From assembly GCA_029582165.1 (NCBI GenBank), contig CM055893.1, forward strand, positions 29,105,679-29,169,678: a DNA stretch of 64,000 nt. The letters are read 5' to 3'. Position 1 is the stretch's first letter. Each line of letters opens with the position of its first letter. Made by a program: the position numbers and the translations under genes. The notes below the pieces were generated by a model. That model was not told where the DNA came from and made no database searches. It saw nothing but the letters and a program-made list of their open reading frames with translations. Origin of the DNA: Portulaca oleracea (lineage: Eukaryota > Streptophyta > Magnoliopsida > Caryophyllales > Portulacaceae). This document shows, piece by piece, positions 1-64,000 of this stretch.

Positions 1-262
1 TGGCGGTGACGTCGGATGTGCAAAGTGATTCGTCTCGAGAATAGAAGACCACTCTTCAGGAAGCGGACATAGCTCCTTCAATAAAGAGCGGAAAACGTGC
101 ATCTTCGGATCCCAAAAAGTCTCCGCTGCACGGAGGAAATCATGGTTGACTCTCACTTGCTCGAGGCTCAGCAGGCTCGTCAGATTTTATCTCCCGAGCT
201 CTTTCTTCTCTTCTCTGGACAGGGTGCTCATCCAAATAGCAAGCTTCTTCTCAAAAGTCATG
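1..262 (-). pseudogene. DUF7745-like antisense ORF, N-terminal fragment
   Basis: Read on the minus strand, an ATG near 262 opens MTFEKKLAIWMSTLSREEKK and hits a stop after about 24 codons. The next frame continues as a coherent protein with VNHDFLRAAETFWDPK and then ELCPLPEEW. The FWDP...ELCP..EE pattern is typical of DUF7745-type ORFs carried by plant retroelements. I infer a one-base frameshift near 205-210. The gene runs off the left edge, so length and C terminus are unknown. Being downstream of, and parallel to, the PMD remnant, it may be a second antisense gene of Tat-1 or a separate insertion. Confidence 0.5.
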
Positions 263-967
263 AGAATTAGGAGGGTTTTGTTTTCGTGATTTTGGAGGAT
301 TTTCAATGAAGAGTGCAAAGTGAAGATGATGAGTGATGGTCACATGCATGGGATGAGGTATTTTTACACCTTCATCCATGATCAAAATGGGGCAAAAACG
401 ATCAGCAAGCAATCACATAGCCGTTGCCACCACATCCCATTATTCAAGTCATTCTCCAACGGCTAGAAAAAAAAAGGGGGGGTCAAAACCCGGCTAGGAT
501 TAAACCTCAGCAGGCACACGCGCACGCATGTCAACCAGCCTAGGCCCGCCCCCCTTCGGTTGCTTAAAACCCGCCTAGGTTTTAAGCGGCCCAGGCCCAT
601 TTTTTTTAGTTCTCGCGTCCTATTATCTTGTTGTTTTATTTTGGGCTTTTCCCTTTGGCTTCAACCGGCCCATTTGTGTATTTTGGATGTCTCGGGTTTT
701 GTTATCGACCCGACCCAATGACGCTTGGTTCTGAAATTTTTGCTCGAGTTAACTTTGACACTTAATTTTTTTTTGGTTCTTTTTTATTTTCTTTTCTTTT
801 TGGGGAAGCATGATTAATTGGGATTATTCCCGTCGTAGAAAATCACTCAAAATTGCATTAATAAAGCATTCACCAAGTCTTGCATAAAATAAAAATATTA
901 CAAAAAGTCTTGCATAATAAAAAAATAAAAAATTCAAAGGGTCTTGCATTGCATTACATGTTTGTTA
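263..967. other. Spacer between two antisense ORFs, with hairpin motifs
   Basis: No coding sequence is recognised. The stretch holds T-rich runs and GGCCCA/TGGGCC words. A degenerate Tat-1 hairpin motif lies at 485-501 and a perfect one at 562-587. On the minus strand it would be the 3' flank of the PMD gene and the promoter/leader side of the DUF7745-like ORF. Confidence 0.5.
562..587. repeat. Tat-1 hairpin motif, perfect 10-bp stem
   Basis: The core AAAACCCGCCTAGGTTTT (566-583) is flanked by GCTT on the left and AAGC on the right, so the arms pair over 10 bases around the loop CGCCTA. This is one of 13 copies in Tat-1. Confidence 0.85.
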
Positions 968-3900
968 TCACCACAGGGAGCCTAAATCGCCGCTGTTCTC
1001 TGCCAAGTTGCCACCTGCATTTGAAGCTCCAGCGTTGGAAGTACCGGCCGTGCCAAAATAGGTATCCCAAGAGTAATAATCAGGACCAGGAGCAGTCTGC
1101 CTAGGAGGCGATGGCCCGGACAGGGGCACTCCTGAAAGATGTACACTCAATGGTGAAGACATAGAGTGCTCCTGTGAAGCAGCCAGCCAGGAATGATCAG
1201 GGACTTGCCACTCAACAGATGGAGTAGGCCATACAGGATCGATTCCATAGTTGGGGGCTGGCCAACCAGAAGAAGCATATCCTCCCTACCAAGAGTGTTG
1301 AGGCACATACCACTCTTGAGGACCCATGGGCCATGACGGACCCATACCAGGAGCAGGGACAGGCCACCCGCAAAACCGGAACCAAAATAGTAAGCATCAT
1401 GGGGTGCAGAACGTGAAGTAGCATCATCCGCTACGGCCTGACTACCAGGATACACTACGGATGCACCTGAGTCGCGGTCCCTCACCACTATCTCCCGACC
1501 ACGGCTAGCAGAGCGCACTGAAGTTGGAGTACGACGAGAATGAGAGGGCCGGTAGGTAGCGCTTGACTCTGAAGTATCTTCCACCCAATATGGACGGGGT
1601 TGAGCATCACCGCCATATCGAGCACTATGATACGACCCACCCTGACCAAAAGGCTCCTCCAAGGACATCTGAGCCATGTCCTATTCCATATTCGGAGGAC
1701 GACGATCTCTACTGCTGGACCTGCTACGATCCTCGGGTATAGGAGGGCTGGGAAGACCCACCAACTTATTCCCGAGATCGGCCTCGAGTAGAATATTCCC
1801 CTATCGAGGAGCGGCTTGGAGGCTCCGCGCAAGGAACACCTGCGGTAGAACGTCGAGGAGGTTCCCTAGGAACAGACTCCGCATCAGCCTCCATATCGGC
1901 TCTTTTGGTGGTATCCCCTCGATATCTACCAGAGACAATGAATGCCCGATCAAGGTGCTTCAACATGGTACTCCATTCCTTGATCATTTACCGGAGGAAA
2001 ACCCATCTCGGCTGAAAGACAGCAAGACCAGGGTTAGCCATAAGCAACATGTGGAGTGAAAAAGGAAGCATCATGAAATGAAGAATTATCGGTTTACGGT
2101 CGAATGCCTGAAGTGTGGAACACTCGCTGCTGTTCTCCACCTCAAAGAAGCCGACGATCTTTCTCCTCTCCGGTGAAATCTCCACATCAGCAGGTTTGGC
2201 ATAAGGCCCCAACTATAGATTTTATGGTCAGAAATCAGCCAAGACATAATAAGAACAAAGGAGGAAGATACATACCACTCGAGGAGCGAAGCGGCTAAGA
2301 TAGCGCTGGAACTCTTCATTGAACTCCTCCTGTGGCACGTTATGCACGAAGATGTCAAATTCTTGATCTCGAACCAGATCTCCCAAAACGCCCGGGTCGA
2401 CCCACCATGGCTCAAACATATGCGCCGGAAGATCCAGGGGAATGACACCAGGGTAGCCTCCCAAAATTTGCCTCGAGGCTCTCTCCCCCAAATACCACAC
2501 AGAACCATAAGGCCCCTCAATCAGGAGGCGAAGACGGGTGTCGTGCTCCACCAGATCCAAAGGTTGTGGTAACCCTCCGACGTTAAAAACGGCCCAAGGA
2601 TGCCAGTTCACTTGATCCTGCAAAAGGAAAGGTGCATTTAAGTATGGTATGTAAAAGAAGACGAGAGAAAGATGTTAGGAACGAAGAGATACCGCTTGCA
2701 AGTTATCAGAAATGCTACGAAAAAGGTCAAGGGTCCCCGACTTATACTTTTTGTCATGAATGCCCTCGGTAGTCCAGCGTTCAGCAGCAGGTACCGTCTT
2801 GTTTTCCTTTGAACGAACGCGTAGGGTCGAGATATACTTCTACGCCCATGACTGCATAAATATGATGTTAAATGAAGAAGAAAGGCCAAACTGCATTGAA
2901 AAGAGAAGGTTCGAACACACACCTCGAGCACCTTCCACAAGGAAGGACCATACTAGTAACGAGCCTGAGCCGCATGAAGGTAGACCGGGTCCGCATCCTG
3001 CGAGAGCCGTACACCACGATGAAGCCAGTGGATGAAGTTCGCATAGGACGCCTTGCCCCAATTCAGGTTCCGATAATATCAAAATTGAGAAGGTTTCGGA
3101 ACCACGTCAGGGAAATGTTCCCATGTTTGGCAAAAAGGGTAGCAGAGATCACGTACGCCAAGAAAATGAAGCGGCGCTGCTCTACAGGCAAATTTTGGAA
3201 ACTGGCATCATGGATGGCCAATTCAAAGTGCCTATAGGCGAGATTGGGGAGACCTTGTCGTTGTCCCAAATGCGCAGACACTGGGCCCAACATATCCAGA
3301 ACTACTGGAGGGATCTCCGCATCAAAGACCACGTCCTGCCAACCCTAAGAAAGACCGGTAATCATGACGAAATCTTTGGGCGTGACCGTCATCTCACCCA
3401 CTGGCAAGTGAAATGAGTTGGTTGAATCCCACCTTTCATCCATTACTCGACCTATGATACGGAACGTCCATTTCTTCTAGGCCTCCAGGCATTTCCAGAA
3501 AGGCATGAAGCCCGACGCAGTCAAAGTGTCACAAATAAAGTTTTCCGAGATCGATTTAGCCACCTTAAGAGGCTGTTTCAGGACGTTGGGAGTTTTCAGG
3601 TTATCCTCCTAGGTACGACGGGAAAAATTCCAGCAGATTATTTAAAATGGGGGCTTAACTGACATTTTGAACATAATTTCATGGACCCTAGCCGGACCCA
3701 GCACTAACACTGGGCTCACGACCACGGCCCATGAAGTGACCTAGCAAGCCCAAACACGTCGGCCCGAGCCAGTCCAACAACACAAAAAAATAAGGAAAGC
3801 GAGTGAAAACCCGCCTAGGTTTGGAACTCGCCAGAGCGACATTCGGCGCAAGAAGCGCTACGACCCACAAGCAAAAATAAAACCTGCCTGGGTTTTACCT

Positions 3901-4237
3901 CTGCGAGTGGGCCGCTCCTTGGACAAATGGGCCAGGCGACGTGAAAACCCGCCTAGGTTTTATTTATTTGGGCCGAGTGTGGGAAAACATTTTTGGTCCA
4001 TTTTGCTAGAAGGTTTCGTTCAAAACGCATGATCATTCAACATCCTAGCATGCATTGATCTAAACATACTTGGAATAGCTAAAAATCGGCAAGATATGGA
4101 AAATAAATTCATACTTGCTCATTTTTACGCTAAAATAAGTACAAGGGGAGAAATGCAAGAATTACCTTGCCATGAGAACGGTAAAACCAAGCGTGGTTCC
4201 AAGACTGAACAATGAGGTCGGAGGGAACCGCTTCCAT
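968..4237 (-). pseudogene. Antisense plant mobile domain (PMD) gene of Tat-1, decayed
   Basis: A two-exon start is visible. Exon 1 (4237-4166) encodes 24 residues beginning MEAVPSDLIVQSWNHAW and ends AAG|GTAAT. The intron is 4165-3609, with acceptor CTAG. Exon 2 continues in the same phase. Its reading frame contains ERWDSTNSFHLPVGEMTV followed by TPKDFVMITGL, the hallmark start of a plant mobile domain (about 3450-3350). The frame runs on through 3332-2975, with in-frame stops at the EA*KKW and GLS*GW positions. A C-terminal part lies at 2623-2228 (WYLGERASRQI, WWVDPGVL) and a low-complexity Ser/Arg/Pro-rich tail at 1677-968. The order fits one gene with later frameshifts. PMD proteins occur both in host genes (MAIL1/MAIN type, TE silencing) and in transposable elements; the role inside Tat elements is not established. 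Confidence 0.75.
3799..3961. repeat. Three Tat-1 hairpin motifs inside the antisense intron
   Basis: Copies lie at 3806-3822, 3879-3896 and 3944-3961. The first is flanked by GCGAGT (3799-3804) and ACTCGC (3826-3831), which extends the pairing beyond the core. The second has TGCCTG as loop. All three lie within the inferred PMD intron (3609-4165), between GGCCCA-type words. Confidence 0.8.
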
Positions 4238-4384
4238 TCCAGGAACAAAGTTGCGCCGATAAGATCGCTCATGGAGCCATGACTCCGGGGTTGCATCATT
4301 TTAAACCCAGATTACCTCAAAGAACAAGACTTCTTTTCTAGAGAGAGCAGGAGTGAGCTAGAGAGATGTGAAGGAAATGAGGAT

Positions 4385-4419
4385 GTGAATGAAATGAATG
4401 AGATGCCTTAGAATTTATA
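4385..4419 (-). promoter_or_regulatory. TATA box of the antisense PMD gene
   Basis: On the minus strand CTATAAATTC (TATA at 4419-4412) lies about 180 bp upstream of the inferred ATG at 4237. Between them is a CT-rich stretch typical of a plant 5' UTR (repeated TCATTCATTTC and CTCTCTAG words). This supports a separate antisense promoter. It is an inference from sequence only. Confidence 0.5.
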
Positions 4420-4421
4420 GA

Positions 4422-4968
4422 AAGGTTGGGTGAATGTAAGTCGTTCGTTTCTCTGACCCACCTCGAGATGCGAAGTGTGTTTCATTGGCCAGAAATCCAA
4501 AAGTCATCCTCATGCCACCCAAAAGAAAGACAGGGTGGCGTGGTGCATTTATGTCCGCATGTGGGTCGGGCCCACCTTGATTCCTCCCACGAGGAAAAGA
4601 AAAAAAAAAACGAGTACAAAACCCGCCTGGGTTTTGTTGCAAGCACAGTCCAGAAGACACGGCCCAGACGCCCTCGTCAGCCCAAGGACGGACATCAAAA
4701 CCCGCCTAGGTTTTGCGTCGCCTACAGCACAAATGCACAGCCCAAATGCACGGCCCAACTATTCACAGCCTGAGCCCACGAGTCAGCTCTACGGCCCGCA
4801 GGTAAAAATTCGAACCTCCTTTATTTTTCAATAAAACTAATACTCGATTTTCTCATGGCTTTCAGGTCGCCGACAAAGGGTCCACCATCGTTCAGCTACC
4901 GCACAAAAGGTCGCTGTCATCATCATCATTCAAGGTCATCAGCAGAGTTTCGATGCAATCCCAATCCT
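4422..4968. other. Non-coding region upstream of the antisense promoter, two hairpins
   Basis: No gene is recognised. Hairpin motifs lie at 4618-4635 (CAAAACC...GGTTTTG) and 4697-4714, the latter with GAC and GTC as outer arms. They sit about 200-300 bp upstream of the antisense TATA box, among GGCCCA-type words. Confidence 0.6.
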
Positions 4969-5073
4969 GAGCCACCGGCATCGCGCCCGGCGAAGTCTCA
5001 ATCTCGGAGCCATCGGCATCGTGCCCGATGAAGTCTCGACCCCCAAGGCCATCAGCAATGCGCCTAGTGAAGT
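4969..5073. repeat. Short tandem repeat, about 38-41 bp x 3
   Basis: Three diverged copies share the pattern GCCAYCGGCATCGTGCCCG followed by ATGAAGTCTC. Each contains a small inverted repeat (CATCG-TGCC-CGATG in the middle copy). It lies just upstream of the 3' LTR, where Tat elements commonly carry tandem repeats. Confidence 0.65.
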
Positions 5074-5112
5074 CCTTCGGCATCGAAAATGCCAACAATC
5101 ATCAACACAACA

Positions 5113-5280
5113 CTAGGAAAGGCTGAAACCGACACTGGGAAAGACTGGAACTGACACCGGAAAAGACTGGAACCGACACTGGGAAAGACTGGAACCGACA
5201 CCGGGAAAGACTGGAATAGACACTGGGAAAGACTGGAACCGACACCAGGAAAGATTGGAACCGACACTAGGAAAGACTAG
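5113..5280. repeat. 22-bp tandem repeat, about 8 copies
   Basis: The unit GAAAGACTGGAACCGACACC plus GG is repeated about eight times with point changes. Because 22 is not a multiple of three, the repeat reads open in more than one frame on the minus strand (FPVSVPVFPGVG-like peptides). I treat these as spurious. At 5283-5395 two further diverged copies of a roughly 57-bp unit (CATCGAC ... CGAGATCA) follow. Confidence 0.8.
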
Positions 5281-5517
5281 AAAACTCCATGAATCATCGA
5301 CATCATGTCCGATGACAAGTAAGGCGTCATTCTCGCCCGAGATCAACAACGACTCATCGACAGTCAGGTAGAGCATCATTCTTGCTCGAGATCACCTCAA
5401 AAGAGGCGCATGCCGCCCGCAACCGCGATGCAGGACTCAGCTTCCAAGCATCACTCCAGGCTTTGCAATCCAAAGTCATATCCTCATACTACTTTGACGT
5501 CCTAATCAGACTCGATC

Positions 5518-5532
5518 AAAGTGGGGGCTCTC
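5518..5532 (+). other. Polypurine tract of Tat-1
   Basis: AAAGTGGGGGCTCTC lies immediately before the TG of the 3' LTR. It closely resembles the PPT of Tat-2 (AAGTGGGGGCTAAC on its own strand). It would prime plus-strand DNA synthesis during reverse transcription. Confidence 0.8.
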
Positions 5533-5674
5533 TGTAGACACCGGAATTTGTACCAGAATAATTCCGACTCATAAAAATTAACAAATCACTTGGGCAAAAT
5601 AATAAACGGGTCATTGGGCCCAAAAAAGTCAACAACTTAAGCCCAAGAAGTTAAACGGGCCGCCCACATTTGCT

Positions 5675-5954
5675 AAAACCCAGGGGGGTTTTAATTATCA
5701 GAAGACAAGCCCACACAGAAGCAGGCCTAGAAGCGCGCCTCGGCCCAGGAGTCTCAAAACCCGCCAAGGTTTTGAGAAGAAGAGCGGAGCCACGTCGTTT
5801 GGCTCCACGTCACCGATCCACGTGTTGGTGCTCCAAAACCCGTCTAGGTTTTGAGGTGTCCAAAGGCAAAATCTGCAAGCATGCAATTGAATCCCTTGAT
5901 CTTTGCCCACGTGTTTGACTTTGCCTTTGACCTCCCAAAACCCGACTAGGTTTT
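5675..5954. repeat. U3 cluster of four Tat-1 hairpin motifs
   Basis: Copies lie at 5675-5692 (loop part changed to CAGGGG), 5756-5773, 5835-5852 and 5937-5954. The second has extra arms TCTC (5752-5755) and GAGA (5774-5777), giving a perfect 10-bp stem. The spacing is 79-102 bp. The cluster ends 72 bp upstream of the TATA box. Confidence 0.85.
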
Positions 5955-6025
5955 GATTTCTGGAGGGCATGATTTATGGGGTATGTCCCCCCATATTTTC
6001 CCTCCAAACCTCTCATTCTCTCACC

Positions 6026-6033
6026 TATAAATA
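6026..6033 (+). promoter_or_regulatory. LTR TATA box of Tat-1
   Basis: CTATAAATA sits in a pyrimidine-rich context followed by CCCCCTCC and an AT/C-rich leader (CATTTCATCAACAACTATC). Transcription would start about 30 bp downstream, near 6060. Confidence 0.7.
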
Positions 6034-6470
6034 CCCCCTCCATTTCACCTACATTTCATCAACAACTATCATCAAAATACCCTTACTCTACTCTCATTCA
6101 CATCAACCATCGTCTATACTATACTTCTCTCTAAATCTTCCATAATCATTCTAATTCCTATCATTATCATCCTCCTCAAATATCATTCCGGGTCATTTTA
6201 CATTACTTCATCCAAGCTCCAAGTCAAGGGCGAGTCAAGGGATCAAGTCAATAATTTCTACCACCTTAAGTAAGGTTCGATTCCGTTGTTTATTTTGTTA
6301 TAATTATTCATGTAATCCATTCTTTAATTCCATTACTTGTGCATATTTTGTAAAGTAAAAAACCGCATTTTATGTTGCATGTTTTGAATAATAACTTCGC
6401 GAAATTAATCAAACTTCTCCCCGCTCTCTTTCTTTCAATGTCGATTTTAGTAGATTCTGTTTTATAACAG

Positions 6471-6516
6471 GTGGATTCGAGAGTTCTTATAACTCTCAGA
6501 TTCGTATCCTTACCCC
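6471..6516 (+). promoter_or_regulatory. Conserved 5'-leader hairpin region
   Basis: GAGAGTT (6479-6485) pairs with AACTCTC (6491-6497) around CTTAT. The hairpin is preceded by GGTGGATTC and followed by AGATTCGTATCCTTACCC. Tat-2 has the same flanks at the matching place (GGCGGATTC ... AATTCGTAACCTTACCC) but a different stem, TTCGGGAAT / ATTCCCGAA. In both elements it lies roughly 400 nt downstream of the predicted start site. The function is unknown; packaging, dimerisation or translation control are possibilities. Confidence 0.65.
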
Positions 6517-6732
6517 CGAATCTAGAAATCGGGTTCGTAGACCGGAGTCTTTCTTTTCTTATTTTATGGTTTGTCGATTTCCTTAAATCGGGTTGCGACT
6601 CTTTTATATGTTACAAATTCGTTTAATTATTTAAAATATTCGATTTTTCGCATAAAAATAATTTAAGAAAATAATTTGATCCATGTCCAATATTAATTCT
6701 CGGCTTGGCATGGGAGAAAGTGAATCAGAAAC

Positions 6733-6839
6733 TAGTAAAACCTTGGCGGGTTTTACTAATTTCAACCCATTTTCTCTCTGGGCCTGGAGGCGAGAGGCCC
6801 AGCCCAGGACTCGTTAAAACCTAGGCGGGTTTCAACGAG
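6733..6839. repeat. Two reversed Tat-1 hairpin motifs near the LTR end
   Basis: 6737-6754 carries AAAACC-TTGGCG-GGTTTT with arms TAGT (6733-6736) and ACTA (6755-6758). 6816-6832 carries AAAACC-TAGGCG-GGTTT with arms CTCGTT (6810-6815) and AACGAG (6834-6839). The loop is reversed relative to the U3 copies. Confidence 0.85.
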
Positions 6840-7098
6840 CTCTGGTGGCCCGCTTGCTTCTTGGGCCCGGATTTATTAAATGGACCGGGGTTAAATTATC
6901 GTTAAATTATTTTGTGCAATTTCGAATAATTTAAATAATACAAAACGGGTTTGTAAATAAATAAAGTTTCGTCACCCCGAAAATGAATTTCGAAAATAAA
7001 AACATCCTTATTTTAGGATTAAGCAACCTTAGTCGGTTCTCGATCGATTAAGTAGCACATAATGGGGAAAAGCGGTCGCTCTTTCCCGGGGTCCTACA

Positions 7099-8408
7099 CC
7101 TAGGTGCACCTAATAAATTGCAGTATTTTCCTACTAAATTAGATGTGGTTATGTAACATATGTATAGTAAATAAATTTTTATTCTAATCACTATGACATA
7201 TATCTTTAATTTACAGCTTATTGGTTTGAGTTTGATTGAGGAGTTAGTCATTGTTATGCCTATATTTAAGAACATTGATAACCACACATTAAGGAAGTCA
7301 AATTACATTGCAGTTACATTATAGACATTAAGTTATATAGATACTACAAATGTAAAAAAAAAAAATTCATCTTTTAAATGATAGTTACATATTGACGAAG
7401 TAAAATTACATTATAGAGGTACCGATATCCAAAATATATCCAATTTAGTATGATATCTTACTATTATAGTTGGAGAATCAAGTTGACTGCCTTGAGAGTA
7501 ATTTTAGGAGGTAAAAGATATTGTGATTGTTAGATCTAATATATCAATCAATCTCAACCTTAAAAAAATATATAATAAAATAAAAAAAGAAAAGGTTGAC
7601 TATTAACAACCATGTAGATGTTAAAAAATTAACTGCAAAGCTACACTGTTTATGTGTCCTTAATTGTTAACTTCCATGTGGCCTTACCAACAAATTTCAT
7701 TGTTAACTTCCGACCCTCATCTTAATTGTCGTATGTTGTCATTATGATGGTGTGCATAGGTCTAATACATAACGTCTTTTTTCGGAGTGATTTAGGTTGC
7801 TTCTATGGTGAATTAATTAGTATTATAATTTCCTTGTGTTTAATTGACCATGTCTATGTTTGAAATAATTAATGTCTCTACCTTCCATCCCATATTACAA
7901 GAAGCACTATGTACGTTATGTGCCATATTATCCGAGTACTTACAACAATCATGAGTTTTTGCCTGTAAATCTCATTTTAACGGTCAATATAACCCTTGAT
8001 TGAGTTAATCACATCATATAATTGGAAAGAACTTATATATTGAAGCATCAAATTGTTATTAGTGCTATAAATTTTATGACAGCATCCACTTAATTTCGCA
8101 TGTTCGTATTTCATAATCTTATTGTGATTTTCGAGCATTTTTACCACATATTCTCCACTCATTTGACATCTCATTTATAATTTCCATTTTATCTTAACGA
8201 TTGTTATTTTTATTCGTCCACATCTTAACTATGATTCAACTTATATTTTTATTGTAGTTTTGTTTTACTTGATCAAACAATTGCTTCTCTCTTGTTAAGT
8301 CTTTTGAATTTCATCTTAATGTATCATCATATTCGCACCAAGCAACGCTCCAATATATTTTTAATGTATTTATATATGAATGCTCCGGTATTTTTTTCTT
8401 TTTTGTTC
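7099..8408. other. AT-rich non-coding sequence
   Basis: I find no gene, and no LTR or complete element can be delimited. Short reading frames here have no recognisable domain. It may be the body of the Helitron-like element whose 3' end is at 8434, but I cannot identify a matching 5' TC terminus. Confidence 0.4.
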
Positions 8409-8433
8409 GGGGTAACGCCCGGGTATTCGCTAG

Positions 8434-8434
<1 letters not shown>
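8409..8434 (+). mobile_element. Helitron-like 3' terminus
   Basis: CGGG-GTAACG-CCCG forms a small GC-rich hairpin (8409-8422), followed 7 bp later by CTAGT (8430-8434) and an AT-rich flank. A hairpin about 10 bp before CTRR followed by T is the canonical Helitron 3' end. No helicase sequence and no 5' end were found. Confidence 0.4.

Positions 8435-8439
<5 letters not shown>

Positions 8440-8513
<74 letters not shown>
8440..8513. repeat. (TAA)n microsatellite, about 24 units
   Basis: An uninterrupted run of ATA/TAA trinucleotides directly follows the Helitron-like terminus. It reads as poly-Ile or poly-Tyr/Asn-type peptides in several frames, none of them genuine. Confidence 0.95.
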
Positions 8514-8663
8514 TATTCGAAATTTGAAATACTCAACCTAGAGTGATTGTAGGGTTATCGACCAATCAGATTAAAGATAAAAAAAATCGATTTAAAAATA
8601 TAGTAAAAAATTTCTACCCATGAAATAATAATAAAAAATCAATTTAAAAAAATACTAAATAAG

Positions 8664-8802
8664 AAGTCTAATCAGATTAAGACTCTACCTTATCTAATTA
8701 GAAGTCTACTTCCCACCCCAATTAAGACTCTAACTCCCACCCAAATCTAATTAGGACTCTACCTTTCACCCAAATCTAATTAGGACTCTACCTCCCGACC
8801 TA
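8664..8802. repeat. Tandem repeat, about 30 bp x 4
   Basis: Diverged copies of CTAATTAGGACTCTACCTCC plus CACCCAAAT are arranged head to tail. Just upstream (8579-8660) two copies of an AATCGATTTAAAAATA-like unit occur. Confidence 0.7.
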
Positions 8803-9963
8803 ATATATAAATATCAAAACATCTTTCATTCTCTTCCAATCTGTCAACTATTAACATTTGAAGCAACCATTGAATTCTCGGCAAACCTGCAAATACAAAC
8901 AAGTTAGTTTTCGAAAAGTACTATTTCCTCGGCAACTTCACTATATATTTCGGGTTTTTTTTTTCAAATCAAATAGTGCTTCCTATTATATCTCTATCTC
9001 TTTCTTCTCTCTCCCTGAACTCCACCCTAATTTCGTTCTTGCTTCCCTTTCTCTATCTTTGTCTTTCTCTCTCTCTAACTCTCAAACCAAGAGCAGTATG
9101 CATATCAATTTCTCTCTGATTTTAGCAAATTACTACTCGAGATTTGGCAATTTCAAGGTTTTCTGAATTGCGACGCTTCCAAAACCTATCCACAAACCAA
9201 GAGCAGTATTCATATAGAACTTTATATATAACATTGCAACCAAATTTTTGTATACAGGAGAAATATTGCTTGCCTTTGTTTTCATTTTCTTGATGGAGGA
9301 ATTTTTACGTCAGGCCTGGAGAATATACCTTAGATATTAATGCTACCTAATATTTGTTGCACTTTTTTTCATCAGATTGAACATTTGTGTACCCGTAAAA
9401 TATTTGTTGTGATTATTCTTTGGACTGTTTGAAATACACTTAATTACATCAAGACTATGCATATCTCTCAAATTAAATTTCATTTAGTTTTTAGGGTTTG
9501 GTTGATTGATTGATATTTTTTCAATAATTTGTGGGGTTTTATGTAATGCATTGTTATACAAGGTGTTAGTCACCTATACACCCATGCATACAAAAGTATG
9601 CCTCTGTAAGAGTGAAACGTTATTTTTCCATCATATCTAAATCCTAATTCTTTTGTTTTAGTTTATATTTGGATAAGTTATAAATAATCTACCTTCTATT
9701 AATGATATATTAATGTGAATCCGAGCAGGTTCTCCTGGTGTACGAGTGGCACTAAAGGTGAAACATCAAGGCTACATTGCTGGAATTTAGGAATCTCGCA
9801 ATAGAAGAAAATTTGATGGACGTCAGTGTTAGGAAATTATTTAGAAAGTGGGACAAATATGCTTAACTATAATTCATGAGTCATCTTATTCATCAGAACA
9901 TCAATATAATACAACTCATATAATATCAATCGGACGTAAAATTAAACAACCCATGTGTATCAC
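8803..9963. other. AT-rich non-coding sequence, unassigned
   Basis: A TATAAATA-like word occurs near 8806, followed by pyrimidine-rich sequence that reads as a 102-residue frame at 8858-9166 (Ser/Phe-rich, low complexity). I do not consider that frame a gene. Nothing else is recognised up to the Tekay LTR. Confidence 0.4.
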
Positions 9964-12900
9964 TGTAAAACCCCAAAAAATTTGAATGCGTTGAACGTTA
10001 CGTCGTTATTTATTTTAGTTTGACTCCGTTAATTATCGATTAGTTTGCGATATTTCTGCTAACACTTGAGCTCGTAGGACTATTGGCGGACTAATAAGGG
10101 TATTTTAATAATTTTCTATGTGCATGAGAGTCAGGATAATTTGGTAATTTTATGTGATTAATATTATATGATTTTATGTGTTTTCCTTTAATTTTATGTG
10201 GTTATAATTATTAGAGATATTATTAGCAACATGTTTTAATTTATTCTATATTTATTTTAATTCTTGTTTAAGTGGTAATTAGTCAATAGGAAATTCTAAC
10301 CCTAATTACCAAAACCCTAATCCTATCTCTCTCATTCCTCCCACGCCCATCTACTGGTAACTGCCACCAGCCAATCCCGCCGCCGCCTGCCCCTGCCGGA
10401 AACGTCACCGGAAACCACCACAGCAACTACCATCCTCCCCTCTATGTCGTTCTCTCTCTCTCTGCCACTCGAGTCCTCTTTCTCTCTCTCTCTTCCTTCT
10501 CGCTTCACGCCACCACAGCAGCCACCAGGCATCGTGGTCGTCGCCTTCCCCCACCCAGACGTCGTCAGTAACCTCCATAGATCACCATCGCCGCCAGCAG
10601 CCTCGTCCCTCTTTCTCTTTCTCCTTTTCGCACATATTCTCTCTCTCGTTCTGTGCCCGCTTTGCAACGCCACATGAACCGTCGCGCGCCACCTCGTCGG
10701 CGTTAGGACCTGCTGCGCCGACCGCCGCCTATTGTCGTCGGGAATCACTACCTTCCCCAGTTTCCTTTTTCACTCTCCCCTCTCTCCCTCTCCTTGTGTT
10801 TGGGTTTGGTTTCGTTCTGCCCAGCATCGCCGCCGACGAGCATCACCACCGACCACCGCGCCTCCACCGCCTCGCCGAGAACCACTCGAGCACCACTAAT
10901 TCCGCCAACCCCTACCACCAGCAGTCCTCTCTCTCTCTCTCTCTCTCCTTTGGGGTATATAAACCCCAGCTCTAAAGATATGTTGTATTGTTCAACATTT
11001 CTTAAAAAAAAAGTAGTTTTATTGTAAATTACAATTGTAAACTTTTCCTTTATGATGTGTAATTTAGATTTCTATTTGGGTAGATTTTAATCGTTTTAAA
11101 TGGAGTTTATAAAATTCTTTTCTAGTGATTTATTATTTCATAGAAAATCTATTTGTGTTTTTGGTTGTTATTATCATAGTTACTAATTTAGGATTCAAGT
11201 TATGGTCTTTACTATTGATAATTATACCGTTAGGAGTATAGTTATTGAATATGTTAAGGTTTGGAGATGAGTAAGAAGTCTTTAGTTTGAATTGGGTAAG
11301 TTGGTGGCCTCTGCTAATGACAAATTGTTGAGTTATTTGGGGATAGGTTCTAATGGTCATTTTGAAAACTGACCATAGTAGTGGAAGTAGAGTTAATATG
11401 GGATTTTTGGAAATAAAGGTTCTTAAAGAGTTGATATGATATTGGAATTTTTGGTGTTTGATGAGTATAGAGGAAATATGAATGTTAGTGAAACAATGCA
11501 TTTTTGGACTCATTATAGTTTTAATTTTTTTTTGAACCCTTTTGAGTATGTTTTAGGCCGGTGTTGTGATTAAAATAAAAATGTTAGATGACTCTCTGAG
11601 GTTTCTAGAAAGGGACAGATTATCTTCATATGATGTCGAAAGGGTGAGTTTTGATCTATAAAGGTTGGGTGAAAATTTGTTCAGTTTAGAGAGGGAAAAG
11701 AATGAGGTTGTATGTGGATTAATTTCGGAGATAATGTTAGGAAGATTAGGTTGGCTTTATCTTTGGAGGTCAGGGGTTAGTTGTTGTCCTTATTGGAAGT
11801 TTAAGGTTAGAAGTGCGTGTTACTAACTTTCTTAAGCTAGTTTTAATAAGAATTCGTTCGTTTATAGGTTCGGGTTAGGCCGCCTCGATTAGTGAGCTCA
11901 AGTGCAATGGTCAAAGCAAAATGAATCTGTTGAAGTGAAGTGAAAACCCCCAGGTAATGTCTATGTCCTAAATCTCGTTGGGGTGCATTTTAATTATTTT
12001 GATTGATTTTAAGTTATTTTGCATTTTGCATCCCGAAGGGATTTTATGGTGAAATTTGGCTGTCTATTTTGGATGCTGATTTTGTTCTTTGAGTTGGAAA
12101 AATGTGGACAGTCGTTTATGTGTGACTTGGAAATGGTTTTGGAAATTTGGGATGGGATTGGATTGTTTGAGATGGAATGATATGATATTAAAGCTGATTA
12201 ATAATTTAAACGTGAAGTAAATGCGGGCTCGGGCAACACCCCCGAAGACCAGGTTCTCGCATCCTGTAGGGGGTTGTCAAGAGATCAGGGATGCCTGATA
12301 AGTGCTACTTCCCTGGGGTTAATTATTTGCACGTGTGTGAAATGGATGGTCATCCGTATTATTGAGATTGTGATTGATTGAGATTGATATTGAGATTGAG
12401 ATTGTGATGAGATTGTGATATGATTATTGTGAAGTCTTGGACTTCGAGGGCCAAATAAGCAAGGTCCGCCCTCTTAATAAACCGGAAAGATGGTTATGGT
12501 TGGTTCGGAAAGAAAGTTGATTTTGAAAAGATTTGACTTGTTCACTTCTCCCCTAAAAATGAATTCAAATGGATTTTAAATTATTTTAACGGTTAGGGGT
12601 AGACATTATTGAGTCCTCCTCATGTTTTAAATGTTTTGTTTTTAGGTGAAGAGTTCTATGATGGGAACGGGAACTAGAAGTGAGGACGATAGATTGAAGT
12701 TAATAGTTCTATGAATAATATTTAACTTTATGTTCTAGAGTTTAAGTTAGTAATGCTTAGTTTGTGTTGTTTCTAAAATGGAAGTTTCTTTCATTTGCTA
12801 AATTGAAGTAATTAATGATTAGTTGTTAGTTTTTACTTTCTTGCCTTGTATTCTTTCGGGGATACGGCAGTGACGCCCAATTAAAAAGAAAAAAAAAATG

Positions 12901-12975
12901 AGACTTCCGCTGTTAATATTAGTCAACGTCTGACTTTGACCGTTAAGTTTAGAGTTGAATTTTCAAAGCGTTACA
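9964..12975 (+). repeat. 5' LTR of the Tekay-type element (3012 bp)
   Basis: It starts TGTAAAACCCCAAAAAATTTG and ends CAAAGCGTTACA, two bases before the PBS. A 3-kb LTR is normal for Del/Tekay. It has a CT-rich stretch around 10330-10950, a TATA box at 10956 and GATT-rich simple sequence at 12361-12430. Frames seen in the CT/GC-rich part (10332-10748 and 10444-10677) overlap on opposite strands and are not genes. Confidence 0.75.
10952..10967 (+). promoter_or_regulatory. LTR TATA box within an inverted repeat
   Basis: TATATAAA is enclosed by GGGGT (10952-10956) and ACCCC (10963-10967), directly after a (CT)n run. It would start transcription near 10990, leaving about 1 kb of U3. Confidence 0.55.
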
Positions 12976-12978
12976 GAA

Positions 12979-12990
12979 TGGTATCAGAGC
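12979..12990 (+). other. Primer-binding site, initiator-Met tRNA type
   Basis: TGGTATCAGAGC lies three bases after the LTR end. It matches the start of the PBS used by most chromoviruses, complementary to the 3' end of initiator methionine tRNA. Confidence 0.8.
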
Positions 12991-15955
12991 TCTAGGTTGC
13001 GACCTAGTAGCTCCTAAGTGTCTATTAGGTTTTAGTTAGAACTTAGGAAGCTAAGATCGGAGTGTGGGTGTAGGTGGGTTGGGTTGCATCGGTCTTATTG
13101 ATTCTCTATGCTTTACAATTATGCTTATGTTCATCATATATCTTGATTTATTTTGCTCGTATGGGAAGATGTTTTGCATGAAACTAACACTATTGTGATG
13201 AGTATAATGGTATGTAGTTGGGGTTAAAATGTTTGTAGGAGTTGTCAAGTGTTGTTATCCCTTTGATTTTGGCTTAATGAAATGAAGTTTGGAATTGACC
13301 CTTTAAGGTACTATCATATTGGCTATGCTGGTTTCGGGTAGGTGAGAATAAAGGATGATAAGAAACATAAGGAGGTGACATGATAAGACTATCCCTAATT
13401 AGTTATTTATTTTTTTTATTTTTTTGTTTTGAGCTAGGAGTGTATGGTGTAAATGATCGTCACAACATGTGTGATTGTGAGATGAAATTGGACTTGACCT
13501 TGAATAGGGGATTAAGAGAGTGCTTGGTAGGAGAAAGGGCAAAGTAGGGTTCAGAGTAGGATCCTCTTTATGATTAGGTTAAGCAGGCGATCTCGAGGTA
13601 ATGATTGCGATTATGCACGGTTCTATTGAGGGTTCAAGTTTAAAGTGATACCTTTGAAGAAATATTGGGGATAAAGATTGATTCTGAAGTAGATGGTTGA
13701 GGTGAAGGTCATGTGGGTAACTATAGGATCAACTTGGTTTTAGGTATTGAGATAGTTAGAGACTTCTAGATAAAACAGGTTAACACCGACTTTCGTTCGG
13801 GTATCGAGGTTAGATGAAGGGCTTCAGTGTAATATTGGGGTTGCATCTGGTTTGGTTGAGGTCTTGGGTTTAGAGGATCACTTTTAAAAAAAAAAAAGCA
13901 AAAGCCTTGATTTTAGGATGAAAAGTGGAGATGAATTATGATTTTCGGACTATTGTATGCTTAAATTTGACTTGAATAGCGAGTATGAGACTTCGGGCTA
14001 AGACTTGGATATAATTTGGGTGTTCAAGTATTGAGGTTTTGAGTGTTGGCTGAGGGTTGGATTATGTTGTTTTATATTGATCAATTTGTTGTTGATTATC
14101 TTTAGTATGTTGAGCGAACCGCTCATATATCTCTTTCAAACCCTTTAAGTGCAGCTTAGTAAGGTTTTAATTATTTTCTATATTGGCGTGTAGGCTGCGA
14201 TGTTGGATTGACTAGGGATACAAAATATCGAGGAATACGAGAAATTATCCTAGCATGATTACCTTTAAGTATCTTGAGTGCGACATACATGGGGTAATTT
14301 TTCGCTACTACCCATTTTGGGTCTATGGAGAAAGTTGGGATATTTGCGGACTAGTGGACTGAGATATTATGTGGAAGTTCTTAAGTGGGATTATGTTTTG
14401 ATTGGATCTATTGTTATGGTGGTTAAGCAGAGGCTTAGGATTATAATTGATCCTTTGTGTCGAGGCCTTGAATAAGGGGATCCTTTTGAGGCAGGTGTAG
14501 CTCAGAATTTGAGTGGAGTTGTATTGTCGAATTGAAAGTTTTGTGCGAAATTTTGAGTTGAATTTTACTTTGAATGAGATGCTCAGTTGAAGGCTTTCCA
14601 TAAAGCAAGGAAACATCGACTTTCTTTTTTTGGGATTATTGAGGTTAACGGACTATTTTAAGGTGAAGTTGAGCTGAGCAAGATTTTGGGTTATAATATT
14701 TATTAGGAGCTCGGAGCAGTATTAATCAGGTTAATTAATTAATGAAGGTGGGGAGTGGTGTGATGAATTCAAACTTTTGGGCATACAAGGGTCGATAGTA
14801 TTTGCTGCTAAGTTGGGATAGTGTAGTTGTTATGGTAGTTGCCAATTGCGAAGTCGATTGGGCGAATTTGTATTGTAGGATTTGAACTATTGGAGAGTTG
14901 GCACCCTGGTTGAAATGTTTGGGTCGTGGGAAATTGATACCCCGATTGAATTAGTTGGTAGTAAAGGTTAGTATCCCGATGGAAGGAATTTGACCATGAG
15001 GGTTCTGTATCCTAGTTGGAATAGTTGGTCACAAGGACTTGGGGATTTCCAATTGGAAAAAGGTAAGGATCTATAGCATGCCACAATTGGGGAATGCTTG
15101 CTAGAGTGATAAGGTGGTACTTCGGAGAAGCTTTTATTCACCTTGGGATACAATGGGAGGAGGCACTTGACCTATAACTGCTTGATATTTATTCTTTTCC
15201 GTGAGTTATTAAGGGCCCAAGTGAGTTTAATGAACATTTTACGATTCGAGGTCTCATCTATGCTTGCTTCCACAATGATATATTCGTACACATGAGTTTA
15301 TGCGCTCAATTATACTTTTTGGTGTTGCATGTCTTTACCTCTGACCGTGCGAATAAAACTAAGTTGATTATCGAAGAAGTAAATATAAGCCACGAGACAA
15401 TTTGATGGTGGTTGGGTGCACACAACAATGTTTAAATCCTATGTGAGTAAGTCCTGTGTGCATACCGTTTGAATTATTGGTTAATCTTGTCTAAGAAGCC
15501 TGTTTGCATATGATGAGTCTGGAGAAATAGTATTTGTTTAATTATCCAACTTGAGTTCGTTGGATATTGTAAGTTTACTACTATTGCATTTTCTTTATGT
15601 GACTCATTAATCTTTGTTAATCATAGCTTCTGTTGTTCGAAACTATTAAGGGAGAAATCAGACTTGATAGATATTAGGTGTGCAGACTGTTCGACTGAAC
15701 CTTAGGATGGAAGTGATCGCAGTATCGCAATTAGTAGTTCCTAGATAGATTTATCGAGTAAGAATGGTTTTGATGGTTTAGGTACATGAAAACCCTTAAG
15801 TCCCGTTTGGGTATAATTTGATTGCGGGAAAGGTTAAAGTTAAATAAATACTTTTAAGGAAAAAAAAAATTGGGTTGGAGCTGATTCCTATAGGAGGCGT
15901 TGATTGGGGGTGAATTTATTCGAGTTTCGAGGACGAAACTCCTTTTGAGAGGGTA
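12991..15955 (+). other. Non-coding interior of the Tekay derivative
   Basis: No gag, protease, RT, RNase H or integrase motif is visible in any frame. Short frames such as 14278-14475 have no recognisable domain. Around 14890-15010 there are loosely repeated phrases (TTGGTACCCTGATTGAA-like). The sequence ends at a Tekay-like PPT. Confidence 0.6.
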
Positions 15956-16914
15956 ATGATAGGTAAATGGTAGTTCTTTTGTTACGCATCTGTGAGTTAA
16001 ATATGGAGTCTCTTTCGATGTGATCAAGTATTTTCGAACTGAAGGGTGACTTGGAAAATCAATTGCAGTATTGATCATGCCTTGGTCAAGGAAGCTTAGC
16101 TTTTGGCCTTTCAATTAGATGAAAGTATATGGATTAATGGCCAGGTTAATGCTTTGACATGTGGGATTAATCGCGGGAACCTCTCATTCTCATACGGATA
16201 ATAAGGTTATATTGGGAAAGTTCCCTAGTCTTACTTGGGGTACAAATGGAGACTGTTGAGAAACCACTCTTCTTTTATGCTACCTTGGTACCAAAGCAAA
16301 GGAATTGTTTAGTTTTTGTTAGTGGAAATTTGTAACATTTTGAATGTTGGTAGTTATCAGTGCGGTGTGTTCTAATGTTTTAATTTTAAGGTTATGGAAG
16401 ATCGAATGTCACATTGGGATTGAGAACATAGCATTGTCCTTGGGTTAGCTATTCTGAGCGTGTATCGTTCGTGAACTTATATCATTTGTGGACGTATAAT
16501 ATTAGATGTGTTTCTACTTAAAATGGAAGGTGAATGCGAGGATCTTTTGCTATGATGGTATATGCATGAGACCCCTCTCCTAAGGTGGATGCGAATGGAA
16601 TGTGTGTCTCTTTGCTTTCTTCCGTGTTGCCGGTGCATGTTTATTGTTTTTGACATCTTTCGGATGGAATACCACCGCCTTTGCTATGAGTACTTGACTC
16701 TAGCTTCTCTAAATGACCTAAATCCCGAGGAGGAAATATAATAAAGCCCGAGGAGGGCCTCAAACCAGAGGAAGACCCCCGATGAGGAGTCAGAGGCTAA
16801 GAAAAGACCTGATCTACGAGGAGCAACTGCTGGAGATTTTGTAGTGCCGAGAGAAGTAACTTCGAAGGAAGACCATCCAACCAGTAATAGGACAATTCCT
16901 CTCCGTCTACAGTT
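15956..16914. other. Unassigned sequence between Tekay and Tat-3
   Basis: I see no LTR, PBS or clear gene here. The last part, about 16690-16900, has a + strand frame with several stops rich in Glu/Lys/Arg that could be decayed gag of Tat-3, but I cannot align it convincingly. Confidence 0.35.
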
Positions 16915-17809
16915 ATCTACTTTCAAGTAGGGACTGAAAGTCAGCTTATCCAAGCACTTGGGATACCACGTCATTAAGGACTTTGACTACTTGAAGGACA
17001 TTTGCGTGTAACTGGAGGCGATGCATAATAATAAGACCGCTTCGCCTGGATGGAAGGGGTCTAGTTCCAGCAGGAGGGCTACTAGTGCGCCTAGCCACCC
17101 TCCTAAGATTATGGAAACTAACTCTATCCAGCGCAAGGGGCCTATTCTACCGAGATATGAGACCTACACACCACTAGACGTCTCTTACTCACAGGCTCTT
17201 GATCGGTTGGTCAAGAAAGGGTTTTTGGTTTTGCCTTAGCCAAAAGAGGAGTCGGCGGTTAAAGGGAAGAATTGGGATGCTAACCAATTTTGTCTTTATC
17301 ATCGTTGCCGAGGACATGATATTGAGAAATGCTGGACTCTTAAGAACAAGATAGAGGACATGATAAGGGATGGGACGCTGCCCATACCAAAAGATGCCTA
17401 GAAACCTAACAATCAAAGCAACCCGTTGCCCGAGCATACAAATGTCATTTTCTGTGGAGATTTTAGTTTCGATCCTTCCACTTTAATTGTTGAGATGGGT
17501 CGACCTATCCCCGAAATACTTGGTTTTCATGAGGACCTATCCATTCATAGCATTTGGGACAGTGATGACGATGATAAGCATGAGCACTCTAAGACAGAAT
17601 GGATGGAGACAGATGAACCAACATCAAATGGTGTGGCATTTCTCACTCGATCAGGCCGCCATAACAACAGGAACACCACCCCAGTGGTTGTTTCTAATCC
17701 TACGCTGATGGTTAGCGATGACAATCATGATCCTCCTGAAGATCCTCTTCTCACACAACTTAAGAAGACCAGAGCTGAAGTCACAATCTGACAGCTGATA
17801 TGCATATCA
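16915..17809 (+). pseudogene. gag: Tat-3 gag C-terminal part with zinc knuckle, decayed
   Basis: Translation in one main frame aligns with the Tat-2 gag: a GLKVSLSKHLGYHVIKDFDY segment, YETYTPLDVSYSQALDRLVK, and the knuckle QFCLYHRCRGHDIEKC (C-x2-H-x3-GH-x4-C, about 17288-17335). It continues through an acidic linker with LTRSGR (17643-17663) to KTRAEVTI at 17790. In-frame stops interrupt it where Gln or Trp would be expected: TAG near 16928, TAA near 17010, TAG at 17237-17239, TAG at 17399-17401, TGA at 17789-17791. These fit C-to-T decay. The N-terminal gag is absent or unrecognisable. The frame resumes at 28502 after the Tat-2 insertion. Confidence 0.75.
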
Positions 17810-17814
17810 CATGC
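17810..17814. other. Target-site duplication of Tat-2, left copy (CATGC)
   Basis: CATGC directly precedes the Tat-2 LTR terminus TGTGGG. The same five bases follow the other LTR at 28497-28501. Confidence 0.9.
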
Positions 17815-18081
17815 TGTGGGACTCGGGAAAATCCCCGTTGGTGACCCTCGCGGTAAACGACGAGTCGAAAGGAGTGTCTTTTCTTTTAGAAGATTCGCTT
17901 GAATTTCCGTTTAAATAAATTAAAACTAAAATTTAAATAATCTCCTTTTTTTTAGATTTTATTAAAATTTGAGAATTTTCTTTATTCAGAAAGTAAACAG
18001 AAAATAAAAGAAAAACAAAAGAAACGAAAAAAGAGAAAAACAAGAGAGCCCCGGGACTGGGTTCGAGATGATTTATTGTAG

Positions 18082-18336
18082 CAATACCTGCAGGTATTGT
18101 GAGCGATAACCCAAAAAAGGTCCGGGCTCGAAATCGATCCGAGGCGGGATGGCGGAATACCGCCAGTATTCGCTTGTCCCGCCTCGGATCTGCTTTTAGA
18201 CAGAGAAAAAGACCAAAATAAAATATGGGCTAGGGATGATTTACTGTAGCAATACCTGCAGGTATTGTGAGTCGATGACCGAAAAAGGGTTCGCTCGAAA
18301 TCGATCGAGGCGCTGGACCGAATACCGCCAGGTATT
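18082..18336. repeat. Tat-2 palindrome cluster near the LTR end
   Basis: Perfect palindromes CAATACCTGCAGGTATTG lie at 18082-18099 and 18250-18267. Related hairpins are AATACC-GCC-AGTATT at 18156-18170 and AATACC-GCCA-GGTATT at 18321-18336. A repeated unit of about 168 bp carries one of each type. The 5' LTR has the same set at 26823-27103. Confidence 0.85.
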
Positions 18337-18593
18337 CCGCTTGTCCCGGCCTCGGCATCTGTTTCCGAGACAGAGAAAAAAAATGAAAATAAAATCCTTT
18401 TTTAAAAAAAAAGCTTTCCGAAACAGAAATTAAAATACGAAGGGAAAAGAAATAAAAGCGAAAAGAAATAAAAAATAAGGAAAAAAGGAAGAAGAGTCGC
18501 CAATTAATTTTTGAGCGAGAATTAATAAACTCAAAAAACAAGACTCCACTAACCACGAACCACGAGATTCGGATCCGAGGGTAAGGTTACGAA

Positions 18594-18615
18594 TTCGGGA
18601 ATAAAAATTCCCGAA
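18594..18615 (-). promoter_or_regulatory. Conserved 5'-leader hairpin, Tat-2
   Basis: TTCGGGAAT (18594-18602) and ATTCCCGAA (18607-18615) are perfect inverted arms around AAAA. The flanks match the Tat-1 hairpin flanks while the stem sequence differs. The copy in the 5' LTR (27360-27381) has one stem mismatch; the copy near 59786-59807 is perfect. Confidence 0.7.
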
Positions 18616-19015
18616 TCCGCCCGTTCAACGAACGGACTTTACTAAACCGGTTAAATAAAAAGGAAGAGGAAGAGGAGAGAAGAAGAGAGTAGAATGGAGT
18701 ATTAATTAGCGTAATGAGTGTTATTTAGTTTCATACAAATACGATAATAAAGCCAAAAATAAATACAAGAAATAAAAGAATTGAATACAAGCGTACCTTT
18801 ATTCACGAACAATCCATATTATTTAGGTCGAGTTTAGGATTAACTCAAGTTACAATATAATATGAATAAGTAAGGAATAGAGAAGAAGAAAACAAAAATG
18901 CAAATTAAATGTATGCAAGATGAGAGAAATATAGAGGGAGAAGAGAAAATAAAATCACCAAGTGTCAACACGCCAGGGTGATTTCGGTGTAGAATGAAAT
19001 GGGGGATGAGAGGGG

Positions 19016-19023
19016 TTTTTATA
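19016..19023 (-). promoter_or_regulatory. LTR TATA box of Tat-2 (3' LTR)
   Basis: CTATAAAAACCCC on the minus strand. The 5' LTR equivalent, which would drive transcription, is at 27789-27782. The palindrome cluster begins about 57 bp upstream. Confidence 0.65.
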
Positions 19024-19078
19024 GGAGAAATTAGGGTTGGGATTTTAGGTCAAAAAAATGAGGGGGGAAAATGGTCAT

Positions 19079-19476
19079 GATACCGCCAAGTATCAGGCCC
19101 AGCTGCGCGAAAAAATTAGGTCATGGCACGCTTCTCGAGGCGGATGGAGGCGCCCCGGGCCGGCGATCCCGCCACAATACTGCAGCATGCTTTGGACTTT
19201 GAGGTCGGCCGCGCTTCTCGAGGTAAATCGGGTCGGGCCTGACCCGCCTAAATGCTTGCCGGTATGCCGGGCCTGGGAGAAGCCCAATTGCACGCTTCCC
19301 GAGGTGGGCCCGCTTCCTGAGGTCAGCACTCTTCCCGAGCCAATCCGGCCCGACCTGACAGGATGCCTGCCGGTATGCTGGGCCTTGGAGAAGCCCAGTT
19401 GCACGCTTTCCGTGGTGGGCACGCTTCCCGAGGTGACCTAGATCGGGCATAACCCACCAGAATACCTGCAGGTATG
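19079..19476. repeat. Tat-2 U3 palindrome cluster
   Basis: Hairpins lie at 19079-19094 (GATAC-CGCCAA-GTATC), 19175-19190 (degenerate), 19251-19266 (AATGCTTGCCGGTATG), 19362-19377 (GATGCCTGCCGGTATG) and 19461-19476 (AATACCTGCAGGTATG). They alternate with GGGCCT/GCCCA words and a repeated CACGCTTCCCGAGGT phrase. Spacing is about 75-110 bp. Confidence 0.8.
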
Positions 19477-19700
19477 CCCATATCGGTTGCTGATCCTTCT
19501 TTGGGCGCGTGCAGCTTTACTTTTGGTCATTTGGATTGGGCTTTTTTTTTGTGATGGCTTTTTTTTTTGGGGGGTTTTCCTTCATTTCTTCATCTTTTTT
19601 GCATTTCAAAATTCTTGGCATTTTCCTAAACTAAAAAGAAACTTAAAATAAATTACAATATTTACAAAGCTGAATAGAATGATAAAATTCAGCGTCTACA

Positions 19701-19716
19701 GTTAGCCCCCACTTTG
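19701..19716 (-). other. Polypurine tract of Tat-2
   Basis: On the minus strand CAAAGTGGGGGCTAAC lies immediately upstream of the 3' LTR. It closely resembles the Tat-1 PPT. Confidence 0.85.
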
Positions 19717-19940
19717 ATCGAGTCCGAGTAGGACGCTGATCAAAGTAGTTTGAAGACGTTGAAAATGATATGCCCCGGAAGTGAAGTCTCGAGGTTGGAT
19801 GACACTTGGAAGCAAACGTCCTATACGACATGTATGACTTGTAGTTGATTGACCTTCGGAAAGAGTATCCTATGTCTTTGTTGATTGTCGACGCTTGGAA
19901 GCAATTGTCCTGGGCCTAACCGTACCTTCAAACTTCCGTC

Positions 19941-20576
19941 ATCGTATTATAAACGCCCGAAGACCGGCTGAACTGAGATCGTGTTATAAACGGCCGATGA
20001 CCGGCTGAATTGACACTGTACTATTAACGCCGGACGATTGACTGAATTGACATCGTATTATTAACGCCCGACGACCGGCTGAATTGACATCGTACTATTA
20101 ACGCCCGATGACTGGCTGCATTGACATCGTAATATAAATGTCCGATGACCGGCTGAACTGACATCGTATTATAAACGCCCGATGACCGGCTGAATTGACA
20201 TCGTATTATAGGCGCTGAAATCGTGCTATTGCCGATGGTGAATTGACATCGTATTATTAACGCCCGAGGACCGGCTGAATTGATATCGTACTAATAACGC
20301 CTGATGACTGGCTGCATTGACATCGTAATATAAACGCCCGATGACCGGCTGAACTGATATCGTATTATAAACGCCCGATGACCGGCTCAATTGACATCGT
20401 ACTATTAACGCCCGATGACCGGCTGAATTGACATCGTACTATTAACGCCCGATGACTGGCTGAATTGACATCGTACTATAAACGCCCAATGACCCGCTGA
20501 ATTGACATCGTACTATAAACGCCCGACGTCTAGCTGAATTGACATCGTACTATTAACGCCCGATGACTGGCTGAAA
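19941..20576. repeat. 37-bp tandem repeat, about 17 copies
   Basis: The unit is ATCGTACTATTAACGCCCGA followed by TGACCGGCTGAATTGAC. One copy (around 20210) is scrambled. Successive variants recur as a block: the run of copies before the scrambled one resembles the run after it (ACTGGCTGCATTGAC, then AATATAAA with GAACTGA, then ATTATAAA), so a multi-copy segment was duplicated. It lies just upstream of the PPT in element orientation, a known hypervariable zone of Tat elements that can seed satellites. Confidence 0.9.
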
Positions 20577-20930
20577 ATAACAACGTTAGCCCCCAGTGTG
20601 CAAACTGGGGGTGGTGATCCAAAATGCGTATGCAACTTCAAATTATTTTCTGAGTATATGAATGTTCATAATTCTCTTGAAAATGAAGCCTGTTACGAGT
20701 TTGTTGCTTCTTCCTTTACATTAATACATCTTCTAAGTATATAGATATTGAGTCTCCATATTTTCTTTTGAAAGTATTAATTTAACCTTTGATGCACCGC
20801 ATTTCTCTTGAGGATTTATTTTTCATTCATAATGTCATCCTCATCATTTTCCTCACACTTCTAAAAATAACCGAGTGCCCTTCCTGCCACCTATCTAACT
20901 TCTCTTTAATTTTCTGTACAGTCAGGCTAT

Positions 20931-21086
20931 CATGCCTCCAGGCATGTAGCTTTGCACAGTCTTGTTCGATCCGGGCCCAGTCAGACTGTCATGCCTCCAG
21001 GCATGCAACTTTATCCAGCTTTCTTTGTCTTTCTGTACAGTCTTGCCAAATTCTAGTTCAGTCAGGCTGTCATGCCTCCAGGCATG
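20931..21086. repeat. Three perfect CATGCCT-CC-AGGCATG inverted repeats
   Basis: Copies lie at 20931-20946, 20990-21005 and 21071-21086, each within a longer diverged repeat (CAGGCTGT before it, AGCTTTGTCCAGT-like after it). A weaker relative, ATACTGCCAGGTAT, is near 21134. All are in the non-coding interior of Tat-2. Frames covering them on both strands are not genes. Confidence 0.8.
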
Positions 21087-24000
21087 CAGCTCTGTCCAGT
21101 TTTCTTGGACAACCTTGAGTCCCTCCACCGAGCATACTGCCAGGTATCGCTTTGTAAAATCTTGCATTTCTTTTCGCACCAGGTCCATTTTTTTGGTGGT
21201 GCTATATGTGGAACCCGGGTCCAGACCATGCATGGCGATATGGTACTGGGTTTTCCGCGTCTTTTCCTGTTCGGAACTCTGACTCTGGGTCCGAGCCATA
21301 CCTGGCGATGTGATGGCTGGTTGCAATGACCCATATACGGCTTGTTCTTGGCAGTATGGGTCGGGTTTGTCCGTATGCTCGGATCTCCTCAGTTTGATTC
21401 AGAAATGAGTTATCTCCAAACTAATTCTCGTGAAAGATCGTGAATTAAATTTTTAGAGTTTAACTCAGAAAATTATTTTCCAAACTAATTCTCATAAAAA
21501 TTTGTTATCCGAATTTTGGAGTTTAGCTCGGAAAATGAGTTAATTCTCGTAAAACTCGAATTATTTCTTCATCAGCAACGTCCTTTGAGCTTCTGGCAAT
21601 ACTTCCGAAGGCGATCAAGACTCCAAGTCTCCAAGTGAGCTTGATTGATTTCTAGCCGCCATGGTTGCATTTCTTTTGAGGTTCAGTCGGGAGACAGAAG
21701 AATGCAAATGCGGTCTTATGAATGCTATGCTACATTAATTACATGAAAATAAATATGTATAATACACAACTCTATCATGCATTTTATACTATGATTTTAT
21801 GCAGTCCTAATTCTAATACATGATGTGACTCTTTTTTTTATTTGAATCAAGAAGAAAGAGGGAAAAAAATTTAAAAAAAAACTAACATGACTCAAAATGA
21901 AAATGAAAAGCGAATTAATGCGACTCAAAATGCAAACTAATGCGATTTAAAATGAAAAATGCACATGACCTAAAAACAAAAAACTAAAAAGAATGCACAT
22001 TGATTTGCTGCATGTACGCGATATGAACAGCCCCCATTTTCCCAAGGAAAGAAGAAGAAAAAAAAGAAAAGTAAAAAAAAAACTCTAAATGTCAAGAGTA
22101 ATTTTGAGGTGAGTTTCAGAACAAGAAAAAAATAATGAAAATGATGAGTTCTTCTTCTCGAATTGCCTAGCAAGTTGCCATGATGCTGATATTGAGTGAT
22201 GAGCGAGCCCCTAGTTGGAATGCTGCAAAAGACGATATTAATGGAAGACTCAGCCTGCTTAAGCAGCATGATGGGATAGTCAGGATGCTCGACCTTGATG
22301 TCATGGTTAGGAACCCCAAGCACTAAGAAGGATCAAGCGACAAGTCGTCTTGATTTCTCTTGCCTTTTCTCTATTCTTCTTTGTTCTTTTGTTTAGGTGG
22401 GAACATGTAAGCACCAAGCCCCCAGTATCAGTGAACAAGCATCTTTAGGTGAGTCAGAATGATTGACCTAGGTGGCTGTCACCTTCGAGTAACACCCTAT
22501 TTTGATGCGGCTGGCTTCTTGTTCTGCTAAAGGAGTTATCCCTCACTCAGTTGTTCTGAAAGCAGGGATTAGCTGACGAATCTCATGCATGCACTAATGA
22601 CCGAATCAGAAGAGCTTACAAGGTGATGGGGTGAAAATGGGAATGATGGAAAAGATAGTGAAAACTCATGCCCAAATAGAAGGCGAGATAAAGTTGTGAA
22701 TGGTTAGGTGAGTGTAGCGATTAGAAGTATTGGACAAGGTGGTAAATGGATGGGTAGTCCGATGGACAAAGCTTCGAACTGATGGAGGTGGATGAAATGG
22801 TCTACAGATGGAGTACCATGTCTCATGGGTTTATCTTATAAGGGAAGAGACGGTCAAATGGCTATGGTTTGATGAAATTAGGTATGAAGGGTGATCCAAG
22901 TCTGATGAGAAAAGGTGGGTGTGCTTTGGTGAAAGAAATCTGACAGCTTGCCAATGTCGTTAGAGACCAAGGTTTCCTCTCCTTTTGCCTAACTTGCCTG
23001 GTGAGGTTTTCGAGCTAGCCACTCTTTATTCTATCTCTCAAAGATCAAAGGATTTGATGATGGATTGTCTCTAAAGTGAATTGTAGCGGCCGGGCCTCAA
23101 AGAGGTTCTCCTACGTATCCAGTGTAGAATCAGGCCAATCGTAATTCAACAAGTGCAGCTTTGAACGATTGATGCCTCAAGAAGGACTTTGAGATGGATC
23201 GAAAGTTTAATGGGAAGGATAGGTGTGAAGGTTCGACGGGAAGGCTTTGGGATGTGTGCGAGTGACCAATGTAAACCGACAATTGCCTCTTATGCCTCTT
23301 ATTCTTGCTTTCTTCTTTCTCTTTTTTTTTCTTTTTTTTTTGAACTTGACAACCTCAATCTATATTTCTCTTATCCATGATATTTGTCACCCGCAACACA
23401 TTAGTCAGCTTAAAATGGATATAGGGATGAGATGGTCATAAAATGAATGACCGGGTTCATGGTGGTGGTTAAAAATATGGTGTGAGAAGGTAATAATGTA
23501 GGTAAAGCGGCGAAGTGAAAATGAAGGTGGTTATGATGTAGGTGGTAAAGGGTAGAAGCCTTCTATCATAGACATGTCCTTTTAAGCTACATAATTCATT
23601 TGATATTGAGATTCACTTTTAGAGACTATTGGTCGCTTTGAATTCTCTCCTTTTGCCTAACCTGTTGGGTGAGTGTTCAGGTTAGCTTCTCTCCTCTTAA
23701 TTTTCACTCATTTACCTCTCCTTTTGCCCAACTTGTTGTTAGATGAGTGTTCAAGTTGGCCTCGCTCTTTTTTATTTATCTCTCCTTTTGCCTAACTTCG
23801 CTTTGTTGGCGGTGTTCTCTCTATTAACCTTGGACTCGGGGTAGGGCACAAAAGCACAGAGAAAATGTGATGGAGATGTAAGATGGGATGGAAAATATGA
23901 GAAGATGGATGTGTCAGACTTGGATGGTCATATGGGTGAGTGAGCTTCTTCAATTCAAATCAGGAATGCAAGCACAAGATTCTTTTCTTAGTAGTTTAGA

Positions 24001-24244
24001 AGCAAATGAAGGGTCGGGGAAGACAAGAGTGATAATCATGAAAGGTTTCATCTTTATTGAATGCAACTAAGATGAATACATTAAAAAAACTACTTGGGAT
24101 ACATCCCAACTGACTTTGAAAATGAAGATGATTGCCATGAAAAGAAAAGACACAACATGAAGGGATTGCCTAAATGATCTTTGCAGCTCGGGGTTTTGGA
24201 AGGACCCCATTTGACTTTGTAGTAGGCCACATTCTAATGGGGTT
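21087..24244 (-). other. Non-coding interior of Tat-2 between gag and the tandem repeat
   Basis: No protease, RT, RNase H or integrase motif is visible on either strand. A repeated phrase CTCCTTTTGCCTAACTTG occurs at about 22980, 23650, 23720 and 23780. Two of these form hairpins: CTAACCTG/CAGGTTAG (23657-23664, 23678-23685) and CCAACTTG/CAAGTTGG (23728-23735, 23752-23759). A 117-residue minus-strand frame at 22323-21970 has no recognisable domain. Confidence 0.6.
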
Positions 24245-25628
24245 CTACGCTGCGATTGGCAGTGACAACTTCCCAGATGGGAGCATTTCTTCTATCTTAT
24301 TCTTGAGAATGTTGCACTTCTCGGTGTCATGACCTCGCATTCTATGATATTTGCAGAACTTGTTAGCATCCCAAGTTCTACTTTTGACTTCAGGTTCAAC
24401 TCGAATAGAGGGCAACTCGATCTTCCCTTTCTTAAGAAGTTGATCCAAAGCTTCAGTATAGGTAGTGTCGATGGGAGTATATGTGGTGAACTTTTGAACC
24501 GCATGAGCCTCAATGGCTTTTGGTGGGTTACTTGGTGCCCCGCCGACCCTCTTGGTAGGAGTGTGGTTCCTCCAGCTAGACGAGATCGGGGTCTTTTCTA
24601 TCTTGGCCTCCACCATTAACCCCAGCTTCTTTAGAGCTGAAAAGTCTGGGATTAATTGACATTCCATCAAGCTAGCATATCTGGGCCTAAGCCCTTGTAT
24701 AAACACCTGGATTTGATAGTCCATGGTTACCTTGTCAGTCATTAAGGCCTTTTGAATGTTCCAGCGATTAAAATAACTCATGAATGACTCTCCTTCACTT
24801 TGTTTGATTGCCGCCATGTCACTCATGGTTACATCAACATCTTGACTAGCTGCATATTGTTGAATGAAGGCTTTGTAAGTGGCCTCCCAATTCTCCTGGG
24901 TATCTACTGGATGGGTGTAGTACCACTTCAAAGACCTCATCGCTCAAAGTCCAAGGGAAGACATGAGCATACAGACTGGGGTCTACTTCTTTTAAGGCCA
25001 TCATGCGCGCGAAGCTACGCACATGATGAGTGGGGTTCTCCATGGCCTTAAATTTTCTCTCGGGCAATGAGGATTTGTCAGGAAGCTTGGCCTGAGGAGC
25101 AGTTGGTAAGCCAATGTCCAAGAAATGTTCCCTGAATTGAGGGATTTGCCTCAGCATGTTCTGCAGGTTATCGACCCTGTTGTCTTGAAATTGCGCAAGT
25201 TACTCATCTCGAGGTACAGTCTTTCCAGTGTGCACACTTCTATCATCATCCTCGGAGTCTTGCTCTATGCCCAATCTGTCATTGACTGTTTGAATGGCTT
25301 GGACAACCCCCTCTATCCTACGATCCTGTTGGTTGGATCGCGTTTCTATTAAAGTACGGATGTCCCGCACCACATCAGAAAGGTCCGCAGCAGTGATGGG
25401 TTGGCCCTTAGCTTCTTCTTCAGCCATGAAGTTGGAAGGAATGTCAGAATCAGTATCAAGGACGACAGGCAAGTCTGCCCTTGGTGGTGTGAAGAGGATT
25501 GGTGAGAAACTTGATAACCTTTGAGATCCGACTCTAGCCCATGACTTGATTCTTTGCTGTTTGGATCCTATTTTGCCTGTATGGAAACCATAAACCTCAA
25601 AATTAACCCTTGACATTGACCTACCCAA
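24245..25628 (-). pseudogene. gag: Tat-2 gag, frameshifted
   Basis: The capsid/nucleocapsid precursor is read in three pieces on the minus strand. The first piece (25628 to about 25201) ends at a TAA where Gln is likely. The middle piece (about 25200-24890) contains LPERKFKAMENPTHHVRSF and ALKEVDPSLYAHVFPWTL. A frameshift near 24920 leads into 24940-24245, with QENWEATYKAFIQQY, FMSYFNRWN, a GLRPRYASLM segment and the knuckle FCKYHRMRGHDTEKC. Family matches are Tat-type retrotransposon gag plus a C-x2-H-x3-GH-x4-C knuckle. It is homologous to the Tat-3 gag fragment at 16915-17809. Neither protease nor pol follows. Confidence 0.8.
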
Positions 25629-26535
25629 AGACCTAGCGACCTATATGGGACAACCTAATGCAAACAATGCCTATATGATGAATGATTTTTATTTTTTGGT
25701 ATGGACTCACCCAACATTGGGCTTGCATGAAGACCTCTAACCTAATATGAAATTATGTACATGGAAAAGAGAAGATCCATCGGGTCGTCATAAGATCAAG
25801 TCAACATTAAAGTTTTAATGAACTCAAATTCGAATAATTAGCGGATACACGCTTTATAGGCCCAAATACAAGGGTTGGACGAAGTCAAGCTAAGATCTCG
25901 GGTTTAATCAAACTTTGATTTGGGCCCAAGAGAGACCTCTAGGTCTTCTTTAACTTTTGCATGACTATTGCCCAAACTAGAGCAGCGTTTGGGGGGGGGG
26001 GGGAAAGACTTCATGAGATCGACTCTTAAAAAAGAAAAACATATAGCACATAATTTACATATATCACAATAAGGATGCACATAGCATACAAAATGGGTAA
26101 TGCACCTAACCAAGGTTCTATATTCATGGGTTTAAGGTCGGATACCTAAAACTAACATACTCATGTCTCTCACTCGTCACAAATTCTTTAGAGTTCATAG
26201 TAGTGTGACCCATGTGTTTCTCGCAAAATTAAAGGGGAAATGTAAATTCATAATCCCGAGAATTTTGGGAGTGCTTCATGAGTGGGAAAGCAATTCGCGA
26301 CCTTCTCGAAATGTGGGGTTCATTCCTTGAATTCGAAAATATAATTTACCCAAAAGGAAAATTGGGTTAACCTAGACGGTACCTTTGGGTTCATCCCGAT
26401 TTATTAAAAACCGAGATAGAGATCTGTATGCTCGATGCCTAACTAAATAATAAAAATTACAAAAATTAATTTCTCCTTTTCTAATCAAAAACAATTTAAA
26501 AAATCGGCTTTTCAAGTTTTACCCTCTTAAAGTAA
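25629..26535 (-). other. Tat-2 leader between PBS and gag
   Basis: No gene is recognised. The stretch includes a run of 14 G (about 25988-26003) and AT-rich filler. The position is the untranslated leader expected between PBS and gag. Confidence 0.6.
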
Positions 26536-26554
26536 GTCCCCAGTGGAGTCGCCA
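26536..26554 (-). other. Primer-binding site of Tat-2
   Basis: On the minus strand TGGCGACTCCACTGGGGAC lies two bases after the end of the 5' LTR. This is the PBS type typical of Tat/Ogre elements, complementary to a tRNA ending in GAGTCGCCA. Confidence 0.85.
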
Positions 26555-26556
26555 TT

Positions 26557-28496
26557 TGTGGGACCCGGGAAAATCTCCGTTGGTGTCCCTCGCGTTAAAC
26601 GGCGAGTCGAAAGGGGTGTCCTTTCTTTTAGAAGATTCGCTTGAATTTCCGTTTAAATAAATTAAAACTAAAATTTAAATAATCTCCTTTTTTATAGATT
26701 TTATTAAAATTTGAGAATTTTATTTATTTAGAAAGTAAACAGAAAATAAAAGAAAAACAAAAAGAAACGAAAAAAAGAGAAAAAACAGAGCCCTGTGATC
26801 GGCTCGTGATGATTTATCAGAGCAATACCGCAGTATTGTGAGCCGATAACCACGAAAAAGGGTCTCGGCTCGAAATGATCCGAGGCGCGGATCGCCGAAT
26901 ACCGCCAGGTATTCCGTTTGTCCCGGCCTCGGGATCAGTTTCCGAGACAGAGAAAAAAAAAAGACTAAAAATAAAATATGGGCTCGGGATGATTTACTGT
27001 AGCAATACCTGCAGGTATTGTGAGTGAGTGACCCCGAAAAAAGGGTCTCGGGCCTGGAAATCAGATCCGAGGCGCGGGACTGACCGGAATACCGCAAGGT
27101 ATTCCGCTTGACCCGGCCTCGGGATCTGTTTCCGAGACAAAGAAAAAAATGAAAAAAAAAAATCCTTTTTAAAAAAAAATTTCCGAAACAGAAATTAAAA
27201 TACGAAGGGAAAAGAAATAAAAGCGAGAAGAAATAAAAAATAAGGAAAAAAAGGTAGAAGAGTTGCCAATTAATTTTTGAGCGAGAATTAATAAACACAA
27301 GAAACAAGACTCCACAAACCACGAACCACGAGATTCGGATCCGGGGGTAAGGTTATGAATTTGGGAATAAAAATTCCCGAATCCGCCCGTTCAACGAACG
27401 GACTTTACTAAACCGGTTAAATAAAAAGGAAGAGGAAGAGGAGAGAAGAAGAGAGTAGAATGGAGTATTAATTAGCGTAATGAGTGTTATTTAGTTTCAT
27501 ACAAATACGATAATAAAGCGAAAAATAAATACAAGAAATAAAAGAATTGAATACAAGCGTACCTTTATTCACGAACAATCCATATTATTTAGGTCGAGTT
27601 TAGGATTAACTCAAGTTACAATATAATATGAATAAGTAAGGAATAGAGAAGAAGAAAACAAAAATGCCAATTAAATGTATGCAAGATGAGAGAAATATAG
27701 AGGGAGAAGAGAAAATAAAATCACCAAGTGTCAACACGCCAGGGTGATTTCGGTGTAGAATGAAATGGGGGATGAGAGGGGTTTTTATAGGAGAAATTAG
27801 GGTTGGGATTTTAGGTCAAAAAAATGAGGGGGGAAAATGGTCGTGATACCGCCAAGTATCAGGCCCAGCTGCTCGAAAAAATTAGGTCATGGCACGCTTC
27901 CCGAGGCGGATGGAGGCACCCCGGGCCGGGCAGAACCCGCCCACAATACCTGCAGGCATGCTGGACTTTGGAGGCGCCCAGCTGCGTGTTTCCCTAGGTC
28001 AGCGCGCTTCCCGAGGTAAATCGGGTCGGGCCTGACCCGCCTCAATACCTGCCGGTATGCCGGGCCTGGGAGAAGCCCAATTGCACGCTTCCTGAGGTGG
28101 GCCCGCTTCCTGAGGTCAGCACGCTTCCCGAGCCAATCCGGCCCGACCTGACAGAATGCCTGCCGGTATGCTGGGCCTTGGAGAAGCCTAGTTGCACGCT
28201 TTCCGTGGTGGGCACGCTTCCCAAGGTGACCTTGGTCGGGCATAACCCACCAGAATACCTGTAGGTATGCCCATATCCGGGTTGCAGTCATGCTTTGGGC
28301 CGCGTGTCAGGCTTTACTTTTTTGGGCTGTTTGGATTGGGCTTTTTTTGTGATGGCTTTTTTTCTTGGGGTTTTTCGTTCATTTCTTCATCTTTTTTGCA
28401 TTTTAAAATTCTTGGCATTTTCCTAAACTAAAAAAAACTTAAAATAAATTACAATATTTACAAAGCTGAATAGAATGATAAAATTCAACGTCTACA
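26557..28496 (-). repeat. 5' LTR of Tat-2 (1940 bp)
   Basis: It ends GGGTCCCACA next to the PBS and begins TGTAGACGTTGAATTTT next to the TSD. Palindrome copies are at 26823-26838, 26898-26913, 27003-27020, 27088-27103, 27845-27860, 27945-27960, 28044-28059, 28155-28170 and 28254-28269. TATA is at 27789-27782. A long AT-rich minus-strand frame (27322-26720) is translated LTR sequence, not a gene. Confidence 0.9.
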
Positions 28497-28501
28497 CATG
28501 C
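28497..28501. other. Target-site duplication of Tat-2, right copy (CATGC)
   Basis: CATGC follows the LTR terminus TCTACA and matches 17810-17814. The second duplication copy has it at 60885-60889. Confidence 0.9.
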
Positions 28502-29218
28502 GCATAGACAAAAGATGATGGATGCTCTTACTGCATTAACAGTACCCCCCACGACGATTCTTGAATCTCTAGTTGCTCATGTGGCCACCCAACAAGAGGC
28601 CATTACCTTTGGAGTTGAAGATCTGCCTCAAGGAGGAGCATCCCACAACAAAGCACCATAACTTACAGTGCAATGTTCCAATAAGATCTGCCTCAGGGAG
28701 TACAACGCGTGCCCTTGGAGGACGGCACAGAAATTGGGAGTCCAACAACAGCATTTGGCTTAAAATGGTGTACAGCTCAGGGCCTACGACAATTCTCCTC
28801 GAAGGTCGGTCGGGTCAATAACATTGCTCATCACTACAGGCAATATTACTCGGAATGTGGAGTTCGTAGTGTTATCACCATCTCGGGAGAATCCATCAAT
28901 GCTGTCTTTACTCCCAAGCAAGCGACCCTTGAAGTGGAACACAGTTCCATGGACGAAGAACTTCACAACTTTGAACTTGTGGCGACTTTGAGCCAGGATG
29001 AAGCTTCCTTTGACTTCGATCCCTACTCAAATCCTAAAGTGCACGCTATGCTCAAGAGACAAGGTCATTTCCTTGGGATGCCGCTGGGAAAGAACCCGAA
29101 AAACAAGATCCCTCCTGTGATCAAGACTTTTAAGCATAAGGGAAGGTTCGACTAAGGATACAAGCCAACTGAGAAGGAAGTTAGGCTCGCCAAAATAGCC
29201 ATAGCTGAACAGAAGAGG
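28502..29218 (+). pseudogene. Tat-3 protease region, first copy
   Basis: Joined to 17809, the translation reads QLICISHAHRQKMMDAL, then EDLPQGGASHNKAP, CPWRTAQKLGVQQ and later RAYDN-like sequence, the usual order around the Tat protease. The D-x-G-S active-site segment expected just before the CPWRTA part is missing. A near-direct repeat GATCTGCCTCA at about 28620 and 28685 may mark rearrangement there. A later frame, 28709-29155, is open for 148 codons (HAMLKRQGHFLGMPLGKN) and ends at TAA 29153-29155, which is TTA in the second copy. Not functional. Confidence 0.7.
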
Positions 29219-30448
29219 ATGGATAATCCTCCTACTTTGTTCCAAGTGAATCCCTATCAACTCACTCTGAATGGACAGTTTGTTAAGGAAGGTGATGACT
29301 TCCCTTACTATGGATTCCCTGAACCATTCTACCTGAAGAACAAGGGAGTTCAAGTTGCTGGGTTAGAAGTTTTGAATGACTGTACCATTAATATGGCTAC
29401 TGTTTTTGTCCCCGCTCGGGACAAACAACCACCATTAGAATGGACCCACCTCGTCGGAAGCAACATATTTGGCATGCTGTTTGGACAAGAGGCCGTCCAA
29501 GAGAAGACTGAAGCTGACGCTGTTATTGCTGCATTATCCAACCCAAGCTTTGACCTAAGTCTTCTGATTACTGAAGAAGAAGACATGCCGGGGACTGACA
29601 GAGAGATTGCGGAGCACACCATACCTTTACTCCCAAATGCAAAATCGGTTCGACAGAAGTCTAGGAGGATCAAGCCTGAATGGGCTAAGAAATTTGAAGA
29701 GGAAATGATCAAGCAGCTTAACGCTAAGTTTATCAAAGCAGTCCAATACCCTGAATGGATTGCTAATATCGTTCTAGTGCCCAAGAAGGATGGGAAAGTG
29801 CGCATGTGTGTAGACTTCCGAGACCTTAACAAAGCCAGTCCACAGGATAGTTTCCCACTACCTCACATTGATGTGTTGGTAGATAACACTTGCGGACACA
29901 AGCTCCTGTATTTTATGGACGGATATGCCGGTTACAATCAAATAAAAATGGAAGAAGATGATCTGGAGAAGACCTCCTATACCACACCATGGGGAACGTA
30001 CTGCTATGTGGTCATGCCTTTCGGTCTCAAAAATGTTGGCGCAACATATCAAAGGACAACCAACACCCTACTCCATGACATGATGCACATAGAAGTAGAG
30101 GTTTATGTGGACGACATGATTGTTAAGTCCAAGACAAGGGAGGAGCATATTCCTAACCTCCGCAAGTTCTTTCTGCGACTTCGCAAATACAAGATGCGGC
30201 TCAATCCAGCAAAGTGCACCTTCGGTGCTACATCTGGGAAGCTGCTAGGCTATGTGGTCAGCCAACGGGGCATTGAGGTTTATCCTTCAAAGATAAAAGC
30301 TATCCAAGAGTTACAGCCACCAAGGACAGAAAATGAGATAAGAGGTTTCTTAGGACGAGTCCAGTACATCAGCAGGTTCATCTCAAAGCTCACCATGACC
30401 TGTGAACCCTTGTTCAAGAAACTGAAGAAAGGAAGCAAAGTAGAATAG
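29219..30448 (+). pseudogene. pol: Tat-3 reverse transcriptase, first copy
   Basis: A 409-codon open stretch contains the RT core: KPEWAKKFEEEM, IANIVLVPKKDGKVRMCVDF then RDLNKASPQDSFPLPHID, FMDGYAGYNQIKM (Asp near residue 234), VMPFGLKNVGATYQR, and VYVDDMIVKS (Asp-Asp at about 298-299). It continues with the connection GKLLGYVVSQRGIEV. All catalytic Asp residues are present. The first Met shown is simply the first after the stop at 29153-29155; in the element RT is part of a polyprotein. It ends at a TAG in KVE*NDQ, where Trp is expected. Part of a dead element, but this domain itself is well preserved. Confidence 0.85.
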
Positions 30449-31162
30449 AATGATCAATGTCAAGCTGCTTTTGATAAAATCAAGGAGTATTTGTAGCATC
30501 ATCCAGTCCTCATGCCACCAGTACCAGATGAGCCTCTACTCCTTTACCTTACAGTGACCAGCTCCGCAATGGGAGCTACGCTAGATCAAAAGGTAAAAGG
30601 TCAAGAGAGCGCCATCTACTACTTGAGCAAGAAGTTCCTATACTATGAAAGTCGATACACACACATAAGAAAATGGCTCTCGCATTAGTATGGGCCACCA
30701 AGAAGTTAAGGCATTACATGTTTTCGCATACCGTATATGTTATAGCTGAGAATAATCCCATCAAATGCATTATGGAGCAACAACCATCAATAACCGCATC
30801 GCCCGATAGGCAGTCATAGTTTCAGAGTTCAGTCTTCAATATTTACCCCAGAAATCCATCAAAGGGCAGGTTGTTTCAGACTTTCTGGCTGCTTCACCAT
30901 CACAGGAACCTCCAAGCACTCACATGGAATTCCCAGACGAAGACGTATTCTTCACTGATGAAATTACGTGGGAAATGTATTTTGATGGAGCTTCTAACCA
31001 AATGGGTTGCGGAGTAGGAGTCCTATTGATATCTCCAGAAAGGGCACACGTCCCTGTATCTATAAAGTTGGACTTTGATGCTACTAACAACGCTGTAGAA
31101 TATGAAACATGCATCAAGGGTCTACAAGCTGGCTTGGCTTTAGGCGTACGTCTCATAAGGGT
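30449..31162 (+). pseudogene. pol: Tat-3 RT thumb/RNase H N-terminal part, first copy
   Basis: After the TAG at 30446-30448 the frame continues with a further TAG (KEYL*HHP, near 30494) and frameshifts around 30660-30830. It then reads SEFSLQYLPQKSIKGQ and the RNase H core EMYFDGASNQMGCGVGVL (first Asp) and NNAVEYETCIKGLQAG (catalytic Glu), ending LIRV. It is cut here by the Athila insertion. The next residues, FGDSS with the third catalytic acid, are at 57556-57570. Confidence 0.8.
31158..31162. other. Target-site duplication of the Athila block, left (AGGGT)
   Basis: AGGGT precedes the LTR terminus TGATAAG and recurs right after the far LTR at 57550-57554. Only one TSD pair flanks the whole five-LTR array. 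Confidence 0.9.
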
Positions 31163-32121
31163 TGATAAGCCGCAAGTGCACGGGTGAAATTGTAGCATAA
31201 ATCAAAGTCGTTACCACAGGGACTTTTCCTTTCAACGCACTGAACTAGCCTCCTAATTGATCGCTAAGTCGATCCGTTTTTGGTTTGAAATAACTAAATC
31301 TAAATCTAATCACAATCAAGAACTAAACAAAAGGTTATTCACACAAACTTTTCGAATTTAATCAAGGTAAAAAGGCGTTCAGGGGACGAAACCTAAGTCA
31401 AATAACAAATCAACGATGTGGATTGAACTCTCATTTCATTAATTTGCACAATCAAGGTTCGATAATCGCATAGAACACTTCGCAATGAGATTTTGTCACT
31501 AGAGCGAATTGCCAAGACTAACCAAGCACCTACTTTCGTGGTTATTTCGATTTAGTCAAGGTTAAAGATCTAATTATCTCAAGAACCCTAGTTAAAACTT
31601 CTATGTCTAGATAATTTTAACTAGTTCAATCTAAGTTTTCGGGTAATCAAACTTCTCCTTTCGGATTCATTCAACAACCTATTAACATGCAATTGGTGAT
31701 CAAGCAAAAGCAATAACAATTCAATTCAAAGATCAAATAGATTGAAACAAACTAAATTCATGATAATTCAATCCAACAAAGTCAATTCATCAAGCAACTT
31801 CAAAGGTTCATCCCCTAAACTAAAAAGAACTACTCACTATTCATGTTTAAAACTACAATGCAATTGAAATCTATTCTAGAAAGCATATGAAAATCTATGA
31901 GAGAATGAGAAATAAACCCAAGTGAAGAACAAACTTGCTAGGAATCAACAATGGAGGACTTTTGCTCCTCCACTTCAAAGTATGTTCGAGTTGCTCTTCA
32001 ATCTTCAATCTACTCTCAATCTTCAATCATGGAATGGAATGGAATATGGATGATGAATGATATGATTAGGGCATGAAATGGATGATGGTGGATTGATTCT
32101 CTCAAACTACGTCGGAAATAA

Positions 32122-32133
32122 GCATAATATAGG
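32122..32133 (-). promoter_or_regulatory. Athila LTR TATA-like box
   Basis: CCTATATTATGC on the minus strand, about 45 bp downstream (element sense) of the palindrome cluster. Equivalent sites are present in the other LTRs. Confidence 0.5.
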
Positions 32134-32175
32134 CAAATATCAACTCAAAACCGCCGAAAATGAAAAGACAGGAGA

Positions 32176-32304
32176 GGCACGGACCGTGCCAGGGGTGACA
32201 CGGACCGTGCTCATAGTGACACGGACCGTGCCCCCCTAGGCACTACCCGTGTCGCTTCACTGCTCATAATTCTTCACGTTCTGGTCATAGGCACTACCCG
32301 TGCC
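32176..32304. repeat. Athila U3 palindrome cluster (LTR 1)
   Basis: GGCACGGACCGTGCC (32176-32190) and CACGGACCGTG at about 32199 and 32220 are odd-length palindromes. GGCAC-TACCC-GTGTC and GGCAC-TACCC-GTGCC (32290-32304) are hairpins with a 5-nt loop. Matching clusters lie at about 38434-38560, 44667-44815, 50895-51030 (degenerate) and 57147-57275 (one copy fewer). Confidence 0.85.
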
Positions 32305-32601
32305 CATCAGAGACACCACCCGCCATCGTCTTTTCAGGCCTAGGAGTACTTTGGGCCATTGTTTGGGCCTTGGGTGATCCAACATCTCACTTCTTGGTCC
32401 TTTAAGCTGATAACTTGGATCTACACTTGCTTTTTGGGCTCGGTTTACATCGATTCTTCACAAATTCCCTACAAAACTCACAAAACTCCAAACCAAGTAT
32501 AATATGGGAAATTCGGGTATAAAATAACATAATCAAATCAAATATTCCCCAAATTCTCATCAAAACAACCAAGTTCTCATATATACAAGAAGCACTTATC
32601 A

Positions 32602-34615
32602 AAATCCCCCATGCTTAGTCCTTGCTTGTCCCTAAGAAAGTCCAAACTCAAAAGAAAAGGCAACGAAAGAAAATTAAAGAAAATTAAAGAAAACGGGACA
32701 AAAAGACTCAAAGAACTCAAAGCAAAAACAAAAAGACTCAAAAGTAAAAATTAACGAAAACGAAAATTTTTTATTTAATTACAAATCTGCAGGATGGCAA
32801 TGATAGAACATTCAATCAACCCAATCTAATCTAAAGTACAACCCAAGAGTGACAAAGAAGCCAATTTACACAAGTAAATGAAGACAAATTATTCAAGAAT
32901 GGTACTCATCAAGTTCAACCAATCACCCTTAATCACCGAATGAGATAAGAAGGCACATGTTAAGCATGAAACTAGGTAAGAGTGAAGAGCAAACTCACTT
33001 TCTGGGAATGTGGAAACACTCCTCTCATGTGTTTAAAGATGAAAAATCATTGAAAGTTCGCTCAAATACTCAAACCAAAGCCACAACCAACCACGTATTT
33101 GCTAAGAATCTCAACTCTCCACCGCAATTTGCAAAGCAACAATGACAATCAAGAGGACTTTCAAGGGTTGTAACGGGGCTAAGGTTAAGGTTAAGGAGTG
33201 GAAAATATTTGGGAATTGTGGAGCTAAAAGCCAAAGCTTGAAATTATGTTGCACCAATTCAACATACATACAATCTCACCACTTAAAATCAATCCAAATC
33301 AACCCCACAAACAATTGGAAACTTGCCTCAAAACAAAAGAAACACAATGTCAAACACTTTATTCACTTTTTTTCATTTTTTTCCGGAATTCTCCGATTTT
33401 TTTTCCCTTTTTCTGCTTTTTCTTTTTTCTTTTGTTTTGTTTTTTTTTTCCTTTTTTTCTTTGAATAAAACACACAAACAAACAAACTCACACTTATATA
33501 CACCTCACTAGGCAAGCTACCAATTCCAACCAACAACCTCAATGCACATAATTGGGGGAATCAAATCAATATTTACAACTCAACCCAATCCCCATCACAA
33601 ACCAAACCACCAAAGTAACCACAATCAACCCAACTTCATACTCAACAGATTTCAAGCAATGGCTTAAGGGTAGGAAATATATAATCGGCCAAGGCTCATA
33701 ATGTGGGTTCAAGAAGAGAAAAAGTCAAGGCAAGAAAGGGGCTAACTACGGATATTCTGATGTAAACGGGTGGTCAAGGCTTGCGGGTTCAAATCCTAAT
33801 GCCTCTATCATCTTGTCAATGTACAACGATAGCAATTTCAAGGAGATGCAAAGCAAATGAAGGAGGATGCAACAATGGTGAGTCACTCATGGAAATAAGA
33901 CTAATAAAGATGATTAGTCTTTCCTTTTAGGCTTATGTGGACTCACTGGTAGCGCCAACAACCATTACCTAGTTTAAAAGATATGCATATGCACAACTCA
34001 CTCTACAATAGAAACAAAGGCAATCGGTCTTACTATCCTAGCACAATTCTCACAACAATTAGCTTCACAACTCAAGTCAATTCACAGTCTTTCACAAGCG
34101 GCCTATACAGGATCAAATCAAGTCAAAAGAAAACTATCACGCCAAATCTTATATCAAACAGTTTTTTTTTTTTTTTTACTTTTTCTCAATTTTCAAAAAC
34201 TTTTTACAAGACTAAAGATGAAAATAAGAAAATAAGAAAACGAAAACGAACTACGAAAAGAGGAAATTAAAACTACAAGAAAATCTAGAAAACAAAGAAA
34301 ATAAAAACAAAACAAAAGAAAAAGACTCAAAACAAGTTAAAAATCAAAAATAAAAAACGACTCAAAACACACATATCCACAAAAAGTTACACAAATCCCC
34401 CCATGCTTGAACCGAGCATTGTCCGCAATGCGAAACATCACCCGAGAAGCAAAGGAAGAAAACACAAATCTAGAAAAATCAAAAATAAAAAGAAGAAAAA
34501 TAAGGAAAAATTTTAGAAAATCCTAAAAAAAAATAAAATGAAAATAAAATCGAAAAAGCTTGGGTTGCCTCCCAAGAAGCGCTTGTTTAATGTCCTAAGC
34601 TGGACAAGGTACCTC
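32602..34615 (-). other. Non-coding 3' region of Athila unit 1
   Basis: This is the stretch between the end of the gag-pro frame and the 3' LTR. It holds A/T homopolymer-rich sequence, the phrase GGTTCAAGCATGGGGGGAT (minus), a perfect stem AGACTAAT/ATTAGTCT (33898-33905, 33913-33920), and the PPT. Lys/Phe-rich frames at 33142-33511 and 33983-34270 are translations of homopolymer tracts, not genes. Confidence 0.75.
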
Positions 34616-37327
34616 TCAACCCGGTGAATAGTCCATAACTCCATAGCCAAGGGCTTTTGGAGCTTCACATTGCATAGTACCTCCAAATATCTTCAAACTG
34701 ACCCCACAGCTTGGGTCAAACTCATCACCTCCTTCAAAAATGGAGGGATCTCCATCATCAAACCTGAAAATCTCATTGAAAGCACCCTTGTTAATAGCAT
34801 AAGGCACGTTCTTGATGATGTTAGGTGGGGGCAAAATTTCTTTTATCCCCATCCTCGCATCGCCAAGTTCATGGCCTTTATCAATAAATAAACCACAAGG
34901 ATGTTCAACAAAATTATCATGAAACTTCTCAAGTTTTTCACTCTCCACTACATGCACACAATCATCTTTCTTTTCACAAATCATACCATCAACATTCTTA
35001 TCCTTCTCACCAAACACATCAACACCAAAGCAAGGGGAAACGCCACGTGGCAAAACATCATGGAATAAATCAAACTCAAGTTCATGTTCCCCTATCCTAA
35101 ACTTCATCTTTCCACATTGTACATTTATGACACACCCTACGGTAGCAAGAAAAGGTCTCCCCAAAATGATTTGGGTACGGGAATCTTCTGCATATCAATG
35201 ATGACAAAATCAATCGGCACATAGCAATCACCCACCTTAAGGGGAAAATCCTCCAAAATACCCTTAGGGTACTTGATAGAACGATCCGCCATTTGCAATG
35301 ACATGGTAGTTGGTCTTAACTCTCCTAGGTTCAACCGTTCATACAAAGAATAGGGCATTAAGCTTACACTAGAACCCACATCACACAAAGCTCGATCAAC
35401 GGTTAAGCTACCTAGGCCACATGGAATACTAAAGCTTCCCGGGTCCTTAAGCTTAGGAGTAAGCTTGTTAAGAACCACAGAACTACATTCTTCAGTCAAA
35501 GCAACTTCCTCAATTTCATCAATTTTCCTCTTTTTAGAGAGGATTTCTTTCAAAAACTTTGCATACAAAGGCATTTGAGATAAAACATCCAAAAACGGCA
35601 CATTCACATTCAATTGCTTTAACATATTAAAGAACTTGCCGAATTTTGCATCAAATTTAGCCTTAGCATATCTTTGAGGAAAGGGTAACGGTGGTTTGTA
35701 AACTCTAGGTGGAGATGAAGGTCGGGTTTCGGTGTTCTCTTTTGAATGCTCACTCAAGGTCTTCTCTTTCAAAACTAACAACATTCTCACTAGGCCTCTC
35801 AACCTCTTTCTCAACCACAACTCCCCCATGCTTGGTATTTGGCACGCTAGGTCCCTCATATTGTGTCCCACTCCTCAAAACAATGGCATTACATTGTTCC
35901 TTAGGGTTAGGTTGGGCTTTAGGAAGCATTCTGAGGGGTATTGGAGGTACCAGCTTGAATGGCAATTTGATTCTCAAGCATTTGAGTGTGGGTGCTCATA
36001 AGGTCAACTTTAGTAGCTAAGGCCTTAATCACCTCGTCTTGTCTTTGTTGATGCTCAAGTTGCCGTTGTTGATGATGTTGTTGAGACAACATCAAAGCTT
36101 GTATCATAGCCTCTAGGTTAGGCTTTTGGGGAGCTTGTGGTGGAGGTGCTTGGGGTTGTCTTTGTCCTTGGGGTTGACCCATTTGGTTATTATTCCGGTA
36201 AGAAAAGTTTGGGTGGAACCTAAAACCGGGATTGTAAGTATTGGAAAAAGGGTCAAAGTTTTGCCTATGAGAAGGGTTACCAACATAGTTAACCACTTCG
36301 GTCGATTCATTGCTAACCAACCCACTAGGACAATTCAAGGTCTCATGCTCATATGATTGACACGACGCACATGGTTGGGGAGGGGGAGCATTCACATTCA
36401 ACAAATCCATCTTCTTAGTCATGGCATCCAACTTATCATTCAACATAGAAATAGCATCAACTTCATACTTACCTCCCGTCCTCTTGGAACGGGGCTTTGA
36501 CCACTGGTAGCTATTGATTGCCATCTCCTCAATCAAAGTTTGGAGTTTCGCCACTGTCTTGGACATGATGTTGCCTCCTGCCGCCGCCAAGATGTTGGCC
36601 TCAAGTTGTCATCCACCCCGTTGTAGAAAGCTTGGATCGGAACCCACAGTTCTAAACCATGGTGGGGGCATTGACGCAAGAGGTCCTTGAACCTCTCCCA
36701 CGCTTCATAGAGGGACTCATTCGGCTCTTGGACAAATGTTGAGATTGGATTCCGGAGGCTCGTCAACTTGCTAGGAGGAAAGTACTTCGCCAAGAATAGG
36801 CTAGCAAGTTGGTCAAAAGTAGTGATGGCAGAGCTTGATGGAAGAGCATCCAACCACTCCCAAGCCTTCCCTTCAAGTGAGAAGGGAAACAATCGCAGCT
36901 TGATTGCATCGGTCGTTGCATCATTTGCCTTAAAGGTCTCACATGCTTGGTTAAATAGGCGAAGGTGCCAGTTGGGATCTTCATTTGGGAGGCCATGGAA
37001 TGGGTTGGCCTTCACCAAATTGATGAGTGAACTCCTCAGCTCGAAATCGTCAGAGGCCACTCTTGGAGGATTAATGGCGGAGGGTTGATTTGTGACATTT
37101 GGCATCACATAGGAGCCAAGCGTGATTCTAGGCTCTCCACTGCCGCCTCCACCGGACATGGTGTTCTTTCGCTTGGAATTCTCTTCTTGTCTTCTTCGGG
37201 CGTGCTCTAACTTTTGCTTCTTTCGCCGAGAGCGAAAGGTTCTTTCGATTTCAGGATCAAGCTCAAAGAGTGGAGCCTTTTGCATGCACGTAGAGTAAAC
37301 CTCGCAAGACAAAAACCAAAACACCAA
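34616..37327 (-). pseudogene. gag-pro: Athila gag-protease, unit 1
   Basis: Read from 37327 downward: a 264-codon gag start with the retrotransposon gag domain (NPFHGLPNEDPNWHLRLF, LRLFPFSLEGKAWEWLDALP), then a frameshift into AAAGGNIMSKTVAKLQTLIE at 36590, and a CCHC knuckle CASCQSYEHETLNC. A Gln/Pro-rich linker follows. The protease-like part has LCDVGSSVSLMPYSLYERL (catalytic Asp) and ILGRPFLAT-like sequence; further frameshifts occur near 35870 and 35150. It ends GYGVMDYSPG at 34616. No RT follows. Gag packages RNA; protease matures Gag. Confidence 0.85.
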
Positions 37328-37400
37328 GGAAAATCAAAACAGAAAATAAAAGACTTAGGCAACCTTAGGGTATTCATTCAGTGGCTGGCTAGGGACAAAG

Positions 37401-37418
37401 TCCCAGGCAACGGCGCCA
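37401..37418 (-). other. Primer-binding site, Athila unit 1
   Basis: TGGCGCCGTTGCCTGGGA on the minus strand, six bases after the LTR end. This is the Asp-tRNA-type PBS typical of Athila. Unit 2 has it at 43646-43629. Unit 4 has a one-base variant (TGGCGTCGTTGCC, 56122-56105). Confidence 0.85.
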
Positions 37419-37424
37419 AAAACT

Positions 37425-38848
37425 TGATAAGCCGCAAGTGCACGGGTGAAATTGTAGCATAAATCAAGGTCGTTCCCACAGGGACTTTTCCTTTCAACTC
37501 ACTGAACTAGCCTCCTAATTGATCGCTAAGTCGATCTGTTTTTGGTTTGAAATAACTAAATCTAAATCTAATCACAATCAAGAACTAAACAAAAGGTTAT
37601 TCACACAAACTTTTCGAATTTAATCAAGGAAAAAAGGCGTTCAGGGGACGAAACCTAAGTCAAATAACAAATCAACGATGTGGATTGAACTCTCATTTCA
37701 TTAATTTGCACAATCAAGGTTCGATAATCGCATAGAACACTTCGCAATGAGATTTTGTCACTAGAGCGAATTGCCAAGACTAACCAAGCACCTACTTTCG
37801 TGGTTATTTCGATTTAGTCAAGGTTAAAGATCTAATTATCTCAAGAACCCTAGTTAAAACTTCTATGTCTAGATAATTTTAACTAGTTCAATCTAAGTTT
37901 TCGGGTAATCAAACTTCTCCTTTCGATTTCATTCAACAACCTATTAACATGCAATTGGTGATCAAAAGCAATAACAATTCAATTCAAAGATCAAATAGAT
38001 TGAAACAAACTAAATTCATGATAATTCAATCCAACAAAGTCAATTCATCAAGCAACTTCAAAGGTTCATCCTAAACTAAAAAGAACTACTCACTATTCAT
38101 GTTTAAAACTACAATGCAATTGAAATCTATTCTAGAAAGCATATGAAAATCTATGAGAGAATGAGAAATAAACCCAAGTGAAGAACAAACTTGCTAGGAA
38201 TCAACAATGGAGGACTTTTGCTCCTCCACTTCAAAGTATGTTCGAGTTGCTCTTCAATCTTCAATCTACTCTCAATCTTCAATCATGGAATGGAATGGAA
38301 TATGGATGATGAATGATATGATTAGGGCATGAAATGGATGATGGTGGATTGATTCTCTCAAACTACGTCGGAAATAAGCATAATATAGGCAAATATCAAC
38401 TCAAAACCGCCGAAAATGAAAAGACAGGAGAGGCACGGACCGTGCCAGGGGTGACACGGACCGTGCTCATAGTGACACGGACCGTGCCCCCCTAGGCACT
38501 ACCCGTCGCTTCACCGCTCATAATTCTTCACGTTCGGTCATAGGCACTACCCGCATCAGACACCACCCGCCATCGTCTTTTTCAGGCCTAGGAGTACTTT
38601 GGGCCATTGTTTGGGCCTTGGGTGATCCAACATCTCACTTCTTGGTCCTTTAAGCTGATAACTTGGATCTACACTTGCTTTTTGGGCTCGGTTTACATCG
38701 ATTCTTCACAAATTCCCTACAAAACTCACAAAACTCCAAACCAAGTATAATATGGGAACTTCGGTATAAAATAACATAATCAAATCAAATATTCCCCAAA
38801 TTCTCATCAAAACAACCAAGTTCTCATATATACAAGAAGCACTTATCA
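37425..38848 (-). repeat. Athila LTR 2 (internal; 1424 bp)
   Basis: Same termini as LTR 1. It carries CAACTCACTGAAC and CAAGGAAAAAAGG variants shared with LTRs 3 and 4 but not with the outer LTRs. The palindrome cluster has lost bases (GGCACTACCCGTCGC). Confidence 0.9.
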
Positions 38849-40850
38849 AAATCCCCCATGCTTAGTCCTTGCTTGTCCCTAAGAAAGTCCAAACTCAAAA
38901 GAAAAGGCAACGAAAGAAAATTAAAGAAAATTAAAGAAAACGGGACAAAAAGACTCAAAGAACTCAAAGCAAAAACAAAAAGACTCAAAAGTAAAAATTA
39001 ACGAAAACGAAAATTTTTTATTTAATTACAAATCTGCAGGATGGCAATGATAGAACATTCAATCAACCCAATCTAATCTAAAGTACAACCCAAGAGTGAC
39101 AAAGAAGCCAATTTACACAAGTAAATGAAGACAAATTATTCAAGAATGGTACTCATCAAGTTCAACCAATCACCCTTAATCACCGAATGAGATAAGAAGG
39201 CACATGTTAAGCATGAAACTAGGTAAGAGTGAAGAGCAAACTCACTTTCTGGGAATGTGGAAACACTCCTCTCATGTGTTTAAAGATGAAAAATCATTGA
39301 AAGTTCGCTCAAATACTCAAACCAAAGCCACAACCAACCACGATTTGCTAAGAATCTCAACTCTCCACCGCACTGCAAAGCAACAATGACAATCAAGAGG
39401 ACTTTCAAGGGTTGTAACGGGCTAAGGTTAAGGTTAAGGAGTGGAAAATATTTGGGAATTGTGGAGCTAAAAGCCAAAGCTTGAAATTATGTTGCACCAA
39501 TTCAACATACATACAATCTCACCACTTAAAATCAATCCAAATCAACCCCACAAACAATTGGAAACTTGCCTCAAAACAAAAGAAACACAATGTCAAACAC
39601 TTTATTCACTTTTTTTCATTTTTTTCCGGAATTCTCCGATTTTTTTTCCCTTTTTCTGCTTTTTCTTTTTTCTTTTGTTTTGTTTTTTTTTTCCTTTTTT
39701 TCTTTGAATAAAACACACAAACAAACAAACTCACACTTATATACACCTCACTAGGCAAGCTACCAATTCCAACCAACAACCTCAATGCACATAATTGGGG
39801 GAATCAAATCAATATTTACAACTCAACCCAATCCCCATCACAAACCAAACCACCAAAGTAACCACAATCAACCCAACTTCATACTCAATGATTTCAAGCA
39901 ATGGCTTAAGGGTAGGAAATATATAATCGCCAAGGCTCATAATGTGGGTTCAAGAGAAAAAGTCAAGGCAAGAAAGGGGCTAACTACGGATATTCGATGT
40001 AAACGGGTGGTCAAGGTCATGTTCAAATCCTAATGCCTCTATCATCTTGTCAATGTACAACGCATAGCAATTTCAAGGAGATGCAAAGCAAATGAAGGAG
40101 GATGCAACAATGGTGAGTCACTCATGGAAATAAGACTAATAAAGATGATTAGTCTTTCCTTTTAGGCTTATGTGGACTCACTGTAGCGCCAACAACCATT
40201 ACCTAGTTTAAAAGATATGCATATGCACAACTCACTCTTACAATAGAAACAAAGGCAATCGGTCTTACTATCCTAGCACAATTCTCACAACAATTAGCTT
40301 CACAACTCAAGTCAATTCACGTCTTTTCACAAACGGCCTATACAGGATCAAATCAAGTCAAAAGAAAACTATCACGCCAAATCTTATATCAAACAGTTTT
40401 TTTTTTTTACTTTTTTTTTTCCTTTTTCTCAATTTTCAAAAACTTTTTACAAGACTAAAGATGAAAATAAGAAAACGAAAACGAACTACGAAAAGAGGAA
40501 ATTAAAACTACAAGAAAATCTAGAAAACAAAGAAAATAAAAACAAAACAAAAGAAAAAGACTCAAAACAAGTTAAAAATCAAAAATAAAAAACGACTCAA
40601 AACACACATATCCACAAAAAGTTACACAAATCCCCCCATGCTTGAACCGAGCATTGTCCGCAATGCGAAACATCACCCGAGAAGCAAAGGAAGAAAACAC
40701 AAATCTAGAAAAATCAAAAATAAAAAGAAGAAAAATAAGGAAAAATTTTAGAAAATCCTAAAAAAAAATAAAATGAAAATAAAATCGAAAAAGCTTGGGT
40801 TGCCTCCCAAGAAGCGCTTGTTTAATGTCCTAAGCTGGACAAGGTACCTC
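38849..40850 (-). other. Non-coding 3' region of Athila unit 2
   Basis: Nearly identical to 32602-34615 with small indels in homopolymers. No gene. Confidence 0.75.
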
Positions 40851-43565
40851 TCAACCCGGTGAATAGTCCATAACTCCATAGCCAAGGGCTTTTGGAGCTT
40901 CACATTGCATAGTACCTCCAAATATCTTCAAACTGACCCCACAGCTTGGGTCAAACTCATCACCTCCTTCAAAAATGGAGGGATCTCCATCATCAAACCT
41001 GAAAATCTCATTGAAAGCACCCTTGTTAATAGCATAAGGCACGTTCTTGATGATGTTAGGTGGGGGCAAAATTTCTTTTATCCCCATCCTCGCATCGCCA
41101 AGTTCATGGCCTTTATCAATAAATAAACCACAAGGATGTTCAACAAAATTATCATGAAACTTCTCAAGTTTTTCACTCTCCACTACATGCACACAATCAT
41201 CTTTCTTTTCACAAATCATACCATCAACATTCTTATCCTTCTCACCAAACACATCAACACCAAAGCAAGGGGAAACGCCACGCGCAAAACATCACGGAAT
41301 AAATCAAACTCAAGTTCATGTTCCCTATCCTAAACTTCATCTTTCCACATTGTACATTTATGACACACCCTACGGTAGCAAGAAAAGGTCTCCCCAAAAT
41401 GATTTGGGTACGGGAATCTTCGGGCATATCAATGATGACAAAATCAATCGGCACATAGCAATCACCCACCTTAAGGGGAAAATCCTCCAAAATACCCTTA
41501 GGGTACTTGATAGAACGATCCGCCATTTGCAATGACATGGTAGTTGGTCTTAACTCTCCTAGGTTCAACGTTCATACAAAGAATAGGGCATTGCTTACAC
41601 TAGAACCCACATCACACAAAGCTCGATCAACTGTTAAGCTACCTAGGCCATGGAATACTAAAGCTTCCTGTCCTTAAGCTTAGGAGTAAGCTTGTTAAGA
41701 ACCACGTAACTACATTCTTCATCAAAGCAACTTCCTCAATTTCATCAATTTTCCTCTTTAGAGAGGATTTCTTTCAAAAACTTTGCATACAAAGGCATTT
41801 GAGATAAAACATCCAAAAACGGCACATTCACATTCAATTGCTTTAACATATTAAAGAACTTGCCGAATTTTGCATCAAATTTAGCCTTAGCATATCTTTG
41901 AGGAAAGGGTAACGGTGGTTTGTAAACTCTAGGTGGAGATGAAGGTCGGGTTTCGGTGTTCTCTTTTGAATGCTCACTCAAGGTCTTTCTCTCTTCAAAA
42001 CTAACAACATTCTCACTAGGCCTCTCAACCTCTTTCTCAACCACAACTCCCCCATGCTTGGTATTTGGCACGCTAGGTCCCTCATATTGTGTCCCACTCC
42101 TCAAAACAATGGCATTACATTGTTCCTTAGGGTTAGGTTCGGGCTTTCCGGGAAGCATTCCCGGAGGGGTATTGGAGGTACCAGCTTGAATGGCAATTTG
42201 ATTCTCAAGCATTTGAGTGTGGGTGCTCATAAGGTCAACTTTAGTAGCTAAGGCCTTAATCACCTCGTCTTGTCTTTGTTGATGCTCAAGTTGCCGTTGT
42301 TGATGATGTTGTTGAGACAACATCAAAGCTTGTATCATAGCCTCTAGGTTAGGCTTTTGGGGAGCTTGTGGTGGAGGTGCTTGGGGTTGTCTTTGTCCTT
42401 GGGGTTGACCCATTTGGTTATTATTCCGGTAAGAAAAGTTTGGGTGGAACCTAAAACCGGGATTGTAAGTATTGGAAAAAGGGTCAAAGTTTTGCCTATG
42501 AGAAGGGTTACCAACATAGTTAACCACTTCGGTCGATTCATTGCTAACCAACCCACTAGGACAATTCAAGGTCTCATGCTCATATGATTGACACGACGCA
42601 CATGGTTGGGGAGGGGGAGCATTCACATTCAACAAATCCATCTTCTTAGTCATGGCATCCAACTTATCATTCAACATAGAAATAGCATCAACTTCATACT
42701 TACCTCCCGTCCTCTTGGAACGGGGCTTTGACCACTGGTAGCTATTGATTGCCATCTCCGCAATCAAAGTTTGGAGTTTCGCCATCGCTCGACATGATGT
42801 TGCCTCCTGCCGCCGCCAAGATGTTGGCCTCAAGTTGTCATCCACCCCGTTGTAGAAAGCTTGGATCGGAACCCACAGTTCTAAACCATGGTGGGGGCAT
42901 TGACGCAAGAGGTCCTTGAACCTCTCCCACGCTTCATAGAGGGACTCATTCGGCTCTTGGACAAATGTTGAGATTGGATTCCGGAGGCTCGTCAACTTGC
43001 TAGGAGGAAAGTACTTCGCCAAGAATAGGCTAGCAAGTTGGTCAAAAGTAGTGATGGCAGAGCTTGATGGAAGAGCATCCAACCACTCCCAAGCCTTCCC
43101 TTCAAGTGAGAAGGGAAACAATCGCAGCTTGATTGCATCGGGCGTTGCATCATTTGCCTTAAAGGTCTCACATGCTTGGTTAAATAGGCGAAGGTGCCAG
43201 TTGGGATCTTCATTTGGGAGGCCATGGAATGGGTTGGCCTTCACCAAATTGATGAGTGAACTCCTCAGCTCGAAATCGTCAGAGGCCACTCTTGGAGGAT
43301 TAATGGCGGAGGGTTGATTTGTGACATTTGGCATCACATAGGAGCCAAGCGTGATTCTAGGCTCTCCACTGCCGCCTCCACCGGACATGGTGTTCTTTCG
43401 CTTGGAATTCTCTTCTTGTCTTCTTCGGGCGTGCTCTAACTTTTGCTTCTTTCGCCGAGAGCGAAAGGTTCTTTCGATTTCAGGATCAAGCTCAAAGAGT
43501 GGAGCCTTTTGCATGCACGTAGAGTAAACCTCGCAAGAAAAAACCAAAACACCAAGGAAAATCAA
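40851..43565 (-). pseudogene. gag-pro: Athila gag-protease, unit 2
   Basis: The longest uninterrupted gag of the array: 606 codons (43565-41745) run through the gag domain, CCHC knuckle and linker to LKEILSKEEN. The frameshift present in the other units near AAAGGNIM is compensated here by a 2-base loss at about 42785-42790. The frame is lost before the protease core, which is then read as 41568-41254 and 41252-40851. RT and later domains are absent. Confidence 0.85.
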
Positions 43566-43652
43566 AACAGAAAATAAAAGACTTAGGCAACCTTAGGGTA
43601 TTCATTCAGTGGCTGGCTAGGGACAAAGTCCCAGGCAACGGCGCCAAAAACT

Positions 43653-45095
43653 TGATAAGCCGCAAGTGCACGGGTGAAATTGTAGCATAAATCAAGGTCG
43701 TTCCCACAGGGACTTTTCCTTTCAACTCACTGAACTAGCCTCCTAATTGATCGCTAAGTCGATCTGTTTTTGGTTTGAAATAACTAAATCTAAATCTAAT
43801 CACAATCAAGAACTAAACAAAAGGTTATTCACACAAACTTTTCGAATTTAATCAAGGAAAAAAGGCGTTCAGGGGACGAAACCTAAGTCAAATAACAAAT
43901 CAACGATGTGGATTGAACTCTCATTTCATTAATTTGCACAATCAAGGTTCGATAATCGCATAGAACACTTCGCAATGAGATTTTGTCACTAGAGCGAATT
44001 GCCAAGACTAACCAAGCACCTACTTTCGTGGTTATTTCGATTTAGTCAAGGTTAAAGATCTAATTATCTCAAGAACCCTAGTTAAAACTTCTATGTCTAG
44101 ATAATTTTAACTAGTTCAATCTAAGTTTTCGGGTAATCAAACTTCTCCTTTCGGTACTTCATTCAACAACCTATTAACATGCAATTGGTGATCAAGCAAA
44201 AGCAATAACAATTCAATTCAAAGATCAAATAGATTGAAACAAACTAAATTCATGATAATTCAATCCAACAAAGTCAATTCATCAAGCAACTTCAAAGGTT
44301 CATCCCCTAAACTAAAAAGAACTACTCACTATTCATGTTTAAAACTACAATGCAATTGAAATCTATTCTAGAAAGCATATGAAAATCTATGAGAGAATGA
44401 GAAATAAACCCAAGTGAAGAACAAACTTGCTAGGAATCAACAATGGAGGACTTTTGCTCCTCCACTTCAAAGTATGTTCGAGTTGCTCTTCAATCTTCAA
44501 TCTACTCTCAATCTTCAATCATGGAATGGAATGGAATATGGATGATGAATGATATGATTAGGGCATGAAATGGATGATGGTGGATTGATTCTCTCAAACT
44601 ACGTCGGAAATAAGCATAATATAGGCAAATATCAACTCAAAACCGCCGAAAATGAAAAGACAGGAGAGGCACGGACCGTGCCAGGGGTGACACGGACCGT
44701 GCTCATAGTGACACGGACCGTGCCCCCCTAGGCACTACCCGTGTCGCTTCACTGCTCATAATTCTTCACGTTCTGGTCATAGGCACTACCCGTGCCACTG
44801 TAGACACCACCCGTGCCACTGTCTTTTTCAGGCCTAGGAGTACTTTGGGCCATTGTTTGGGCCTTGGGTGATCCAACATCTCACTTCTTGGTCCTTTAAG
44901 CTGATAACTTGGATCTACACTTGCTTTTTGGGCTCGGTTTACATCGATTCTTCACAAATTCCCTACAAAACTCACAAAACTCCAAACCAAGTATAATATG
45001 GGAAATTCGGGTATAAAATAACATAATCAAATCAAATATTCCCCAAATTCTCATCAAAACAACCAAGTTCTCATATATACAAGAAGCACTTATCA
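43653..45095 (-). repeat. Athila LTR 3 (internal; 1443 bp)
   Basis: Same termini; CAACTCACTGAAC variant. The palindrome cluster is the most complete of the array, with GGCACTACCCGTGCC followed by CACCACCCGTGCC. Confidence 0.9.
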
Positions 45096-47099
45096 AAATC
45101 CCCCATGCTTAGTCCTTGCTTGTCCCTAAGAAAGTCCAAACTCAAAAGAAAAGGCAACGAAAGAAAATTAAAGAAAATTAAAGAAAACGGGACAAAAAGA
45201 CTCAAAGAACTCAAAGCAAAAACAAAAAGACTCAAAAGTAAAAATTAACGAAAACGAAAATTTTTTATTTAATTACAAATCTGCAGGATGGCAATGATAG
45301 AACATTCAATCAACCCAATCTAATCTAAAGTACAACCCAAGAGTGACAAAGAAGCCAATTTACACAAGTAAATGAAGACAAATTATTCAAGAATGGTACT
45401 CATCAAGTTCAACCAATCACCCTTAATCACCGAATGAGATAAGAAGGCACATGTTAAGCATGAAACTAGGTAAGAGTGAAGAGCAAACTCACTTTCTGGG
45501 AATGTGGAAACACTCCTCTCATGTGTTTAAAGATGAAAAATCATTGAAAGTTCGCTCAAATACTCAAACCAAAGCCACAACCAACCACGTATTTGCTAAG
45601 AATCTCAACTCTCCACCGCAATTTGCAAAGCAACAATGACAATCAAGAGGACTTTCAAGGGTTGTAACGGGGCTAAGGTTAAGGTTAAGGAGTGGAAAAT
45701 ATTTGGGAATTGTGGAGCTAAAAGCCAAAGCTTGAAATTATGTTGCACCAATTCAACATACATACAATCTCACCACTTAAAATCAATCCAAATCAACCCC
45801 ACAAACAATTGGAAACTTGCCTCAAAACAAAAGAAACACAATGTCAAACACTTTATTCACTTTTTTTCATTTTTTTCCGGAATTCTCCGATTTTTTTTCC
45901 CTTTTTCTGCTTTTTCTTTTTTCTTTTGTTTTGTTTTTTTTTTCCTTTTTTTCTTTGAATAAAACACACAAACAAACAAACTCACACTTATATACACCTC
46001 ACTAGGCAAGCTACCAATTCCAACCAACAACCTCAATGCACATAATTGGGGGAATCAAATCAATATTTACAACTCAACCCAATCCCCATCACAAACCAAA
46101 CCACCAAAGTAACCACAATCAACCCAACTTCATACTCAATGATTTCAAGCAATGGCTTAAGGGTAGGAAATATATAATCGCCAAGGCTCATAATGTGGGT
46201 TCAAGAAGAGAAAAGTCAAGGCAAGAAAGGGGCTAACTACGGATATTCGATGTAAACGGGTGGTCAAGGTCATGTTCAAATCCTAATGCCTCTATCATCT
46301 TGTCAATGTACAACGATAGCAATTTCAAGGAGATGCAAAGCAAATGAAGGAGGATGCAACAATGGTGAGTCACTCATGGAAATAAGACTAATAAAGATGA
46401 TTAGTCTTTCCTTTTAGGCTTATGTGGACTCACTGGTAGCGCGCTCAACAACCATTACCTAGTTTAAAAGATATGCATATGCACAACTCACTCTTACAAT
46501 AGAAACAAAGGCAATCGGTCTTACTATCCTAGCACAATTCTCACAACAATTAGCTTCACAACTCAAGTCAATTCACGCCTTTCACAAACTACGGCCTATA
46601 CAGGATCAAATCAAGTCAAAAGAAAACTATCACGCCAAATCTTATATCAAAGCTTTTTTTTTACTTTTTTCCTTTTTCTCAATTTTCAAAACTTTTACAA
46701 GACTAAAGATGAAAATAAGAAAACGAAACGAACTACTTAAAAGAGGAAATTAAAACTACAAGAAAATCTAGAGAACAAAGAAAATAAAATCAAAACAACA
46801 AAAGAAAAAGACTCAAAACAAGTTAAAAATCAAAAATAAAAACGACTCAAAACACACATATCCACAAAAGTCGCACAAATCCCCCCATGCTTGAACCGAG
46901 CATTGTCCGCAATGCGAAACATCACCCGAGAAGCAAAGGAAGAAAACACAAATCTAGAAAAATCAAAAATAAAAAGAAGAAAAATAAGGAAAAATTTTAG
47001 AAAATCCTAAGAAAAAAAATAAAATGAAAATAAAATCGAAAAAGCTTGGGTTCCCAAGAAGCGCTTGTTTAATGTCCTAAGTCGGACAAGGTACCTCTC
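45096..47099 (-). other. Non-coding 3' region of Athila unit 3
   Basis: Same content as in units 1 and 2, with more small indels toward 46600-47100. No gene. Confidence 0.75.
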
Positions 47100-49622
47100 A
47101 ACCCGTGAATAGTCCATAACTCCATAGCCAAGGGCTTTGAGCTACATTGCATAGTACCTCCAAATATCTTCAAACCGACTTACACTGGGTCAAACTCATC
47201 ACCTCCTTCAAAAATGGAGGGATCTCCATCATCAAACCTGAAAATCTCATTGAAAGCACCCTTGTTAATAGCATAAGGCACGTTCTTGATGATGTTAGGT
47301 GGGGGCAAAATTTCTTTTATCCCCATCCTCGCATCGCCAAGTTCATGGCCTTTATCAATAAATAAACCACAAGGATGTTCAACAAAATTATCATGAAACT
47401 TCTCAAGTTTTTCACTCTCCACTACATGCACACAATCATCTTTCTTTTCACAAATCATACCATCAACATTCTTATCCTTCTCACCAAACACATCAACACC
47501 AAAGCAAGGGGAAACGCCACGTGGCAAAACATCATGGAATAAATCAAACTCAAGTTCATGTTCCCCTATCCTAAACTTCATCTTTCCACATTGTACATTT
47601 ATGACACACCCTACGGTAGCAAGAAAAGGTCTCCCCAAAATGATTTGGGTACGGGAATCTTCGGGCATATCAATGATGACAAAATCAATCGGCACATAGC
47701 AATCACCCACCTTAAGGGGAAAATCCTCCAAAATACCCTTAGGGTACTTGATAGAACGATCCGCCATTTGCAATGACATGGTAGTTGGTCTTAACTCTCC
47801 TAGGTTCAACCGTTCATACAAAGAATAGGGCATTGCTTACACTAGAACCCACATCACACAAAGCTCGATCAACGGTTAAGCTACCTAGGCCACATGGAAT
47901 ACTAAAGCTTCTGTCCTTAAGCTTAGGAGTAAGCTTGTTAAGAACCACGTAACTACATTCTTCATCAAAGCAACTTCCTCAATTTCATCAATTTTCCTCT
48001 TTTAGAGAGGATTTCTTTCAAAACTTTGCATACAAAGGCATTTGAGATAAAACATCCAAAACGGCACATTCACATTCAATTGCTTTAACATATTAAAGAA
48101 CTTGCGAATTTTGCATCAAATTTAGCCTTAGCATATCTTTGAGGAAAGGGTAATGTGGTTTGTAAACTCTAGGTGGAGATGAAGGTCGGGTTTCTGTTCT
48201 CTTTTGAATGCTCACTCTCAAGGTCTTTCTCTCTTCAAAACTAACAACATTCTCACTAGGCCTCTCAACCTCTTTCTCAACCACAACTCCCCATGCTTGG
48301 TATTTGCACGCTAGGTCCTCATATTGTGTCCCACTCCTCAAAACAATGGCATTACATTGTTCCTTAGGGTTAGGTTCGGCTTTCCGAAGCATTCCCGGAG
48401 GGGTATTGGAGGTACCAGCTTGAATGGCAATTTGATTCTCAAGCATTTGAGTGTGGGTGCTCATAAGGTCAACTTTAGTAGCTAAGGCCTTAATCACCTC
48501 GTCTTGTCTTTGTTGATGCTCAAGTTGCCGTTGTTGATGATGTTGTTGAGACAACATCAAAGCTTGTATCATAGCCTCTAGGTTAGGCTTTTGGGGAGCT
48601 TGTGGTGGAGGTGCTTGGGGTTGTCTTTGTCCTTGGGGTTGACCCATTTGGTTATTATTCCGGTAAGAAAAGTTTGGGTGGAACCTAAAACCGGGATTGT
48701 AAGTATTGGAAAAAGGGTCAAAGTTTTGCCTATGAGAAGGGTTACCAACATAGTTAACCACTTCGGTCGATTCATTGCTAACCAACCCACTAGGACAATT
48801 CAAGGTCTCATGCTCATATGATTGACACGACGCACATGGTTGGGGAGGGGGAGCATTCACATTCAACAAATCCATCTTCTTAGTCATGGCATCCAACTTA
48901 TCATTCAACATAGAAATAGCATCAACTTCATACTTACCTCCCGCCTCTTGAACGGGGCTTTGACCACTGGTAGCTATTGATTGCCATCTCCTCAATCAAA
49001 GTTTGGAGTTTCGCCACTGTCTTGGACATGATGTTGCCTCCTGCCGCCGCCAAGATGTTGGCCTCAAGTTGTCATCCACCCCGTTGTAGAAAGCTTGGAT
49101 CGGAACCCACAGTTCTAAACCATGGTGGGGGCATTGACGCAAGAGGTCCTTGAACCTCTCCCACGCTTCATAGAGGGACTCATTCGGCTCTTGGACAAAT
49201 GTTGAGATTGGATTCCGGAGGCTCGTCAACTTGCTAGGAGGAAAGTACTTCGCCAAGAATAGGCTAGCAAGTTGGTCAAAAGTAGTGATGGCAGAGCTTG
49301 ATGGAAGAGCATCCAACCACTCCCAAGCCTTCCCTTCAAGTGAGAAGGGAAACAATCGCAGCTTGATTGCATCGGGCGTTGCATCATTTGCCTTAAAGGT
49401 CTCACATGCTTGGTTAAATAGGCGAAGGTGCCAGTTGGGATCTTCATTTGGGAGGCCATGGAATGGGTTGGCCTTCACCAAATTGATGAGTGAACTCCTC
49501 AGCTCGAAATCGTCAGAGGCCACTCTTCGAGGATTAATGGCGGAGGGTTGATTTGTGACATTTGGCATCACATAGGAGCCAAGCGTGATTCTAGGCTCTC
49601 CACTGCCGCCTCCACCGGACAT
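47100..49622 (-). pseudogene. gag-pro: Athila gag-protease, unit 3
   Basis: The most damaged unit. Gag is open 49622-48996 from MSGGGGSGEPRI. Upstream codons are out of frame because one base is missing near 49716. A 300-codon frame (48995-48093) carries the CCHC knuckle and linker. The protease/C-terminal part is open 47833-47180. Many single-base losses lie between 47040 and 48350. The PBS at 49861-49880 is also damaged (CGCGCC for GGCGCC). Confidence 0.8.
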
Positions 49623-49884
49623 GGTGTTCTTTCGCTTGGAATTCTCTTCTTGTCTTCTTCGGGCGTGCTCTAACTTTTGCTTCTTTCGCCGAGAGCGAAA
49701 GGTTCTTTCGATTTCGGATCAAGCTCAAAGAGTGGAGCCTTTTGCATGCACGTAGAGTAAACCTCGCAAGACAAAAACCAAAACACCAAGGAAAATCAAA
49801 ACAGAAAATAAAAGACTTAGGCAACCTTAGGGTATTCATTCAGTGGCTGGCTAGGGACAAAGTCCCGTGCAACGCGCCAAAACT

Positions 49885-51309
49885 TGATAAGCCGCAAGTG
49901 CACGGGTGAAATTGTAGCATAAATCAAGGTCGTTCCCACAGGGACTTTTCCTTTCAACTCACTGAACTAGCCTCCTAATTGATCGCTAAGTCGATCTGTT
50001 TTAGTTTGAAATAACTAAATCTAAATCTAATCACAATCAAGAACTAAACAAAAGGTTATTCACACAAACTTTTGAATTTAATCAAGGAAAAAGGCGTTCG
50101 TGGACGAAACCTAAGTCAAATAACAAATCAACGATGTGGATTGAACTCTCATTTCATTAATTTGCACAATCAAGGTTCGATAATCGCATAGAACACTTCG
50201 CAATGAGATTTTGTCACTAGAGCGAATTGCCAAGACTAACCAAGCACCTACTTTCGTGGTTATTTCGATTTAGTCAAGGTTAAAGATCTAATTATCTCAA
50301 GAACCCTAGTTAAAACTTCTATGTCTAGATAATTTTAACTAGTTCAATCTAAGTTTTCGGGTAATCAAACTTCTCCTTTGCATACTTCATTCAACAACCT
50401 ATTAACATGCAATTGGTGATCAAGCAAAAGCAATAACAATTCAATTCAAAGATCAAATAGATTGAAACAAACTAAATTCATGATAATTCAATCCAACAAA
50501 GTCAATTCATCAAGCAACTTCAAAGGTTCATCCCCTAAACTAAAAAGAACTACTCACTATTCATGTTTAAAACTACAATGCAATTGAAATCTATTCTAGA
50601 AAGCATATGAAAATCTATGAGAGAATGAGAAATAAACCCAAGTGAAGAACAAACTTGCTAGGAATCAACAATGGAGGACTTTTGCTCCTCCACTTCAAAG
50701 TATGTTCGAGTTGCTCTTCAATCTTCAATCTACTCTCAATCTTCAATCATGGAATGGAATGGAATATGGATGATGAATGATATGATTAGGGCATGAAATG
50801 GATGATGGTGGATTGATTCTCTCAAACTACGTCGGAAATAAGCATAATATAGGCAAATATCAACTCAAACCGCTAAAATGAAAAGACAGAGAGGCGGGAC
50901 CGTGCTGGGTGACACGGATCAGCTCATAGTGACACCGGACCGCGCCCCAGGCACTACCCGTGTCGCTTCATCGCTCATAATTCTTCACGTTCGGTCATAG
51001 GCACTACCCGTGCATCAGAGACACCACCGCGCCTTTGTCTTTTCGTGCCTAGAGTACTTTGGGCCATTGTTTGGGCCTTGGGTGATCCAACATCTCACTT
51101 CTTGGTCCTTTAAGCTGATAACTTGGATCTACACTTGCTTTTTGGGCTCGGTTTACATCGATTCTTCACAAATTCCCTACAAAACTCACAAAACTCCAAA
51201 CCAAGTATAATATGGGAAATTCGGGTATAAAATAACATAATCAAATCAAATATTCCCCAAATTCTCATCAAAACAACCAAGTTCTCATATATACAAGAAG
51301 CACTTATCA
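49885..51309 (-). repeat. Athila LTR 4 (internal; 1425 bp)
   Basis: Same termini; CAACTCACTGAAC variant. The palindrome cluster (50895-51030) is strongly altered compared with near-identical flanks. Confidence 0.9.
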
Positions 51310-53311
51310 AAATCCCCCATGCTTAGTCCTTGCTTGTCCCTAAGAAAGTCCAAACTCAAAAGAAAAGGCAACGAAAGAAAATTAAAGAAAATTAAAGAAA
51401 ACGGGACAAAATGACTCAAAGAACTCAAAGCAAAAACAAAAGACTCAAAAGTAAAAATTAACGAAACGAAAATTTTTATTTAATTACAAATCAGGATGGC
51501 AATGATAGAACATTCAATCAACCCAATCTAATCTAAAGTACAACCCAAGAGTGACAAAGAAGCCAATTTACACAAGTAAATGAAGACAAATTATTCAAGA
51601 ATGGTACTCATCAAGTTCAACCAATCACCCTTAATCACCGAATGAGATAAGAAGGCACATGTTAAGCATGAAACTAGGTAAGAGTGAAGAGCAAACTCAC
51701 TTTCTGGGAATGTGGAAACACTCCTCTCATGTGTTTAAAGATGAAAAATCATTGAAAGTTCGCTCAAATACTCAAACCAAAGCCACAACCAACCACGTAT
51801 TTGCTAAGAATCTCAACTCTCCACCGCAATTTGCAAAGCAACAATGACAATCAAGAGGACTTTCAAGGGTTGTAACGGGGCTAAGGTTAAGGTTAAGGAG
51901 TGGAAAATATTTGGGAATTGTGGAGCTAAAAGCCAAAGCTTGAAATTATGTTGCACCAATTCAACATACATACAATCTCACCACTTAAAATCAATCCAAA
52001 TCAACCCCACAAACAATTGGAAACTTGCCTCAAAACAAAAGAAACACAATGTCAAACACTTTATTCACTTTTTTTTCATTTTTTTCCAGAATTCTCCGAT
52101 TTTTTTTCCCTTTTTTCTGCTTTTTCTTTTTTCTTTTGTTTTGTTTTTTTCCTTTTTCTTTGAATAAAACACACAAACAAACAAACTCACACTTATATAC
52201 ACCTCACTAGGCAAGCTACCAATTCCAACCAACAACCTCAATGCACATAATTGGGGGAATCAAATCAATATTTACAACTCAACCCAATCCCCATCACAAA
52301 CCAAACCACCAAAGTAACCACAATCAACCCAACTTCATACTCAACAGATTTCAAGCAATGGCTTAAGGGTAGGAAATATATAATCGGCCAAGGCTCATAA
52401 TGTGGGTTCAAGAAGAGAGAAAGTCAAGGCAAGAAAGGGGCTAACTACGGATATTCTGATGTAAACGGGTGGTCAAGGTCATGGTTCAAATCCTAATGCC
52501 TCTATCATCTTGTCAATGTACAACGCATAGCAATTTCAAGGAGATGCAAAGCAAATGAAGGAGGATGCAACAATGGTGAGTCACTCATGGAAATAAGACT
52601 AATAAAGATGATTAGTCTTTCCTTTTAGGCTTATGTGGACTCACGGGTAGCGCTCAACAACCATTACCTAGTTTAAAAAGATATGCATATGCACAACTCA
52701 CTCTTACAATAGAAACAAAGGCAATCGGTCTTACTATCCTAGCACAATTCTCACAACAATTAGCTTCACAACTCAAGTCAATTCACAGTCTTTCACAAAC
52801 GGCCTATACAGGATCAAATTAAGTCAAAAGAAAACTATCACGCCAAATCTTATATCAAACAGTTTTTTTTTTTTCCTTTTTCTCAATTTTCAAAAACTTT
52901 TTACAAGACTAAAGATGAAAATAAGAAAATAAGAAAACGAAAACGAACTACGAAAAGAGGAAATTAAAACTACAAGAAAATCTAGAAAACAAAGAAAATA
53001 AAAACAAAACAAAAGAAAAAGACTCAAAACAAGTTAAAAATCAAAAATAAAAAACGACTCAAAACACACATATCCACAAAAAGTTACACAAATCCCCCCA
53101 TGCTTGAACCGAGCATTGTCCGCAATGCGAAACATCACCCGAGAAGCAAAGGAAGAAAACACAAATCTAGAAAAATCAAAAATAAAAAGAAGAAAAATAA
53201 GGAAAAATTTTAGAAAATCCTAAAAAAAATAAAATGAAAATAAAATCGAAAAAGCTTGGGTTGCCTCCCAAGAAGCGCTTGTTTAATGTCCTAAGCTGGA
53301 CAAGGTACCTC
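51310..53311 (-). other. Non-coding 3' region of Athila unit 4
   Basis: Same content as in unit 1. No gene. Confidence 0.75.
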
Positions 53312-56031
53312 TCAACCCGGTGAATAGTCCATAACTCCATAGCCAAGGGCTTTTGGAGCTTCACATTGCATAGTACCTCCAAATATCTTCAAACTGACCC
53401 CACAGCTTGGGTCAAACTCATCACCTCCTTCAAAAATGGAGGGATCTCCATCATCAAACCTGAAAATCTCATTGAAAGCACCCTTGTTAATAGCATAAGG
53501 CACGTTCTTGATGATGTTAGGTGGGGGCAAAATTTCTTTTATCCCCATCCTCGCATCGCCAAGTTCATGGCCTTTATCAATAAATAAACCACAAGGATGT
53601 TCAACAAAATTATCATGAAACTTCTCAAGTTTTTCACTCTCCACTACATGCACACAATCATCTTTCTTTTCACAAATCATACCATCAACATTCTTATCCT
53701 TCTCACCAAACACATCAACACCAAAGCAAGGGGAAACGCCACGTGGCAAAACATCATGGAATAAATCAAACTCAAGTTCATGTTCCCCTATCCTAAACTT
53801 CATCTTTCCACATTGTACATTTATGACACACCCTACGGTAGCAAGAAAAGGTCTCCCCAAAATGATTTGGGTACGGGAATCTTCGGGCATATCAATGATG
53901 ACAAAATCAATCGGCACATAGCAATCACCCACCTTAAGGGGAAAATCCTCCAAAATACCCTTAGGGTACTTGATAGAACGATCCGCCATTTGCAATGACA
54001 TGGTAGTTGGTCTTAACTCTCCTAGGTTCAACCGTTCATACAAAGAATAGGGCATTAAGCTTACACTAGAACCCACATCACACAAAGCTCGATCAACGGT
54101 TAAGCTACCTAGGCCACATGGAATACTAAAGCTTCCTGTCCTTAAGCTTAGGAGTAAGCTTGTTAAGAACCACGTAACTACATTCTTCATCAAAGCAACT
54201 TCCTCAATTTCATCAATTTTCCTCTTTTTAGAGAGGATTTCTTTCAAAAACTTTGCATACAAAGGCATTTGAGATAAAACATCCAAAAACGGCACATTCA
54301 CATTCAATTGCTTTAACATATTAAAGAACTTGCCGAATTTTGCATCAAATTTAGCCTTAGCATATCTTTGAGGAAAGGGTAACGGTGGTTTGTAAACTCT
54401 AGGTGGAGATGAAGGTCGGGTTTCGGTGTTCTCTTTTGAATGCTCACTCTCAAGGTCTTTCTCTCTTTCAAAACTAACAACATTCTCACTAGGCCTCTCA
54501 ACCTCTTTCTCAACCACAACTCCCCCATGCTTGGTATTTGGCACGCTAGGTCCCTCATATTGTGTCCCACTCCTCAAAACAATGGCATTACATTGTTCCT
54601 TAGGGTTAGGTTCGAGCTTTCCGGGAAGCATTCCCGGAGGGGTATTGGAGGTACCAGCTTGAATGGCAATTTGATTCTCAAGCATTTGAGTGTGGGTGCT
54701 CATAAGGTCAACTTTAGTAGCTAAGGCCTTAATCACCTCGTCTTGTCTTTGTTGATGCTCAAGTTGCCGTTGTTGATGATGTTGTTGAGACAACATCAAA
54801 GCTTGTATCATAGCCTCTAGGTTAGGCTTTTGGGGAGCTTGTGGTGGAGGTGCTTGGGGTTGTCTTTGTCCTTGGGGTTGACCCATTTGGTTATTATTCC
54901 GGTAAGAAAAGTTTGGGTGGAACCTAAAACCGGGATTGTAAGTATTGGAAAAAGGGTCAAAGTTTTGCCTATGAGAAGGGTTACCAACATAGTTAACCAC
55001 TTCGGTCGATTCATTGCTAACCAACCCACTAGGACAATTCAAGGTCTCATGCTCATATGATTGACACGACGCACATGGTTGGGGAGGGGGAGCATTCACA
55101 TTCAACAAATCCATCTTCTTAGTCATGGCATCCAACTTATCATTCAACATAGAAATAGCATCAACTTCATACTTACCTCCCGTCCTCTTGGAACGGGGCT
55201 TTGACCACTGGTAGCTATTGATTGCCATCTCCTCAATCAAAGTTTGGAGTTCCGCCACTGTCTTGGACATGATGTTGCCTCCTGCCGCCGCCAAGATGTT
55301 GGCCTCAAGTTGTCATCCACCCCGTTGTAGAAAGCTTGGATCGGAACCCACGGTTCTAAACCATGGTGGGGGCATTGACGCAAGAGGTCCTTGAACCTCT
55401 CCCACGCTTCATAGAGGGACTCATTCGGCTCTTGGACAAATGTTGAGATTTGATTCCGGAGGCTCGTCAACTTGCTAGGAGGAAAGTACTTCGCCAAGAA
55501 TAGGCTAGCAAGTTGGTCAAAAGTAGTGATGGCAGAGCTTGATGGAAGAGCATCCAACCACTCCCAAGCCTTCCCTTCAAGTGAGAAGGGAAACAATCGC
55601 AGCTTGATTGCATCGGGCGTTGCATCATTTGCCTTAAAGGTCTCACATGCTTGGTTAAATAGGCGAAGGTGCCAGTTGGGATCTTCATTTGGGAGGCCAT
55701 GGAATGGGTTGGCCTTCACCAAATTGATGAGTGAACTCCTCAGCTCGAAATCGTCAGAGGCCACTCTTGGAGGATTAATGGCAGAGGGTTGATTTGTGAC
55801 ATTTGGCGTCACATAGGAGCCAAACGTGATTCTAGGCTCTCCACTGCCGCCTCCACCGGACATGGTGTTCTTTTGCTTGGAATTCTCTTCTTGTCTTCTT
55901 CGGGCGTGCTCTAACTTTTGCTTCTTTCGCCGAGAGCGAAAGGTTCTTTCGATTTCAGGATCAAGCTCAAAGAGTGGAGCCTTTTGCATGCACGTAGAGT
56001 AAACCTCGCAAGACAAAAACCAAAACACCAA
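53312..56031 (-). pseudogene. gag-pro: Athila gag-protease, unit 4 (outermost 5')
   Basis: The best-preserved downstream part: a 264-codon gag start (56031-55237) overlaps, in another frame, a 660-codon frame (55294-53312). The latter runs from AAAGGNIMSKTVAELQTLIE through the CCHC knuckle (CASCQSYEHETLNC), linker, protease LCDVGSSVSLMP, and ILGRPFLATVGCV, to the stop. The only break is the gag-internal frameshift shared by all units. The end directly meets the Athila 3' non-coding region, so RT-RNase H-integrase are deleted cleanly. Confidence 0.85.
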
Positions 56032-56128
56032 GGAAAATCAAAACAGAAAATAAAAGACTTAGGCAACCTTAGGGTATTCATTCAGTGGCTGGCTAGGGAC
56101 AAAGTCCCTGGCAACGACGCCAAAAACT

Positions 56129-57549
56129 TGATAAGCCGCAAGTGCACGGGTGAAATTGTAGCATAAATCAAGGTCGTTCCCACAGGGACTTTTCCTTTCA
56201 ACGCACTGAACTAGCCTCCTAATTGATCGCTAAGTCGATCTGTTTTTGGTTTGAAATAACTAAATCTAAATCTAATCACAATCAAGAACTAAACAAAAGG
56301 TTATTCACACAAACTTTTCGAATTTAATCAAGGTAAAAAGGCGTTCAGGGGACGAAACCTAAGTCAAATAACGAATCAACGATGTGGATTGAACTCTCAT
56401 TTCATTAATTTGCACAATCAAGGTTCGATAATCGCATAGAACACTTCGCAAAGAGATTTTGTCACTAGAGCGAATTGCCAAGACTAACCAAGCACCTACT
56501 TTCGTGGTTATTTCGATTTAGTCAAGGTTAAAGATCTAATTATCTCAAGAACCCTAGTTAAAACATCTATATCTAGATAATTTTAACTAGTTCAATCTAA
56601 GTTTTCGGGTAATCAAACTTCTCCTTTCGGTACTTCATTCAACAACCTATTAACATGCAATTGGTGATCAAGCAAAAGCAATAACAATTCAATTCAAAGA
56701 CCAAATAGATTGAAACAAACTAAATTCATGATAATTCAATCCAACAAAGTCAATTCATCAAGCAACTTCAAAGGTTCATCCCCTAAACTAAAAAGAACTA
56801 CTCACTATTCATGTTTAAAACTACAAAGCAATTGAAATCTATTCTAGAAAGCATATGAAAATCTATGAGAGAATGAGAAATAAACCCAAGTGAAGAACAA
56901 ACTTGCTAGGAATCAACAATGGAGGACTTTTGCTCCTACACTTCAAAGTATGTTCGAGTTGCTCTTCAATCTTCAATCTACTCTCAATCTTCAATCATGG
57001 AATGGAATGGAATATGGATGATGAATGATATGATTAGGGCATGAAATGGATGATGGTGGATTGATTCTCTCAAACTACGTCGGAAATAAGCATAATATAG
57101 GCAAATATCAACTCAAAACCGCCGAAAATGAAAAGACAGGAGAGGCACGGACCGTGCCAGGGGTGACACGGACCATGCCCCCCTAGGCACTACCCGTGTC
57201 GCTTCACTGCTCATAATTCTTCACGTTCTGGTCATAGGCACTACCCTTGCCACTGCAGACACCACCCGTGCCACTGTCTTTTTCAGGCCTAGGAGTATTT
57301 GGGCCATTGTTTGGGCCTTGGGTGATCCAACATCTCACTTCTTGGTCCTTTAAGCTCATAACATGGATCTACACTTGCTTTTTGGGCTCGGTTTACATCG
57401 ATTCTTCACAAATTCCCTACAAAACTCACCAAACTCCAAACCTAGTGTAATATGGGAAATTCGGGTATAAAATAACATAATCAAATCAAATATTCCCCAA
57501 ATTCTCATCAAAACAACCAAGTTCTCATATATACAAGAAGCACTTATCA
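56129..57549 (-). repeat. Athila LTR 5 (outer, 5' LTR; 1421 bp)
   Basis: It carries the CAACGCACTGAAC and CAAGGTAAAAAGG variants also seen in LTR 1 and in the LTR at 63520. It has private changes (AAAGAGATTT, CTCCTACACTTC). The palindrome cluster lacks one CACGGACCGTG copy. It ends next to TSD AGGGT (57550-57554). Confidence 0.9.
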
Positions 57550-59062
57550 AGGGTCTTTGGAGACTCTAGCCTCATCATCAATCAGGCTAAGAATGCATGG
57601 AAGTTTCGAAGTGAGTGCCTTTTGGCTTATCAGCGAAAGTTTTTGGGACTTGCTGATCAATTTGAGCAAATTAGCTTCCAATACCTTTCTAGGGACCACA
57701 ATGAATTGGCTGATGCGCTAGCCAAGTTGTCTTCAATGTTATCTATCCCATCAGGCACACTCCAGCTACCAATAATAGTAGAGCGGCAGTCTGAACCAGC
57801 ATATGTCTACGCCATGGAAACACCAGAACAGGAGACTAAGGAGTGGTTCCTTGACATATACAATTTTCTTCGTAAGGGAGAATTTTCTTCGCAATCAGGT
57901 CCCTAGCAGCACAATACTGCTTGATCCAAGATCATCTGTACAAGAAGTCACCTACAGGCATCAACTTGTTGTGTATCGATGCCAAAAGTGCAAAGGAAGT
58001 TATGGCTATGATACACGGAGGAGAGTGTGGGCCTCACATGAACGGGCACATGCTAGCAAAGAAGATTTAAAGGGCTGGTTACTATAGAACCACTATGGAG
58101 GGAGACTTCTTAAATTTTGTTCGAAGATGCCACAAGTGTCAGGAGTATGCTAACCAGCATCATCAACCTCCTTCATATTTGACTACACTAACATCTCCAT
58201 GGCCATTCTAGGTATGGGGTATCGACATCACTGGCAAAATACACCCAACCGGAACAGGACGGCATGAATACATCCTGGTCGCCATCGATTACTTCACTAA
58301 GTAGGTAGAGGCAGCCTCTTTTGCCAAACTCACATCCAAACAAGTGGCCAAATTCATCCTTCAGAACATCATATGCCGATATGGAGTGCCTCATGAGATC
58401 ATCAGTGATAACGGGAGTCACTTTCGAAAAGAAGTGGAGGTTTTTCTCACCACTTACAAAATTCAGCATCACCGGTCTTCACGTATCGACCTCGAGCTAA
58501 TGAAGCCGTGGAAGCGGCTAATAAAACGGTGGCAGGAATCATTAAGAAGATGGTTGTCACTTACAAAGATTGGACTGATAAGTTAGCATTCGCCTTGTGG
58601 GGATACCGAACTTCTATACGAACTGCCTTAGGGGCAACACCATATTCATTAGTGTATGGGATGGAAGCAATCATACCAATTGAATTAGCAATTCCTTCAT
58701 TACGAATAGTGGCAGAGAGCCAATTGCCAGAAGTAGAATGGGCTAGGGCAAGGTTCGAAGAGTTAATGCTGATGGACGAAAGTCGATTAAGGGCATTGCA
58801 TAATGTGCAAGTGTACCAAAGTAGGATCACTCGCGCTTTTAATAAGAAGGTGAAATGTCATTTACTTCAAGAAGGTGATTTGATGCTTAAGGAAATGACG
58901 GCACCTATACAAGACCCAAGGGGAAAATTTGCACCTAATTGGAAAGGTCCTTACATGATTAAGGCAGTTTTACCAGGAGGAGTGGCTCGGCTTGCTACTA
59001 TGGATGGTGAAGATATGATTCAGCCCACAAATTTGGATCAGCTCAAGCGATATTATGTTTAA
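57550..59062 (+). pseudogene. pol: Tat-3 RNase H C-terminus and integrase, first copy
   Basis: The first bases complete RNase H: FGDSSLIINQAKNAW (third catalytic Asp at 57562-57564), then the linker SFQYLSRDHNELADALAKLS. Integrase follows with frameshifts: zinc-binding H...H and C-x2-C (HKCQEY) around 58030-58145, first core Asp in VWGIDITGK (about 58220), second in IISDNGSHF (58407-58409), Glu in VEAANKT (58511-58513). Two in-frame TAGs replace expected residues (PF*VWG, FTK*VEA). The C-terminal 184 codons (58508-59062) are open, with RTALGATPYSLVYGMEA and a GPY motif (WKGPYMIKAVLPGGVARL). The fusion across the Athila insertion is exact. Confidence 0.85.
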
Positions 59063-59350
59063 TATAGCTAAGCAACTGGAAAACTAATTTTCAGACACTT
59101 GGTGAATATTTAATATATGCTCATAAAAAGAAGAAAAAATAAAGTTTGCAAGAGCACAATAATTGTAAACAATACTTCTTCTTTTATTAATGCAAGTACA
59201 CTACTTGTAAATAAGAAAATTCAAAAGGCGTAATTAAATAAAAGTTTATTCTGGTAAAGCAGTTCAGTTCCTTCACTTCCATCCATCTTCTAATTTTGTT
59301 TCACCTTATCCACTTCGCCAGTGGTCTCATGGTCAATCTCCATGTCAGTC
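59063..59350 (+). other. Tat-3 3' flank after integrase
   Basis: AT-rich sequence without a gene, ending at the duplication junction where Tat-2 LTR sequence begins abruptly. No PPT or LTR of Tat-3 is seen. Confidence 0.6.
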
Positions 59351-60884
59351 CCCGGCCTCGGGATCAGTTTCCGAGACAGAGAAAAAAAAAGACTAAAAAT
59401 AAAATATGGGCTCGGGATGATTTACTGTAGCAATACCTGCAGGTATTGTGAGTGAGTGACCCCGAAAAAAGGGTCTCGGGCCTGGAAATCAGATCCGAGG
59501 CGCGGGACTGACCGGAATACCGCCAGGTATTCCGCTTGTCCCGGCCTCGGGATCTGTTTCCGAGACAGAGAAAAAAATGAAAAAAAAAAATCCTTTTTTA
59601 AAAAAAAATTTCCGAAACAGAAATTAAAATACGAAGGGAAAAGAAATAAAAGCGAGAAGAAATAAAAAATAAGGAAAAAAAGGTAGAAGAGTTGCCAATT
59701 AATTTTTGAGCGAGAATTAATAAACACAAGAAACAAGACTCCACAAACCACGAACCACGAGATTCGGATCCGGGGGTAAGGTTATGAATTCGGGAATAAA
59801 AATTCCCGAATCCGCCCGTTCAACGAACGGACTTTACTAAACCGGTTAAATAAAAAGGAAGAGGAAGAGGAGAGAAGAAGAGAGTAGAATGGAGTATTAA
59901 TTAGCGTAATGAGTGTTATTTAGTTTCATACAAATACGATAATAAAGCGAAAAATAAATACAAGAAATAAAAGAATTGAATACAAGCGTACCTTTATTCA
60001 CGAACAATCCATATTATTTAGGTCGAGTTTAGGATTAACTCAAGTTACAATATAATATGAATAAGTAAGGAATAGAGAAGAAGAAAACAAAAATGCCAAT
60101 TAAATGTATGCAAGATGAGAGAAATATAGAGGGAGAAGAGAAAATAAAATCACCAAGTGTCAACACGCCAGGGTGATTTCGGTGTAGAATGAAATGGGGG
60201 ATGAGAGGGGTTTTATAGGAGAAATTAGGGTTGGGATTTTAGGTCAAAAATGAGGGGGAAAATGGTCGTGATACCGCCAAGCATCGTGCCCACCGCCGAA
60301 AAATTAGGTCATGGCACGCTTCCCGAGGCGGATGGAGGCACCCGGGCGTAACCCGCCCACAATACTGCGCAGCATCTTTGGACTTTGAGGCGCCAGTGCG
60401 TGTTTCCCTAGGTCAGCGCGCTTCCCGAGGTAAATCGGTCGGGCGACCGCCTCAATACCGCCGGTATCTTGGCTGGGAGAAGCCCAATTGCACGCTTCCC
60501 GAGGTGGGCCCGCTTCCTGAGGTCAGCACGCTTCCCGAGCCAATCCGCCCTGACCGGTATCTTTGGGCCTCGAGAAGCCAACAGACGCTTTCCGTGGTGG
60601 GCACGCTTCCCGAGGTGACCTAGGTCGGGCATAACCCACCAGAATACCTGTAGGTATGCCCATATCCGGGTTGCAGTCCTGCTTTGGGCCGCGTGTCAGG
60701 CTTTACTTTTTTGGGCTGTTTGGATTGGGCTTTTTTTGTGATGGCTTTTTTCTTGGGGTTTTTCCTTCATTTCTTCATCTTTTTTGCATTTTAAAATTCT
60801 TGGCATTTTCCTAAACTAAAAAAAACTTAAAATAAATTACAATATTTACAAAGCTGAATAGAATGATAAAATTCAGCGTCTACA
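59351..60884 (-). repeat. Truncated Tat-2 5' LTR in the second copy
   Basis: The 3'-proximal end of the LTR is cut at the junction, so PBS and interior are absent. Palindromes are at 59431-59448 and 59516-59531, TATA at 60217-60211. The U3 hairpin zone (60265-60560) has lost many short stretches relative to 27840-28175. It is followed by CATGC at 60885-60889, as in the first copy. Confidence 0.85.
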
Positions 60885-60889
60885 CATGC

Positions 60890-62566
60890 GCATAGACAAA
60901 AGATGATGGATGCTCTTACTGCATTAACAGTACCCCCCACGATGACTCTTGAATCTCTAGTTGCTCATGTGGCCACCCAACAAGAGGCCATTACCTTTGG
61001 AGTTGAAGATCTGCCTCAAGGAGAAGCATCCCACAACAAAGCACCATAACTTACAGTGCAATGTTCCAATAAGATCTGCCTCAGGGAGTACAACGCGTGC
61101 CCTTGGAGGACGGCACAGAAATTGGGAGTCCAACAACAGCATTTGGCTTAAAATGGTGTACAGCTCAGGGCCTACGACAATTCTCCTCGAAGGTCGGTCG
61201 GGTCAATAACATTGCCCATCACTACAGGCAATATTACTCGGAATGTGGAGTTCGTAGTGTTATCACCATCTCGGGAGAATCCATCAATGCTGTCTTTACT
61301 CCCAAGCAAGCGACCCTTGAAGTGGAACACAGTTCCATGGACGAAGAACTTCACAACTTTGAACTTGTGGCGACTTTGAGCCAGGATGAAGCTTCCTTTG
61401 ACTTCGATCCCTACTCAAATCCTAAAGTGCACGCTATGCTCAAGAGGCAAGGTCATTTCCTTGGGATGCCGCTGGGAAAGAACCCGAAAAACAAGATCCC
61501 TCCTGTGATCAAGACTTTTAAGCATAAGGGAAGGTTCGACTTAGGATACAAGCCAACTGAGAAGGAAGTTAGGCTCGCCAAAATAGCCATAGCTGAACAG
61601 AAGAGGATGGACAATCCTCCTACTTTGTTCCAAGTGAATCCCTATCCACTCACTCTGAATGGACAGTTTGTTAGGGAAGGTGATGACTTCCCTTACTATG
61701 GATTCCCTGAACCATTCTACCTGAAGAACAAGGGAGTTCAAGTTGCTGGGTTAGAAGTTTTGAATGACTGTACCATTAATATGGCTACTGTTTTTGTCCC
61801 CGCTCGAGACAAACAACCACCATTAGAATGGACCCACCTCGTCGGAAGCAACATATTTGGCATGCTGTTTGGACAAGAGGCCGTCCAAGAGAAGACTGAA
61901 GCTGACGCTCTTATTGCTGCATTATCCAACCCAAGCTTTGACCTAAGTCTTCTGATTACTGAAGAAGAAGACATGCCGGGGACTGACAGGGAGATTGCGG
62001 AGCACACCATACCTTTACTCCCAAATGCAAAATCGGTTCGACAGAAGTCTAGGAGGATCAAGCCTGAATGGGCTAAGAAATTTGAAGAGGAAATGATCAA
62101 GCAGCTTAACGCTAAGTTTATCAAAGCAGTCCAATACCCTGAATGGATTGCTAATATCGTTCTAGTGCCCAAGAAGGATGGGAAAGTGTGCATGTGTGTA
62201 GACTTTCGAGACCTTAACAAAGCCAGTCCACAAGATAGTTTCCCACTACCTCACATTGATGTGTTGGTAGATAACACTTGCGGACACAAGCTCCTGTATT
62301 TTATGGACGGATATGCCGGTTACAATCAAATAAAAATGGAAGAAGATGATCTGGAGAAGACCTCCTATACCACACCATGGGGAACGTACTGCTATGTGGT
62401 CATGCCTTTCGGTCTCAAAAATGTTGGCGCAACATATCAAAGGACAACCAACACCCTACTCCATGACATGATGCACATAGAAGTAGAGGTTTATGTGGAT
62501 GACATGATTGTTAAGTCCAAGACAAGGGAGGAGCATATTCCTAACCTCCGCAAGTTCTTTCTGTGA
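60890..62566 (+). pseudogene. pol: Tat-3 protease region and RT, second copy
   Basis: One open frame of 489 codons (61097-62566) spans the region after the lost protease active site through RT, including HAMLKRQGHFLGMPLGKN, FMDGYAGYNQIKM and VYVDDMIVKS. The TAA that cuts the first copy at 29153-29155 is TTA here. This copy has its own TGA at 62564-62566, where the first copy has CGA. KVRMCVDF of the first copy is KVCMCVDF here. Confidence 0.85.
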
Positions 62567-63519
62567 CTTCGCAAATACAAGATGCGGCTCAATCCAGCAA
62601 AGTGCACCTTCGGTGCTACCTCTGGGAAGCTGCTAGGCTATGTGGTCAGCCAACGGGGCATTGAGGTTTATCCTTCAAAGATAAAAGCTATCCAAGAGTT
62701 ACAGCCACCAAGGACAGAAAATGAGATAAGAGGTTTCTTAGGACGAGTCCAGTACATCAGCAGGTTCATCTCAAAGCTCACCATGACCTGTGAACCCTTG
62801 TTCAAGAAACTGAAGAAAGGAAGCAAAGTAGAATAGAATGATCAATGTCAAGCTGCTTTTGATAAAATCAAGGAGTATTTGTAGCATCATCCAGTCCTCA
62901 TGCCACCAGTACCAGATGAGCCTCCACTCCTTTACCTTACAGTGACCAGCTCCGCAATGTGAGCTATGCTAGATCAAAAGGTAAAAGGTCAAGAGAGCGC
63001 CATCTACTACTTGAGCAAGAAGTTCCTATACTATGAAAGTCGATACACACACATAAGAAAATGGCTCTCGCATTAGTATGGGCCACCAAGAAGTTAAGGC
63101 ATTACATGTTTTCGCATACCGTATATGTTATAGCTGAGAATAATCCCATCAAATGCATTATGGAGCAACAACCATCAATAACCGCATCGCCCGATAGGCA
63201 GTCATAGTTTCAGAGTTCAGTCTTCAATATTTACCCCAGAAATCCATCAAAGGGCAGTTTGTTTCAGACTTTCTGGCTGCTTCACCATCACAGGAACCTC
63301 CAAGCACTCACATGGAATTCCCAGACGAAGACGTATTCTTCACTGATGAAATTACGTGGGAAATGTATTTTGATGGAGCTTCTAACCAAATGGGTTGCAG
63401 AGTAGGAGTCCTGTATCTATAAAGTTGGACTTTGATGCTACTAACAACGCTGTAGAATATGAAACATGCATCAAGGGTCTACAAGCTGGCTTGGCTTTAG
63501 GCGTACGTCTCATAAGGGT
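62567..63519 (+). pseudogene. pol: Tat-3 RT end and RNase H N-terminal part, second copy
   Basis: RT connection sequence resumes at 62582 (LNPAKCTFGATSGKLLGY) and ends at the same TAG as the first copy. RNase H follows with the same early lesions, plus a private 31-bp deletion near 63413 that removes GVGVLLISPERAHVP-type sequence and shifts the frame. It ends at the same Athila insertion site (AGGGT 63515-63519). Confidence 0.8.
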
Positions 63520-64000
63520 TGATAAGCCGCAAGTGCACGGGTGAAATTGTAGCATAAATCAAAGTCGTTCCCACAGGGACTTTTCCTTTCAACGCACTGA
63601 ACTAGCCTCCTAATTGATCGCTAAGTCGATCCGTTTTTGGATTGAAATAACTAAATCTAAATCTAATCACAATCAAGAACTAAACAAAAGGTTATTCACA
63701 CAAACTTTTCGAATTTAATCAAGGTAAAAAGGCGTTCAGGGGACGAAACCTAAGTCAAATAACGAATCAACGATGTGGATTGAACTCTCATTTCATTAAT
63801 TTGCACAATCAAGGTTCGATAATCGCATAGAACACTTCGCAATGAGATTTTGTCACTAGAGCGAATTGCCAAGACTAACCAAGCACCTACTTTCGTGGTT
63901 ATTTCGATTTAGTCAAGGTTAAAGATCTAATTATCTCAAGAACCCTAGTTAAAACTTCTATGTCTAGATAATTTTAACTAGTTCAATCTAAGTTTTCGGG
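63520..64000 (-). repeat. Athila LTR, second duplication copy (cut by window end)
   Basis: Starts TGATAAGCCGCAAGTGCACG directly after AGGGT and matches LTR 1 (31163 onward), including CAACGCACTGAAC. If the duplication is complete, a second Athila array should follow to the right. Confidence 0.85.

Follow-up and report, generated by a model that had tools for sequence, protein, structure and literature searches.

Copies of an inverted-repeat site around three predicted promoters of a plant LTR retrotransposon, possibly read by a family-specific regulator

We read the 13 hairpins of one LTR retrotransposon in the window (the whole 64-kb stretch of Portulaca oleracea DNA analyzed here) as multiple copies of a single inverted-repeat DNA site, and we give roughly even credence to the view that a family-specific regulator, probably by binding them, activates or un-silences three predicted transcription units. 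Because the same palindrome recurs around three predicted promoters and has another center in sister families at nearly every site examined, the copies are likely docking points of a family-specific DNA-binding protein. The center changes in concert between families, which a reader of this sequence alone could not have seen, and this alters the reading of the hairpins.

The sites and the element that carries them

A scan with AAAACCYGCCTAGGTTTT, allowing up to three mismatches, gives exactly 13 matches in the window, all within 485-6833, compared with a mean of 0.2 and a maximum of 2 in 100 dinucleotide shuffles. It recovers every one of the 13 motifs reported in a preliminary description of this DNA, including those said to be reversed: both orientations occur, and the motifs at 5675, 6737 and 6816 read on the minus strand. 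Weak cores are those at 485 (three mismatches) and 5675 (two mismatches, best fit reversed). The core of the form found here (class A, with the center CGCCTA) is AAAACCCGCCTAGGTTTT, and it consists of two 9-nt half-sites in inverted orientation, AAAACCCGC facing AAAACCTAG; in the class B form of sister elements, AAAACCCGC faces AAAACCCGC. Neighboring hairpins are spaced 79-81 bp apart in 54 of 104 pairs. Tandem duplication, which the preliminary description had already argued against, is rejected as the origin of the class A sites because TRF detected no tandem repeats over them.

We take the element to belong to the Tat lineage; its pol (RT/integrase) lies outside the window. Several parts typical of Tat-type elements were found, namely a TG...CA LTR, a purine tract, a primer binding site (PBS) and an additional antisense ORF. 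The 3′ LTR (5533..7098, plus strand) runs from TGTAGACACC to CCTACA, with the purine tract AAAGTGGGGGCTCTC just before it. The PBS TGGCGACTC is real, and the PBS TGGCGACTCCACTGGGGAC is present after the LTR in, for example, copies L013 and L025. Antisense gene B (1139..3612, minus strand) consists of coding remains that are read in pieces. In the relative L026, the antisense ORF between pol and the 3′ LTR encodes a plant mobile domain (PMD) protein (PF10536, 1.3e-11), and matching remains lie at 3608-2641 of the window, minus strand. Antisense gene A, of which the window holds the start (1..262, minus strand) before the gene runs off, is DUF7745/PMD-like in relatives, below the Pfam cut-off. 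The antisense products are PMD/DUF7745-like by Pfam, and a PDB search for relatives of the antisense protein returned none at E up to 1.

Hairpins precede the sense TATA box as well as both antisense TATA or TATA-like boxes, and further ones lie in the sense leader and in predicted first introns of the antisense genes, interspersed with TGGGCC (site II) motifs. S1 (485..502, plus strand) is upstream of the minus-strand TATA-like site of gene A (360..366; TAAAAAT here; L026 and L009 have TATAAAT, L015 does not), and is followed by S2 (562..587, plus; GCTTAAAACC-CGCCTA-GGTTTTAAGC). S3 (3799..3831), S4 (3879..3896) and S5 (3944..3961), all on the plus strand, fall in the predicted first intron of gene B, and S6 (4616..4637) and S7 (4697..4714), also plus, are upstream of the TATA box of that gene (4413..4419, minus). 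In the LTR come U3a (5675..5692, minus), whose loop CAGGGG is reverse-complemented, to CCCCTG, in many other copies, then U3b (5752..5777), U3c (5835..5852) and U3d (5937..5954), all plus. U3d is 89 bp ahead of the sense TATA box TATAAAT (6026..6032, plus); of 20 copies compared, 17 have this box 87-89 bp past the U3d core. U5a (6733..6758) and U5b (6810..6839), both minus, are in the sense leader.

Paired arms and the RNA reading

That the arms remain complementary past the core, as the preliminary description had it, is borne out: the 13 hairpins have an arm score of 8.27, versus 3.80 (sd 0.84) for arms re-paired between hairpins, and none of 2000 re-pairings scored as high. Perfect stems of 9-10 bp are present at 562-587, 4616-4637, 5752-5777 and 6733-6758. 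The extended arms are not universal, with scores of 2.5 at 5675, 2.0 at 5937, 4 at 4618, and 5 at both 4697 and 3944. The arm pairs quoted earlier (e.g., TCTC/GAGA at U3b and CTCGTT/AACGAG at U5b) are present, except that the GCGAGT/ACTCGC arms of S3 (at 3806) can pair only if an asymmetric internal loop is allowed. In other copies of the element, the arms covary in three of seven slot sets. The clearest case is U5a, which also has the best fold z-score, and in which pair 5 is A-T, T-A or G-C and pairs 2-4 each take two Watson-Crick forms. Arm covariation also occurs among copies of U3c, where it is modest in a larger set (6.12 vs 5.24, 4/5000). None was found in the sets for U3b, U3d and the two for U3a, so the expected covariation across relatives held for part of the sites, and a folded structure cannot be essential at every one.

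It is improbable, the least likely of the accounts considered here, that the hairpins act as RNA stem-loops in genomic RNA, for packaging, dimerization or 5′-3′ kissing, although U5a combines the best fold with the best covariation and the class A leader loops (UAGGCG) exactly complement the upstream loops (CGCCUA). A crude count of arms in the element sense also favors G.T over A.C (88 vs 61 cells, which are not independent), but the mismatch types themselves are about balanced (17 G.T and 14 A.C, in 24 and 34 cells) and give no sign of wobble bias. The U3a loop CCCCTG/CAGGGG flips at a fixed slot with its flanks unchanged, and this flip in place, together with the occurrence of both orientations, argues against an RNA hairpin. 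Moreover, S3-S5 are inside a predicted intron, the loop of class B is self-complementary, and other sites precede TATA boxes. The stem-loop proposed in the preliminary description is accordingly not upheld as an RNA structure. Kissing between 5′ and 3′ loops was rejected, being exact in class A but broken by the flipped U3a loop and by the second element of L016. The speculative link between the loop and a tRNA fares no better: class A has CGCCTA as its loop, CGCCA is missing from both the CGCGCG class and the AATACC-TGCA form, and no match extends further into the PBS. In the AATACC-GCCA form of a third family (C, below), CGCCA is a match of 5 nt, and mimicry of a tRNA 3′ end was set aside.

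Centers of the palindrome across families

Exact genomic sites number at least 3339 for the class A center CGCCTA, at least 2544 for the class B center CGCGCG, and at least 1056 for CGCGTG (all lower bounds, with a reversed control of 0 for each). Half-site palindromes are unevenly represented, with at least 2544 built from the left half versus at least 44 from the right half (YAGCTR). Possible stepwise intermediates (CGCCTG, CGCGTG and CGCGTA) exist. Class B is known from five 3-kb pieces of sister elements (L029-L033), not whole elements, each of which was located via one CGCGTG site. With that site left out, 26 of the 28 other hairpins are class B (CGCGCG or a close form) in conserved flanks; CACATG and CACTG are unclassed. 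Agreement of class within an element is 0.965 (463 pairs, 33 groups, 173 hairpins) versus 0.719 after permutation, with a maximum of 0.797 in 2000 permutations. Over aligned positions, the U5a and U5b flanks show 61-88% identity between A and B elements and 76-91% between A elements. Mosaics also occur, with a B-like U5a center in the otherwise A-like L035 and L002, and single or few B sites in the second element of L016 and in L020, L027 and L028. Two genomic matches that looked solitary, L001 and L002, were examined, and both are accompanied by other hairpins in LTR-like flanks.

The third family, family C, is also in the window, with AATACC-N4-GGTATT hairpins. One of its LTRs (26825..28270, minus strand) has nine hairpins (ATACC-N2..4-GGTAT), five upstream of a TATA box at 27789 and four after it. 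Further LTRs have the same kind of hairpins (18084..19480, minus) or a partial set (59433..60660, minus). The form AATACCTGCAGGTATT has at least 547 genomic sites (reversed control 0). A 190-bp duplication in a family C LTR has hairpins inside it. Among the internal frames tested, gag alone was found and none matched antisense genes A or B, so any family C regulator would need to act from another location.

Possible function and competing explanations

If the sites are bound by a family-specific regulator, a dimeric protein would probably read the core, and a shift in its preference would oblige the sites of the element to follow; conversion between slots could also yield concerted change. An element-encoded factor, the product of antisense gene A or B, would be the simplest candidate (cf. 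VANC/VANDAL), and a host factor is possible too. The variable arms and flipped loops may be by-products of DNA fold-back, one arm being templated by the other in the course of replication or reverse transcription, with paired arms perhaps retained because extrusion aids binding. More tentatively, at perhaps half the credence of the main reading, the element may run its own VANC-like anti-silencing or activation: an antisense protein would recognize extruded palindromes at the three promoters and in the leader and first-intron regions, and families would speciate by jointly rewriting the center (~ten sites) and its reader, fold-back copying supplying the palindromes.

Fold-back mutation might instead be the whole story, the core being kept for an unrelated reason or by descent, while quasi-palindrome template switching makes arms, flips loops and completes palindromes, and the fold has no function. 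The class B center is indeed the left half of the class A center plus its reverse complement, CAGCTG at U3a and TGCA in family C are right-half copies of CGCCTG and GCCA, and the U3a loop flips within fixed flanks. We nevertheless consider this unlikely: left-half palindromes far outnumber right-half ones, the intermediates mean that single events are not required, and neither the use of one center at nearly all slots of an element nor the promoter location of the sites is explained. Less probable again is that these are sites for a host factor of the MYB/telomere-repeat type or linked to TCP, in a growth-type promoter of telo box plus site II and with no element-encoded partner. Site II (TGGGCC) is enriched near the hairpins (7.72/kb within 80 bp of one versus 0.73/kb in the rest of the element), and the two elements are a known plant promoter pair, at least as outlined in PMC3022908. 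However, three family-specific centers in one genome are not readily explained by a host factor, and the core lacks the exact telo box AAACCCTA. The DOWN motif of MAIN/MAIL1 was rejected as the core; the MORC1 promoter motif is CATGCAGTTT (PMC9899485). As summarized in PMC3022908, ribosomal protein gene promoters likewise have TGGGCY around an AAACCC-like element, both upstream and in leaders, whereas the sites described here are family-specific inverted repeats.

Should the regulator reading prove right, it would give Tat antisense genes a role open to testing and would carry family-specific anti-silencing beyond DNA transposons, to LTR retrotransposons. The coordinated change of centers at recurring slots would then be a natural experiment on how a regulator and some ten scattered sites change together. 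In the accessible part of PMC5735166, Arabidopsis VANDAL elements have a short motif dense in the non-coding DNA of one family, in upstream regions and gene introns, and the motifs differ between VANC targets. Here, too, a family-specific motif is dense in non-coding DNA of the element. In contrast to VANC/VANDAL as presented there, the carrier is an LTR retrotransposon, its 18-bp motif is an inverted repeat that occurs in both orientations and whose variable arms are complementary, the class A sites are outside detected tandem repeats, and the reader protein is putative. Our survey of the literature (titles and the starts of abstracts, with few subscription papers) turned up no report of such palindromes in Tat LTRs. 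Grande, RIRE2 and Retand also have separately promoted antisense genes located between pol and the 3′ LTR; the accessible portion of a review (PMC7264820) terms the functions of Tat antisense genes unknown and, unlike what we see here, names no palindromic sites shared by sense and antisense promoters. Bacterial REP/BIME, to judge from the available text of PMC2817692, are similarly numerous, dispersed palindromes of alternating orientation that serve as protein sites, but they are independent repeats, whereas those described here occupy recurring slots in one retrotransposon lineage. The arms and flipped loops also constitute a rich record of palindrome-driven mutation.

Arms and covariation

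The preliminary description placed thirteen hairpins with variable, complementary arms in the Tat-type LTR retrotransposon at the start of the window. Searched with the 18-mer AAAACCYGCCTAGGTTTT (up to three mismatches), the 64 kb yields 13 matches (0.2 expected), at exactly those coordinates and nowhere else in the window: S1 and S2 (485, 566), S3–S5 (3806, 3879, 3944), S6 and S7 (4618, 4697), U3a–d (5675, 5756, 5835, 5937), and U5a and U5b (6737, 6816). Genome-wide (1.13 Gb), there are at least 3339 exact sites of this class (class A, centre CGCCTA) and none for the reversed control; all genome-wide site counts are lower bounds. The arms past the 6-bp core are indeed complementary (score 8.27 for the 13 hairpins vs 3.80, sd 0.84, with left and right arms re-paired among hairpins; 0/2000). 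For 41 flank clusters of the same genome, some representing a single slot (recurring hairpin position) from different lineages, the score is 6.77 vs 3.98 (sd 0.42; permutation maximum 5.23, n = 1000). DNA folding of 68-base stretches gives z from +0.25 (485) down to −4.59 (6737), and above −1.2 in five of 13 hairpins (485, 3944, 5675, 5756, 5835).

About 20 copies share the same slots. Covariation among copies, tested per slot by comparing own with chimeric arms, was borne out in part: it was detected at U3c, U5a, and U5b (0/5000 each), and not at U3b, U3d, or two U3a sets. For U5a, aligned with anchors beyond the inner stem, 66 distinct sequences are Watson-Crick paired at 0.934 over pairs 1–9 vs 0.857 when shuffled (0/5000). 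For U3c, 66 arm types score 6.12 vs 5.24 (sd 0.27; 4/5000). The sequences are related to each other, and the permutations disregard the tree. U5a pair 5 is A-T in 34 sequences, T-A in 15, G-C in eight, and mismatched in nine; pairs 2, 3, and 4 take a second Watson-Crick form in two, two, and five sequences, respectively.

Promoters and antisense genes

The 3′ LTR (5533–7098) is preceded by a purine tract, and in copies elsewhere in the genome GATTGGCGACTCCACTGGGGAC follows the LTR end; pol would be expected beyond the window. Upstream of this LTR lie two minus-strand genes, A and B, and a 22-bp minisatellite (7.9 copies, 5110–5282). One antisense gene of the relative L026 matches the plant mobile domain (PMD; PF10536, E = 1.3e-11, above cut-off), and pieces of the other score below cut-off (DUF7745, 3.3e-5; PMD, 5e-4). 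The gene B pieces of the window have no notable Pfam match, and match L026 and L009.

Each TATA box has hairpins upstream: U3a–d for the sense box (6026; lying 87–89 bp past the core of U3d in 17 of 20 copies), S6 and S7 for antisense B (4419), and S1 and S2 for antisense A (366; imperfect in the window and L015, TATAAAT in L026 and L009). Downstream, U5a and U5b occupy the sense leader, and S3–S5 lie between a predicted splice donor (ATGGCAAG followed by GTAA, in 4/4 copies) and an acceptor, pattern-matched in one of the four (the window copy). S0, beyond the window, falls between gene A open frames in L026 and L009, where an intron is predicted. Neighbouring hairpins (<200 bp apart) are spaced 79–81 bp in 54 of 104 pairs. 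Around class A hairpins of the window and L009–L028, the top flanking 6-mer is GGCCCA/TGGGCC (site II, TCP-type); its density is 7.72/kb at distances up to 80 bp from a hairpin and 0.73/kb over the remainder of the element (~10-fold).

Concerted change of the centre

Ten 3-kb loci were each retrieved via a single CGCGTG core. In eight of them, 44 of 47 listed hairpins (4–9 per locus, search hit included) have CGCGCG or a centre one to two steps off (class B), the derived forms being mostly readable as CpG decay; the others, unclassed, are CACATG (L031), CACTG (L033), and CATGCG (L037). In L034 and L035, class A centres predominate, with one CGCGCG-like site each. Over all groups, centre class agrees within elements at 0.965 vs 0.719 permuted (largest 0.797). 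Because U5a and U5b flanks are homologous between classes (61%–88% identity), the core centre changed and the slot did not. Arms of 14 slot-distinct class B hairpins score 5.61 vs 3.37 (15/5000). Both antisense genes persist, diverged, in class B elements (the PMD piece is 71% identical in L033, compared with 80%–83% in the larger piece of the window and in L014 and L015; for the second piece of gene A, identity in L039 is 58%). AAAACCCGCGCGGGTTTT, exactly the class A left half plus its reverse complement, has at least 2544 sites, and the right-half palindrome AAAACCYAGCTRGGTTTT at least 44.

Switching can also be incomplete, as the mosaic elements L002, L016, L020, and L035 show. A B-like U5a centre in otherwise class A elements (L035, 1501; L002, 1422; L020, 5674) may represent a mosaic or transitional state. 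A different centre again (CGCAGG, CACAGG, CGTAGG, or CGCAAG) occurs in eight of the 100 U5a rows listed (e.g., C9:13765389, C12:2841349), perhaps a further centre class.

Nature of the sites and an analogous family

In 77 sequences, the U3a loop is CCCCTG in 21, CAGGGG in eight, and CAGGG in four; as CCCCTG and CAGGGG both occur within same-orientation flanks, the loop was inverted in place. Counted in element sense, mismatches of the U5a stem and of the 6-bp cores from eight slot clusters are balanced (G.T 17 vs A.C 14 by type, 24 vs 34 by cell), and these regions thus show no preference for wobble on the sense strand; cruder arm counts, also in element sense, give 88 G.T vs 61 A.C in non-independent cells. 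Some hairpins also precede the promoter they attend. Loop flip, mismatch balance, and position suggest DNA rather than RNA elements. Fold-back copying fits the arms and flipped loops, and is not distinguished here from selection on an extruded hairpin. The sites stay palindromic, are orientation-free, attend each of the promoters, and recur in leaders or predicted first introns, and within an element the centre shifts together at almost all of the observed sites. Such a pattern would be expected from co-evolution with a trans-acting DNA-binding dimer that would read the palindromes, with reader and site centres changing together. The antisense genes are candidate readers by position only. VANDAL elements, as PMC5735166 describes, have motifs in upstream regions and introns that differ by VANC protein.

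A separate LTR retrotransposon family, family C (minus strand, 17.9–28.5 and 59.4–60.7 kb; LTRs near 18–19.5, 26.6–28.5, and 59.4–60.7 kb), carries analogous palindromes of different sequence (AATACC-TGCA-GGTATT, AATACC-GCCA-GGTATT, and kin), the first with at least 547 exact sites in the genome. One LTR has nine, five before the TATA box and four after; family C arms score 4.33 vs 3.22 over nine hairpins (155/5000), a weak signal. The PBS, after the 26.6-kb LTR, is identical to that of the Tat-type element. Among three tested internal open frames of at least 130 aa, none scores for pol, which a broken pol would fit too, and one matches gag (PF03732, 2.4e-8). Elsewhere in the window, identical perfect hairpins recur every ~6.2 kb from 33.9 to 54.8 kb (33897, 40132, 46384, 52595), a spacing that suggests a tandem array of 6.2-kb units.
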